A stretch of DNA of 64,000 nucleotides from Tricholomella constricta (lineage: Eukaryota > Basidiomycota > Agaricomycetes > Agaricales > Lyophyllaceae). A model generated the notes under the pieces. The model worked only from the letters and a program-made list of their open reading frames with translations. It had not been told where the DNA came from and did not search any database. The stretch spans positions 1,240,001-1,304,000 of the forward strand of contig JAACJP010000004.1 in the NCBI GenBank assembly GCA_013368375.1, in the 5' to 3' direction. Made by a program: the position numbers and the translations under genes. Shown here in pieces: positions 1-64,000 of this stretch (position 1 is the stretch's first letter; each line of letters opens with the position of its first letter).

Positions 1-1
1 C

Positions 2-2517
2 TTGCGCCAAGGTTCCATACAAGATCTTAAGGATCTGGGCCTCCTGGACACCGTCGTCGAGCAGGAAGATGAGCCAATGGATGCGCCACACACGCCGGAA
101 AACGAAGCAGATGTTGCTTCAACCAAACCGGCGCATCAAGCGGGCGATGGTAAACTGATCGAAATTGAAGCACGAGCAGAAGGACGCGTCCCGTTGTATA
201 CTTACCTCATTTATATTCGCGCTGCTGGGATTGTGCCCTGGATCTTGACGATCACACTCATGCTTCTCATTCGCTTCATCAACATCATGAATCAAGTGAG
301 TTTTCTAACATACCAACCTGGATCTATTCTTACATGTCCCAGGTCTTCTTGGCGCGCTGGGGTGAGGCATACCAATCAGAAGATGTTCCGTCTATCCTTG
401 CTTCAGCTCTATCCCCATACCCTTGGACCGGCCTTCCACCCCCCGATATCAATGTGACGCCCTGGTTGATGATCTACTTTTACATCTCTCTGACCGCTGC
501 CTTCTCTGTCCTATTCTACATCGCCCTCGGCTACTACGCTAGCCTTCAGGCCTCCCGCTCGCTGTTCAACTCCCTGCTCAAGCGGTTAACGCGGGCGCCG
601 GCACGGTTCTTCGACGTCACGCCTATCGGACGCATCTTGAATCGATTCACGACGGACATCAATACCATTGACGGAGCGCTTATGAACTCGGCCAGGAACT
701 GCATTTCCGGCATCCTCAACTTCTTGGCGTCGTTCACGGTGATCCTTGTAGTAGTGCCGACCTTTGCACCCTTTGCGCTGTTTATCGCGTGGCTCTACAT
801 CCGGCTGGCGCCCCCGTATATTCAAGCGTCGCGGGACCTCCGTAGACTGGAATCTGTGTCGCTGTCCCCGGCTTTTGCGGGTTTTGATGAGTTGCTAAGG
901 GGCATTGCTCATATACGAGCCTTTGGGATGGAAAACAGATACCAGAATGGGTTTTATGCAAAGGTAAATGATCAGCATACTTTACGTCCGTAGAAACTAA
1001 GAGCTTGTCCCAGGTGGACAAGTTCCAATCTTTTGATCATGTCTATGTGAGTTTGGTGTCTTTTCAATGTAGGACTCCTCTCCTGAACATTTTCAGTGGC
1101 TGGTGAATGGCTGGCTTCGTTGGCGTTATGACTGTAAACATTGCCTTCTCTCGTTTCGAATGCCACTTGTTGACCCGGTGTGATGTCTAGGTCTTGGATC
1201 TGTCGTCGTCTTCGCCGCAACCATTTTCGCTCTCTGGAAAGGCGTGACCAACGGCTCGACAGCCATCGTCATCGTCCAAGCCGGAATATTCGCAGAGGCC
1301 AGCCGCCAGCTCGTCAGGTGCGCCTCGCAATTGACCACTGGGTGTTGTACCCTTAACCTTGAATGATACAGGGTCGCGGCACAACTCGAGCTGGACTTTA
1401 ACAGCATCGAGCGTGTTGTGGAGTATCTTGATGTGCCCCAGGAAGCACCTGCAATCATCGAGAAGAATCGTCCCCCTGCATATTGGCCTTCGAGTACCGG
1501 CGACCTTCGGGTCGAGAACCTTGTGGTGCGGTATGCACCCCACTTGCCGCCTGTCCTTCGAAACGTTTCGTTCACTATAAACCCATCGGAAAAGATCGGT
1601 GTGGTACGTGAGTATACATTCACAGCGGGGGCAGTTTCTAAAAAGCGCGTCTTGTTTAGGTCGGGAGAACTGGATCAGGTATGTAGCGATGTAGAGTAAG
1701 TCGTTCCACTCAGCAATCAATCGTGCAGGCAAATCCACCTTGGCTTTATCCCTTCTTCGAATGATCGAACCGATCAGCGGGAGCATAATGTAAGGTTTGC
1801 TTTATGCCATGCATTTGAATTCAAACACCTCGCAGCATCGACGGAATAGACATATCCATGCTAGGACTGGAAGACCTCAGAACGCGCATCGTACGATTCA
1901 TCTGTCGCGAATTCCTTCTCTTTGTTGACCGAGTCTCTGCAGACGATCATCTCGCAAGACGTCTCCCTCTTCTCCGGCACAATCAAGAGCAACCTCGACC
2001 CGCTGGATGAACACTGCGAAGAGGAGTGCCTTGATGTCCTGCAACGCTGCCACCTCTCGTCCCTGCTCAAACACGCGCCGTCCGGCGAGCAAGCGACGCC
2101 CCTGGACATGCTCATCAGCCCGGGCTCGCTGAGCGCAGGCGAGAAACAGCTGGTCGCCATCGCACGCGCCATCTTGAGGCGTACGAATATCATCATCATG
2201 GACGAGGCGACGTCGCAGATTGATGCGAACCTCGACGACCAGGTACGGGCGCCTTTTGCACAGCGAGCTCTGACTATCTGACGATGCATCAGATCCAAAA
2301 AACTATCAGGGAGGAGTTCGCGGACGCGATCGTCATCACCATTGCGCATCGTTTAAAGACGATCATGGACTATGATAGGGTGCTTGTGCTTGATGAGGGT
2401 GAGATTGTGGAGTTTGGACAGCCCAGGGAGATGATGGGAACGGTGGGTGGGGCATTTAGAGAGATGTGCAGAAAGAGTGCGGACTGGTCGCTTTTAGTTT
2501 CGATTTTGGACAAGTGA
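2..2517 (+). CDS. ABC transporter, ABCC/MRP type, C-terminal half (5' partial)
   Basis: This is the distal half of a full-size ABC exporter (TMD2 plus NBD2), so the start lies outside the window. The first visible residues follow NBD1. They lead into hydrophobic segments of TMD2, then NBD2. In NBD2 I see Walker A (GRTGSGKST, split by an intron), a Q-loop in IISQD, the LSAGEKQ signature, Walker B IIIMDEA and the H-loop in TIAHR. Exons read by frame: 2-295, 343-963, 1014-1046, 1097-1133, 1191-1317, 1372-1603, 1660-1678, 1729-1789, 1836-1890, 1943-2242 and 2293-2517. All introns are short GT-AG. ABCC relatives export conjugated metabolites and drugs or load vacuoles. The substrate cannot be told from sequence. 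The family call is firm; the exact subfamily (Yor1-, Ycf1- or Ybt1-like) is open. Confidence 0.9.
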
Positions 2518-2634
2518 TGTTGTAGAGTGCGTTACACGTGATCGCGGTCAGGACGCGTCGAGACGGTGCAATTGCAACAGAGTAGCGCACACTTTATCAC
2601 CTTCATTTCAAGTTCCCTCTATACTCGCCCAGGC

Positions 2635-3513
2635 ATGTCGCGATATGCTCTCATTTTGCTCAACATCTTCCTCGTAGTCCACGCGCACTCCCAACCTCTA
2701 AAAGCAGGGCGAGAGGCCGGTCTCCCGCGGGACCTCGCCGACTTTCTCGAAGACGACATCCTCTACAACTCACCAAACACGCCCTACGGCTACGAGACGT
2801 ATTCAACTCACGATACCAGCACATTCTCGTTTGGCGGGCTTTTTTCCGAGGACTTCCAGACACGCACGGACGGGCCCTCGCAGACAGGCACAACAACGAG
2901 CGCCACAGCGAGCTCCACCACCAAAAGCGCATCCCACACCCCGAAGCCGACGTTGACCCCAGCCAGCACCGTAAGCCCCACCACGTCCTCATCCACCACG
3001 CCGCTGCCCAGCGCGTCAAGCGCGGACTCGGGATCGGACTCGTACGACGCGCCGTCGATGCCGCGGGCGGAGGCGGCGCAATGGAAGATCATCGGCCTGG
3101 TCGTGATCTGCATTACCTTTGTGTGCGCGGCGATCCTGACAATCGTGTTCTTTGACGCGTGGTGGGGGTTCCTCTGTGCGCTCGTGTGCCGGCGCCGGCG
3201 CGGCGGGGGCAAGGAGGACATGGTGCCGGACTGGGAGAAGCGCTGTTGGGAGTACAAGTTGCCCAACGAGGACGGAGGGAACATGTACCCGAGCACAGCG
3301 AGCCTGGACACTATCAAGAGGGAGACGGCAGGAATGGCGGGGATAGGGCGTGGTGGGGGGTTAGGGAAAGAGATGGTGAACCCCTTCGCGTCGCACCCGA
3401 GGGGATTGGTGTCGCCGCAGCCCGTGTATGCACTAGAGTGTGACCCGCACCCGCTGGAGCCGCTTTTGCGCCGTCCGAGCACGAACCCGAGGTCGCCACT
3501 TGGGTACGCGTGA
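2635..3513 (+). CDS. Ser/Thr-rich single-pass membrane protein, unknown function
   Basis: The ATG at 2635 is preferred over the in-frame upstream ATG at 2566 because it starts directly with a signal peptide (Met-Ser-Arg, then a hydrophobic stretch ending near HSQP). The ectodomain is about 125 residues and becomes Ser/Thr-rich before a transmembrane helix (IIGLVVICITFVCAAIL) near residue 150. After it comes a Cys-rich and Arg-rich juxtamembrane stretch and a cytosolic tail of roughly 100 residues. The open frame is intronless. The layout resembles fungal cell-surface sensors or mucin-like proteins, but no conserved family was recognised, so function is unassigned. An ACGCGT motif lies at 2553-2558 in its promoter. 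Confidence 0.75.
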   Translation: MSRYALILLNIFLVVHAHSQPLKAGREAGLPRDLADFLEDDILYNSPNTPYGYETYSTHDTSTFSFGGLFSEDFQTRTDGPSQTGTTTSATASSTTKSASHTPKPTLTPASTVSPTTSSSTTPLPSASSADSGSDSYDAPSMPRAEAAQWKIIGLVVICITFVCAAILTIVFFDAWWGFLCALVCRRRRGGGKEDMVPDWEKRCWEYKLPNEDGGNMYPSTASLDTIKRETAGMAGIGRGGGLGKEMVNPFASHPRGLVSPQPVYALECDPHPLEPLLRRPSTNPRSPLGYA

Positions 3514-3659
3514 TACGAATATGTAAAATTTCATGTCTTCATCCTATCTCCACACACGACACGCTATAATATCCGTCTCTCTATATTAGTATCCCACAGG
3601 CGCCGTGTCCCACATACGTTCGTTTATCCTACACCCCGCGCATATACATGCCATCAATA

Positions 3660-3917
3660 TCATTGAGCAGCTTTCTGGTTGTCTGAGGGTTTGGCAGGGA
3701 TCTTTTCCTCCAGTTGGTCAGAGATCATGATGCCTGCGAGGGCGACGGCGCAGACCCCCAGGGAAAAGTAGAGACGGGTACGTGCCGGGAGGGCTAGAGC
3801 TTTGGTCAGAGCTGGTCGACTGGAGAGTACGATGAGCTTACCTGCATAAGACTGGGCCAAGGTTCGGTTTGCAATGGGATTTCCCGTGGGCTTGGACTTT
3901 GCGTCGTTGGCGGGCAT
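3660..3917 (-). CDS. Small single-pass membrane protein, about 69 residues after splicing
   Basis: The open frame encodes 85 residues. A 48-base GT-AG intron in phase with the frame (3794-3841) probably removes 16 of them, joining the QSYA and ALPART segments. The mature product has a polar N-terminus, one hydrophobic helix (YFSLGVCAVALAGIMI) and a short Lys/Glu-rich tail. I do not recognise the family. Size and topology suit a small mitochondrial or ER membrane subunit, but that is inference. Its ATG faces the ATG of the UPF0303 gene across only 78 bases, so the two share a promoter. Confidence 0.6.
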   Translation of the reverse strand: MPANDAKSKPTGNPIANRTLAQSYAGKLIVLSSRPALTKALALPARTRLYFSLGVCAVALAGIMISDQLEEKIPAKPSDNQKAAQ

Positions 3918-3995
3918 GACAGAAAGATTGAATTAAACTCCGATTGATGTAGATATAAAATCCAAGAGATTACACTATAGATCCCCACTACCACA

Positions 3996-4499
3996 ATGGC
4001 TACTACACTCTTGGATGAGATCGAAAAGCAGCAGGAAACGCTCATCTTCCCGCACTTTACCACCGACGACGCCTTTGCGATCGGCATCCACCTTCGCGAG
4101 CAAGTGATCGCAGCATACCCCACGACGCCGGTCGCGATCCGCATCTCGCTCGCCACAGGCCAGATCCTGTTCACGACGGTCACCTGCGGGCCCGCGGTGA
4201 CGGATTCTGAGAGCTGGCTCACGCGCAAGGCTGCGGCGGTGCTGCGGTTCGGGTGTTCGTCGCTGTATCTTGGGGAGAAGATCAGGGCAAAGGGGCTCAA
4301 GGGAGATCGGGTCAGTGAGATTGTGCCGGTCGATGATAAGGAGTATGCGTGCCACGGAGGCGGGTTTCCGGTGAGGGTGAAGGGTGTGGAGGGCGTGGTG
4401 GGGGTTATCGTGGTTAGCGGGCTTGCGCAGGTGGAGGATCACAAGATCGTGGTGGAGGGCATTGATTGGTTCTTGCAGCGCTGTGTAAATACCGCTTGA
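3996..4499 (+). CDS. UPF0303 family protein (yeast Ybr137w-like)
   Basis: This is a 167-residue intronless protein. Features match the UPF0303/HbpS-like fold: an N-terminal helix (LLDEIEKQQETL), the AFAIG...LREQ strand-helix, the SWLTRKAAAVLRFG helix, GGGFPVRVKG and a closing SGLAQVEDHKIVVEGI helix. In bacteria, HbpS relatives bind or degrade heme. The yeast homologue Ybr137w is linked to tail-anchored protein targeting. Which role applies here cannot be decided from sequence. Its start is 78 bases from that of the small membrane protein on the other strand. Confidence 0.85.
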   Translation: MATTLLDEIEKQQETLIFPHFTTDDAFAIGIHLREQVIAAYPTTPVAIRISLATGQILFTTVTCGPAVTDSESWLTRKAAAVLRFGCSSLYLGEKIRAKGLKGDRVSEIVPVDDKEYACHGGGFPVRVKGVEGVVGVIVVSGLAQVEDHKIVVEGIDWFLQRCVNTA

Positions 4500-4558
4500 A
4501 ATACAATCGCCGCATCTTATCGTGAGATCAAACATATTATTAGTGATCATCCTCCACC

Positions 4559-5418
4559 ATGTTCACCGGTCTGGTACGCCCTCCACAGCGTACTCGACCA
4601 CCGTGCATTGACGCGCTTTGCAGATCGAGCACCTCGGAACCGTCGCGTCCATCGTGGTGGACGCGGGCGGATGTACGCTGACTATTGCGGACTCGGCACC
4701 GATCCTCGGCGACTGCCATATTGGCGACTCGATTGCAGTGAATGGGGCGTGTTTGACGGTCACAGAGTTTGACAGCGAGAAGCAGGGCGGGTGGTTCAAG
4801 GTGTGGTTGGCGAACGAGACGCTGGAGAGGACAGATCTAGGTGTGGTGTGTTCGTTGTGATGGCGTATGATCGCTGACTGTGGGCAGGTGAGCGCAAGGA
4901 GGGCGATCAAGTAAATCTTGAGCGGGCGATGGGAGCTCATGTTAGGTTTGGAGGACACTTTGTCCAGGTAGAGCCAGATGATGACGTTCAAGACTTGCTG
5001 CTAATTGATTTTGTCGCAGGCTCATGTGGATACCACTGCAACGGTAGTTGAGCGGTCAACCGACGGCGACTCGCTGCGGCTGAAATTGCAGCTGCCGGAA
5101 GCCACGGCTGAGCGGCCGTCGCTGCTGCCGTACCTGATTCCCAAGGGCTACGTGACGATAGACGGAGCATCACTGACGCTGACAGCGGTGGACGACACGC
5201 AGCGAACATTTGAGATTATGCTGATTCAGCACACACAACAAAAGATTACGCTGAGCAAAAAGGAAATTGGAGAGAAAGTGAACATTGAGGTAGATATGGT
5301 GGGTAAATACGTAGAGAAGAGCGTGGTGGCAGCGCTGGGAGGACGAGGAGGAGATGGGATCCGGGCGTTGGTGGAAAAGGTGGTGGAGGAAGTGATCGGC
5401 AGACGCCGTGTAATCTAA
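4559..5418 (+). CDS. RIB5: Riboflavin synthase
   Basis: It catalyses the last step of riboflavin synthesis, dismutation of two 6,7-dimethyl-8-ribityllumazines. Exons: 4559-4573 (MFTGL), 4624-4840, 4888-4967 and 5020-5418. The N-terminus MFTGL-IEHLGTV is the family signature. Two lumazine-binding (beta-barrel) repeats follow: the first with NGACLTV and FGGHFVQ, the second with SLTLTAV. The usual GHVD at the start of the second repeat reads AHVD here, with the Ala at the exon junction. The length, about 235 residues, is normal for the family. The first coding exon is only 15 bases, so an ATG chosen further in would lose the essential N-terminus. Confidence 0.95.
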
Positions 5419-5463
5419 TCGAGAGAAATGAATTAGTCGGGTCTTGGTCGTCAGGTTGGAACC

Positions 5464-7080
5464 ATGGCGGAGCCCACTCTTAAGCGCAAGGTTTGTGTTG
5501 CGCCGTCGACGTCTGTTCTTCTGCTCACCGTCGTCGTCCCAGGTCACTGTCAAGCTCACCACAGCCAACAAGGTCAGCACACGCCCAGCCACGAGCGCAC
5601 GACCTGTAACTTCCCCAACGCCCCGCCCGCCATCGCCAACTAAACCCGTCCGACCGACCACTCTTTCTCCCACTTTTCAGCCAAAGGCACGGTCCCATCT
5701 CAAGCCTGCAAATTCTGAAAACCGCTCCCGTTCACACACCACCGTCGGACGCTTCACCCCGGAGCTCCGAGCTCGCCATGGCAGCGTCTCGCTCCACCAC
5801 GCCGTCTCCTTTTCTTCACTCAACCTATCCTCTGCACCGACCCCGTCCGTAGACTCCTCAGCCCACTCTGACACTGAAGGTCGCTACTCGCCCTCGCCCT
5901 CCGTCCGCATCAAGTCCAAGGTATCTCGCCTCGCTAAGCCTCCCGCCGACTCGCTCTCTCCCCCTCCCAGCCGCGTCGGAACTCCCCGCAACCGTGCCCC
6001 GTCCACATCCTCTACCACAAGTCCACCCTCTGCCACACCCACCTTTTACCCCATCACCACCGCCACCTCTGCCGCCAACCCCCATCGTTATCCCACCGCA
6101 CGCAGCCCTCCGCACCCCGCCCATCACTACTACCAGTCCAGTAAACGTTTGCCCAGAGTTGATCCGGCCACCATACCCCTGCCAGCCAACTCTCCTCCTG
6201 CTTCCGCCGTCTCCTTTTCCTCCCGCTCGTCCGTGTCCTTGACCGCCGAATCTGCCGACAGCCACGCTGCCACCCACACAACCAGTGGCGACAATGACCG
6301 CCTCCGCTCTACCCTCCACAATCTTCTTATGTACACCGAGATGAACAATTCACGAGAGGACACCTGCTCGGGCGACTCTGGCCACGACCGAGAAACCGAC
6401 AGCGAGCTCGTCACCGACGCACGCAAGGTCAAGGCAGAGGCAAAGTCCAATCGCAAAGTACGTCCGCCCTCCCTCCCTTTGCCCATGCACCCTGATCTGA
6501 CCACCCGCCCCAGATTGCGGATCTCGAGATCACGAACCGTTCTCTCCTCGCCATCAACGCGTCCCTCGAGAGCGCAAAGCACAAGCAGGCAAAGGAAATC
6601 CGTGATCTCCGCCGCAAGCTCCGCGAGTCGCGCCTCATCCTCCCTCCGCGCGCCTACCGCGCCGTCAAGGACCCCGAGCCTGAAGACGACGATGACGATG
6701 ACGAAAATGACGATGAGCTTGAGGACGACGGCAAGGACGGCGACGAGGTGTACCAGCGCATCAAGCTTATCTTGGAAGGGCTGCTAGACTCGGGAAGACG
6801 TGCTCTGGAGAGGAACCCAAAGGACTTTCCCGAGGCCGGCGCAAAGGTGTTGAGCGCAGAAGAGGTACGCTCGTGGCGGGGCGTGACGAGCGACCCCACG
6901 GAGGAGACGGCAGAGTCGCATGTGCCGCTGTCGCCGTCACACATTGCTGTCCCGGACAGCGAGAGCGACGTCTCGTTTGGCTCGGAGGACGAGGTGGAGA
7001 TGACTCTTACTAGCAGCTTGATGATGCTTCCGAGCCCCAGCCCGCCTGGGCCCCCCATTCTGATAACAGACTCCCACTAA
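5464..7080 (+). CDS. Ser/Pro-rich coiled-coil protein, unknown function
   Basis: Exons read by frame: 5464-5490 (MAEPTLKRK), 5543-6457 and 6514-7080. The central 300 residues are low-complexity Ser/Pro/Thr with basic patches (RSRSH, RIKSKVSR). A helical segment follows (IADLEITNRSLLAINASLE...KEIRDLRRKLRESR) that should form a coiled coil, then an Asp-run acidic stretch. The C-terminal part holds a YQRIKLILEGLLDSGRRALE helix. I do not know a named family; the coil plus YQRI segment looks like the conserved core. The phosphosite-like Ser-Pro content suggests a cytoskeletal or nuclear regulator, but this is inference. Confidence 0.7.
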
Positions 7081-7285
7081 TGAGATGTGCTTAACGCACG
7101 CTTATTCCCACATGCTATCGTAACACATTATATACCATGCATAGGAATATCCAAACCACGTCCACGCCACGCTCACGCTTCATGATCCACGTCAACGTCC
7201 ATCGCATCGCATCGTACTGCATCTAATCAGTCCATTTACTACTATACGGCGGTATCTTGTACAGTACCCAAATTAGAATTCCTTC

Positions 7286-10200
7286 TCAGCCCATCCTCTG
7301 AGCGCGTTTTGCCAGCTACAAATAGATATTCAGTTGGATCCAGCATTTCAAACATCACTGTATGCTCACCGCAGCTGACAAGTCCAACTGCCCAATTCCC
7401 CCTCCAGGCTTTGGCACCGCGCGCCCCGCCGCCGCCGTAGGAGGCGCTCCACCCCCGCCCCCAAGAGGCCGCGGCGCAGTCGGTATCGGCGGCTTTCCCG
7501 GCACCTTTGGCGCCCCCGGCTTTGCAGCAATGGGCGGAGGCTTGGGTTTCGCCGCGATCGGTGGCCCCGGCGCCTTCGGTGCCTGGGCGCTCCCTGGTCT
7601 GGACGACGGGGCGCTAGTCGCAGTAGGGGATTTCTTCCAGGGTGTGGCGGAGCCGTTCGAGGGTGCCATGCCCGGGAAGACGGAGACGGGCTTGGCGGAG
7701 GCGTCTGCGGATATGGAGGTTGCGATGGGCTTGGGCGTGGGGGCCGCAGGAACGGGCCGGAGAGAGGTTGGGCGAGGAGGAGGAGGCGGGGCCGCGGGGG
7801 CAGCCTTTGGTGGGACGAGCTCGAGGTAGTTGTTGGGTGCCCAGCCTTCGACGCCGCCCTTCTTCACAAGCCACCATCCGTTGTCGTCCTTCTCGACCAG
7901 CTCGACAATATCGTCTTTCTCAAGTGACATCTCACCCTCTTGGCCGCTGAAGGCGAATTTGGCGCGATAGGTCGGGACTGCCGGCTTCGCTGGGGGTGGT
8001 GGTGGAGGCGGCGGCGGAGCGCTGGTGCGTGGTGGCGCTGGTGGTGCGCGCTGCCCGGTGGTAGACGGGGCTGTCGTGGTAGGTTGAGGTTTGATCACGG
8101 GTGCTGATGCTGACTGGCCGGGCAAAGGCCGTGGGGTTGGTTTAGGTTTCGAAGCGGCCTTTGGTTTCTAAAAAAAAAGTATACACTCGAGCTCTGGTAA
8201 CCTCCGAATTGCTAAAGTCACTTACGTCCGAAGGACCACCTGCCCGTAGCAGTTTACCTTGCGTGATAGGCCGGACAACACCTGGTTTCCTCTTGGCAGG
8301 AGGACGCGACAGACTGCTTGAAGCTTCACCAGAGCCCACGGATACGGTATGGCTCTTGTAGATGCCATCTTTCAGTATGCTCTCATCCTTGACAAACTTG
8401 ACATGTGCCTTCTTGTCTTTCTTCTTGGCGTATTCGATCCTGTAGAAGAGTCAGTAGTGTTTGCATGATGGTGGGTAGGTTTGCGTACATTGGGCTAACG
8501 AGTAGCGAGATGCTCGCGTGAGTCAACTGAAGGAGATGAGTGGCCAGCTCAGTCTTGAAGTGGCAGCTGAAAATGGGATCTCCCTCCTCTGAGATGGGAC
8601 CGTTCAAAGTCTTTAAGGTACATCGATGAGCAACATGAATCTCTGAAATTGAAGATCATCTCACCATCCAATCATCCCGAAGGTTAGACATCCCAATGCT
8701 CGTAATTGTCACGAGAGGCATCTTCCGTTCCAAGGTGATCTGCGTCCGTCCGTCTTTGCTAGTCGTAACAAGAATATGGACAGCTTTGCTGGTCTGGAAT
8801 GCAAAGGCACATGAGAAGGAACCTGGGATATCGGTATCCGAAACTCACCACGACGATGAAGCGTGGACTCGGTTTACTTGACCGACCAAGCTTGGAAACC
8901 AGTAATTGGATTCGACCACTATACGTGACTTCCTCCGCTGATGAAATAATGTCAGAACAACGGACAACAAGCAGGAAAAAAAGGGCCTACATCCAATACC
9001 GCAGGCCGCTGCCAGCTCGCTACCCAATGCACTCTTGCCATTGACATCCAAGTAGTCGCCCATGAATCTGCGGTAACTGAGCAGACTGAATCGCCGCCTT
9101 TCTTTCCTCCCAGCAAGTATCTGATGGCCGTAATCGCGGATTTGGGCGTAGGCCAGTCCTTCCTTGTTGTTCTTCCAGAACCGTTGTATGCGCCGGGCAC
9201 ACTCGTGTTTATAACGCATATAGTTCCTGAAGGCTCGCTGGATGCGACGCGCCATGTTGTGCCAATATTGATCACGCATCGTCTCCAGAGCGAAAAGCTG
9301 TGGGACATGAGAAAGGCACTGTAGATTATTTCATGAACGGCGGCGTACCGTCTCCGGGTTCTTAATGAAGGCCTTGGTCACACCCATCTGCCACTCGTCC
9401 TTCGCAATACCACAATCCTTCAAGATCTGCTCACAGCCAGACTTGGTATCGCCGTGCCATGTATATTCTCCCGCGTAAGACGTCTTGGGAGACAAAAGAT
9501 AAAACCGCTCGACCATTTTCTCGAATGTGTTGCGGTACGCGAAGCCAGCACGTCGCACTCGAATGTTTTCTTGCAGTCCAAGGTATTTGATCTGATGGAG
9601 AATGGCTTTCGAATCGTACTCGGACGAACTGCGATTTTGGTTCGGCTTGATCGTTCGGATGTAGGACGGCTGTGCTTTCATCAAGTTTTCGACGAGAGCA
9701 CCTGCAGATGCCTTGATCCTGTCCCCAGCAGTGGGCGGGCGTTTCTTGCTGTTGGGATCGGGACGGTCCGGGAACAGTTTCTGCAAAAACTCGTTTTCGC
9801 TGCTCGCAATTAAGTCGAGCAGATCTTTGATGAGCGAGTCCTTGTTCTTGTCCGTCATCCCGGAAACGTTGTACATGACATCGCCGGCATAATGTCTGAC
9901 CAGAAACTGGGTGCCCCGTGCTTCGAAATGGGCATTGGAGGACAGCATTGAGGTTCTTTGGATGAAGCTGTTGTCTGCGGCAGTGGGATCAGCGTGGGCT
10001 GTCGCACACGCATCGTTTAGCGCTGCAAAGATCCCGGGGGGACGGCGTTCCTCGATGAGATCACAAACGATCTTGTTGTTGAAATACTTGATGGGATTCC
10101 ACTTGATTTGCTCCCTGACGTATTCCTCCTGTTCCGTCTTCAACGTCAGCTCGATAAATATCTGCTGGAGCTTCTCGTTGACGTAGTTGATACAGAGTTG

Positions 10201-11906
10201 CTCGAACGAATTATCCTGGAAGATTGTTAGTTGTTGAACATGCTTTCGTTTTGATCAAACTTACATCGAAGATTTCGAACCCGAAAATGTCCTAGATGTA
10301 ACAAAGCTAAATAGAAATCCGCGAGACAGAAGGGACAGGTTACGGACGAGGATACCAATGATGTGGGAACTGGCGAACCGGGGTTTCATAGAGACATTGA
10401 TCCTTGACACAATCCATTCGAATAGATTGTTATATATTGCCTTCGCCAACGCATCTCTCCCTGAAACAGCTTGCGCTGGATTGAGGGGAACATCATAAAC
10501 AGATCCTCGGCGTCCACCGCGTTGGGTTTCCATAATTTTCGAGGTCAACACTTTCTGGACCTGGGACGGGTCGACGCCCATTAGGTAGGCAACGAAATCA
10601 GTGACATCCGCATCGGAGATCTTCGAGTTACCGTCATCCATTTCGTCGAATTGGACATTTCCCAGCCAGAGAACGATGGCAAGCATACGGAATATCTCTG
10701 TTTGTTCCTCTTGACTGAGACCAATGACTCCCATAGCTTTCTGTGAGGGGAGAATGAACGAGAGTAGTATATGACGTGAGGAGATACATACTATAGTCTC
10801 ATGGTAGTCCTTGACGTCGTCAATGTCCGAAACATCTAGACAATTGCTCGCGCTGGTGTACGCATATGCTTCTGGGCCCTGAAGTCCGAACATCTCTGCG
10901 AAAAATCTCCGGTCAAGTGGTGGATTTGACCTTTACAGGTGACTCACCTCGCTGTTCATCCGTCGCCCCTTTCGTGAACTGATAGAAGATATGGAAATCG
11001 CGCTCGTTCTCAATCTGTCCAACTACCCGCCCTTTCTCTAAAAGATAATTGGTGATTTGGGCACCTACGGGTTCCCCCTGTGTGTTGAACATAATTTCCA
11101 GATATTTTCCCTAAATTCGGGTGCAGGTGAGTAAGTTATAGAAAGGTGGAGACAGCTGTCGGCATACATGGCGACTAGAATTGTTGTTGCGAAGCGTCTT
11201 CGCGCATCCAAAACTCTCAAGGAGGGGATTTGTGGCCAGCACCATGTCTTTGATTTCCTGTATACTGCTATCTTGCCCACCAGAGACCTCGGCGATGTAC
11301 TGCATGATACGTTTCGCAGCCTCCGTCTTCCCAGCCCCGGATTCCCCGGATATAATGACACACTGGTTTTCGTGGTAGGCATTCATGTTGTAATAAGCAC
11401 TTTCTGCAATGCTGAAGACGTGTGGAGGGACTTCGAGTCTGTTCTTCCCCCGGTACCTTTGCAGCGTTTCTTCCGTATAGATGCCAAGGTCTGCGATGGA
11501 AAGTTTGCAATTAGGATCGTGGACCTGTATTGTCTGTTGGTTGTGCGCACCTCGGAAAGGATTTACAGAGATCAAGACTGAGCCGATGTAGGTATAGATT
11601 TCTGCGTTCGTCCACCGTTTCTGGAGGTTGTCATTGACGCTCTCGTTACTGATGGTGGTGAGCAATGTCATATCAGCCACTCCAACTTGTTTCTTCTTGA
11701 ACCCCTCCTTCCAGTCGGCCTAACAAAGGCTACTGTCAGATCCTCGTCGTATTGGAGAGGATAGTGGACAGTGTACCTTGGCCACCTTCCCTTGCCCGCC
11801 AGTCTTTTTCGGTGCAGCCACCTTCTTGCCTGCCTTCTTTGACGGCGCCTGACATAGTGACGAAATGGTAAATCATACGCGATATAATATTCCACAGGCT
11901 TACCAT
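7286..11906 (-). CDS. MYO1: Class I (long-tailed) myosin
   Basis: An actin motor for endocytic patches and hyphal tip growth. The motor domain has P-loop GESGAGKT (about 11324-11350). The TEDS-site Ser (codon 10501-10503, context [11 protein letters not shown]) is the PAK/Ste20 phosphosite of fungal myosin I. IQ-type repeats ([24 protein letters not shown]) follow, then a TH1 domain, a Pro/Ala-rich TH2 segment, an SH3 domain (about 7820-7975) and another Pro-rich stretch. The first coding exon is only the ATG (11904-11906). Later exons are 11848-11777, 11720-11168, 11110-10948 and 10895 downward. The last exon, 7315-7286, adds a LAKRAQRMG end reached through a 54-base intron. A continuous reading past 7370 would give a false C-terminus. 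No clear acidic Arp2/3-binding tail is seen. Its chaperone gene lies immediately upstream. Confidence 0.95.
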
Positions 11907-12218
11907 GTTACAAGTTGTCCAGTTACGGGGAAGAGATGCGACAGACCACTGCTCGATTTATGGATATCGCAGTCGAGCCTAACGGAGTTCGGGTGTTCCC
12001 GAAATATAATCGCTGTGACGCTGTTGCTGCGATGCTCATGTCCGATTTCTTGGCATGACATCAAATAGCTACTTACCAAGTGCAATGTTAATTAAAACTC
12101 AAGACGTGAAATACCACAAGTTCTTTAAAATATACATGTTTATAGATTGAATCTCAAATATACCGAGTACTCGATAATTCACCCCAATGCACGCCCAAGT
12201 CGGATCAGCCGCAGCACC

Positions 12219-14291
12219 TCAGGATTTATCCATCATTACCTTCAGGGCCTCCACAGCAGGTTGAAGCACTGCGCCGTCCGTTTTGACTTTCACGATGTTC
12301 ATGATGGCTTGCAGCAATCCTGCTTCCTCAGCCTCCTTCGACAGCTTCTTCCGCTCGGCCTTGCCAGGGACGCTGAAGAAGATGTTTCGAGTACAGATGA
12401 TGGCTCGATGAACAAGCCCGGGATGAGTCTCGTTATCGGCACCATCCTTCTCGTCAGAGTCGTCATGCTGGGCTGCTGCAGGATCGATGAGCTGGGCCAA
12501 AATTGGAAAAACGCGATGCCTCTCGGATTGAAGGGCGACAAGGGCTAGACAGGCGCTAGTTGCGCTTGTCAAAGTTGCCACTGCGCCAGATGCGGCCAAC
12601 CTCGTCGGCAAATCTTCAACATCCGATAAGGCAAGAACCATCTGTAGCTTGGATTTCGTGGTCCTTGGATTGCCTCCGCCACCGTATCTTTCAAACACCT
12701 CGTCAGAGCCCGCAATAAGATTGCATACAAGTTCCATTGCTGCCCTTCGGACAAGTGTGTGGTCCTCCAACAGCAGCAACTCCACCTTGTTCAATAGCCC
12801 TTCGGATTTCGCGATGCGGGTGGCCATTTCGGGGCTCTGAGACGAGAGGTTCGTCAGAGCCATCATCGATTCAAACTGCTGCAGAAGCGTCGACGAAGAG
12901 CCCTGGAGCATGAGAGAAAATGGACGAATCACGTCGTACATCACTCCTTCGTTCGGTCCAAACACCTGGACCGGAGAGGCTGTAATGGCAAGCTTGGCGA
13001 GAGCCTGTATTGCGTTGAGATGAACAGGATCCAACGACATCGAGTCCGATGATTTCTCGACAGAGTTCGATGCTATACGTTTGATGATGTGCATTAGAAC
13101 CTTAGCCCCCCCGCTCTGAAGAACTTTCCCTCGATTATCCTTGTCCTCCACAATGCTGAGCAAAGCTTTCCCAGATAAAAGCCGCACTCCTGACGTGTCT
13201 GTCCGGATCGCTGAAGCAAATATATCCAACAACCCAGCGTCGACGAGTCGTCGGCCCCTGACTTTAACGTGCTCATCGTCGTCAAGGACAGACAGGGAGG
13301 GTGGTTCTTTGTTGGTATTGGAGGCCTTGGCCATTTTACGGAGTTTTTCGATCTGTGTCTGTTCCTCTGTTAGGCGTGGGCGGTACGCAATCAAGTTCGA
13401 AACAATGAGAAGAATGCCGAAAACAAGGGTGTTGGGAGCTTCTGCGGTTTTGGCTAAGAATTTGTGACGGGGTATGAGGGTGGAAAGCCGTTTCAAGAAT
13501 TCCGTGTCTCTAGATAGTATCTCCTTGATATCTGGGTCGACGCTGAGGTATGCAAGGCCTTCCACGGCATCCGACGTAGATGCTTGATCGTCTCCCGAAA
13601 TCACGATCTCTCTCATAGCAGCAGCAAGATCTTCATCCTTCTGTCCTCCAACTCCAATTGCTTCCCCTGCCCCTTCCAAGTTACCCATGCCCTCTGCGTT
13701 ATCGACGGCCGTTCCTTTTGATATTTTTATGAGGGCCGTCGCAGCTCCAGCGCGTGTATTTGTATCTGGAAAGTTTTGCGATGCAAAATTCAACCACTGA
13801 ATGGCCTGCGATGAAAGGGCTGCGCGACACGGTTTATGGCCACAGGCTTGCGAGAGAAGCTGAGCGACGCTGCGAGCTAGCTGCGTTGACGGCGCAAGGT
13901 CGACAGTATCCATGATCGCTTCTAGAACACCGTCTTGCTGAAAAATCGAAGACGCAGACTGCCAATCAACTTGAAAAAGAGCAGTGAGGAAGGTCAGACT
14001 GGCAAGAAGAGCATTCTCATCGGTGTCCGCTAGTAAATTCACTATCGGGGGGCCCAATGCTCTTGCCAAAGCCTCCGTATTTGGATCGGGCTCTTTTCCT
14101 TGTGTGGAGGTGCTCCTGGCCCCTTGGCAGAATGCAGATAGGGTGAGATAGGCCTTGGAGCGGTCATTAGGAGGGTTGGATGGTAAAAAGGCCGTTATCA
14201 GATAGAAAAGTTCGTCAGGTAGGACTCCGGGATTGGAGTGTGTGCTCTTCATCATCTCTGATGAGTCTTTGGTGTCGTTTTTTGAGTCCAT
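12219..14291 (-). CDS. UCS-domain myosin chaperone (UNC-45/Cro1/She4 family)
   Basis: A 690-residue intronless armadillo-type alpha-helical protein. Recognisable blocks are an N-terminal helical region (LPDELFYLITAFLP), the central UNC-45/Cro1/She4 repeats (NALLASLTFLTALF, ARSVAQLLSQACGHKPCR) and a UCS-like C-terminal half (MMALTNLSSQSPEMATRI, RRAAMELVCNLIAGSDEVFE). It lacks the N-terminal TPR of animal UNC-45, as fungal members do. Family members fold and stabilise myosin heads: She4 acts on yeast Myo3/Myo5, and Cro1 was described in Coprinopsis. It lies head-to-tail 312 bases upstream of the class I myosin on the same strand, which fits a client-chaperone pair. Confidence 0.92.
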   Translation of the reverse strand: MDSKNDTKDSSEMMKSTHSNPGVLPDELFYLITAFLPSNPPNDRSKAYLTLSAFCQGARSTSTQGKEPDPNTEALARALGPPIVNLLADTDENALLASLTFLTALFQVDWQSASSIFQQDGVLEAIMDTVDLAPSTQLARSVAQLLSQACGHKPCRAALSSQAIQWLNFASQNFPDTNTRAGAATALIKISKGTAVDNAEGMGNLEGAGEAIGVGGQKDEDLAAAMREIVISGDDQASTSDAVEGLAYLSVDPDIKEILSRDTEFLKRLSTLIPRHKFLAKTAEAPNTLVFGILLIVSNLIAYRPRLTEEQTQIEKLRKMAKASNTNKEPPSLSVLDDDEHVKVRGRRLVDAGLLDIFASAIRTDTSGVRLLSGKALLSIVEDKDNRGKVLQSGGAKVLMHIIKRIASNSVEKSSDSMSLDPVHLNAIQALAKLAITASPVQVFGPNEGVMYDVIRPFSLMLQGSSSTLLQQFESMMALTNLSSQSPEMATRIAKSEGLLNKVELLLLEDHTLVRRAAMELVCNLIAGSDEVFERYGGGGNPRTTKSKLQMVLALSDVEDLPTRLAASGAVATLTSATSACLALVALQSERHRVFPILAQLIDPAAAQHDDSDEKDGADNETHPGLVHRAIICTRNIFFSVPGKAERKKLSKEAEEAGLLQAIMNIVKVKTDGAVLQPAVEALKVMMDKS

Positions 14292-14417
14292 TGTGTAAAA
14301 GCTCTGTCAATGATAATGAGACGCCGGTGGTGAAAGGCAAGAGCATGTTCTATGATAGCGATAATTATTTTACGTCCATCACAATTTATTTCAGAATTTT
14401 TCGCCGTGAACACCACC

Positions 14418-16296
14418 ATGACCACTCAAGATGCGTCCTCGTCCACGCTGGAATCAAGGGAAGCGACGATCCAATCGGGTGACCTGGTTCTACTAAGGAT
14501 ACCAAACGGCGATGTTAAAGGAGTCAAAGCTGAGAAGGACTCGTACGCTTGCTATCCTTCCCCCCGTGAAGTCGACTAACAGACGTACAGTACGGTGACC
14601 ATCGGAAGGCTGGGCTCCTTCTACGCCAATGAGCTGATTGACCAGCCTTATGGACTGACGTACGAAATGATCGACAAGAGATTGAAGGTCGTGCCGCCTC
14701 GCACATTACAGGAAGTCGGTAGGACTTCGCAAAATTTGCAGAACTGAACATTGGTTGCTCACGGCTCGTGGACTTGTGTAGAGGATACTGATGCCACCAA
14801 CGAATTGATAAACGACGGCGAATTCGTACAACCTTTGACGATAGACGAAATACAGAAGTTGAAAGTATCTGGTGTACATGTATCGGTGCGTATAATCGCC
14901 CCGTTCAATCCAAGGCGATATGTCCAATGAATGTTCCAGGATATTATCAAAAAGCAAATAGAACAGCACGCCAACTACTCCCTTAAAACTGAATATAGCA
15001 AGGAAAAGTACAAGAAACGGAAGGAAGAAAAGTCTGACGCCTCTGGCTGCTTTTGCACATGACGCTCACAATATTTACAGATATTCTAAATCATTCACAA
15101 CTATTGAACCTACACTATTCAACGTCTGCGACTATTGGTTTAACAAGGATAAGACGCGTATTCGAGATATTCGCGCCGATTCCCTGTCTCAGATGTTGAA
15201 CCTGGCCAACATAAGGCCCGGCGGAAGATATCTTGCTGTGGACGACGCATCTGGACTTGTGGTCGCGGGAATTTTGGAGCGCATGGGAGGTAAATTAACC
15301 ACACTATCACGTCGAGCATCAGCTCACACACGATCAATCCCCAGGCGAGGGTAGGCTACTTACTATCTGCGACACGGACTCGCCTCCAGCGTATCCAGTG
15401 ACGGCAAACATGAATTTCAAACCCCATGTCACATCCGAAGTTCTTGTATCTTTAAACTGGGCGACATCGGAAGAGGATTACACACCCAGTGCGTTCATCT
15501 CTTCCATTTACCCGGCGTTTAGTCGTTCACGCTGGGTATCTTTAGTCATCCCTCCATCCGACATTCCCGCAGACCAAATACGATCAGAGAGGCAAAAATC
15601 ACGTCTCAGCAAGCGTAAAGCCGTGACAGACTTGCTGACAACTACGAGGGAGGAGCTATTCAACGGAGAGTTTGACTCGTCTGTATCATTTTACTTAACC
15701 CTTATTTCAGTCTCTGATTATCATTTCCAGCCTTATAATTGCTAGTGAATATGATCCTTGGTCGATCATTGAGAAGCTGTCCCCGTATGTTGCTGGGTCT
15801 GGGTCCATCGTGGTGCACAGTCCCCATATACAAGTAGGATCTCGCTTCCGTCTGATTTTCTTCGTTTCAGTAATGTCATCTACTTAGATTCTGTCCGATC
15901 TGCAAACACAGATGCGAGCGGCATCACAGTATCTATGTCCAAATGTCACAGAATCATGGCTGCGTCGATATCAGGTCCTGCCTGGGCGGACGCATCCGAC
16001 TATGGTCACGTCAGGCACTGGGGGTTTCATTCTCCATACAATAAAAATGTACGTGTCAAGAAATAAAAATCGAAGGTCGTTAGTTAATGATACAATGTCG
16101 TAGCTATGATGATCCGAACGCATCCTCAGTCATAATTCATCGTCGACAAAAACCTAAAAAAGCCAAAATGGAACAGAGCGAGGCTGTGACTGATGAGTCC
16201 GCAGACTCCTTCCCTGGCGCACCATCAAAAGAGGATACCAGTTTAGAAAATTCGACGGATACAATAATGTTAGATGCAGGCAAAGAAGTCCAATGA
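14418..16296 (+). CDS. TRM6: tRNA (adenine58-N1)-methyltransferase non-catalytic subunit Trm6/Gcd10
   Basis: It binds tRNA in the Trm6-Trm61 heterodimer that makes m1A58, needed for initiator tRNA stability. The N-terminal part reads GDLVLLRIPNGDVK and VTIGRLGSFYANELIDQPYGLTYE. The family core follows: IQKLK, the IIKKQIEQHANYSLKTEYSKEKY helix with KKRK, and a Rossmann-like LNLANIRPGGRYLAVDDASGLVVAG. The C-terminal domain has IIASEYDPW and LRRYQVLPGRTHP. About nine short exons are needed. The last is entered at CTATGATG near 16103 after ATAAAAAT and ends at the TAG-free IMLDAGKEVQ. The start ATG at 14418 has good ACC context. It converges with the sorting nexin gene, with 69 bases between the two stop codons. 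Confidence 0.92.
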
Positions 16297-16365
16297 ATTA
16301 GCGGTTTCCGATGGAAATTTGCACCATAGAAATTACAGAAGGCAGGGACAACGAACTTCGGGACC

Positions 16366-19300
16366 TCAGCCTGGGAGGTTCGTCGTGGACTCGGGAAACA
16401 ACGCTGAAAAAACCTGGAGAAAAAGAGTCAAGAAGTGGCCTGCAGTTTCCAGCGAAAAGACATACCTCGTCAACGACGGTGTATGCGATATGCTGGTTGA
16501 GGCGTCGATTTTGCAGGACAGCGAACATCCTACGTGCTCCACGACGCGCATTAGAACGTCCAATCATATTGGCCGCGAGATCTGGGGAAAAGGTTGGTTC
16601 GAAGGTATCTTGGTAATAACATTCAAAATCGGCATACCGGGGACGAGAGACGAGAGCTTTCGATTAGCTTCGTCCCTAGTATGGAGTTTCTCCTCGAAAG
16701 AACGAGGCGTACTCGGTGGTTTGAGTTTACCGCCAGGCCAGAGCCCGTCGCGAAAAATCTTCATGAAAGAAAGCACGCGAGACTCTTCGAGCAAGGATTT
16801 GACGTTTTCGCGTATTTTTCTGCGCAATATCATGAGACCGAACGCATGAGGTATCAGGGACAGAGGTGTGCGAACCGTTCAATAGTGCCGCCGAGGACTT
16901 GCTGAAGAATGATAACAATTGCTTGGCGTCGTAACCAGTTGTTCTTCTTGTTGAGCTCAAATACGGCCAACACCAAGTCACAGATGGGGGCGGAGAAAGT
17001 AGAAGTGCTTGTTTCCCCATCCAAAGGCTTGAGATCGCCCGAAAGATGCAAAAACGCTGCATCGGGTGAACTTTTTCCAGATGCGTTCAAGGCCTGGGTA
17101 ACAAGGTCTTCGTCGTGGACACCTGAACCAACAATTCCAGCAAATTCAGCCGCCTGTCGGGTCAGACGCTGGATCATGACATCCAGCATCGATGGCCCAA
17201 AGAACATATCATCGATGCTTTCGGCGACCGATCGGTAGACGTTGCGCACAAGGTCTGTGCCAGAGAAGGATGAGCCCTTGGGCGTAACGGGTGTCGCGGA
17301 GGCGACAAAGGGGGAGTCACGAGAAAGAAATGCTCGGAGCTCATCACTTTCACAAACAATCGGTATAGCAACCACGCTCTGATGCGAACACTGAACATTG
17401 CGACATTAGGATAACATCGCAGAACTCACCTGCAGATACTTCTCCAGGCTGACTCTCCGCGTATCGACGAAGCTCCCAGACAGCGCGGTAACCAGACGTT
17501 TGCCTGGAAAGTCCAAGCCACGGACAAGTACGTAGCGTTCCCGTAGTTTGTTGTGAAGGCTGAAAAACTCGTTATATCGCCGTGCAACAACCCATCCCGA
17601 TGCATGTCCACCATCTGGCGCAAGTTGCTGGACTTCAACCAGGTATCGTACAACGGATTTACCCTCTTCCTCCCCGACCGTCGAACTAAGAATAGACACC
17701 TTCGTCCGATCAGAAAAGAGCCGGTTTGCAGCCTCTTGCTGTTCGTACTGGAGCTTCTGGAATTTCAGTTCTCGCAGATCCCTGTTCATCGCTGACTTGG
17801 ATCTGACAAGGAGCTTGAGCTCCTGAGTGTCGCCTGTGAGTTCCGCTTTCTTTATCAATGTGTCCAGCATGAGATTCTGGGCCTCCAAATTGGCGATATT
17901 ATCGCCCAGGCGGGCGATCTCGTAGGACAGCTGAAGATCTCCAGGCGCAGCTAATTGATATGACCCATGATCGTCCTGAGCCTCGTCGACGGCCGCGTCG
18001 TCCGCATCTGCATCCCCATCCACTTCGTCGTCAACTTCGTCATCATCAATATCGTCGTCAAATACGGCACGTCGCTTGTCACGATCAGGAGGCCGTATAA
18101 GCTTGGAGGCCCTCCTTGAAGTGCCTGATTTATCTGTCCTCGCCAGAACATCAGTTTGTTCCTGTTCCAAGGCCATGATATCCGTAAGAGCTGCTTGGAT
18201 CGCCTCCATCCTTTTCTCTTCCTCTCTCTGCTGCTTATCTTCTGGGTCATCAAAGAGTGGAGGACGCGCTGACTCGGATTCGGAATCCGAGACAGGCGAC
18301 ATCAAGACCTCGATGTTGGAGGGAGAGGATCGAATTTGAGGAGGTGATGTTATTGAGTTGTTGGAGCGACGGGAGCTCGCGCTCGCTGTGCGTTGCATGA
18401 TCGGGCCCGTGATGGGCTCTGAAGGAGTAGGGGAAAGATGTGATGTATGACCGTGTTTTCCGTGAGTTGTTGGTCGCGCATTCGTGGGACTCAAAGACGG
18501 TCGCCTTTCCTTTGGCGAAAAATCCTCGGCAACGCTGAATTGAGCACCGAAATCGGTGTCACCAATAGCGCGAAACCAGAGCTCGGATCTTTCGAAATCA
18601 TCGAAGTCCTGTTCCATGTCCCGTTCCACCTGCCTTTGGGCCAACATGACAGCTCTGCGTACCTTCCGTTGTGCAGCATGGGTAGGAGGCGACTGGCTTT
18701 CTGCAAAGTCGCGAATTACGTCAACATGTTTTTTAGTTATAGATGCAAGGGTCGGATGGAGGGCAGAACGTGAAAAATATAGATCGTTAATCATGGATAT
18801 GTCTTCCTTGACTGTGGCAGAGGATGATGGATCCTGAATCCGTTCATCTTCGTCATCAGAGGAGCCTGAGTCGACTGATTCCAATGGGTTTTTGAAGCTC
18901 TCAACAGTAAGCCAAAATTGAACGAGCAAAGACCTGTGACGACGGTCCATGAACTCCATGAAATACGACAGGGAGCTAGGATTCCTGAGAACGTCGCGAA
19001 GGGCGAGCCCCGACTTTTGAGTGCTCTCCTGATATGAAGCTCGCTACCAAACAGTTCAGGAAGGGTGCCTGTAGGATGCAATAGAGACGCACTGGATTAT
19101 GATCGTCGTCGCCACCCAGTAGAACGATTCTTTCTTCAACTCTACGCTTCGCAGTATAAAGTCGATCAAGAAAAGCTACGACGTCCTCCGTTTTTTCACC
19201 ATTTATCCAATCCTCTTTATCATGATTGGCTGAACAAACACAAGGTGAGAGAAGGTATGCAGTCATCATTGATAGGTTTGCTCACCAAGAAGTATTCTGG

Positions 19301-20534
19301 TTCTCCTGATTTCCCCAACAACATCGTTCTTCAGCCTTCTCGCATCCAGAAGGGACGAACATCGATTAATGCTGCGAAGGAAGGACTCAAACTGCCGCAT
19401 ATCAGTGCGGATTGTAATGAGCTCGGTTGCTAGTGGTGCAGCGTTTGATATTCGAGGTTGAGGCCGAGGAGATTGCGCCTCTAGAACGTTCCGAACTTTG
19501 GTAATCAGTTTCCTGCTCCTGATTAGCCTGTATTTTAGGATACATCGCTCTGTAAGCTTACTGTTGATGTATAGCTGCCCCAGCCTAGGAACGTAAGTGT
19601 GGATCTGTGAATTTATGTCAAAGAACGGAATGTCTATGTACATGCGTACCACTTGATCAATGGCTCGATTCCAGAAGTCGGGATCGGACACCATATCCAT
19701 GACGGGCTGTAACACAGAGCAAACAACAATCTCCTGTACCACTAGCTTGAACGCGCGACTTCTTGCTTCCGTCTCTGGTAGAATGTAGGGCAAGGCCTTC
19801 TCAACCAGCTGCCTGAGGTGGATCTCCTCGGTCTGCTTCGTAAAGGTCGTGGAGAGATTTTCGATCGCGGGGTGAAGTTTCCCACCCTTGCCCGAATATC
19901 TGCTGGCCAAGAGTAAATCCAACTCTTCCGACTGTGTCAGCTTGCGTTCCAACCCAGCACCGCGTAGGGCGACCTCCGATTGACGAAACTGCTCGATATG
20001 TGCCGTGATTTTGGGAAGAATTCGTTTGACCACAAGCACCGATATGTCAATGGAAGAAGCTCTGTCGAGCATCCGTTCAAGGGACTCATGCAGCACTGAA
20101 GAGACGGCCATCGGGAAGGATGGTGATGAGGACAGGTCCTTGTACCAGGTCAAGACAAAGTCCCGGACAATCATGATAAGGATGTCATTCAAAGCCGAGG
20201 ATACGAGTGGTGCACTTGGGCACAGGGGCGGAAAAGATTGTGGGGTGTTCTGTGACCATTGTGATCGCGTCAGAACAGCCTGCCAGGCCGCTGGAGTCGA
20301 GAACGCAAGGGGACGTGCTGCATATTGTAGATCATTTCTCTGGATCGCTTTCTTGTCCACGAGGTAGGCAAGGAAGATATTCAAGGATAAAAAGAGGATC
20401 CCAAGCAGGAGAAGGAGCGCGGGAGAAACGAGGAGAAGAAGGAGAGGGGAAGAGATTATACGAAAGACGATGGGGAGAGCGACGGCGAGGAGGCCGACGA
20501 GGACAACAGTCCTTGTGCTAAGCGACGAAGTCAT
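16366..20534 (-). CDS. Sorting nexin of the Mdm1/SNX13/SNX14/SNX25 family
   Basis: The domain order is diagnostic. Two N-terminal hydrophobic helices (about 20390-20520) would anchor it in the ER. A PXA domain (QWSQNTPQ... through PVMDMVSDPDFWNRAID) follows, then an RGS-like domain (SYFMEFMDRRHRSLLVQFWLTVESF). A long acidic, Ser-rich linker leads to a PX domain (YLVEVQQLAPDG...RRYNEFFSLHNKLRE...FPGK) and a C-terminal Nexin_C domain (WPGGKLKPP...TREEANRKL-type, MIGRSNARRGARRMFAVLQNRRLN). The last splice joins VVDE to VFSALFPES and ends at 16366. Yeast Mdm1 tethers ER to the vacuole and organises lipid droplets. The start ATG 20534 is 160 bases from the divergent mitochondrial carrier ATG. Confidence 0.93.
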
Positions 20535-20694
20535 GAAGCAGACATTGGAGTATCGTAACTCTGGCCGTCTACAGTCCCAGACGTCGTCCGTTAAAATGCC
20601 CACGTGAGCAGCTGAGCTCCGGAATAATAAAAGTTTATTCCATCCTCCCTTTCCCCACATATACCACCGCTAGACAGCCCTCGCCCGCGCGGTG

Positions 20695-22302
20695 ATGTCT
20701 TCAGATTCTGCCGGTAACCGAAATTCCATCACATTATCCACGGCAGAAGGCTTTGTATGCGGTGGTATCGCTGCATGTATCGCAGTGCGTCCCCCTCCCA
20801 TCCACCAAAATGTCTTGTTACCCATCCTCACTTCTATGCTGCAATCAGGTGACTGTCTCCAACCCTGCAGAGGTTGCGAAGACGCGTCTCCAGCTTCAAG
20901 GTGAACTTGCAAGGGGAGGTGGTGTCAAGGTGTACAACAATGCCTTCGATGTCCTAGCGAAGACTTGGACAAACGAGGGCATCCGTGGAATGCAACGAGG
21001 TCTCGGTCCTGCAGTAAGTTCTGTGATGCCCTCAACACCCAACTATTGATATTCTGCCCAGTATGCATATCAAGTGAGGTAGTTGTCCTGAAAGCGTGTC
21101 CTTTCCTCTTGACGGAACCCCCTAGATCCTCTTGAACGGATCTCGACTCGGTCAGTTAATTTTCTTGGTCTAATATTCAACGCGGGCTACCAACACAGCA
21201 ACAAGGATTCTACGAGCCTTTTCGACATAACATTAACAAGATGTTCGGATTTTCGGCCGAGGACCAGATTCCGTTCACCTCTGTTATCGCGGGGGCGACC
21301 AGTGGCGCCGTTGGAGGTGAGAAACTGCCGTTTGAAGCGTGAACAGGTCGTTCAGATTTTTCCCGCTATTGTAGCATCTTTGGGGAACCCTCTTTTCTTG
21401 ATCAAGGCTCGAATGCAGGCGAGTTACACCTCGCCGGATGAAATAAAATACACTCTGATTAATCCGGGGCAATATTCTAGGCGTACTCGCCTGCCCTTCC
21501 TGTTGGAGCTCAACACTATTATAAAAACTCCTTCGACGCGCTGGCTACTATTTTCCGGGCAGAGTCGTTCCGGGGCCTTGTCCGTGGAATAGATGCAGCC
21601 ATTCTGCGAACGTCCATGGGTTCGTCGGTAAGGATCATGGACTCAAAATCTGCCTGGTTCTTCCTTATGACATCGGGGATAGGTTCAACTTCCCAGTTAC
21701 AATTTTACGAAAGCTCAGCTGGTAAAGCATGACATCCTGCCTGCTGACAGTACATGGACGTTCCTTGCCAGCAGCTTTGTTTCTGGGATGTGTGTCGTAC
21801 GCATCACCTTCTCTTTCCCTTATATTCCCAAAGTATTCAACCTCTCCCTCCAGTGCTTAGTGATGCAACCTGCAGATACAGTGACTATAACCTTGCTGTT
21901 GACCGTCCATTGTTTTCTGACCACCAACTCTTCTTGTAGGCCCTTACACGGATGTATAATCAACCGACGATACATACTCCTGACGGCAGGCTCCAAGGTA
22001 CTCTGTATAAGAACCCAATAGATTGCTTATGGAAAACCTTCAAGGCAGAAGGAGTCCGTGGATGGTACAAAGGTATGATTTATATCATCATTCGATCTTG
22101 CTGTGCTTAGCATCGTTACGCAGGTTCCACTGCCCATTTCATGCGGATTGCCCCACACACGTAAGCATTCTGTCACGATCGGTGTATTCAGTGCTCACTT
22201 CCATTTAGGATCATTACCTTGACCGCAAATGATCTTATCATTGGGCTCTACAAGGATTTTAAAAGGGGACGACAAAGGAATCTAGATGACTCTGACGCGT
22301 AA
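20695..22302 (+). CDS. OAC1: Mitochondrial carrier family protein, oxaloacetate-carrier (Oac1)-like
   Basis: Three solute-carrier repeats are visible once many short exons are joined. Repeat 1 contains FVCGGIAACIAV and NPAEVAKTRLQLQGELARGG. Repeat 2 contains SVIAGATSGAVGASLGNPLFLIKARMQ. Repeat 3 contains VMQPADTALTRMYNQP, LWKTFKAEGVRGWYKG and HFMRIAPHTIITL. The second repeat has PLFLIK, without the usual acidic residue after Pro, as in the Oac1/SLC25A34-35 group. Yeast Oac1 carries oxaloacetate, sulfate and isopropylmalate across the inner membrane. The substrate is inferred from family likeness only. The ATG at 20695 is used; the GTG just before it is not. Confidence 0.9.
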
Positions 22303-22862
22303 TTCGCTGTCCCCAACACGACTATCTTTAGACTTTATCATTCACATTAATGATTGCTACATTAATGACACCATGGCATTAGAATTAGAAATGCACGGGG
22401 ACTTGCGGAATTTCTCAAAATGTCATTATTCAACTCTCCTCTCTCTTAACTAGTATAGCACACAGAGACCAATGCTTCTCGCATTTGCATGAGAATCTCT
22501 GTCTCGAATCGGGATACACTTGCGATGTGAAAAAGGTAAGAATGCGCCACAGTATACAGAGCGCAATCTCACTTCTCGATTGGCAACCTCCATAGTCAAA
22601 GCCCATTAAACGGTGCGCTATTGCACGCCCAAGCCAAAGGAACGAAGATTACAAATCATCTCCCAGTAATCGTTTCTTGGTATGTAACGTACTCATTGAA
22701 ATTTAGACGTCTTCATCTCCCAGTAGGTGTTTGGGTTATAACGTATTCATTCGGAAGAAATTTAGACGTCTCGCGAGGGAGAATATCTGAGTCAGGCGCG
22801 CGGATTATTCTGTTTGGACAATCAGCGGTGAATTGGCTGGCACGGAAGAGAAACTTACAGCC
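22303..22862. other. Intergenic, 560 bases, convergent 3' regions
   Basis: This stretch lies between the stop codons of the carrier gene (+) and the GRDP gene (-). I see no supported gene. It holds an imperfect direct repeat (next entry) and AT-rich 3' untranslated sequence. Confidence 0.7.
22684..22772 (+). repeat. Imperfect direct repeat, two copies
   Basis: Two copies of a unit reading TAACGTAYTCATT then GAAATTTAGACGTCT start near 22684 and near 22739. The second copy has a short insertion (CGGAA) between the two halves. They lie just beyond the GRDP stop codon. No function is evident; a short local duplication is the simplest reading. Confidence 0.6.
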
Positions 22863-25527
22863 TCACCCATCTCCACCTCCTCCACAGCCACCTCCTCCAC
22901 ATCCTCCATCTCCACCTCCTCCACATCCTCCATCTCCACCTCCTCCACATCCTCCATCTCCGCCTCCTCCGCCGCCATTGCCCCGCCCCCTGGACCCACA
23001 TCCGGCACCTAGATATTCTGTTGAATGTCAGTTTCAAAAGATGAATGGGATGGCACGAGCCTGAGCCACAGATACTACCGGCTCCGCATCCGCCTGCACC
23101 CTGCAAGAAAGCACCGTAAGAAACAGCATGAATGTGTACAAGACGACAGCACTTACAGGTACACAAGAGGCTTCGCCAGCTGTGCCTTCCCTGTTGTCAA
23201 CAATACTACCACTCCCGATGACACACCCTCCTGGTGTGGTGTAGTGCATCGGGATGGGAATCAAGAAGGCGGGATCATGCTCGTCTCCGCTTTCGCCGCT
23301 CTGCGCCTCGCGTTTTTTCCGGCGTGCAAGCTTCTTCTGCTGCTTTTCCCTGTTCCGGTGGCTCTGCCAACGGTGATAAACAAAAACGGCATTGTGGTCG
23401 CTTGGGTGTGTCGCTTCATGTGCATTGCTTTGGTCGGGCGGGAGGAGGTGTGGCATTCTGGTGACTTTGAAGACCAGGCGCACAAGCTTCTGCCCGATGG
23501 TGTCCCCGGGAAGGGGGCAGCCACAGTAGGTATATGGAAGTCCGAAACGCATCTGTGGCGTTTAGCAGTCATGCTTCACCTTGCAGGATCAACGAGATTC
23601 TCACCTTCCACGCACGGAAAGTGATATCGAATGCAGAGGACAGACGAGACTCTTCGACCTTGTCGTCGCTAGCATAAAGAAGGGAATCAGGGTGTCATAG
23701 GATGAAACTGGAGAAAGGTTGACTGACTGGTCGACAAGACGTCGCAAAAGTAGCATGCAATGTGTGTCGTATTTGCTCCCCATCATTTGGTGTGTATGCC
23801 ATACTAAGTCGATATCCAAGGTTGGGACAAAGAATGAAGCAGGTGAGGACGACATCAGGTCCAAGAAGCTACAGGAAAAGATGGATTTTATTCATGATGT
23901 ATAGTGGCGGGTATTTTATTCGAAGCGCCAACCTGTGGTAGCGAGCTATTGCATGCTTTAAGACAAGTTCGTCTTCCAGGCTGTCAAAAAATCCGATAGC
24001 AGTCCAGTGGAGATCTTGCATCTTTTTGATGAAGAGGCCTTGACGAAGCACCTGGATTTATTCCGTGAGGAGAGCCAAGTCATGCAAGCTTGTTCAACGC
24101 ACCGCTCCAACTAAGTCAACAGAGAACATTTTGTCATCGGTGTAGGCGCTGAATATTCTCCTAAGCCTAACAGGCGTTGAAGCTGAGAAATATGTGCGTA
24201 TGGAAAAACCCTCTATGCTCACAGTCTCCCATCACCGACTTTCAACGCCATGCACTTCCTGATATCTTCGAGGTTATAATTGACGTTCTTCATAATACAT
24301 TGCATCCACTCCGCCTTGCTCGATTCAATTGGCTTTTTGAGTTCTTGCGCGAGCATGATAACTTCTTTCACTTTCCTCGCGCGGCGCGCGCTCCGTATTT
24401 AAATCTGACATTGAAGTTCGAAGTGTACCCCTGGGTCAACAAATGGAGTGAGCTGTAAGCGTTCAATTCATGCATTGAAACGCACGCTAAAGATGACCAA
24501 AGTTTGGGTTCAGTGCGCACAAGATTGCCAGTCAGTTTGTAGAGTGCCAACGTCTCCTTCGTGATCCTGGTACTTTGGCAATCATAGGCGGGGCAACGAA
24601 GAACGAAGCCTTGTTGCAAATAACCTGTACCATCCTCTTTCATGAGGGCTGTACCATGATATGCTCAATTAGATGGGTGGCGATCGAGCAAGTGACGAAC
24701 GCACGCGCTTCCAGGCTTTGACGGCATCTCAGGCAACGTATAGACCTAGTGGTCAGTATCGCTTCCAAAGGATCAAAGGCAGTCGATGTTTTCTCCATCC
24801 AATTCGATATTCTTGCCTGACTAGGCGGTGAAGCCAGCATTTCTTCCAATTTTCTCCCCTAGACAATCAGTGAAAAATTCAGCGGAAGCCACTTGAGAAA
24901 ACATTCGAGAGGATACATGCGAGATTATCCGAAAATTGGCTTCCCAATTCCCTCAGAATGCCCAGGACCTGAATTCGAGAGCAATCTTCTCCATACCAGC
25001 TACGTTCATTATTTGGCAGTGGGTAAATTAAATGGCACATGTAGTGGAAATACTAAACATTTGATACCTTGGATTCAACATGTAGGAATGCCACACCTGA
25101 ATTGCTCATCAGTTTAACGTGTTGGACTCAATTTCCTGCATCACCATCAGGGCATCCAATGGGGGAAGTATGTCGGGCAAGCCTTTCTCTATATCTTCAC
25201 TTATAAGAGACTGACACCAGCTCTCAAATCTGAGCAGACTTTCATATCAAAGGTTCCTCGTACACTTCCGATTCAGACCGCCTACCGTTCAACTGCCCGT
25301 CCCACAAACCAGGTCCACCTCAGTTCTTTATCCTCCGGCATCTGATCAAGCCAAACTCTCATCCTGGCTTGTTCGAGTCCTTCGACGGTCGATCTAAGAG
25401 ATGCAAAGGCACGCAACAGGGCGAGATGGCCTTTGAGCTGGGAGACCTCTACAAGAGCAATGGTGGGAAGGCCCCCAATTCGAAATATGCCAGGAAAGGG
25501 GTGGTCAGGTGGAAAGTCGAGGTCCAT
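22863..25527 (-). CDS. Glycine-rich domain-containing protein (GRDP/DUF1399 family)
   Basis: Recovered by joining about 15 short exons. The order is QLKGHLALLRAFASLRSTVEG, then AVERFESWC, PPLDALM-VWHSYMLNP-SWYGEDC, TAFDPLEAILTTRSIRCLRC, and GTGYLQQGFVLRC. It continues with FSAYTDDKMFSVDLVGAVLRQG, FIKKMQDLHWTAIGFFD and the family signature FFVPTLDIDLVWHTHQ. VDHDDKVEESRLSSAFDITFRAW, RFGLPYTYCGCPLPGDTIGQ and a Gly/Cys/Asp repeat tail ending at the TGA at 22863 complete it. Plant GRDPs affect stress and development; the fungal role is not established. The start is uncertain: the ATG at 25527 fits, but an upstream exon between 25528 and 25920 is possible. One junction near 24850-24900 could not be fixed. 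Confidence 0.85.
22866..22984 (-). repeat. 24-base tandem repeat encoding Gly/Cys/Asp tail
   Basis: The last coding exon of the GRDP gene repeats a 24-base unit coding for GGCGGGGD. The first copies on the coding strand are perfect and the last ones varied. On the + strand it appears as CCTCCACAT runs. Both long alternative frames over it (Pro-rich on +, Glu-rich on -) are artefacts of the repeat. Such arrays are prone to length change. Confidence 0.8.
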
Positions 25528-26153
25528 CCTCCGGTTCCTTCAAGAGAGAGAAACTGCTGGGTTTGGTGAAGTCTTTCGAGAAGGTGGTCCTAGAATTGTC
25601 GAGCTGTTGATGTTGAGCATTAGAAAAGACAACTCTTTCCCGACACTCCAGGACATTATAGAGCACAGCGCCGCGGAGAGCACTGCCATAAAGTTTATAT
25701 GGCAGGAGCATCGCCTTCAAGCTAGCGTAAATGATGGAGGTGATAAGTAGGACAGATAGAGCTCTGGAGTATGGAAGGCGGCATTGACAGCAACAGCCAT
25801 ACGGCATCAGTTCCTGCTGTGTGGTGGATAAATCGTAATGCATTTGGCTAGTGACGTGACAGAATGTTCCAAACTTACCTAAGTACAACTTGTCCATCGC
25901 AACACATTGGGACAAACTCTAGGTGAGCAGTTTTGAAGGTCCAGGCGAGCCCAATATACTCCCAGTAAACAAGTAATTCCTTTTCACGCACACAGTAACT
26001 TGTTGGGTTTCTTATGATTCTATGTAGAGCGACACTGACCGAGTCGTGTACGAGAATAAATTGACTGAAATAAAAATAATAATGCCTGGCCGGTAGTAAC
26101 GATGTTGTGAGAGGATTCTGAACGAATGATCTCCACGAAAAGCACGAAGACCA
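25528..26153. other. Intergenic, 626 bases: GRDP 5' region and glucanase 3' region
   Basis: No supported gene. It should contain the promoter and possibly a missed first exon of the GRDP gene, and the 3' untranslated region of the glucanase gene. A 136-residue open frame at 25505-25915 (-) overlaps the GRDP start, has no recognisable domain and is not called. Confidence 0.5.
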
Positions 26154-27910
<1,757 letters not shown>

Positions 27911-28818
27911 GATGGAAACGATACAATCGAGGGCTGAGTTGGAGGCATGTTAGTTTGCTCCTTCATTTATACGCTGCGTCAAAAGTTGTAGTAAAAATAA
28001 TTGATCGCCCCATGTGCTTCTAGTTCCAACTTTGGGCGAACAAGGTGGTTTACGAGCAGTCTCTTGCAAATTTTCCGGAGTCGCCACATTGTTCGCGTTC
28101 ACATGTGTCTTTGAGTCTGTGTCCGTCGAGCAAAAAGGACCATATAAGCTAAGCTCTGAGCATTCGATGTATAATAGCCCCGGATAGTAGGACACCTAGC
28201 AGACCAGTAATCGATGAAGGGGTTACAAGAAGTCTTGTCGCAGGACACGTGAGATGAACACCTGCATGATACTTTCATTCGATGCGCCGAAAGTGGCGGA
28301 AAGGAAGCCAAGGATGGGTTGCCAGCACACGTCGAAATTTGGCGCTTGTGTACATTTCGCCGTTTGGGCAGGTCAAGAGGAAAGGGGCGGGTTATGCATC
28401 CGACACGGACCAACGCGTCTCAGGGTCACTGGACGCCATCCCCACGTGTCGATGTGCAGATTACTCGTGTCTTGGACTCTTCTGTGACCCATTAGCCCTC
28501 GCGTACGTGCTGGGGCGCATGGTTGACAATAAGTATGACTCTTGGGCAAGTTTGCTAATAAGCAGGTTGCTAGCACGCAATTTCTTTGATGAACGCGCTG
28601 CTTCAGTTCCGTCAACAATCCCCGCTGATGACATCGGGGTCGCAGTGGCCTGCCAGCTCCTGAAACGATGCTGGACGGTGATCGCTGGCAGGTAACGGTA
28701 AGTAAAGGTCTCCGCAAGGCTGCGCATGTATCGCATTCCGGCAAGTACCGGCAACTAGAGCACTCATTTATTTAATCTAGCAACAGACTCATTGCTGGCT
28801 CTAAAATACACCACCACC
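27911..28818. promoter_or_regulatory. Shared 908-base region between two divergent cell-wall genes
   Basis: No supported gene lies here. Open frames such as 28282-28695 (+) have no domain and unlikely composition. The region should hold the promoters of the glucanase (-) and UAP1 (+). An AT-rich TTATTTAAT tract lies about 50 bases before the UAP1 ATG. Confidence 0.55.
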
Positions 28819-30355
28819 ATGTCCACCGATACCCTTCGCAATCGTTACCAAGCTGCTGGCCAGGATCATCTCCTCACATTCTGGTCTCAACTCTCTTCTG
28901 CCGAGCAGGAGGCCCTCGCCGCCCAACTCGATGCACTCGATATTGAACGCGTTAATCGCATCTACAATAAAGCTGTCGGCTCAGAATCTGGAGCTTTGAG
29001 CCCCATCTCAGCCTCGGCAACAATAGAGCCTCTACCTAAAGGCGCATCAGAGTCGGTTGGCACACCTGAAAAGGACGAAGAATGGCGGCGGATTGGTTTG
29101 GAGGCGATTGGACGTGGCGAAGTTGGTGTTCTTTTGATGGCAGGCGGTCAAGGGACACGGCTTGGTAGCTCCGCGCCTAAGGGTTGCTACGATATCGGCT
29201 TGCCATCCCACAAATCCCTCTTCCAATATCAGGCGGAACGCATCGCCCGTTTGCAGACCGTCGCTGAACAAGAGGTCGGCAAGCCTGCCGGTTCTGTCGT
29301 GATTCCCTGGTATGTGATGACCAGTGGACCTACTCGTCAGGATACAGAAAGCTTTTTCGCCTCAAACTCCTACTTTGGGCTGGATCCCAGAAACGTAATC
29401 CTTTTCGAACAAGGTCAGGAAACATCTCATGCTTCATGACAGTTAACTTACCCTGTGGACGAGATTAGGTACATTACCCTGTCTTACAAATGACGGCAAA
29501 GTGCTGCTTGAGAGTCCCTATCGCGTCGCAGTCGCCCCTGATGGCAATGGCGGCCTCTACGCCGCTACTCGTTCCCCCCTGTCTGCTGAAGACAAATTAC
29601 ACACCGTCCTTTCCGATCTCGCCAAGCGGAAAGTCCTTTACGTACATGCGTACTGTGTCGACAACTGCCTCGTGCGCGTTGCCGACCCTGTTTTCCTCGG
29701 TTACAGTATTCAGAAACAGGCGGACTGCGCTGCTAAGGTTGTCCCCAAATCACACCCCACCGAATCCGTGGGCGTCGTCGCGTACCGCGACTCGAAGTTC
29801 AGCGTCGTCGAATACTCGGAAATCACCAAGGAGCAGGCAGAGCGACGCGATCCCGAGACCGGCGAGCTTTCCTTCCGCGCCGGAAATATCGCGAACCACT
29901 TCTACACCACCGCGTTCCTAAACCAAGTCGAGACATTCGAGGAGGAGCTCGCATTCCATATCGCACGGAAGAAAATATCCCACGTTGATCTAGAGACGAA
30001 GGAGCTAGTCAAGCCGGACAAGCCTAACGGAATGAAACTCGAGATGTTCGTGTTTGATGTGTTCCCTTTTACGGAACGCTTTTCCGTGCTGGAAGTGGCG
30101 AGGGACGAAGAGTTCAGCCCCCTGAAGAATGCACGCGGGACAGGTTCTGATGATCCGGAAACCAGTCGTCACGATCTGCTTGCGCAGCACAGGAGGTTCT
30201 TGGAGCGGGCGGGAGCGACAGTCAAGGAGGGCGTTGAGATTGAGATCTCCCCTCTTGTGAGCTACGCAGGTGAAGGTTTGGAGAGTGTGAAGGGCAAGAC
30301 ACTCACGAAGTCGGGGTTTGTCGAGAATGTCGAGGAACTTGACATTTTAGCATAG
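28819..30355 (+). CDS. UAP1: UDP-N-acetylglucosamine pyrophosphorylase
   Basis: It forms UDP-GlcNAc from GlcNAc-1-phosphate and UTP, the chitin and N-glycan donor. Two exons, 28819-29413 and 29469-30355, join EQG to TLPCLTNDGK. Motifs: the nucleotide-binding LLMAGGQGTRLGSSAPKG, KSLFQYQAERI, WYVMTSGPT, then DGNGGLYAA, VHAYCVDNCLVRVADPVFLG, NIANHFYT and the LEMFVFDVFP segment. The length, about 495 residues, is usual. The ATG at 28819 sits in an ACCACCACC leader and is preferred to the upstream in-frame ATG at 28792. Confidence 0.96.
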
Positions 30356-30525
30356 TTTTCTTTCACTTCTGGCCTTGAACCCTCGCGGACTCGTTATTAA
30401 ACAACGGACTTAATCATGGAACTGTAATCTCAAATCCTTTTCTGGCTTCGGACGTGTACGAGAACGAGTGGAGGATCCTGGCTCAGTTATAATCTGCTGT
30501 GGATAAAGCGAACGAACGGGTCTGG

Positions 30526-32672
30526 TCAACCGCCTACAGGACCATCACCGAGCTTCTTCGTTCCCCGGGGTCCTTTCCTTTCCAACTCTTCTCGGAGAGA
30601 GGCGAAGAGACGCTGCGTGCGTTCAGCGTTTGGCTTTTGTATTATCTGAATTAGTCCTCCTTTCAGAACATCGATGCAGGATGCCCTAGATATTCGCACC
30701 TCTTTACAACACGTAATCAATTTGTCGATGAGCATTGTCTGCCCGTTCTGTGCATCTTCCAAATCCTTTCTGAGTTGCTGGTTCTACGGTGGGGCAGGTA
30801 GCGCAGAGGAAAGAATCGAACCTGAGAAATGGAAATGCTAACTATCATGCGGACAGACGCATACCTCATCTTCCTGTTTGTCTGCACGAACTTTCTCGCC
30901 CTCAGCCAGCTGCTTTTGTTCCGCGGCTCGCGCTCTCGAAAGCAGGACTTCAAGTTCTTTGGACCGTATCACGCATTCGAAGTGTTTTTCTCGAAGCTCG
31001 TACTGCCGGAGTACTTCCTTCAATCGTTCTCGTACACTGTGAGCAGTCAATCTGAGGGATAGAATAGCAGCAGATGCAGAAATAACGCACACTCCATCGA
31101 AGATTTCCTCCAGGGTCCTTTTTGCTCTGCTTTTACATAAAAATGGGAACGGAAAATGCGAAAGAACGCGTCTCTCACTCTTTGGGGCTGTCGTTCCAGT
31201 TTTTTCTCAGCTTCTCGCGACGGGGTTCGGCATGCTCGGACTAAAGATGTCGCCCAAGTCGATTTCATGTTCAACGCGGAAATGAATATGTCACTCACCC
31301 ATTCTTCAGGGCCTGGGCCATCCGTCAAATCCATCATCTCCACAGCAAGGATCTCATCACCATCTTCCATACCCGCCTCCTCTGGTGTCTGCTCTGCTTC
31401 TACACTTCTTCCATTGTGCGTGAAGATAAACTGCATTGTAGGAGACGTCACGGTCGATCCTGACGGCTGAGTACTCGCCGCTTCGGATTTTGCAGACCCA
31501 TTCATTTGATTACCACTCGCTCCGTCACTCCCCTTCTTCCCGGAAGTTGGCCGTTCCATACGTTCTGTCCATGCGTTAAATAGCCTTGATAGTTTCGTCT
31601 TGCGAGAGATCTTGAAAAAGAGTTCTGCGCGGTAGCGGCATACGACTTTGACGACGATGTCGGGCATTTCCCGGTATTTGACATCTTGCAATTTCGCCTT
31701 GTCTGCTCGTTTCGCCAGGTCATTCTTCATCTGCATGAGCTGGAAATGGCTGAATAACACGTCTACGTGGGATGAATGCAAGGGACTACCTCGTCTTGGG
31801 CTTCCTCAACGCTCTGTACAAGCCTTTTTCCGTCTTCCTAATCCTGCTGTTAGAGAGGGGGCCATGATACCGAGGCTTGAGAACCTTACACGTAGCCTCT
31901 TGTTGTCCTGCATACACTGAATTAGTCGTCAGAACGAATCAGGATCCAAGTACGTACTTTCTGCAGTTCACGAGCAAGGTTCTCCATCCTCGTTTTCGTC
32001 TGGTTCGCTTTAGTGAGCTGGCCTTTGGCTTTGAAGGGAATCGAGATGAATTTATGGAAGCTAGGTTTAGAGCTGGTGCAATAGAGTTCACCTGCATCCT
32101 TGTCCTTCAGAAGCTTCTGTTTCTCCTTTGCATGGTCTCGTTCTACCCGCTTTAGTTCTGCAAACTGTACGAGGCAGCGTCAGGTATTGAGCGGGGCTAG
32201 ACCACGTAGTAACAAGTTTACCAGTTCGATGTATTTAGAATGAATGGCGGCTTCCTCCATGCCCTTGACTGACTTGACTGCTTCCTCGGCTAGTAGAGTG
32301 ATAGGAATTACAGCGGGATGAAGTTGAATGGATTGACGCACCAAATCTCCTCTCTTCCTCCTCCTCTAAGACTTCCTCTTCCTCCAAAGCGGCGATCCTA
32401 TTCTTTAAACTCTCGTACATCGTTGCTGGGTCTACCGGCACGTCACTCCTCTTCTTTCCTTTTTGCGCATGATGGTGATGTCCATTTGTACCGGGAGTAT
32501 GATTATGTGGTGGGTTGGGCCGATTAGCTGGTGGTGGATGCGTCGTGTTGATGTGAACTGGAGGTGTCGGCGGTGCAGTGGCAGGCGCTGGCGGAGTAGG
32601 GCCCGCTGGCGATGGTTTTGCTGCCTTGGTAGTCGTTGCATTCTGAGAATGAGTTACGGAGACCCCGTTCAT
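30526..32672 (-). CDS. Taxilin-family coiled-coil protein with an embedded ubiquitin/SUMO-like domain
   Basis: The N-terminus is Pro/His-rich. The taxilin coil follows (KQKLLKDKDA-KGQLTKANQTKTRMENLARELQK, DNKRLR). After KLQDVKYRE the same exon runs without a stop into a SUMO-like fold: VVKVVCRYRAELFFKISRKTKL...TERM, a Ser/Gly-rich loop, then FIFTHNGRSVE...TPEEAGMEDGDEILAVEMMDL. Exons 31234-31179 (HAEPRREKL...) and 31126-31091 (AKRTLEEIFDGV), with a 52-base GT-AG intron between, return in frame to taxilin from 31036: RERLKEVLRQYELREKHFE, SKELEVLLSRARA, DAQNGQTMLIDKLI. It ends RLFASLREELERKG...PVGG. Taxilins bind syntaxins in membrane traffic. The SUMO-like segment has no C-terminal Gly-Gly, so it would act in cis as a binding module. 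Confidence 0.82.
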
Positions 32673-33099
32673 CGCTGGACGTCGTCGGTGGGGCTGGTTT
32701 ATGAAATCCCGTTAAGTGTGACGGGTGTAGAAAAGGAAAAGGCAAGGGTCGTTCAGTTGGCGACCCCACTGCTCCACTTCTTGCCCTCAAGTTACTTCAT
32801 TCGTTGGACCATTAGATGCACTCTGCCATGGTCATTCTATTCTTTGTATGGGATCAATTCTTGCCATTTTCGACAAAGACTTATGAAACAACTGAGAACG
32901 GTCACTAGTGGATATTAGAGAGTCAGGGCTTTTTCTTTGACAGGTTATGCTTGTTACACATTAGAAAAACAGAGTTTGTGGGTAAGAATAAACACAGAAT
33001 CGGTTGCATTCGCAGAGATCTGCATGAGTTCATCCGAGTCCCTCCAAGCCAGGAGCGTGACGGATGGAGCGTGATGTGTTACACGTCACGTTATCCGTA

Positions 33100-33115
33100 A
33101 CGCGTCAGGACGCGT
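33100..33115 (+). promoter_or_regulatory. Two ACGCGT (MluI cell-cycle box-like) sites before BRH2
   Basis: ACGCGT occurs at 33100-33105 and 33110-33115, one helical turn apart and 16-31 bases before the BRH2 ATG. In yeasts this motif binds MBF and drives G1/S expression of replication and repair genes. Function here is inferred from the motif and the gene's role. The rest of 32673-33130 is the divergent promoter shared with the taxilin gene. Confidence 0.55.
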
Positions 33116-33130
33116 TGAGCTTGTTTGGCC

Positions 33131-36100
33131 ATGGCCAACATCAAGTCGTCTGGCTGGAGATCTCTTCTAAAACCAACTTCTGTTCCTTCACATCGTAATG
33201 CGCAGCCCTGGTAGGCCCTTTGCTGAATGACGATATATTTCTGCTGACCGCTTTTTCTAGACTCCCCATTAAGCTCACCCATTAGGAAGCGCCAACGACT
33301 CTCTTCGCCCACATATGACGAACAACTCGGAGATCTCAGTCAAGCCGACATCGACGCATTTGATAAGATTGAGGCCCAGCTTTCTCAATCTCCGAGGAAG
33401 GGTAGCAGTCAGGTTAAGGCATGTCGTCGGAATCTACAACACGCATCTTCAGGTCAAAACGGTCTACGCTCAGGACCATGACTCAAGGGCTGACTGTTCT
33501 GTCGCAGGTCATAGTAATATCTCTGAACAAAAGAAAGCATTGCCTCTGGCAGACGACCCAGACAACCCCTTTACGACGGGATTCGCAAGCGCGAAGTTCA
33601 CAAATGCCGCGTTTAGTACTACTTCATCGGTCCCGATACCCGGTTTCCTGAAAGCATCTTCCATGCATAACGATTCGATGATGGGAAGCTTCCAGGCTTT
33701 GGACCGTTCTCCCTCACCACAGGAAGAGGACCTCGATGCCTGGTTCAAGCCAACAGAAGCCATACATCCTGTGGCATTCCAAACCGCGTCAGTTGCCTTG
33801 GACTCGACCGAAACTCCAGCCTTCTTTGGATTCGCAAAAGCCTCAAGTCATGGGCTCATTGCGCCTTCCAGCGCGGCTTTTGCTAAAGCTCAGGCCAAGA
33901 TGGAACAAATCTGGCGAGAAGTCGACCAATCTCCGGAAAAATCCTTAGGCTCCAGTTCGTCAACTCCAGCCGCTGCAGACGCCGAAACTGTGTTCAGGCC
34001 TGCATCCACCCCTTCTCTTCAACACTCCCCACGGCGGCCAGCTTTACAATCCGTTGGGAACTCCATCAACACCTTTGGCTTCAACTCTCCTGGCACTCCG
34101 ACACCTTTAGGACATAACCGCGGAACGGGGATCCCACACAAAGCTGCTGTTACCTTGACACCCACAGAGCTACTTATAAGCAAGAACTCTAAACCGTTCA
34201 AGTCTCCGTTGCTCGCCAAGAAACCAATCACGACTAATGCAGACTTTTCGGGATCGCCATTGAAACCAAGTAGCCGCTTTTCTGGATTTTCAACCGCAAG
34301 ATCTCAACATCCACTAGCCTCAGCACCTATCACAGCGAATTCCACATCCATTTCGACCCCCAGCCTTCCGTTAATGGCCACTCCGGCCCGCCATCCCAGA
34401 GTTTCAGCTGCAGGGTCAACTGTCAGAAGACATTCTCCAGCACCATTTGTAACTCCGTTCAAACCAGGCATGAAGCCTGGTCAACCTGGTCGATTGAAGC
34501 TCCTTGAGGAGGCCTTCAAGGCTTCTCAGTTACAACAATTAGTGACGCCTGACAAGAGGAAGGCTGACTGGCTGACGCAAGAAAGACCCGGAGACAAGGC
34601 GGGTCGCGCCTCACGCACAGGAGTCTTCGATCTCAGTATGGCTTCGGGGAATTTTTGTAGAACTACTACTGATATGCACCCATAGCGCCACCTCCAAATC
34701 GCCAAACGTTGGCGTCACTTGGCTTGCTACCTCAGCAATACACAATTGATGAACTTGAGTCCATGGGGATGTAAGTGTCCACCTCCATCTATCCGTTTCT
34801 CTGGCTTATATCTCGTATATTAGAAATTTTAAAGAATTGTCACAAATAACGCCGAAATTGGCAATGTACTATTCATTCCATACTCCCACCGCTACACCTT
34901 TATACCCCCTCACCTCCAGTCCCCCCGTCGTCCTCGGATCTGCACAAGCCTTGGATGCTTTGTTGGACAACGGTTGCTCGTTAGCAACAAAACCTTGGGT
35001 TGACAATCACTGGGGTCTCATTCTTTGGAAGCTTGCAGGAATGGTCGGCCTTGAGCCCCAGCGGGAAAGCATACCAAATCAGAAACGGTGGTGCTGGGCG
35101 GAAGTGATGCGCCAGTTGTTCTACAGGTACTTGATTCAAGGACTAATCAAACAATCATCGCTTACCTCCTTCCCCAGATATGAGCGCGAAATTAACAGGG
35201 CAAAGCGCCCCCCGCTTCGATTAATCACCACACATGATGCCCCTGCAGCCTATCCTATGGTTCTCTGTGTTTCTGATATCACCTGGATAACAGGTGGCTA
35301 TGCGGACGATGGCGGGCCGTTAAAATCGCGTCCGGAACTGGAAGTAACGGACGGATGGTACCGGTTACGAGCCCAAGTTGATGCTCCTCTCGCTCGTGCT
35401 ATAAAGCGAGGCCTCATACGAATCGGGCGGAAACTTACTGTCGCTGGTGCTTATGTTAGTGCCCTTCTCTGTCATTTCATATATCCTCTCACTCCGGACA
35501 TATAGCTATCGTCCGAGAGGAAAGATCCTTCGGAGGTGTTGGAAGCGTACAATTCGGTCAAGTTGGTGATATCAGGCAACTCATCGCACCTGGCGCCTTG
35601 GCATGCAAAACTGGGGTTCAGCCCCGGCCCTTGTATCTCCACGCTGCATAGCCTGACACCTGACGGTGGAATGGTCGCCGCTATGGACATCGTGGTGGTT
35701 AAGGTGGATCCCCAAATTTCTGCTTTACTTGTTCGCTCACCGCTCTTTTTGATTTTTTTGACAGACACATCCCATTGCTTACATCGAATTTATCGAGGAC
35801 GAAAACGGACTTCAAAACCGGGAAGGTCCCATGAACGCGAACGAGGAGGCTACCGCGCATAGAAATTGGAAGGTTTGTGATACTCCTTGTACTACAGGCG
35901 CCTTTCTCACCGTGTTGTTCTTGTAGAAACGATATGAGTTCGAAATGTCGAAACTGCGCGCGGAACTCGAGAAGAAATGGGACCGCTACGAGGGCTATAT
36001 CGAACGCCTGGAGCGAAGGGCTGGTATTGAGGAGTTCCGACCAAGCCAAGACGGTTCGTTCAGCTTTCCATACTTCAAATTTGTCCCTTACATGTCTGCC

Positions 36101-36670
36101 CAGATTTTCCCCTTGACGTCATAGAGAGCATGTACGATGAGCTTGAAGATCTCGCTGAGGCTCCCAATGTCCTGAAGGGCTTGGGTAAAACTGAAAGTGG
36201 CTTGTTGGCACGCTACATTCGCGGGCGCCTTGATAAGGACAAAGCCCATGCGGGAGAGGACATGGAAAGTGAACTTAAGGTATGGCTCTTGTACGTCGTT
36301 GTTTGCTTGCTCTGAAGTCACCTTTTTAGCACATCTGTCCACCACGGAATGTCCGCAATTTCAGAATTATAGTTGTCCAAGATGCACGTACCCAGATGCG
36401 AACTGGGCACCGCAAGGCTCTATTGAATGTATGGGACGTCTTGAATCTCTCGTTTTTCGAAGGCGGTTCCCCTGGTTCATTTGAAATTGGGCAGCGGTTC
36501 ATGGTGAGTCTAAATTGGGCGCCCACAACGTCGTGTCCAGCTCATGGCCATATTTGCAGGTCACGAACTTGAAGCCCACCCACCAGAATTCATGGATGGA
36601 TCGTGAACCAGGTTCTGAGGTGTATCTGTGCACCATTCAGAGCTCTCGTTGGACGCCGTTGAAGACTTGA
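33131..36670 (+). CDS. BRH2: BRCA2 homologue (Brh2 type), Rad51 mediator
   Basis: It loads Rad51 on ssDNA in homologous recombination. The N-terminal half is Ser/Pro-rich and holds one good BRC-like repeat, GFAKASSHGLIAPSSAAFAKA (about 33828-33913), and a weaker one at GFASAKF (33579). The DNA-binding domain follows. It has the helical domain (WVDNHWGLILWKLAGMVG, WCWAEVMRQLFYRYEREIN), OB1 (WYRLRAQVDAPLARAIKRGLIRIGRKL) and OB2 with a short tower-like coil (WKKRYEFEMSKLRAELEKKW). The end is RFMVTNLKPTHQNSWM...VYLCTIQSSRWTPL. The HD-OB1 part is the Dss1-binding surface in this family. The first exon starts at 33131; its splice to SPIRKRQRL has two possible donors. Confidence 0.93.
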
Positions 36671-36801
36671 GTGCTGAGACGATGCAGTAGAAATTGTGTA
36701 TGTACGATGGTAATGAATGAGGGCAGACTTCATCCAACTGTAGCCATAACGCGACGAAGAAATTAGCACAAATAATAGAAAATTGTGTATGATAGGAGTG
36801 T

Positions 36802-38501
36802 CTAGGGCCCGGCCACGCTATATTTCGTGAACACATCCTCCCAAGCACCGGTCTCTTCGTGACCCATGCAGACGATAGTAGGTTTGTTTCCAGATTTAGG
36901 GCCAAAGACACGGGCAGCGACTCGTCGAATGTCGTCAGGCTTAACGAGGTCGATTTTGTCGGTCATCTCTGTGACAGGAACCTTGCGGTTATGAACAAGT
37001 ACCTATAGCAAAGACGTTCAGCAAATACTACAACAGTAGGAAACATAATATTGACCTGACGACCCAGGTCTTCAACTTCGACAGCCCGGCTCTCCAACGC
37101 CATCATCAGGCTGGACTTGAGTTGGTTCTTGGCCCGGCTAAGCTCGGCTTCAGGGATGGGTGTGTAAAGAAGCAAACTGAGTTGGTGGACAAGATGAGGC
37201 AGGATTTGGCTGGGCGTATTTCCTCCTCGTAGACCAGACGATGCGGGGACGAAAGACGCGAACAAACCAAAGAGCGAAGAGTCGGTATAGATATGATGGA
37301 ACGACGCGCAGTGGTCGACTTGCGGGAAGTGGTTGAGGATGTGCGTGTAAAGACGAGAGTACATTCCCTTGCCCGGGCCGCCTGACAGAATGTTTAAGGT
37401 CGGAAGAACGTTGAACAATGAAAAGCTTACCAGCAGAGAAACTGCCTCCTCCACCGAGAAGAACCTGCATCGTGGCAAGAGCATAGATGTCGTCGTCATG
37501 TATACCTACGCCTTCAAAAGCAACATAGAGGTGGTTGAATTCTTGCGTAGTATCAGCGATGAAGCGATGACCGCCCGTGTAGGCGGAGTCCCACGAGTTG
37601 ATAACGTCGGAGACGGAGTTAGGGAACAGATAAGATGCGGCACGGGTAAGTGACTTGGTCACAGCGGGAGAGGATGGTGACAGAAGATGTGGCGGCACTT
37701 GAGGGGAGGTCCGTGTTTGGGAGGATGTAAGCACAGGGCTGGACTTGAGCGACGAGAAATACTTGTCGGTAAGCTCCACCAGCTCTTCGTGCCGCATACC
37801 GGCCCCCGCGATGACCATTCGTTCGGGCTTGTACCACTCTTTCATGGCCGTGCGTAATGCTAGCTCGTCAACGGAATTTATACGATCTTCTGGGCATAGA
37901 AGGGGACTCCCCAGTCCTTTACTACCATAGGCGACATTGTGGACGACCTCTGGAAGGATCATGTCAGGCTTTGAGGAAATCTCTCGAACCTCATAAAATG
38001 CTGCATCACGCTGAGCTTCAATTTCCTCAGCCAAGAAGGAGGGGTTGAGGACAGTATCGGAAATCAAGGATAGCGCCTTAGGTGTTGCCTGATGGAAGTG
38101 AGACGACTGGTACATGATCGATTCCCTGGACGAGGAGCACATTATTTGGCCGCCCAAGGAATGGACTGCAGCTGACATCTCTGCGTCTGTTCGTGTCGAT
38201 GTGGTCTGCACAACGTCAGATACATCTCGCGACTGGGAGTGCAGGTGAATACCTTGAACGCCATTCGGTCCAGAAAATGGCTGACGCCAGAGGACTCGGG
38301 GGATTCATAGCGTGAGCCAGCATCTATGTAGAGACCCACAGAAGAAAAATGGCCAGGAGTTGACTCGGTCGCAACACGGATTTTGTTGGGTAAAGTGGTT
38401 ATCTGGACAGTGGGTGAAGGTGCAGTGGTAAGAGAGCGTTGAAGGGAAGCCTTGCATAGGTGTTGGCCCTGTCGAACGAGTGAGCTGCTGGCCTTGCGCA
38501 T
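36802..38501 (-). CDS. MAS2: Mitochondrial processing peptidase, alpha subunit
   Basis: It is the substrate-recognition subunit of the heterodimer that removes mitochondrial presequences. The N-terminus is Arg/Ser-rich and presequence-like (MRKASSSLVRQGQ). The M16 fold shows VGLYIDAGSRYE and SHFLDRMAFK, where the catalytic HxxEH of the beta subunit is absent as expected for alpha. The glycine-rich loop ([21 protein letters not shown], spliced near 37430) binds presequences. The tail is VFGPKSGNKPTIVCMGH...YSVAGP. About 500 residues from several exons. The gene is divergent from the ceramidase. Confidence 0.94.
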
Positions 38502-38928
38502 GGTGGTGAAAAGTCGGAATGTTTAGTGGTAACGTGACCACTATTTCTGCTCACGCGACGCGTCTTCTCCCAAGTTCCCACGAGCCTAAAATGGGCGACT
38601 CCGTTCATGTCCCACGCTGGACCCTGCCTTGTCCACGCCGTCGCTGCCCTGCCACTGAGCTCTGCACCTGGGAGACCTCTTTTCTGCCAGTTCTCCTCCT
38701 GTGAGCAACCTCCTCTTTGCTTTGGTGTCACTGTGATCTTAGCGCACATTCCGAATTAGAGTAGGTCAGTTCACGAAAGGTCTCTCATAAGCAGGCTATC
38801 ACGTGGATCGAGACCAGTGATTGCGATGAAGGGTGCGGTGGAATGTGGACAAACAAAAATGACATGCGCCCCGAGACATCCCGTTCTTTTCCTGTCCTCG
38901 CTTCCGGCGCCTGTCTTTCCGGACTACC
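38502..38928. promoter_or_regulatory. Shared 427-base promoter region of MAS2 (-) and ceramidase (+)
   Basis: No supported gene. An ACGCGT motif lies at 38558-38563, within a GCGACGCGTC context, about 57 bases from the MAS2 ATG. Nothing else stands out. Confidence 0.45.
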
Positions 38929-40158
38929 ATGGCTAATTCCTCCAATGCTGTCCCATGGCTCAAGTCCGGATTTTATGGCCCAGTAACCGCCACTTTGGAC
39001 TGGTGTGAGGCATGTAGCATGTCGGCCGTCATATGCTATTGATGCTATCGCTGACACTCTGCTGTAGGCTAACTATCAGTTCTCCTATTATATTGCGGAA
39101 ATGGCCAACAGCTTTTCCAATGTGTTCACCATTGCTTTGGCTGTTTGTGGTGGGCTCGCTGCAGCACGGCAGTCCTTGCCTTCGCGATATGTCGCTGGCT
39201 ATGCCGTCAGTTGAACCAGGCTCTATCTGAAATCCCTTTAACATCCCTATTTCAGGGCATTGCCTTGGTGGGCATCGGGAGCTTCGCTTTTCACGCAACT
39301 CTGCTCTTCCAAGCCCAGCTCGCGGACGAATTGCCCATGATTTACGTCGGCTCCATGGGTCTGTGGTTCCTATTCGATGACCAGCCTGGTTTCGGCGTCA
39401 AGACAGCGCGCACCAAGCTCCTCATCACCTTGCTTGTCATTTTCGATGTTTTATTCACCTGGAGCTAGTGAGTTTATCTTTGGTCTACCCCTGGCCAAGA
39501 TGTTTATTTTGCCCAGCATGGTTTACCGTAACCCGGTCTATCACCAAGTAGTCTTTGCAACGATCGTTTTGACCAGCGCTGCACGCGTCACCTATCTCTT
39601 GAAATGGTCAGAGCGCACTCTCGACATTCCTGATAAAACGAAGGCCACCATCGGCAAACTGTTCAGTCGCGGCGCTGCGATGTTTGCGTTCGGGTTTCTG
39701 ATCTGGAATCTTGACAATATATTTTGTGACACCCTCACCCACTGGAAAGTCTCCATTGGCTGGCCACGGGCCTTTTTGCTCGAAGGTACTTTACCTCATA
39801 TTAAGCCTCACAAAATATCTGATGTTTTTTCACTTTAAGGACATTCCTGGTGGCATATATTGACTGTGAGTTCAATCACACTTCAGATATATATAACTGA
39901 TTGGCCGCATTTAGGGAGCCGGAACTTACTATATGTTCATTGGAATCCAATGTGCGCTCTTCTTCGTTATCAATTTTCCCATCCGTTGACCGATATCCTC
40001 ATTTTGCAGATATGTGAGTTGTGAGGAAACGAAACAGTACCCGTAGACTGAGACCTTTCTCCTCCAGCACCTTATGCTGCAAAGACAGCCATCGGAACTA
40101 CAAGCTCGGTCATTGGCTCGCGCTCCCTCATGTATTCCGTGTGGAAAAGGGACAGTAG
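38929..40158 (+). CDS. Alkaline ceramidase (Ypc1/Ydc1 family)
   Basis: An integral ER/Golgi membrane amidase releasing sphingoid base from ceramide. Family motifs in order: GPVTATLDWCEANYQFSYYIAEM, NSFSNVFTI, GSFAFHATLLFQAQLADELPMIY (metal-binding His and Asp) and WNLDNIFCD. The end assembles as EGHSWWHILTGAGTYYMFIGIQYITLCCKDSHRNYKLGHWL, containing the conserved HSWWH. At least six introns are needed. The first (39010-39066) begins GC rather than GT: WCE before it and ANYQF after it are the expected residues. The C-terminus is LPHVFRVEKGQ, with the stop at 40156-40158. Confidence 0.93.
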
Positions 40159-40338
40159 TAGAACTTATGCATCGGGTTCCATTCTGCATCATAATTATAA
40201 ACTTACGAATCACGATTGATTTCGATGACAGTCTTAAACTGTGTGTTAATGACTATGGCGTTCTGTACTTCGAGAGTTATTATATGAGGAGTTGAGTGGC
40301 TGGGTAATAATGGTATCGTGTGTCCCAATGAAAGGCGA

Positions 40339-41397
40339 CTACTGTGGGGATTCGGTTGAGGGGTCCGCGGTCTCCCCTACAGTCCATTTTTTATAGTCCA
40401 ACACAGCCAATCCTCCGGAATCCACCCCTTGCTCCGATTCGGCGAGACCTTGTTCTATCCCCCAACGCCCAAGGACCTCGCGGACAGTCGCGCCTGAGGA
40501 ATTGTCGGGGAACATCATAAATTGTTGATCATAAAGTGCAGTTTCGAGCTCCTCTCCCGCAGGCGACACAATGGACATGGTTTCAAATCCTACAATTTGA
40601 CGCGCCAGTGACCGCTCCAGCCGTGCCAAGTCGTTACGAAATGCCTCAGAGACAAGGAGCTCTGCTAATTTGGGCGACTTCAGAGCGAGAAGGGCCAGAG
40701 ACCCAATTCGACCTTGAGTAGGGACACTGATAGACCCGTGGCTATACGAAGCAAGCCTTAACCCGAAATTGCTATGTGCTTGGGGCGGGTTCTCGACCAA
40801 CGTTACGGCCCTTCGCAGCGAAATTTTCTCCCCGACCTTCGCTATCATGTCGCGGATAGCACTCCCTACAGTGGCAGAGGTCTGCGAATTGGGTTGAAAC
40901 TCAGATAATAGAGGCGCGTCGTTGAGCATGTCAAGAGAATATTCTTGGAATGCCGTCACTGAACCAGACGGCTCAGAAATGTACGCAGCCGTGTGCGCAA
41001 TGTCGGCGGCCAGTCGACCAAATAGCTCGTTCCTTCCCACAAAGTCCGTCTCGCAGTTTAGTTCCACCATTGCTGCTCGAACTCCTCCGTGTCCCAGTCC
41101 TGACCGCGACCCGGCTCCATTGGACAGCACAGCGGTGCTAATCAACCCTTCTCCAGTGAATCTCCCTTCCACCTTCGCTGCCTTCTTGGCACCCGACGTT
41201 ATGAGGTCTTTTTGTAGCCATTGCAAGGCAAGGTTGACGTCGTTATTGGAGGCGCCGAGGGCTTCACGAGCCTTGGTGATGGAAACCTCCGTGAGCTTCC
41301 TGAGCTCGCCGATAAGCTTCACAGGGACTTTTGTTGCCTCGGTCGAATAGAGGCGGCGTGAAGAGGGGCACGCAGCGTAACGAAGGCTGCCTAGCAT
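40339..41397 (-). CDS. TSF1: Mitochondrial elongation factor Ts
   Basis: It recycles mitochondrial EF-Tu by GDP exchange. It is a 352-residue intronless frame. The ATG at 41397 gives a presequence (MLGSLRYAACPSSRRLYS). The N-terminal UBA-like domain (KLIGELRKLTEVSITKAREAL, LALQWLQKDL) is followed by the core motif MVELNCETDFVGRNELFGRLA and two subdomains. The C-terminal part is divergent and acidic. An in-frame upstream ATG at 41505 is less likely because it puts non-presequence residues first. The promoter is shared head-to-head with NAF1. Confidence 0.94.
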   Translation of the reverse strand: MLGSLRYAACPSSRRLYSTEATKVPVKLIGELRKLTEVSITKAREALGASNNDVNLALQWLQKDLITSGAKKAAKVEGRFTGEGLISTAVLSNGAGSRSGLGHGGVRAAMVELNCETDFVGRNELFGRLAADIAHTAAYISEPSGSVTAFQEYSLDMLNDAPLLSEFQPNSQTSATVGSAIRDMIAKVGEKISLRRAVTLVENPPQAHSNFGLRLASYSHGSISVPTQGRIGSLALLALKSPKLAELLVSEAFRNDLARLERSLARQIVGFETMSIVSPAGEELETALYDQQFMMFPDNSSGATVREVLGRWGIEQGLAESEQGVDSGGLAVLDYKKWTVGETADPSTESPQ

Positions 41398-41567
41398 CTT
41401 GCTGGTTTTCGATGAACGGAAGTGCAAAAATGCTGCCGCGTGACCGTGACCGGCGCGTGTGTACCCAAAAAGTTTTTGCGATTTGAATTGGATTTCAAAA
41501 ATCACGACGCGTCGGAGTCTTCAGACCCACAACTTCTGCCAACAATTTGCTTTCTGCGGCCTTAGGC
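41398..41567. promoter_or_regulatory. 170-base bidirectional promoter of TSF1 and NAF1
   Basis: The two ATGs face apart across 170 bases. An ACGCGT motif occurs at 41507-41512 inside a palindromic-looking CGACGCGTCG. No TATA box is obvious. Confidence 0.5.
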
Positions 41568-43507
41568 ATGGACGTCTTCAAAGTGCCGCAGAGTATCCCT
41601 CAAGACTTGCTTCTCATCCATGATCTCATTGGCGTCCCCTCTTTAGCGGCTCCGTCTGTCGTCAGGCCACTGAAAGTTGTGGAGGTTGCTACGGACCACT
41701 CTATCGACAGTTCAGACAGTGACATTGCGAGTGAAGACGAAATCGAAGCGGACCTGACTGCGATCTATGATGAAGACGAACTTCCCAAATCAATGTACGT
41801 AGAAAATACGCTTATTTCAATATTCTCAAGTCTCGAGACCCTTTAGACCAGAATCAGACTCCAGCTCGGAGGGATCAGAATCAGAATCAGATGAATCGGA
41901 CGTTGAAGAAAAGGCATCGGTCTCTCTTGACGTGGATGAGGATGAGGACAGCGGTCCTACTCCAGCCTCGGGAACCTACTTCCAGACAAAAAATGAAGTT
42001 ATCGAGGCCGACATTGTAGTCCCTGATATAGCCGAAGTCGGACCCGATGAGTTCCTCGAGAAAGTTGGCGAGATTATGACAATCATGGGCAATACCGTCG
42101 TCATCAACGGCGTGGCGTCTGACGTTGCTGGTCGAGGCTCAGAACGCGCTTTAGATACTGACACCCTGCTGGTCTTCCAGGACCGAAAAATCATGGGCTA
42201 CGTGAGTGTTCGCTCTTTTTCCTTGCGTCGTGCGTCAACGAATTCGGCCCCAGATCTACGAAACGTTTGGCCCGACATCCCAGCCTTTATATCAAGTCAA
42301 GTTTAACAAGGACTATCCGCTTGATCCTGAAAAAGTCCAATTGTCTCGAGAAGTCTTCCACGTTCCTGCTCGGAGTAACTTTGTCTTTCTCCCTCACCTC
42401 AAGACACTGAAAGGAAGCGATGCCAGTAATGTCCACGACGAGGAACCTGCCGAGAACGAACTCGAGTTCTCTGACGATGAGGCTGAAGCTGCCTACAAAA
42501 GCAACCTCAAGAGAAAGTTAGTCAAATTATCATTCAATGATTTGCTCTGAGCCAACTATGATCGTAGGCGAGGGGAGTCACGGGCCATGTCCGTTGCTGC
42601 GTCGTCCAGACAATCGACGCCGACACCATCTCAAACGCACGACCAAGACATGCCGGAGACTAGCCATTTGAGCAGAAATCCCTACGACGAGCATGGTCCC
42701 TATGACGTAGATTTCAATGCGGGACCATCTCGTCCACCGCCTATACCTTACGATGATCCCTACTCCGATTCTTACACCTCTATAATTCTCACTTCCCAAC
42801 CGATCCAGGAACCCAGGGCGACGACAGAAGACGTTGGATACCGTCCAAATCAACAGTATGATACCTTTAAATCAAAGGGAAGAGGAAGGGGCCAGGGCCG
42901 CGATCGAGGGGATGCGAGAGGCAGAGGCCGCGGGAGGGGACGGGGAAGAGGCGACCACGGTGGTCCTTCTCGAGGACGTCCCAGATCTGACATGCGCCCT
43001 CGGCGGGAAAGTGATGCGGGCGATCATTCCTGGGTTGGTCAACCAATACCAACGCAAGACCCCGGGCCATCTTATGCCCAGAAAATTGCCCGGCCATTGT
43101 CCCCGACATCCCTCGCGATAGCCCGGGCGACAGGCCAACTACCTGACGGCTCGAACTTCCCTGCCCAATACGGCTCAAGTTCACCATCACAATCTACGGC
43201 TTCTCTTGGCCCGTGGGGATACCCAGATCCCTTCCAACAGGCGCAAATGTTCCAATTTGGTGCTGGGTATCCTCAACCTTTCATCCAACCACATATAAAT
43301 CCACGCTTCGCGAATGCCTTTGGTATGAATATGGGCGTGAATCAACCTCAGGCGGAGTCTCCGCAGTATACACCTCAAAATGGCGTTAGTCTTTCCGGAT
43401 CTTCGTCACAGCCGGCTCCTGCTCCGAAATGGACTGAAGAGTGGACAGTTCCATCAGGTCAGGATGCCGCGCCCAATGGCACGAACGATAACTCTAATCT
43501 CTCTTGA
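41568..43507 (+). CDS. NAF1: H/ACA snoRNP assembly factor Naf1
   Basis: It binds nascent Cbf5 during H/ACA particle assembly and is later replaced by Gar1. An acidic Ser-rich N-terminus (SESESDESDVEE) leads into the Gar1/Naf1 core. Its motifs are [49 protein letters not shown] and FHVPARSNFVFL. The C-terminal part carries an RG-rich run (GRGRGQGRDRGDARGRGR, about 42880-42955) and a Pro/Gln-rich tail. Introns lie at about 41795, 42199 and 42517; the last removes a TGA that would otherwise truncate the protein. Confidence 0.93.
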
Positions 43508-44158
43508 CGTATACGAATACACTCATTTGGTCATCAGCGTTTTTATAACACAACGCAACCTTGTCGAATCTATTCTTGCGATCCATCGTCTTACTTGGAA
43601 TTCTTCGGACCAGGTCCCGTCGCACCTCGCACCTTGTACCAATCGCAATTCCAGGTAACATGCACCATTCTCATTTGTTATCAGCCCGTTGCATCGCACC
43701 TTCGATTCAATCCACCCATGTTTTTGCGGTCCACGCCAATCCGCTCTGTAGCCCCACGTGCTCTGCACAAGTGTGCAAACATCGCGATCTATTTCTATCA
43801 TCCATTGCAACGCATGTGCTGAATGTTATTCTGGGATACGTTTAGCTTGCCACATGCTTACATCTCATCTTTTCCTGGATTCCTCCTCCTCCTCGTGCCT
43901 TGTGACGCGCAGCCGACAGTTGTTGGCATTGATGTTGATACGATTGCCAAAAAGGAGGAACATCGATAACATCATCGGTGTTCCCGTGAACCATGGCTGA
44001 CAATGCACAATGTGCGCAAACGCACGAGTCTTTCATCGCTTTAAATTGGAAACCCACAAGAACTCCTCCTGCGCGCGGTATAAATAGATATCTTTTTTAG
44101 TTCGAGCGCTTGTTGTCTTCAGAACACATCTCGCGCTTCTCACCTCTAATCCCTAACG
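43508..44158. other. Intergenic, 651 bases: NAF1 3' region and RNase T2 promoter
   Basis: No supported gene; the open frames here are short and domainless. The downstream part holds the RNase T2 promoter with a TATA box. Confidence 0.6.
44079..44086 (+). promoter_or_regulatory. TATA box of the RNase T2 gene
   Basis: TATAAATA sits 73 bases before the ATG at 44159, preceded by a GC-rich GCGCGCGG. It is the clearest TATA box I saw in the window, which fits an inducible secreted enzyme. Confidence 0.6.
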
Positions 44159-46238
44159 ATGTTATCGGTTGCTTTCGTCGCCGCTGCTTTCGCAGGTCAT
44201 ACCTATGCGTCTCCGTTTACGTCCGTGGCGAGCACCTTGGATCTAGTTCCTCGTGCTCTCAGCTCCGGTTGTTCTACTACCGGAACCCAGTCTTGCAAGA
44301 ACACTACAGCAGTGTCGAACCTCTGTTGCTTTGAAGCGCCTGGAGTAAGTTGTCCCATTGTTCTGTCATTCGCTATGTCAACCCTATTTCAACAGGGACT
44401 GCTACTACAGACACAGGTAGTTACTTCTACAGTGTGTCATTAGAAGTGCCCTTGCCTCAAAAGACTTGCTAGTTTTGGGACACAGACCCTTCTACTGGTC
44501 CCAGCGATAGCTGGACTATTCATGGTGTGTTATACAGGTGTCTCATGCCTGATGTTCCTAATTCTCTGCCCAGGTTTATGGCCGGATCGGTATACTGCTA
44601 GCATTCTCAGCCTGATTCTAAATGAACGCTTGTCTTAGATGCGACTTGACTTTTGATTCGAGCTGTGATCCAGCTCGAGCGTATACCGGCATGTCTTCTG
44701 TATGTCAAATTTTTTATGGCCTAGAGAGTCGCCGCCAGGAGTTTGATCCATTGTTAGATATTGACTGCCAATGGAGCTAGTGACACCCTGGCTTATATGC
44801 AGAAGGTATGTTTACGTCGTTTCATGTGCAATCGTCTGACAATATCATCAGTACTGGGTGGATATTAATGGCCAAAATGAGCAATTCTGGGAGGTGCGTA
44901 GACGCTACTTTATATACACGCGGTGCTCATCCTCCATCCAGCATGAGTGGGCCAAACATGGCACGTGCATGAGGTTGATGAGTTACTCTTTTATGTGCAC
45001 CAGCGTATTCTGATGGTCCAGCAAAGTACACTCGAGGTCGACTGCCTGCCCAGTGGAAGTGCCAGGGGTGCAGAGGTACAGGATTTACACATTGGTCGCC
45101 TCCTATTTCGTCACAATTCACAAATTAGGCCGTTGCATATTTCCAAACTGCTGTCAAGCTTTTTAAGGTAGAAATCTCCTCACCGAAAGTTCATTCTAAC
45201 AAAATGACGTCGTCTGACAGAGCCTTCCGACGTATACATGGCTTGCCAGTGCGGGTATTACACCTTCGTCTACCGCGACGTATACTCTTGCCGCGCTGAC
45301 GTCTGCCCTTAAAACTGCTTCGGGGGTAAGCAACACCTGAGATCTAGAGTGTTCTTGACACCCATTCCGCATCTGCACTTCCAGGGTTTCACTCCTGCAC
45401 TGGATTGTCAATCGGGTTCACTCAACGCCATATCATGGTATTTCAATTTGAAGGGCTCTGCTATCGACGGTGTCTTTGTGCCCCTCAGTAAGTAGCTCCT
45501 TTAAGGGCTGAACACACACTTCCACGAAGCCATCGTATATCAGCTGCCCCTAAGGCGGGAACCTGCCCTTCGACTGGGATTAGATATCCTTTGAAATCAG
45601 GCTCCCCAACCACCACCGTACGTATATTACCGCTGTCTTTCACGGATCAATTCCAAGTTTAGAACACATTTTAACAGACTACCTCCGTAAGTTCTCAGAT
45701 TGTACATATTGCTCTATCTCTGAACAGCGCGAACAACTAGCCCACTGGGACTAGTGTATGTGAAATTTTCTTCAAAGTCCAGGAGTCTAGTCTGAGTCGA
45801 TAACATCATGCAGACACCTGGAAGCCTCCCCAGTAAGGCTACGATCAAGGCTTTGAAATCCGGCTCTTTTGTGGGCGGGCTTCTCTCCGCCGGGACTTGG
45901 TCGACACAGACACTCGCAACTTATACAATCTCAGGGACCAGCTCCAGCTTTACCATGACTTCATCGAAGGGAAATTGTGGCGTTACCAGTGGCATATTCT
46001 CTTGCGGAAGCGGCGCCACGACAACTTCATTCTCTGCTGTGAGTTCACAAATAAATCCAGTTGTGGGTCCTTATCTCGTGCGTTAAATCAGGTCACGTCC
46101 GGAAGCAACATCCTTCTGGCATCTGGAGGATCCACTTCATTTACGAGTGACGGGACACCAAGCGGTACAACAGTATACACTGTTTTCACTGGCAGCAGTC
46201 ATGCTCAGGATTACACCCTCGTTATCGTTGGCTCTTGA
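44159..46238 (+). CDS. Secreted ribonuclease T2 with C-terminal extension
   Basis: A base-non-specific acid RNase. The ATG opens a signal peptide (MLSVAFVAAAFAGHTYA). The Cys-rich start is GCSTTGTQSCKN...NLCCFEAPG. Active-site CAS I (WTIHGLWPD) is split over an intron. CAS II reads HEWAKHGTCMS. Further landmarks are CDPARAYTG, KLFKSLPTYTWLASAGI and LDCQSGSLNAISWYFNLKG. A Thr/Ser/Pro linker built from very short exons joins a C-terminal beta-type domain (SFVGGLLSAGTWSTQTLATYTI ... DYTLVIVGS), typical of fungal T2 enzymes such as Rny1. At least a dozen small introns interrupt the gene. Confidence 0.92.
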
Positions 46239-46371
46239 GATCTCCTTTTCTTGAAAACACTTACACCTGTATAAAGTTTCCCATGAATTCGCTTGAGGCA
46301 TGCTGCAACGCCAATTTTGATGCGTCTTAAATTTCATCCATCAGAGGTCTTTAGAATTCAAATCGAAAAGT

Positions 46372-46909
46372 ATGCCTCCACCTTCAGATCACCCCTCTCT
46401 ACATCTCCAGGTGCAACCTGAGCCATTCTTCATCTTCAAACTTAGGCACGTTGAGGCCATTCCTCCCTGGGTGCTTGGAGAATTGGCAGGCACAGGTGGC
46501 TTCTTCTCCGTCACAAGGACGAAGGAGGAGATCTCTATCGTAGGAGAGTCACACCTGGGGATACCAGAAGATGTCAGAAAGCTTCCTACGTGGGCATGCA
46601 TCAAGATCATGGGACCGATGGAACATGGTGGGTGTTTCTGGAAACCTGCAGGACATGTTCTGTTCATTTGATAAGGACTCTGTGAATGGTATTAGATTTG
46701 ACTGGCATTATGGCAGAAATCACATCGCCTCTCAAAGTTGCAGAGGTTCCAGTATTCGCAGTATCTACTTGGTAAAGCGTCTGTTAACTTGGATGTGCAG
46801 ATGTAATAACGAGGTTGACAGGAATACAGACTACATTCTCGTGCCCAAAGAACGAGTTTCAACAGCGACGGCGGCGCTCGCACAGGACGGCTGGGAATTT
46901 GTCCAATAA
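46372..46909 (+). CDS. ACT-domain protein (tandem ACT, CASTOR/ACT_7-like)
   Basis: Three exons join as PMEH-DLTGIMAEITSPL and VSTW-NTDYILVPKERV. The N-terminal half (FFIFKLRHVEAIPPWVLGELAG, FFSVTRTKEEISIVGE) and the C-terminal half (DLTGIMAEITSPLKVAEVPVFAVSTWNTDYILV) each look like an ACT-type ligand-binding fold. About 140 residues, no catalytic domain. Relatives include the arginine sensor CASTOR and bacterial stand-alone ACT_7 proteins. An amino-acid sensing role is inference only. The end coordinate may be off by one base. Confidence 0.8.
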
Positions 46910-47101
46910 TTTAATGGATCGCTAGTTAAGACTTACATTACGTTGTGCCTTTTTGTAGCAGTAAGTGAAAAGGAGAAGGGCGCAGGTGGATGCAAGGAAT
47001 TAGCCCGAGTGAGAGTTGGGCTCCGACTGCATTGGCACTCTCAGACGTCCCTTCGTTTTTGCCTGAACGCCGCGTCCGAAGCTGAAAGCGTTCCTATCCT
47101 C

Positions 47102-49017
47102 ATGGACGCTCCATCCACTTCTTCGACTCCTGGGACGCAAATTCGTCAGAAGCGTGTCTTGCCTTCGCGTTCCAGGCGCGGTGGGCCCGGTGTCGGAAGT
47201 TGTGACGCGGACGTGATGATACTGGAAACACAGAGGCGAAAATGTATGTTATCGACGCGCAGGTCGCTGTCCATAGGCTAACTAATAGAAAATGCAGTTG
47301 AGAACGAGCCTCTGATACCCGCGGAGACACATTTTCTGTTGACAACGAATCCAGCGTTGGCCTCAACATCATCGAGCACATTTGAAATCAACATCCATGC
47401 CAACGACCGTTACTTTGAACGCCCAGAGGTTCTCAAAGCTTACAGAGAGCAGCTGATCATTCAAACGCCCGAATTTCTCAGTTTAGGAGATACACCAGCA
47501 GGCCGACTCAGAGCCAGGTCTCAAGCTGGAATAACCGAAGATGTACGTGCTATATGACTTTCTGCGACTGCCACAATAAGTTGCTAATACTCGAACAGGG
47601 TCCTCCTGAAACTTCTGATGCGGCCTATGAAAAACGGCATCGTAAATACGAAACTTTCGAGAAGCGTCAACGACTACGAGAAAAGGAAAAACTCAAGCAC
47701 GAACAATACAAACTGAAGGAACGAATCGACCAACTACGCGCCATGGATGCTTCGGCGTTCCTTACCCTCCCCGACAATCTCTTCCCTGCTCCTTTAGACC
47801 AAACAGACGCCGAATCCGACCACGGTGAAGAAAATCTCTTGGTTCATCATATTAACGGAGGTCCCAACTACGCTGAAGGCGAGAGGCGTCGAAAGGAGAT
47901 GCTCAGCGTTGCACATATTTTGGAGGAGCGTTATCGAGTTCTGTTGCCACCTGATAGGATGAAAAAGGCGCCAGGCCAGATTACCATGGAGGCATCGGTC
48001 GAGCCAGAAGTTCCTGTTTATGTGGGAAAGGACAAGCATCTTCTAGAGCCCGAAGAGGAGCCTATAATCGAGACTGTGCGGCAGGAAACCGAGAGGCTCA
48101 AGCTGAAGATCAAATTTCCTGGTCGGCTACCTAATCCAACTCTTCCAATCTCGGTTTCGAAATTTGCTTCCTCCAAGAAACGAAGGCAAAGTGCCCCTCC
48201 TCCGTCCAAGCAACCACCGATTCGAAAGGCTAAAGCGATTCAGGATGGAGCGCACATTCGAGCTGCGTCGCCAATAATGGTTGTGGATTTGCCACCTGCT
48301 TCTCCGCATGTGGTTCTCCCGCTATCATCCCCGGTACCATCACAAAATCAAGAATATCCGCCCTCTTCTCCTCCAGCCCCACATCCTGATCAGCGCCCCG
48401 TATCACGGTTCGGTACTCCAATGTCAAATCCTGAGATAGCAGTGCTGGAGCCTGGCACTCCAGAAACCGAAATCGTGCATGAAGAGGACCAGGTCTTGCC
48501 CTCGACTGATTTTCCTGAACCTACATTAGCCTCGCGTCCTCGCAAACGCATCAAACGGTCCCCTATATCCTTTTCCTCACCATCTCGCCATCTCATCAGA
48601 GAACCTTCTGTGCCTCCTATCGCTTCAATATCTGCTCCATATCGGCGTCGATCACCTTCACATGCCTCGACTGTCCAATCCTCAAAACACGTCTCTTACG
48701 CAGGGGCAACTGGGAAGGCCGAGCGAACGACTAGCCTTTTGATGATCCAAGCGATCCGCAGTTCAGATAGTGCACGCAAGGCAAAGCGACATCTCCCCCC
48801 CTTCGGTGGCAAGCTGCGCAATGACGCGTTCGACGAAATTAGAGACTTCGAACTTCCGGACTGGATTGACCCTCCGAGCGACACTGGAGGACTTGAGTTC
48901 CCAGATGTCTACGCGCCATTACGAGCAATACCTGGGGCGAGGACAATCCTCAGTGCCGCCGAGTTCTCCAAAAAAGCATCCCACTCACCGACTTCGAAGG
49001 CAAATGCCCCTTCATGA
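47102..49017 (+). CDS. Coiled-coil, Pro/Ser-rich probable nuclear protein
   Basis: Three exons; the first intron has a CTAAC branch site and splices QRRK to FENEPLIPAETHFLL. Conserved-looking parts are HANDRYFERPEVLKAYREQLIIQ, the basic helix YEKRHRKYETFEKRQRLREKEKLKHE and RRRKEMLSVAHILEERYRVLLPP. The remainder is Pro/Ser-rich with SP motifs and basic clusters (RKRIKRSP). The layout is reminiscent of subunits of chromatin complexes (PEHE or SAS4-like), but I cannot confirm that, so the function is left open. An ATG upstream at 46943 lies in frame but precedes non-conserved sequence. Confidence 0.7.
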
Positions 49018-49127
49018 TTGCATGCACGCATTCTTACTTATTTCTTGGCTCTTACGCAGCTATCGTATAATAGAAAATTATTGTTAACTAGGATGCTACG
49101 TAAAGACAGGGATATTATCTATTTAAA

Positions 49128-50311
49128 TTACGCCCTTTGAACTCCTTTGTTGCCTGCGTCGCCCAGCGCTGAAGCGATAACAGTCAGAGCATCCTTCCGA
49201 GCTCCAAAAGCCACATCACGCCTCTTGGACAGGACCAAATGCGCATGCTTCAACGGACCCAGCTCGCGAGGCTCCGTTGCGAAGTCGGCATCGGATTGTG
49301 GTGCAATGCGGAGGTAGTCACCGCCGTATGTTTCGCGTAGCCACTGCACTTGATCGTCCGTGAAAGGCGTCATTGCACGGGTGGCGTTCTCCAACCGGGC
49401 GTCCGGGGACGGGCCAAACAGGTCATCGAGATTGGTGACAGGGAAGTCGGGATTCTTAAACTCCGCTGGAGCTTTGTCGTCGCCGCCCTGTTCGAGCACT
49501 TCCAGTGTGATGTCCTCGTTTGACTCAGTTTGATTTATCTCCGTTGTTGGTGTTCTGCGAACGACGGGTACTGGCGGTGGCCTGGCAGCGCCTCTAACAT
49601 TCTGCTTCCTCATTCCGCCCCGTCCTCCATGTGAAGCAGATCCACCGCGTGAGCGCTGCTGGTCACGCTGACCGGACTGTTGCCCTCTTCGTTCAACCTT
49701 CTGTAAGGCCGTTTCGACGCCTTCGTATGCGCTGGCGCGTCGTTGAGCAGGCTTGGCCTCCACTTTTGCCTTCTGAGCGGCTTCGCGCGCGAGACGTTCC
49801 GCTTTTCGCTGTGCAGTCGCTTCAGCTACACGGCGTTGTCGCTCTTTTTGTTCCTGCTTTGGTTGTTTGGGAGAAGGCTTTTTTGCGGGTTCCGAAGCAG
49901 CTCCATCTGCGGGCTGCGCCGCTTCTGCCGCCAATCGGCTGGCAAAGCTGGTTGAAGAGCCTTTTCTGAGGTAACTCAAATCAGGTCTGTACAGCTTTCC
50001 TCGGTCGTGACCCGGTACAAATTTTCGGGGTTTCTGGAGAATCTCCTCACGGGAGGCTGGACAGAGATGAGTTGGATCGTAAAACTGTCGTTCTTGGAAG
50101 ACGTACGAATAGTTATATTGTCCCATGAGCTTGCAATAGGAGCGTTTGAAGAGGCCTCGACAGCCCTAAAAGAAGTCGGAGCGGAATTGTTGGCTGTACT
50201 CGGCACAGGAGGATTTACAGGAGCGTTGTTCGACGAATTGAATCGAGCAAACAGGTCGAGCGAGCGGGTTACGCGTCGGCCAACGCAGGGCCTGTATGTA
50301 AGCGAATACAT
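49128..50311 (-). CDS. Mitochondrion-targeted basic protein, possible mitoribosomal protein
   Basis: The first exon encodes a presequence-like N-terminus (MYSLTYRPCVGRRVTRSLDLFARFNSS). A 53-base intron, GTAAAT...TTTTAG at about 50170-50230, then shifts the reading to GCRGLFKRSYCKLMGQYNYSYVFQERQFYDP. The next part, DPTHLCPASREEILQKPRKFVPG, looks like the conserved core. A long Lys/Ala/Arg-rich helix follows, then an RGG-like patch. The C-terminal domain contains FTDDQVQWLRETYGGDYLRI and LGPLKHAHLVLSKRRDVAFGARK. Basic composition plus presequence suggest a mitochondrial ribosome or RNA role; the family was not identified. Confidence 0.72.
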
Positions 50312-50424
50312 GGGTGGACCCTCGCAAGTTGGTCGTTGGTCACAAAATATTTATGGGACATCACGTGCTTAAATTTCACTCAACTCGGCGCCAACACCGA
50401 CCAACCAGTGTCCCTCGTTGTTCA

Positions 50425-52366
50425 ATGCATCCCTGGCTTGGGCGCTTGATCGTCAACTTTGTACTCTGTCTTATCTGCTTTATAGCATATTCCTCCCAAA
50501 TCTTCATTATATGGCCATGGTATGGCGGGGTCCTTTCCATCGAGCTCATTAGCCTCTTGCTTCCGTTCAAGTAAGGCTTCCTCGTGCCTTCATACGTTAA
50601 GATATTGACGCAAATTCAGTCTCCTCGTCGGAATGTTACTCTGGAACTACTTTCTCTGCGTTATTACCGACCCCGGCCAGGTGCCGGACACCTGGGTTCG
50701 TACAGTCATGGAGGACAGACGCGCGGCACTGATATATCGTCCTTAGAGACCCGATACCCACTCAGATGGATATGAAGTCAAGAAACTTACTGGTGAACCG
50801 CGATATTGCCGAATGTGTGACAGATACAAGCCTCCAAGAGCTCATCACTGCCGGACGTGTGATAGGTATGGAAATACACCCTTTCCTAACGCGATGACCT
50901 AATGTCCCCCACCATTGAAGATGTGTTCTTCGTATGGGTAAAACTTGCTATTCTCTTTTATGGTCTCGCTCGGCTCAATGGACTGGAACAGACCACCATT
51001 GCCCTTGGATCAACAACTGCGTTGGACACCACAACTACGGTTATTTTCTTCGGTTTCTCTTTTACGTAGACCTCTCTTGCTCCTATCACCTCACAATGGT
51101 GACACGGAGAGTCTTCCACACCATGGGTGGGCGTTATTGGGTTTGTCTTCTGTTTCCGTCACACGCCTCAAAATTGACAACCTCCTTTCAGGATGAACCA
51201 TCGAGTGTAGAACTTGTTTTCACAATACTAAATTATGTTGCGTGTACTCCTGTCCTCCTCGCCGTTGGAGCCTTTAGGTGCGTGCCCGCTCTGGCTTTCA
51301 AGATGCAGATACTCATACCGCGCCCAGTGTGTATCATTTATATTGTTTGCTCGGGAATACCACAACAATAGAGGGCTGGGAGAAAGACAAGGTTGCCACT
51401 ATGGTTCGCCGAGGGAAGCTCCAGGAGGTTCGCTTGTCCCCATACCTATTGAAAGCCATACTCATACTTCCTCTCGTTTAAAGGTCAAATTCCCATACGT
51501 GGGTTGTAATCCATGCCCCTTTAACGTTTGCTCATCCTCAGTCAGAACCTGGGCAGGAAAAAAAACATCGAATCTGTCCTCGGGAAAAACATGTTCTTAT
51601 GGTGCTGGCCCATAGCTGCACCCGGTAACGGTCTTAAATACGAACTCGCAGAAGGCGACGGTAAGTGGATCGAGCTCTCTCAGCGGGATAAAATGGTGCG
51701 AGAGAAAGACGAGGGGCGCGACGTTTGAGGTGTGGAGAGTCGTGTGAGTATGCTGGATTGGTCATCGCCTGTAAGCACTCATGCTTCATACTTCTTCCTT
51801 CAAGCCTTTGGTAGCGCTCCTCGGACTTCCCGCGCACCTTCTCCTTTTGTTTTAGGTGATCTTCATACTCATCTCTTCTTCCAGACGGTTCGGTATCCTG
51901 GCCTCCTCGTGATCCGTCGACATACAATACGGACGGCCCACAGAACGAGTTTGTTCTTCCATCGTCTCCATGGACATACGAAAATGGCTCTATAAATCCC
52001 AGCCTCGAACCGTACAATTCTCAACGTCGCAGTGCGGCCAGGCGACGACCTCAACGTTTGACAGCTGGTGTTTCTTCACTTCCACCTTACCACCCTGATT
52101 ACCAAGAAGGAACGGAGGCTATGTTGGAGGGATCTGATGAGGAATCCTCTGGTGAAGATGACGTGTTGCGGAAGCCGTTGGTCAGGGCTGGTTCGGAGGG
52201 TTACGAAGTGCGTCCGGTGGATAGGGATGATCTGCTGCGGCGCTACCTTACGGATCTTGGAGAACAACCCGGACGATACCATCGCTATATCCCAACCCCC
52301 GATAGCGAAAGCGACAGCGAGGACGACGATGTCACACTTGCGGAGGCAATAGCCAAGAGGCAATAG
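50425..52366 (+). CDS. PFA4: DHHC palmitoyltransferase, Pfa4 type
   Basis: An ER protein S-acyltransferase; yeast Pfa4 acylates chitin synthase Chs3. Two N-terminal transmembrane helices are followed by the cysteine-rich domain, assembled over three introns: [41 protein letters not shown]. The active Cys lies in DHHC. TM3 and TM4 follow ([20 protein letters not shown]), then [12 protein letters not shown] with the TTxE motif and the Pfa4 segment [17 protein letters not shown]. The C-terminal tail is acidic with [19 protein letters not shown]. The ATG at 50425 begins MHPWLGRL. Confidence 0.92.
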
Positions 52367-52479
52367 ATTATTTTCCTAGACTCTGTACTTATTAATTCGA
52401 CGGTGGCCCTCTGCATACAATATACCTTAATCTTATAATTACACGGCACTATCACACATTCTCCTAAATTCATCTCAAC

Positions 52480-54773
52480 CTACGCCTGTAAGTCAGACTG
52501 TCTGGCTGTGATGATTTCAGCACGACGGCAGACATCGTCTGTTGCGTCTAAAATGGGCTGCCACCGCGCTGAAAGCTCCGTGATAAAATTATGGCTGCTT
52601 TGGGAGCATGCCTCACGGAGGCGGTCGACGAGAGAGATGATCTCGGCTCGCAGATCGCCAATAATGAGAGCTTGTATGTTTGAAATCAAGACGTCGGGGC
52701 TGATAGGTGGTCTCGACGGCCGAGGAATTGTGTAGAGATTCTGCACTCGCTCCGTCAGGTCACGTATTTTGGCATCGTCGCTTTGCTTCAATTCAGCGAG
52801 CTGCTTGAGGTAAGCCTGGACCTACGATTCAACGGTTTTAAAATAGCACCGGGAAACAGACTTGAAGTCAATCACCTGTTCCTTCGCTTTCTGACTTTGT
52901 TCTAGCTCAACGTTGAGCTGTGTGAGGGTCTGGGTATTGAAGTGTAGGGTTTCAAGAAGGGTCGCGGTGTGCTCCGATAGTTCTCCAAGGTCGTCTCCGA
53001 CCTGAGTCGCCTCCTCGAGCAGACTTTTTGTTGAAGCTTCAGTGCTCGCCAACACGTCGCGCTTCTTCTTTTCCTGAGCATCTCGCAACGTAGCCACCCG
53101 CGTGTCAACATCGATTGGCACAGAGTTTCTAGAATAGAGTGCGTCGTTGATGAGGTCGTTGAGATCGTCTACAGAGCGGAAAGAGGCTTGTATTTGGTCC
53201 TGTATCAGCTCTTTTGCATCCTTTGGCTTCGCTGGTTCTGGTAGAGGATTGGTTGGCGGGAGCTCGGGAGCGCGAATCGAGAGCTCTAGAGATTGTATCC
53301 AGTCTCGCAGATCAGTGGTGTACTTCATCAACTCCTGTCTCACATGTGCCTCTCTAGAGTGTGCGACCAAAGCTTTCGACTGGAGTAAGAGGCGATGTAG
53401 CTCTGATAGTCGTTTGATTGAGGAAGTAAGATCTTGTTTTAGTTTGCCTGCCCGCTGAGCCCACGACAAACGTTGGCTGTCCAGAATAGTTCGTGTGGCC
53501 GGAGTGGCACGAAGAAATTGCTGCGAAGTCTGGGTCCGTTTCCAACGTTCAACATTGGCTTGTGCGTCCTCGAACTCGATATGATACTGAATGGTTCTTT
53601 GGATTTGTCTGCAGAATATTAGCATAGAAAACGATATAGGTCAATCTGGTGACTGTACCTAACGATGCTCGAGTAATCGGGAATCTCTGAGGGCCGAGCT
53701 GAATCACTTTTGCTGCTCAAGATCGGTTCAGCTGCCGGGATCGCCTGTGTACAGATCTTCAAAAGAGCAGATCTAGACTCGTTTCTTTCCTTCAAAGGTT
53801 GCGCAACGTTTGTTGATGGCGGTCTGTCAGGTAGATTGATTTCATTGGTGGTCTTTTCTAGGCGAGATGCAGTTGGCGGAATGGTTGTTGTGGTGCGGGG
53901 AGAATTGTCTTTTGGTGCGACGTGAGGCATTGAAATAGCCTGAGGCGGAGGCTGAGGCTCGGTATCCCATCCACCAGAGCCCGTGTCCCAGCCCTTTTCC
54001 CACTGTGTGTCCCTTTCCCCGACTGCCTTGCCTTTGCCTTTCTCTACCGTGTCAGATGAATCCCACGGAGATGCTCCTATACCTTCCCATCCAGATGCCT
54101 TTTCACTTGACCCTGAGCCCCAAGCGCTTGCCTTAGCATCTCCCCATCCACTGCTAGCATTGTTATCTCCCCGCCCACTGCTAGCGTTATTACTTCCCCA
54201 CACGCTAGCAGCGTCGGCAGTCCCTGTACCCCATGGGCTCCCACTTCCACTTCCCCAATTTCCCCAGTCTGAATCTTTTTCCTTGGTGACGGGACTAGGT
54301 GTAGATTCCCAAAGACGTTTGTCGAGAACAGAGCCCGTCTTTTTAGATGAAGTGGACGCTTCGATGTTGGAATATGGTTTTGAATCGCCCCAGCTAGACT
54401 TATCCCATGGAATAGAATTTGAAGTCGATGCCTGTCTTGAGGACGCAGATTCCCAGCTAGAATTTCTTCTTCTTGGGCTAGACTTGGACGGTGCACCCTT
54501 TGAGCCAGAAGCGAAGCGACCGCCTCGACCCCTGTACCCACCTCGACCTTTGTAATCCTGCAATGAAAATCACTTAAACATGAGAAGGAAAAAATTGACC
54601 AAGACGTACTACGTATCTCGACGCGGTGGCCCAATCGGGGTCCCCGGGATGGGCAAATTTGCAGGAGGATATGCACCGTTGCCTAACACTTCCATCGTCG
54701 TCAAAGTTCTGAAAGACGTTCAATAGAGTACACCGTGCAGCGGAATGGATCTCACTCGGCAGCGGATTCGCAT
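52480..54773 (-). CDS. CCCH-like zinc-finger, RGG/Trp-Gly and coiled-coil protein
   Basis: An 18-base first exon (54773-54756, MRIRCR) joins through a 47-base intron to NFDDDGSVRQRCISSCKFAHPGDPDW, a CCCH-type finger with unusual spacing. RGG motifs (YKGRGGYRGRGGRF) follow, then a 200-residue Ser/Gly/Trp-rich region with repeated W-G-S units. The C-terminal half (QIQRTIQYHIEFEDAQANVERWK...KLKQDLTSSIKRLSELHRLLLQS) is a long predicted coiled coil ending in RAEIITARQSDLQA. RNA binding is likely from the RGG and finger. No named orthologue was recognised. It is tandem with the Rsc4-like gene, starting 83 bases after its stop. Confidence 0.75.
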
Positions 54774-54856
54774 GAATGAGGTGGGTGGCAAGAAACAAGC
54801 CAAATTTGGGACAAAAATAACTAATTTACAGTATGCTAACCGGAACCACACAATTA

Positions 54857-56979
54857 CTACAATCGCTGCACGTACACCTTCCATACCAAACCTCCGCTCT
54901 CGCCTACCTCAAGCACGCTCGACCCTACAGCCGGGCTCACGATCCACTTCCCCGTCTCGTCTTCCTGCTCCTGCACGACCCCCCCATTTAGCTTTACCTG
55001 GATCGGCCCAATCTTTAGTTTCTTCTTCGCCGTCGCGGCTTTAGCTTTCGTCGCTGCCCTCGTTGTTCCTTTCGGCCGACCCCTCCCCTTGGCCTTCCCT
55101 CGTTTCCGCCCATTCTTCGCAGGCGCGTTCACTCCTTCCTCCTCTTCCTCTTCATGCTCTCCTTCCTCTTCTCCACCACTGCTCTCTTCCTCTCCATCGC
55201 CCAGGAACGCCACCTGGCTCACGTGCACCTCCGTCTCACCAGGAATGAGCCTCATCGCCCAACACTTGACCCCATCTTCGTGGTCAAGGTGAAGGCTGCG
55301 TCCACGAGGCTGTATAATTAACGAAACTGATTTCAGTTGATGGCTTGGGTGCAGCTGCGGCGCAGGTGAGTTGGAGGTTGAGTGGGCCTGCAAAACAGTG
55401 TCTGTCGGAAGGTTCGAAGTGGATGTGGATGCTGTAGGCGCGGCGGGTGCGGGGACTGGCGGTATATATGATGCATTGGGATAGTGCGAGAATGTGGTGT
55501 TCATGTATTGCATGGGTTGTGGTACACCCATGGAGGAGAGCTGTGTGGGTTGCGCGGCGGGTACTGCGGGAGGCAGAGCGTGCGGAGGTGTTTCTGTTGC
55601 AGCTGGAAAGGGTACAGCAGGCGTCGCGGGCGTTGAGACGGGTGACACCTTTGCTTGCTTGAGAGCGGGGATACGAAGAGTTTGGGATGATGACGCTACA
55701 GGTTGAGCTGGAGGCACTGCAGAAAACGACGTGGACGGCTGAGCTGGTTGGGGCTTGATCTTGATCTTCGGCTTTACTGCATATTCTGGAAGTGAGTATG
55801 GGGGTGGCATATCGGACATTAAGATGCGGAAACAGTCCTGGATAGCATTTTAGACGTTAAGAGTGGACATGACAAATATGATACATACGCGAAGAGTCTT
55901 TGCATCCTCCCAGATGCCAGTGTGCTCTTGGTTGAACGTCATAGCGTTGGCGAAAACAAGTTCAACGTCCGCGGCGAAATCGCCAGCGTTGTGGTACTCC
56001 TTACGTTTGATATGTTTCTATATGGATATTAGTACATTGAATTCTAGACACCATGGACGACAACTCACGAAGATATTCTCGAAGCACTGTGGTCGTTTAA
56101 TCTCTTTATAGTATATGGGCCAGTCTTTCTTGGATGGCAGCTCCATAAACTCTGTGGACAGCGCGCGTCCCCTAAATATGGGCATCACAAGATGATCAGC
56201 AGAGGTGACGGAGGACATACGAATCATCGACTTTATCGACCAATTTCTGTAGCCTGGACTTGAGGAGGCGGTTCAGGTTAGGTGCCTTGGATTTTCCCTT
56301 CCCGTCGCCATCCAGATTCTCGCCGTCTTCATCAGCAGGGACCATCTTGCTGTAGGTCTTGTTGACAAGTTTCTAGGAAGCGATTTTAGCTCGGTTGAAG
56401 AGGGAAGAGGCCGAACTCACCAGAAGATCTTTGGCATCCCTCCAGATATCGCTCTCCTTCATATTGTACTGCTTCGCGTTGTTGAAGCACAATTCAAAGT
56501 CCTGCCTGACCGCCTCGAGCGTCGGATATCCGCCATTTTCGAGCTGTTTCTTGATGTCATCGAGTGCGATAGGCTGCGATATGAGCTTATAATAATCGGG
56601 ATACAGGCGTTTCGGGGGCCGACGCAGGAAGTCCAAGGACAGAGCTCTACCCCTTTGTGTAGCAAGAGGCGAGAAGAAATATCAGAATTGATGTTGGTTG
56701 AAGCAGAAGCCGAAACGAAAACAATCGAATAAGGCATGACTCTACGCACTCTTTGTTGACTGCATCCTTCACGGTTTGCCACAATTTGAGGCCCAGCTCC
56801 TGAACTTCTTCTTTCCTCACACCGCAACTCTCGCCACCATCGTGTCCTCCGGAAACAATAGGGTCCGAAGACGTTACATCGACATCGGAGGAAACACCAG
56901 CTGTTTCTCTGCGCCGTTTGGTCCGCGGTCCCTCTATTTCGTTTGCCCCATTCAGCTGCCCCAGTTCCCTCTTCGACAT
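54857..56979 (-). CDS. RSC4: Tandem bromodomain protein, Rsc4-like (RSC/PBAF chromatin remodeller subunit)
   Basis: Two bromodomains are visible. BD1: LDFLRRPPKRLYPDYYKLISQPIALDDIKKQLENGGYPTLEAVRQDFELCFNNAKQYN. BD2: STEFMELPSKKDWPIYYKEIKRPQCFENIFKHIKRKEYHNAGDF...NAMTFNQEHT. Both keep the YxxxI and the acetyl-lysine-binding Asn (NAKQYN, NAMTFN). A Pro-rich linker leads to a C-terminal domain (GRSLHLDHEDGVKCWAMRLIPGETEVHVSQVAFLG) and an acidic run. An AT-hook-like KGRGRPKGTT and VWKVYVQRL complete it. This order matches Rsc4 and polybromo relatives. ACGCGT motifs lie in its promoter. Confidence 0.9.
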
Positions 56980-57120
56980 GCTCGCGTCTTAACGATGGTT
57001 ACTGTAATACGTTCGCAAGGGGTTTGAAGAATATGGCGCCAGCTACGGGAGCGGTGAGGATATCCGCAATTTATCGGGGAAGAGAAACCCTATAATGAAC
57101 TCTCCAGTCACGTGTCGTCA

Positions 57121-57159
57121 ACGCGTTGATTGACACGCGTCAACAAACTCTCGACGCGT
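57121..57159 (+). promoter_or_regulatory. Three ACGCGT sites upstream of the Rsc4-like gene
   Basis: ACGCGT is found at 57121-57126 (centre of the perfect palindrome TCAACGCGTTGA), 57135-57140 and 57154-57159. They lie 140-180 bases before the Rsc4-like ATG (56979) in the 264-base gap after the desaturase stop. The spacing and density exceed chance for a hexamer. MBF-type control is inference. Confidence 0.5.
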
Positions 57160-57243
57160 TTAAATAACAATCCAGTTCAATGCATCACATCCATTGCAAT
57201 GTTTACGAAAATCTCTACGTGTATTGGTGAAACCGTTATGCAT

Positions 57244-59176
57244 CTAGTTCTCGACTTGAATTTTCGCTACGCGAAGCGCCCGCATCTGCCGTTTAGCTGC
57301 CCGAGAGTGATTGTTTAAACCGCCTCCAAATGCCCATGAGGCGTTGAGAGACTCTTCATGCTGCCGCGCCGTGGAGTATTTCTGGAGTATACTTGCACCT
57401 CCAGGCTGTTAAATACCCATCAGTGACCAGCAGAACGTGCAAAGGCAAGTTGACACTCGTACATGTTCCGCGAGGTAGTTCGTGGCATCGACCGCGAATT
57501 CGTCGATTTGTATGACACATCTTCCAGGGCATCCGTTAACGTATTCTCTCAACTGACTCGTATTCCAAATAGCACCTCCCCACGGCTCCGTATCTTCGTT
57601 CGATAAACACGCTCCATGTTGGGACTTGCGGTGCATGTATTGCGCAGCTTCGACAAGATCTTTCTTTTTGACACGACGCAAGCGAGTCACGAAGCCGAGC
57701 TGGTGAAGGATCAGAATAATCCATTTTGAGGGGTCCCAGTCGGTCAATGACGGTCCCGAGCGGAAATCATGAGGGAAAGCATGCTGGTGCCGGCGCCACT
57801 GTCAGCGTCCAAAGTTAAATCGTTTTCTCGATACTAGTCACTGACATGCTGTCATTCGCCGTGATCAATTCAAGATAAGAATCAGCCTAGGAAGAAATTG
57901 CCTTACAAAGTTATGATTGCCTTCGCCACCGGTTAATAAAGCGAGGAGCTGGGAAAGTAGATTCAGGCATGTGCGGAACCGACTTGCACGATCATCTTAC
58001 AAGGCTTCCTCTGGACGTGTCCTCGTCAGAGTAAGGCTGAAGGCCATCCCAGTGGGCAAGACTAAGGTCAATGTCAGCTCATCTAACACTACCAAATCGT
58101 GTAAACTACCGACGAATTGACGAGAAATGTGCAGTGCCAGACTAGGATTAAAATTGAGAGCGAATACCCCATAAAATGAGCAGAACTTACTGGCAAGTTT
58201 GGAAACAAGCCCACCCCATATGAAACTTCCTATCGCGTCGCCCCATATACATCCACATATTGTCGGCAGAATAAAACCGCACAGTATTGCCAGAGGGACT
58301 ATAACCACGTCACTTCGCGTTACCACATGTAATTTGGTACGTTACCATAGTATGCATGTTGGAACCTAACCACTGGATGCGGGTTAGACGGCAGGAAAAT
58401 CCACCTGGAGGTAATGTCCATACCAGGGTCACCGAGGAGATCGTCACGGTCGACTAGCTCCAATCGCTCATACTTGGGTTTGAAGAAAATCCAGCCGATA
58501 TGTGAGTAAAATAGCCCACGAGTAGCGGCGTACCTGCAAGCAATAAAAGTGACGCGTGAAATTAGAGCCACGAAGATGGTGCAAGAGTTATTACGGGTCA
58601 TGAATGGGGTCATCTGTAAACCTCTGAACCAGTATGGCATGAACCTTCGGTGGCATTTTATGCTCAATACGCTGACAACTTACATGATGAAGACGATGCC
58701 GGAGACACCTGGGACAAATGAGCCGACTATATGCGTCCATTCAGGGCGGCACGTACCACCACTGGTGATAAAACACATGAGTAATTTGGAGAAGATAACT
58801 GGCTGCACTTTCGCACCTTTATGGAACCCTGAAACGCGGAAGAACCCATCGCGGCTAGAATTATACGAACGACCAAACTCGCACGGAACGCGCGGTGAGA
58901 GTAAAGACGATGATAACCAACGGTGATGCTGTGCTGTGGGTTTTAGTATTTTGGACAACCGTGAACGGCCAGAACGCACCCGAAAGTACCCAACTGCCAG
59001 ACGACGAACGATAGGATAAGAGTCGCGCGAGGAACTGCGTGTGGCGGCCAGTATATCGCGCCCAAGACGGCGGCGACGTGTACAGACAGGAAAAAAAAGG
59101 CATTGGACCACCAGATTTCAGGGGGCATCTCGATGGTAATGAAGGAAAGGACGATGGGCGATGTATTTAATTCCAT
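57244..59176 (-). CDS. OLE1: Acyl-CoA delta-9 desaturase with fused cytochrome b5 domain
   Basis: It makes oleate and palmitoleate in the ER. After splicing, the three histidine boxes appear: HRLYSH, HRLHH and NHNF-H-H in GEGNHNF...HAFPHDFRSG. The middle His of the last box needs a 3-base exon at 57846-57848. Other landmarks: FQGSIKWWCLRHR, FTDDPIHDPYAATRGLFYSHIGWIF, RDDLLGDPVVRFQHAYY, WHCTFLVNSLAHWDGLQPYSDEDTSRG. The C-terminal cytochrome b5 domain has CVIQIDEFAVDATNYLAEH-PGG (heme His). The tail ends MRALRVAKIQVEN with the stop at 57244-57246. The ATG at 59176 is the likely start; the true N-terminus may be longer by an upstream exon. Confidence 0.9.
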
Positions 59177-59276
59177 CGTCGAAGTCTGGGGGTCGCATCG
59201 AATCACTTACATAACGCATGCTGTTACACTGGACAGACCTATATCCTAACAGTCTGAGCGCAACACCAAGAACAAC

Positions 59277-60448
59277 TTATCTAATTGCCGTCACCATCGA
59301 TGCATGCTGCCCCCAACGCGCATCTGCAATATCTCTTACCTCCCTGACCTTTTGTCCGTCCGTCATCCACACGCCCCAATCCCCGTCACCTCCAATCCCC
59401 ATACTCATGCCTTCTCGCTTGTATGACATGCCCCCTTCTGTCCAGTTCCCTGCGCTGAGATGGATTTCTCGCAGTCCGAGGGGCAAAAGCGCGTCCAATA
59501 CCGGCCCAACCGTTTTAGGATTAATACCAGAGCCGGGAAGAATACTCAAACCCCAGGGTTCGTCTTCGATAAGCTCTTTTGTCGTACGGAATAGCGATTC
59601 TAGTGTGGAGAGTGCCTCAGGCACCAATTCGCCTTGACCACTGTGTTCGTCGTTGTGCATATCAGATCGTGAAGCCAAGTCACGCCAGACGTTTACCTTG
59701 TTAGGATTCTTGAAATTCCTCCGATACTCTCGATATCAGCCAGCGCTGTGATGCAGCATAGAATCGCCTCGATTTTGGGACTCGGACCACGCGATAACTC
59801 ACCTTCATTAGGGTTTCGGGTCATGTCAAATGCTCGATGGAAGCAGACTAGTATCAAGATCTAAATAAGCTTGTTGATACCGAGCCCACCGAGCATCACC
59901 TTCCAATGGAAGAGCCTCGTCGACAACTCTACGCAGGAGTGAGAAACAGCCACGCAGAGAACAAAGTGCTACTAACTGCTTCATACGGTCCACGTCGACC
60001 CTGCCGTCCTTGTCCAAGATGCCAACGACGATCCCTCGAACGCCGTATTCCTTGAAGATACGGATGTCCTCTAGGATGACGTCAATCTCGCTATCAGAGT
60101 ACAGGAAGTCTCCTGTGCGAGGTCGAATCATGGCCTAATAACAAGGGCAAGTTAGGGCAAGGGGCCGCAGAGATCGATCGAGGGTTGGGTGCTGGGGAAA
60201 TCGCAGACCATGATGGGAAGACCATTTACCGCCATCTGGACTGCCTTTAAGAGGCCGAGACTTGGCGTTGTACCACCACCAAGAGCTAGATTTGCACAGA
60301 GTTCGAGTCTGTCGGCCCCAGCTTGAGCAGCACTAGGACGCTATCACATCAAAAAGTGGAGAGGTGATTGGGAGGTGGATACGGACTTGATGGCAGATTG
60401 GACAGAGTCAACGCAGACTTCGATGATAATAGAAGATACGAGAGCCAT
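59277..60448 (-). CDS. CutC family protein (copper homeostasis)
   Basis: A TIM-barrel protein of the CutC family. The ATG at 60448 starts MALVSSIIIEVCVDSV. The hallmarks follow: AGADRLELCANLALGGGTTPSLGLL, PIMVMIRPRTGDFLYSDSEID, GVRGIVVGILDKDGRVDV, LPLE...FHRAFDM, SGQGELVPEAL, LSILPGSGINPKTV and LREIHLSAGNW. CutC was linked to copper tolerance in bacteria, but its biochemical role is not firm. The stop is at 59277, about 100 bases upstream of the desaturase start on the same strand. Confidence 0.9.
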
Positions 60449-60661
60449 TTTGCTTGGAGGAGGAAAAGTTTGGACTTGGCGATGAGCGTTGTGGCGTTTT
60501 GCCGCGGTCACATGATGGAAGCAAAATTGCCTTATTTGGTAGTGCAAGTACAGTTCACTGCGGCGCGTCATGCCGTCTCACACTGGCGATGACGGCTGCC
60601 TGACATCATCGAACACACCCTCAGGACTCTTTGGCCATTCCACTCTACCTAAACGCCCACA

Positions 60662-61864
60662 ATGTCTGCCCAAGATATCATCACAGCCTACTCTGTCGCC
60701 GTTCCTCACAAGCAGGCCCAGGACATGCCAGGGCTTGACAAACACATCTCTCGTGAGTCCATTATCTGCATTTGATCTCAAAGTTAAATCCTTTTCAAGC
60801 CGGTGTCGAGTACACCAAATTGGAGCTCTGGGACGACCAAGGCAAGCCTAGCCTCGTCGAGTATAAAGGGAGCGGAAAGTGAGTGTAAACCGTACGAATG
60901 CAGATGCATGCAATCAACAATTCTTGCCCTCAGACTACGCGGAAAAACCGCTATTATCACTGGAGGTGATAGTGGAATTGGCCGCGCTGCAGCAATCATG
61001 TTTGCGCGTGAAGCTTGCACAGGTATCACGATAAGCTATCTGCCCGAGGAGCACGAGGACGCCAACAGCGCGAAAACGACCCTCGAGGAAGCGGGCACAC
61101 AGGTCAATCTTGTCCCAGGCGACCTAATGGAAGAACAGCAATGCAAGGTCCTTGTCGACAGTCATTTGAACAAGTTCGGAAAGCTAAACATCTTGGTCAA
61201 CAACGCATCCAAGCAAATGTACTACGATTCGATTTCACCTCATTTACCCCTTATCATTAACGTTGACACACTTCCAGCATATGCAAGAAGTTCGAGGACA
61301 TTGATCTCAAGAATGTAGAGAGCACCTTTCGCTCGAACATCTTACAGATGTTCGCTGTGACCAAGTTCGCGCTCCCTCACTTGAAACGAGGGTCCAGTAT
61401 CATCAACACGACCTCCGTCACCGCATACAAAGGCTCAACTGGTCTAGGTACGCTTTTCAATTACTTTAGTATAACCTTGAAATAAGCGGTACTCCAGTCG
61501 ATTACAGCGCAACAAAAGGAGCGATCGTTACCTTTACGCGATCCATGGCCGCACAACTTGCACCTCGCGGCATCCGTGTCAACGCCGTCGCTCCCGGGCC
61601 CGTGATCACCGCACTTCAAGCAAGCTCTCGGGAGCGCGAGGATATGGAGGGCTTGGGGGTCGGCATGCCCCTCCATGGTCGTGCTGGGCAGCCCGCTGAG
61701 CTGGGTCCTGCTTATGTCTTTTTGGCGTCAAGCGACTCGAATATCATGACGGGTCAGGTTATGCATATCAACAGTGAGCATTCCGAATATGCTTCGATGT
61801 CTATTAGGATTAATCGTGCTGGCAAATCTATTTACAGGTGGGCAGCACGTCGGTGGTTCTTGAG
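60662..61864 (+). CDS. Short-chain dehydrogenase/reductase (classical, glucose-dehydrogenase-like)
   Basis: The N-terminal extension (GLDKHISPGVEYTKLELWDDQG) is that of the YhdG/GsiB-like SDR group. The cofactor motif TGGDSGIG, LVNNAS, the catalytic Ser in NTTSVTAYKG and YSATKGA (Tyr-x3-Lys) are all present. VNAVAPGPVITAL and the C-terminal FLASSDSNIMTGQVMHINSGQHVGGS complete the Rossmann fold. Four short introns are needed, the last joining INS to GQHVGGS. The substrate is unknown. It is divergent from CutC with 213 bases between the ATGs. Confidence 0.9.
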
Positions 61865-62007
61865 CCGATACTAGCCTGAAGAAGAATTTCAATTGAATCT
61901 CATTGAACAAAACTAATTATGAGCGAACATTGCTGTATGTATAGGTACAAATCAGAAGTGAGAATAACGTTTGATCTCAAGAAGCTGCAAGACACCATTG
62001 TACAAGA

Positions 62008-63394
62008 TCAGAGTGCACATTTGGAGAGTGCGTTTATGAATGTCCACCAATCCGTGATGTGCATGCCCTTCGATTGCAATAACTTCCATAATTCTTCTAT
62101 CCTCGCCGGATTGCCTGCGTTCTCCCTGATTTCTTGAAGGTGTTGACGAGAGCGTAAATGAGCGCCATGAAACATTGAGACGGTGTGGCCAAGGTCGAGG
62201 CTCGCCAGAAAAGTACCGACGTTGGCCATCCTCGTTTCCTCGCTGTCAGTCCCGGGCTCCCTCTTGAAGGTGGGAGGATGCTCTGATCCAATATTTGTAT
62301 GAAAATCGGCCCCTGAGATGATTTCGAGGGACGGGAGCCTAGGTGGAGGGTGGAGACGAGCAGTGCTCAACACATTCATAGACATCGCTGGGGTCTGGCA
62401 GGCAAGAGATGAAGGCCCTGCTTCGATCCGAGAGTGCTGCAGGCTGGTGCTCGAGGCGGACGGATCGGGTCCTTGATCAAAGCGAGATCCCGACTCGCTG
62501 AACCGTGCCGTTTTATGAAATGACTCTGTGTGCTGAGTCAAGAGCTGCGCACGAGCGCTAACTTTCGCTTGGATTTTTGTCGATGGTTTAAAGCTTTGAA
62601 TCAGGGTCTGGCCGATGTTCGAAAGTGGTGTGTTCTGATATGTTGGCAGGGTAAAGTTTGCTCTGTATCGTTCGTGCCCTCCTTTTCCCTGTAGAGAGAT
62701 ATATTGAGGGTCGATCAATACTTCTGAGTATGGAAGAAAGCGCACGCGCATGTCTTTCGGGACTGGTTGCCCTTTCCCGTGGCATTCGACATTAGATCGA
62801 ATGCAGTCCTGGCAACGAGTTCCTCCCACTGTTACGCATCGCTATTGATTCAATCAGACTGGCATTTAACTGCAGCGATATTGCGACTTACAACGCGTCT
62901 TGTTCGACAAAACCTACGGAAACGGCCATAAGAGAAAAATGAAGGCGGTTTTTAGCTAGGAATTCGGATACGTACCAACAGCTACCACAGGTGCTCTTTC
63001 TTGATGGAATAGAAACAGGTTTCCATCCCGGAGGGGGTTTCCACTGGTTAATCTTGATCGAAGGAAGTCCGAGTCTACTCTCGGGGGTTTGCTTATTTCT
63101 GTTGTAGTCATCCGAGTTCGGTACGTCCTCGTCGTCGCTGAATAACGACTGGTGACAGCTCGAAAATTCAGTCGCAGACGGTGGTGTCATTAACGTTTGG
63201 ATGCCAGTACGAGCAGCCCGAGCAGGCGATACAGAAGTGCGAATATCTGGATTGCAAGAACTTGTGTGGCTATCTTGACGACGAGGGCAGGAAATGGACT
63301 CACGCGGAGCAGGAATATTCTGGAGCCGTGCAGATTTTCGAGAAAGGGCAGTGGGTCTATCGACATGCATCGTGACGATGTCACCGTCATCCAT
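62008..63394 (-). CDS. Zn(II)2Cys6 transcription regulator
   Basis: The DNA-binding motif is mid-protein and assembled over two introns: CGSCW, the 22-base exon FCRTRRV (62892-62913), and RCVTVGGTRCQDCIRSNVECHG. The six cysteines follow C-x2-C-x6-C-x7-C-x2-C-x6-C. Before the finger is a Pro-rich basic segment (WKPPPGWKPVSIPSRKS). After it comes a Ser-rich region ending in a helical stretch (LHPPPRLPSLEII, WTFINALSKCAL). No fungal transcription factor middle domain is seen. The ATG at 63394 is the first true ATG; targets are unknown. Confidence 0.82.
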
Positions 63395-63735
63395 GTTGTG
63401 GTCGCGGGAGTATGGGTCAGTCAAAGAGTCGAACCCGCCGTCCTTCTAAACGGACATTCTCGTGTGATGATAGTATGAAAAGAAGATATGGAAATGAGCG
63501 GTCACCCCAATGATGGCTTACCAGTCAGAGAGTATCGGGGCTGATGGAAAAATGGAATATATGTAAGCGAAAGCTTACAGGTTTTGATTAGCATCGTCGC
63601 GCGCCACATCACGCATCTGGGGTCGAGAGCTCGTCGACACCCACTAACTCGAATTTTTGTCATTTATTGATATTGCAGAGCCCAGTCCTAACAGAGATAT
63701 AGGGCAAAAGAGTAGTACATCGGTATCGAAGGCAG
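63395..63735. other. Intergenic, 341 bases
   Basis: No supported gene. It should contain the promoter of the Zn(II)2Cys6 gene and the 3' untranslated region of the next gene on the same strand. Confidence 0.5.
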
Positions 63736-63999
63736 TCAAACAGACCTCTGCGTAAGTTCCTCATAAAACTTCACCGTCTTTCTGACGTCAGGGCAAATAG
63801 CAAGCCTCACCCTCTCCCCGTCCTGGACAATCCCGTGACCCTTCTTCTCGCGCCATTCACCAAACCTGCGTCCATCTGGGCCAGGGATGCCACAAAAGTC
63901 AAGTCTCACCATCCTCGCCAGGCTATCTCGCTGAATGGACCATTTCAGCTGATGTATCACAGGTAGAAGGATGCGCGAGATAGTGTGCGACGCTGACTC
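63736..63999 (-). CDS. C-terminus of an unidentified protein (partial at window edge)
   Basis: An open frame runs in from the window end and stops at 63736. The visible 87 residues include RDSLARMVRLDFCGIPGPDGRRFGEWREKKGHGIV and KTVKFYEELTQRSV. The composition is that of a real coding region. No family is recognisable from this part, and the upstream part is outside the window. Confidence 0.55.
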   Translation of the reverse strand, partial: ESASHTISRILLPVIHQLKWSIQRDSLARMVRLDFCGIPGPDGRRFGEWREKKGHGIVQDGERVRLAICPDVRKTVKFYEELTQRSV

Positions 64000-64000
64000 G

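What the first reader, a model, noticed from the sequence alone, without database searches (positions are those of the whole stretch)
31179..31667. Ubiquitin/SUMO-like fold inserted in the middle of a taxilin coiled coil
Coiled-coil segments matching taxilin flank a SUMO-like domain on the same strand. One exon runs without a stop from the coil (KLQDVKYRE) into the fold. Exon 31234-31179 is then followed by a 52-base GT-AG intron (31127-31178) that restores the taxilin frame at AKRTLEEIFDGV and RERLKEVLRQYELRE. Taxilins as I know them have no ubiquitin-like domain. If that intron is retained, translation stops immediately after SPKE, giving a shorter taxilin-N plus SUMO-like product. Skipping from the GTATGC donor at about 31635 to the exon at 31234 would also keep frame and remove most of the fold. 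So one locus could make proteins with or without the module. The lack of a Gly-Gly end suggests a cis binding module and not a conjugated modifier.
Basis: partly seen in the sequence, partly recalled or inferred. Interest (0 to 1): 0.75.

Follow-up and report, generated by a model that had tools for sequence, protein, structure and literature searches.

The report
SUMO-like domain inside mushroom taxilin
In mushroom-forming fungi the membrane-traffic protein taxilin carries, in the middle of its rod, a domain shaped like the modifier SUMO that lacks the end needed for attachment to other proteins; the fusion is real and widely conserved, not two overlapping genes, and the domain probably serves as a docking site.

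The parts
30526..32672 (-). Taxilin-UBL gene, 12 exons, 507 codons plus stop, all introns GT-AG, 50-81 nt
   Evidence: P0001 of Tricholomella constricta is identical to this model with intron 3 read through
31668..32342 (-). N-terminal taxilin coil (aa about 110-227; spans introns 1-6)
   Evidence: PF09728 positions 5-106 matched at aa 113-206; AF2 helix 123-225 in homologue P0003
31323..31667 (-). SUMO-like (UBL) domain, aa 228-342, no intron inside
31560..31619 (-). [quoted passage not shown]
   Evidence: F18, R22, K23, L29, R36 identical in 167 of 167; I20 in 163; mapping to SUMO is mine
31437..31553 (-). low-complexity loop of variable length between alpha1 and beta3 of the UBL
   Evidence: pLDDT under 50 at residues 42-74; loop length 1-66, median 35 in 167 homologues
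31320..31340 (-). SIM-like tail EMMDLTD in place of the SUMO Gly-Gly tail
   Evidence: [VI]-E-psi-psi-D-L-T in 167 of 167; VIDLT is the PIAS1 SIM (PMC4907222, passages)
31179..31240 (-). exon 8, linker SEHAEPRREKLRKNWNDSPKE
   Evidence: similar stretch in homologues
31127..31178 (-). intron 8, 52 nt, phase 2; retention gives a stop after SPKE
30526..31126 (-). C-terminal taxilin coil (AKRTLEEIFDGV... to ...DGPVGG; spans introns 9-11)
   Evidence: PF09728 positions 136-198 at 30862-31035; AF2 helix 366-468 in P0003

Best explanation
This is the taxilin gene of an agaricomycete. Early in that class or before it (inferred), a SUMO-derived domain became fixed at a flexible break in the middle of the taxilin coil, and about the last third of the taxilin domain is missing. 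Taxilin made from the gene normally carries the domain. It cannot be conjugated in the SUMO way, because no Gly-Gly follows the fold, and it lacks the acid that Rad60 and Esc2 use to bind Ubc9. It keeps most of the groove that binds SUMO-interaction motifs (SIMs). It most likely works as a built-in docking site that brings SIM-bearing partners to the taxilin rod on membranes or microtubules. Its tail looks itself like a SIM and may bind free SUMO, a sumoylated protein, or the UBL of another taxilin. Shown by calls: architecture, conservation, fold (predicted), absence of Gly-Gly after the fold, inclusion in the listed homologous ORFs, and one detectable gene copy. Inferred: SIM binding, partners, cell biology.
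Against: No binding data. SUMO3 K35, one of the groove residues mutated in PMC12077520 (passages), is Ser in 161 of 167 here, and Q31 corresponds to F or Y in 165. Conservation of the groove may partly reflect conservation of the fold. The psi-psi-D-L-T tail might be structural, as was concluded for the SIM-like sequence at the C-terminus of Rad60 SLD2 (PMC2946365, passages). The 167 sequences are related by descent (125 distinct in the first UBL part). Four automated gene models lack part or all of the UBL or stop after it (P0148, P0149, P0179, P0165).
Confidence: 0.55

Rival explanations
1. The UBL is only a folded hinge or spacer: it keeps two coil halves apart or lets them fold back as an antiparallel hairpin, and binds nothing.
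For: It sits at a coil break of canonical taxilins; in the model the flanking helices are equally long (123-225 and 366-468).
Against: A spacer would not need invariant groove residues or an invariant D-L-T tail; pTM is only 0.30, so the hairpin is untested.
Confidence: 0.2
2. Alternative splicing or intron retention makes taxilin with and without the UBL.
For: In-frame skip is possible and intron-8 retention stops after SPKE; gene models P0148 and P0179 lack the UBL, P0149 lacks part, P0165 ends at the equivalent of the intron-8 site.
Against: 42 of 42 lgn/jgi/ena-only homologues spanning both coils contain the UBL; a UBL-less agaricomycete isoform should have ranked high, and among its 120 listed rows only the named gene models do so; a 403-nt intron is unlike the 50-81 nt introns of the gene; the stop is a simple effect of GA|GTGAG in phase 2.
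Confidence: 0.08
3. The SUMO-like segment is a separate gene nested in taxilin or fused by annotation error.
For: It begins with Met and a stop follows SPKE if the intron is read through.
Against: Coil and fold share one exon and frame, and no GT lies at the junction; the residue before PDIV is Met in only 122 of 167; ORFs on short contigs span coil-UBL-coil.
Confidence: 0.03
4. A Rad60/Esc2-type module that recruits Ubc9 to promote local sumoylation.
For: It belongs to Pfam PF11976.
Against: The acidic residue needed in Rad60 (E380) and Esc2 (D430) (PMC7891725, passages) aligns with N, G, S, A, M, Q or K in the fusion, 0 of 167 acidic (the correspondence of positions is my alignment); the domain is closer to own SUMO (25 of 67) than to the own Rad60-like ORF (7 of 13, local).
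Confidence: 0.06

Closest known systems
Taxilin family (PF09728; alpha-, beta-, gamma-taxilin)
   Same: Sequence of both coil parts; the only taxilin locus detected in the genome
   Different: A SUMO-like domain of about 115 aa inserted near profile positions 107-135; roughly the last 90 of 302 profile positions unmatched, whereas P0212, P0244 and P0336 match 1-302 (alignment)
SUMO/Smt3
   Different: Internal, no Gly-Gly after the fold, no acid at the Ubc9-contact position, long variable loop after alpha1
RENi proteins (Rad60, Esc2, NIP45)
   Same: Non-conjugated SUMO-like domain inside a longer protein
   Different: One domain, central in a coil, not two at the C-terminus; Ubc9-binding acid missing
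PIAS-type SIM (VIDLT)
   Same: The tail reads psi-psi-D-L-T followed by acidic residues (mean 35% D/E in the next 15)
   Different: It directly follows the last strand of a UBL; Met (161 of 167) where PIAS1 has Ile

Membership tests
Taxilin (PF09728) | profile score above the curated cut-off | tested here: met
   77.5 bits against 30.3
Taxilin (PF09728) | match over the whole 302-position domain | tested here: not met
   window protein 5-106 and 136-198; homologue P0178 115-210; P0212, P0244, P0336 match 1-302 (best stretches only)
Taxilin (PF09728) | syntaxin or other taxilin partner binding | not testable with these tools
   none here; syntaxin binding reported for animal alpha-taxilin (PMC3972091, passages)
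SUMO-like fold | beta-grasp fold closest to SUMO | tested here: met
SUMO modifier | Gly-Gly directly after the fold for conjugation | tested here: not met
   [LMIF][MLV]DLT at that place in 167 of 167
RENi (Rad60/Esc2/NIP45) | two SUMO-like domains at the C-terminus | tested here: not met
   one domain, internal; definition from PMC2946365, passages
RENi (Rad60/Esc2/NIP45) | acidic Ubc9-binding residue in SLD2 | tested here: not met
   0 of 167 acidic at the aligned position; the position rests on my alignment
SIM-binding SUMO surface | groove residues (SUMO3 Q31, F32, I34, K35, R36 mutated in PMC12077520) | tested here: inconclusive
   F32 167/167, I34 163/167, R36 167/167 kept; K35 is Ser in 161/167 and Q31 is F/Y in 165/167; binding itself not testable

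The most novel reading that the evidence does not exclude
The domain is a self-complementary SUMO mimic: the SIM-like tail of one taxilin docks in the SIM groove of the next, so taxilin rods assemble end to end or cluster through a non-covalent poly-SUMO-like chain, and free SUMO or SIM proteins can compete and so tie membrane-traffic scaffolds to SUMO signalling in mushroom-forming fungi.
Probability: 0.12. Interest if true: 0.75.

Novelty: new variant of a known kind. Interest (0 to 1): 0.5.

Why it matters
SUMO biology is mostly nuclear and mostly about conjugation (established knowledge, recalled). Here a SUMO-derived fold is fixed, without a conjugation end, inside the only taxilin detected in this genome, and is kept in the agaricomycete homologues listed. 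If it docks SIM proteins, it links a vesicle/microtubule scaffold to SUMO-type recognition and gives a natural test of what a SUMO groove does without conjugation. It also means that functions inferred from animal taxilin cannot simply be carried over to mushrooms, since about the last third of the domain is missing.

Tried and rejected
Rejected: nested separate gene (one exon and one frame across the junction; Met not conserved). Rejected: conjugated modifier (no Gly-Gly after the fold). Not supported beyond gene models: splice switch. Rejected as main reading: Rad60-type Ubc9 recruiter (0 of 167 acidic). Considered: the C-terminal -VGG of the whole protein as a modifier tail; it lies about 165 residues after the UBL and behind a long predicted helix, so it is listed only as noticed.

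Led nowhere: finding where in Basidiomycota the fusion begins. The protein searches list only the best 120 (of 276, 160 and 1073), and among the named rows I recognised none from Tremellomycetes, Dacrymycetes, Ustilaginomycotina or Pucciniomycotina; many rows are unnamed. No fungal DNA other than the own genome could be reached, so intron positions and codon-level selection in homologues were not tested. The comparison of the UBL with other UBLs of the own genome covered two only (SUMO and the Rad60-like ORF), although one search listed 22 places.

Full report
What is there. The window lies in a 44-Mb genome, G000, on contig C4. The best protein match is Tricholomella constricta P0001 (96% over 100% of the query); it is letter for letter my model with intron 3 (63 nt, no stop) read through, and its contig length, 2020224, is that of C4. 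T. constricta is Agaricales, Lyophyllaceae. On the minus strand 32672-30526 I rebuilt a gene of 12 exons, all introns GT-AG and 50-81 nt, encoding 507 residues. Exon 7 (31739-31299) runs from the taxilin coil into a SUMO-like fold that starts at 31667; exon 8 is 31240-31179; intron 8 is 31178-31127; exon 9 resumes AKRTLEEIFDGV. Pfam gives Taxilin (77.5 bits, cut-off 30.3) and Rad60-SLD (32.0 bits, cut-off 23.8) on the same protein.

Is the fusion real elsewhere? A search with the 507-residue protein gave 276 hits, of which 120 are listed; all 120 carry N-coil, both UBL parts and C-coil in that order (the precomputed Pfam column lacks PF11976 in P0099). Names include Agaricales, Boletales, Polyporales, Russulales and others (orders by recall) and Rickenella (Hymenochaetales). 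A second search, with the UBL cut out of six homologues, restricted the length to favour UBL-less taxilins: 160 hits, 120 listed, 115 of them new. Of these 115, 41 have all four segments; 4 have both coils and no UBL (P0148 Ceratobasidium, P0179 Tulasnella, P0212 Cetraspora, P0215 Racocetra); 1 has both coils and only the first UBL part (P0149 Rhizoctonia); 4 have both UBL parts and the C-coil; 2 have the N-coil and both UBL parts; 1 has the N-coil and the first UBL part; 15 have the second UBL part and the C-coil; 47 match the C-coil only. Cantharellales also have the fusion (P0178 Tulasnella, order; P0147, P0153, P0181 Rhizoctonia and Ceratobasidium, order by recall).

Are the transcripts fused? 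42 of the listed homologues have only the sources lgn, jgi or ena (read by me as assembled metagenomes or transcriptomes) and span both coils. All 42 contain the UBL; the listed proteins with both coils and no complete UBL are all from named NCBI records. 39 of 42 show a UBL-to-C-coil gap of 15-45 residues; 3 (P0197, P0200, P0213) look like unspliced reads. Five (P0069, P0078, P0125, P0126, P0143) sit on contigs shorter than the ORF plus the introns expected from the T. constricta gene at 45 nt each, and so are probably cDNA; for P0078 the margin is 36 nt. How each source called its genes is not known to me, and intron density was assumed to be conserved. Residue one of the UBL is Met in 122 of 167 proteins and S, Q, A, T, P, K, V or D in 44, with one not matched, so the Met is not a conserved start codon.

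Retaining intron 8 does give a stop after one more residue, but this follows from a phase-2 intron with a GA|GTGAG donor. Of the other 10 introns, retention truncates the protein for seven (1, 2, 4, 5, 6, 7, 10) and leaves the frame open for three (3, 9, 11). The GTATGC donor-like site is at 31643, one of three GT[AG]NG sites in exon 7, and the skip keeps frame, but it needs a 403-nt intron. I found no transcript-type evidence for either product. Against my reading: models P0148, P0179, P0149 and P0165 (the last ends ...NWTENPRE at the place of this intron) could be read as such products; they are predictions.

Functional residues. Of 83 UBL positions aligned over 167 proteins, 12 are invariant: F18, R22, K23, L29, R36 and M37 in the first part, F7, D29, E35, D38, L39 and T40 in the second. 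Mapped on SUMO3 (my alignment), F18 is F32 and R22 is R36; I20 (I34) is I in 163 and V in 4; S21 stands for K35 in 161; residue 17 (Q31) is F or Y in 165. These SUMO3 residues are the groove mutants QFI and IKR of PMC12077520 (passages); that K23, L29 and R36 also line the groove is recalled. The acid needed for Ubc9 binding in Rad60 (E380) and Esc2 (D430) (PMC7891725, passages) aligns with N 108, G 23, S 17, A 14, M 3, Q 1, K 1: 0 of 167 acidic. The Gly-Gly tail is replaced by [VI]-E-psi-psi-D-L-T in 167 of 167, followed by a mean of 35% D/E over 15 residues, and 0 of 120 canonical taxilins have [LMIV][MLIV]DLT. VIDLT is the SIM of PIAS1, and peptides with the core (I/V)DLT are said to prefer SUMO2/3 (PMC4907222, passages). 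A warning is Rad60: a SIM-like sequence at the C-terminus of its SLD2 was judged structural (PMC2946365, passages). Here the last strand is residues 105-111 of the model and the motif 110-116, so most of it lies after the strand, where SUMO has its flexible tail.

The host protein. A search with a Glomeromycota taxilin gave 1073 hits, 120 listed, none with PF11976. Three comparators match all 302 positions of PF09728; in the fusion the matches end at 198-210, so about the last third is missing. An alignment of 14 UBL-cut fusions with 21 canonical fungal taxilins puts the UBL where canonical taxilins vary and where several ascomycetes have G, N or P residues, i.e. a likely break in the coil. 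The full-length model of homologue P0003 has helices 123-225 and 366-468 on either side of the UBL, pTM 0.30. Only one taxilin locus was found in the genome by family, canonical protein and own protein; other hits were weak (E 0.41-0.69, E 0.045 for an N-terminal low-complexity stretch). The search is exon-wise and six-frame, so a weak relative could be missed.

How it most likely works. [quoted passage not shown] I propose that the UBL is a built-in SIM-binding dock at the coil hinge. That it is included, predicted to fold as SUMO and without a conjugation end is shown; SIM binding, partners and place in the cell are inferred.

Novelty. The fusion is present in databases under automatic names such as 'Ubiquitin-like domain-containing protein'. 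Literature searches for taxilin with fungi/ubiquitin-like (2 papers), fungal, SUMO (35, 17 of 18 listed), syntaxin/coiled-coil (39, 15 of 16 listed), for two of myosin-like coiled-coil protein/ubiquitin-like/basidiomycete (56, 10 of 107 listed), Rad60-SLD/coiled-coil/fungi (57, none) and two of taxilin/Basidiomycota/Agaricomycetes/mushroom (70, 10 of 5,291 listed, none of those with taxilin) listed no paper that, by title and the start of the abstract, describes it. The library is open-access papers only.

Noticed in passing
30526-30534 and homologues: The whole protein ends in -DGPVGG; 90 of 161 fusion proteins (truncated models included) end in GG and 13 more in G, against 0 GG and 7 G of 120 canonical taxilins. 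It could be a C-terminal degron or docking tail; the cause is unknown.
   Followed up: partly
30526-31126: The agaricomycete taxilin lacks about the last 90 of 302 positions of the taxilin domain, which 3 of 3 canonical fungal comparators have.
   Followed up: partly
P0148, P0149, P0179 (Ceratobasidium, Rhizoctonia, Tulasnella): Gene models that skip all or part of the UBL while models from the same genera keep it; prediction errors or real variants.
   Followed up: partly
P0152 and P0157 (Amanita inopinata): N-coil plus UBL and the C-coil are two models with distant gene numbers (AX17_000267, AX17_000378), one ending and one starting near intron 7; possible split gene, rearrangement or misassembly.
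   Followed up: no
32029-32091: Intron 3 (63 nt) has no stop and keeps frame; the public T. constricta model reads it as coding.
   Followed up: yes
29447-30355, +: Open frame matching a UDP-sugar pyrophosphorylase family (PF01704, E 9.3e-23), convergent with taxilin, 170 bases apart.
   Followed up: no
33273-34685, +: Long open frame head to head with taxilin; no Pfam match. Repeated GFASAKF/GFAKASS-type stretches recalled BRCA2 repeats to me; not tested.
   Followed up: no
G000:C1:1892306-1892704 and C27:440738-441136; ubiquitin-type repeats on C13 and C23: Pairs of places with equal scores (and, for C1/C27, equal open frames) on different contigs suggest duplicated or haplotype contigs in the assembly.
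   Followed up: no
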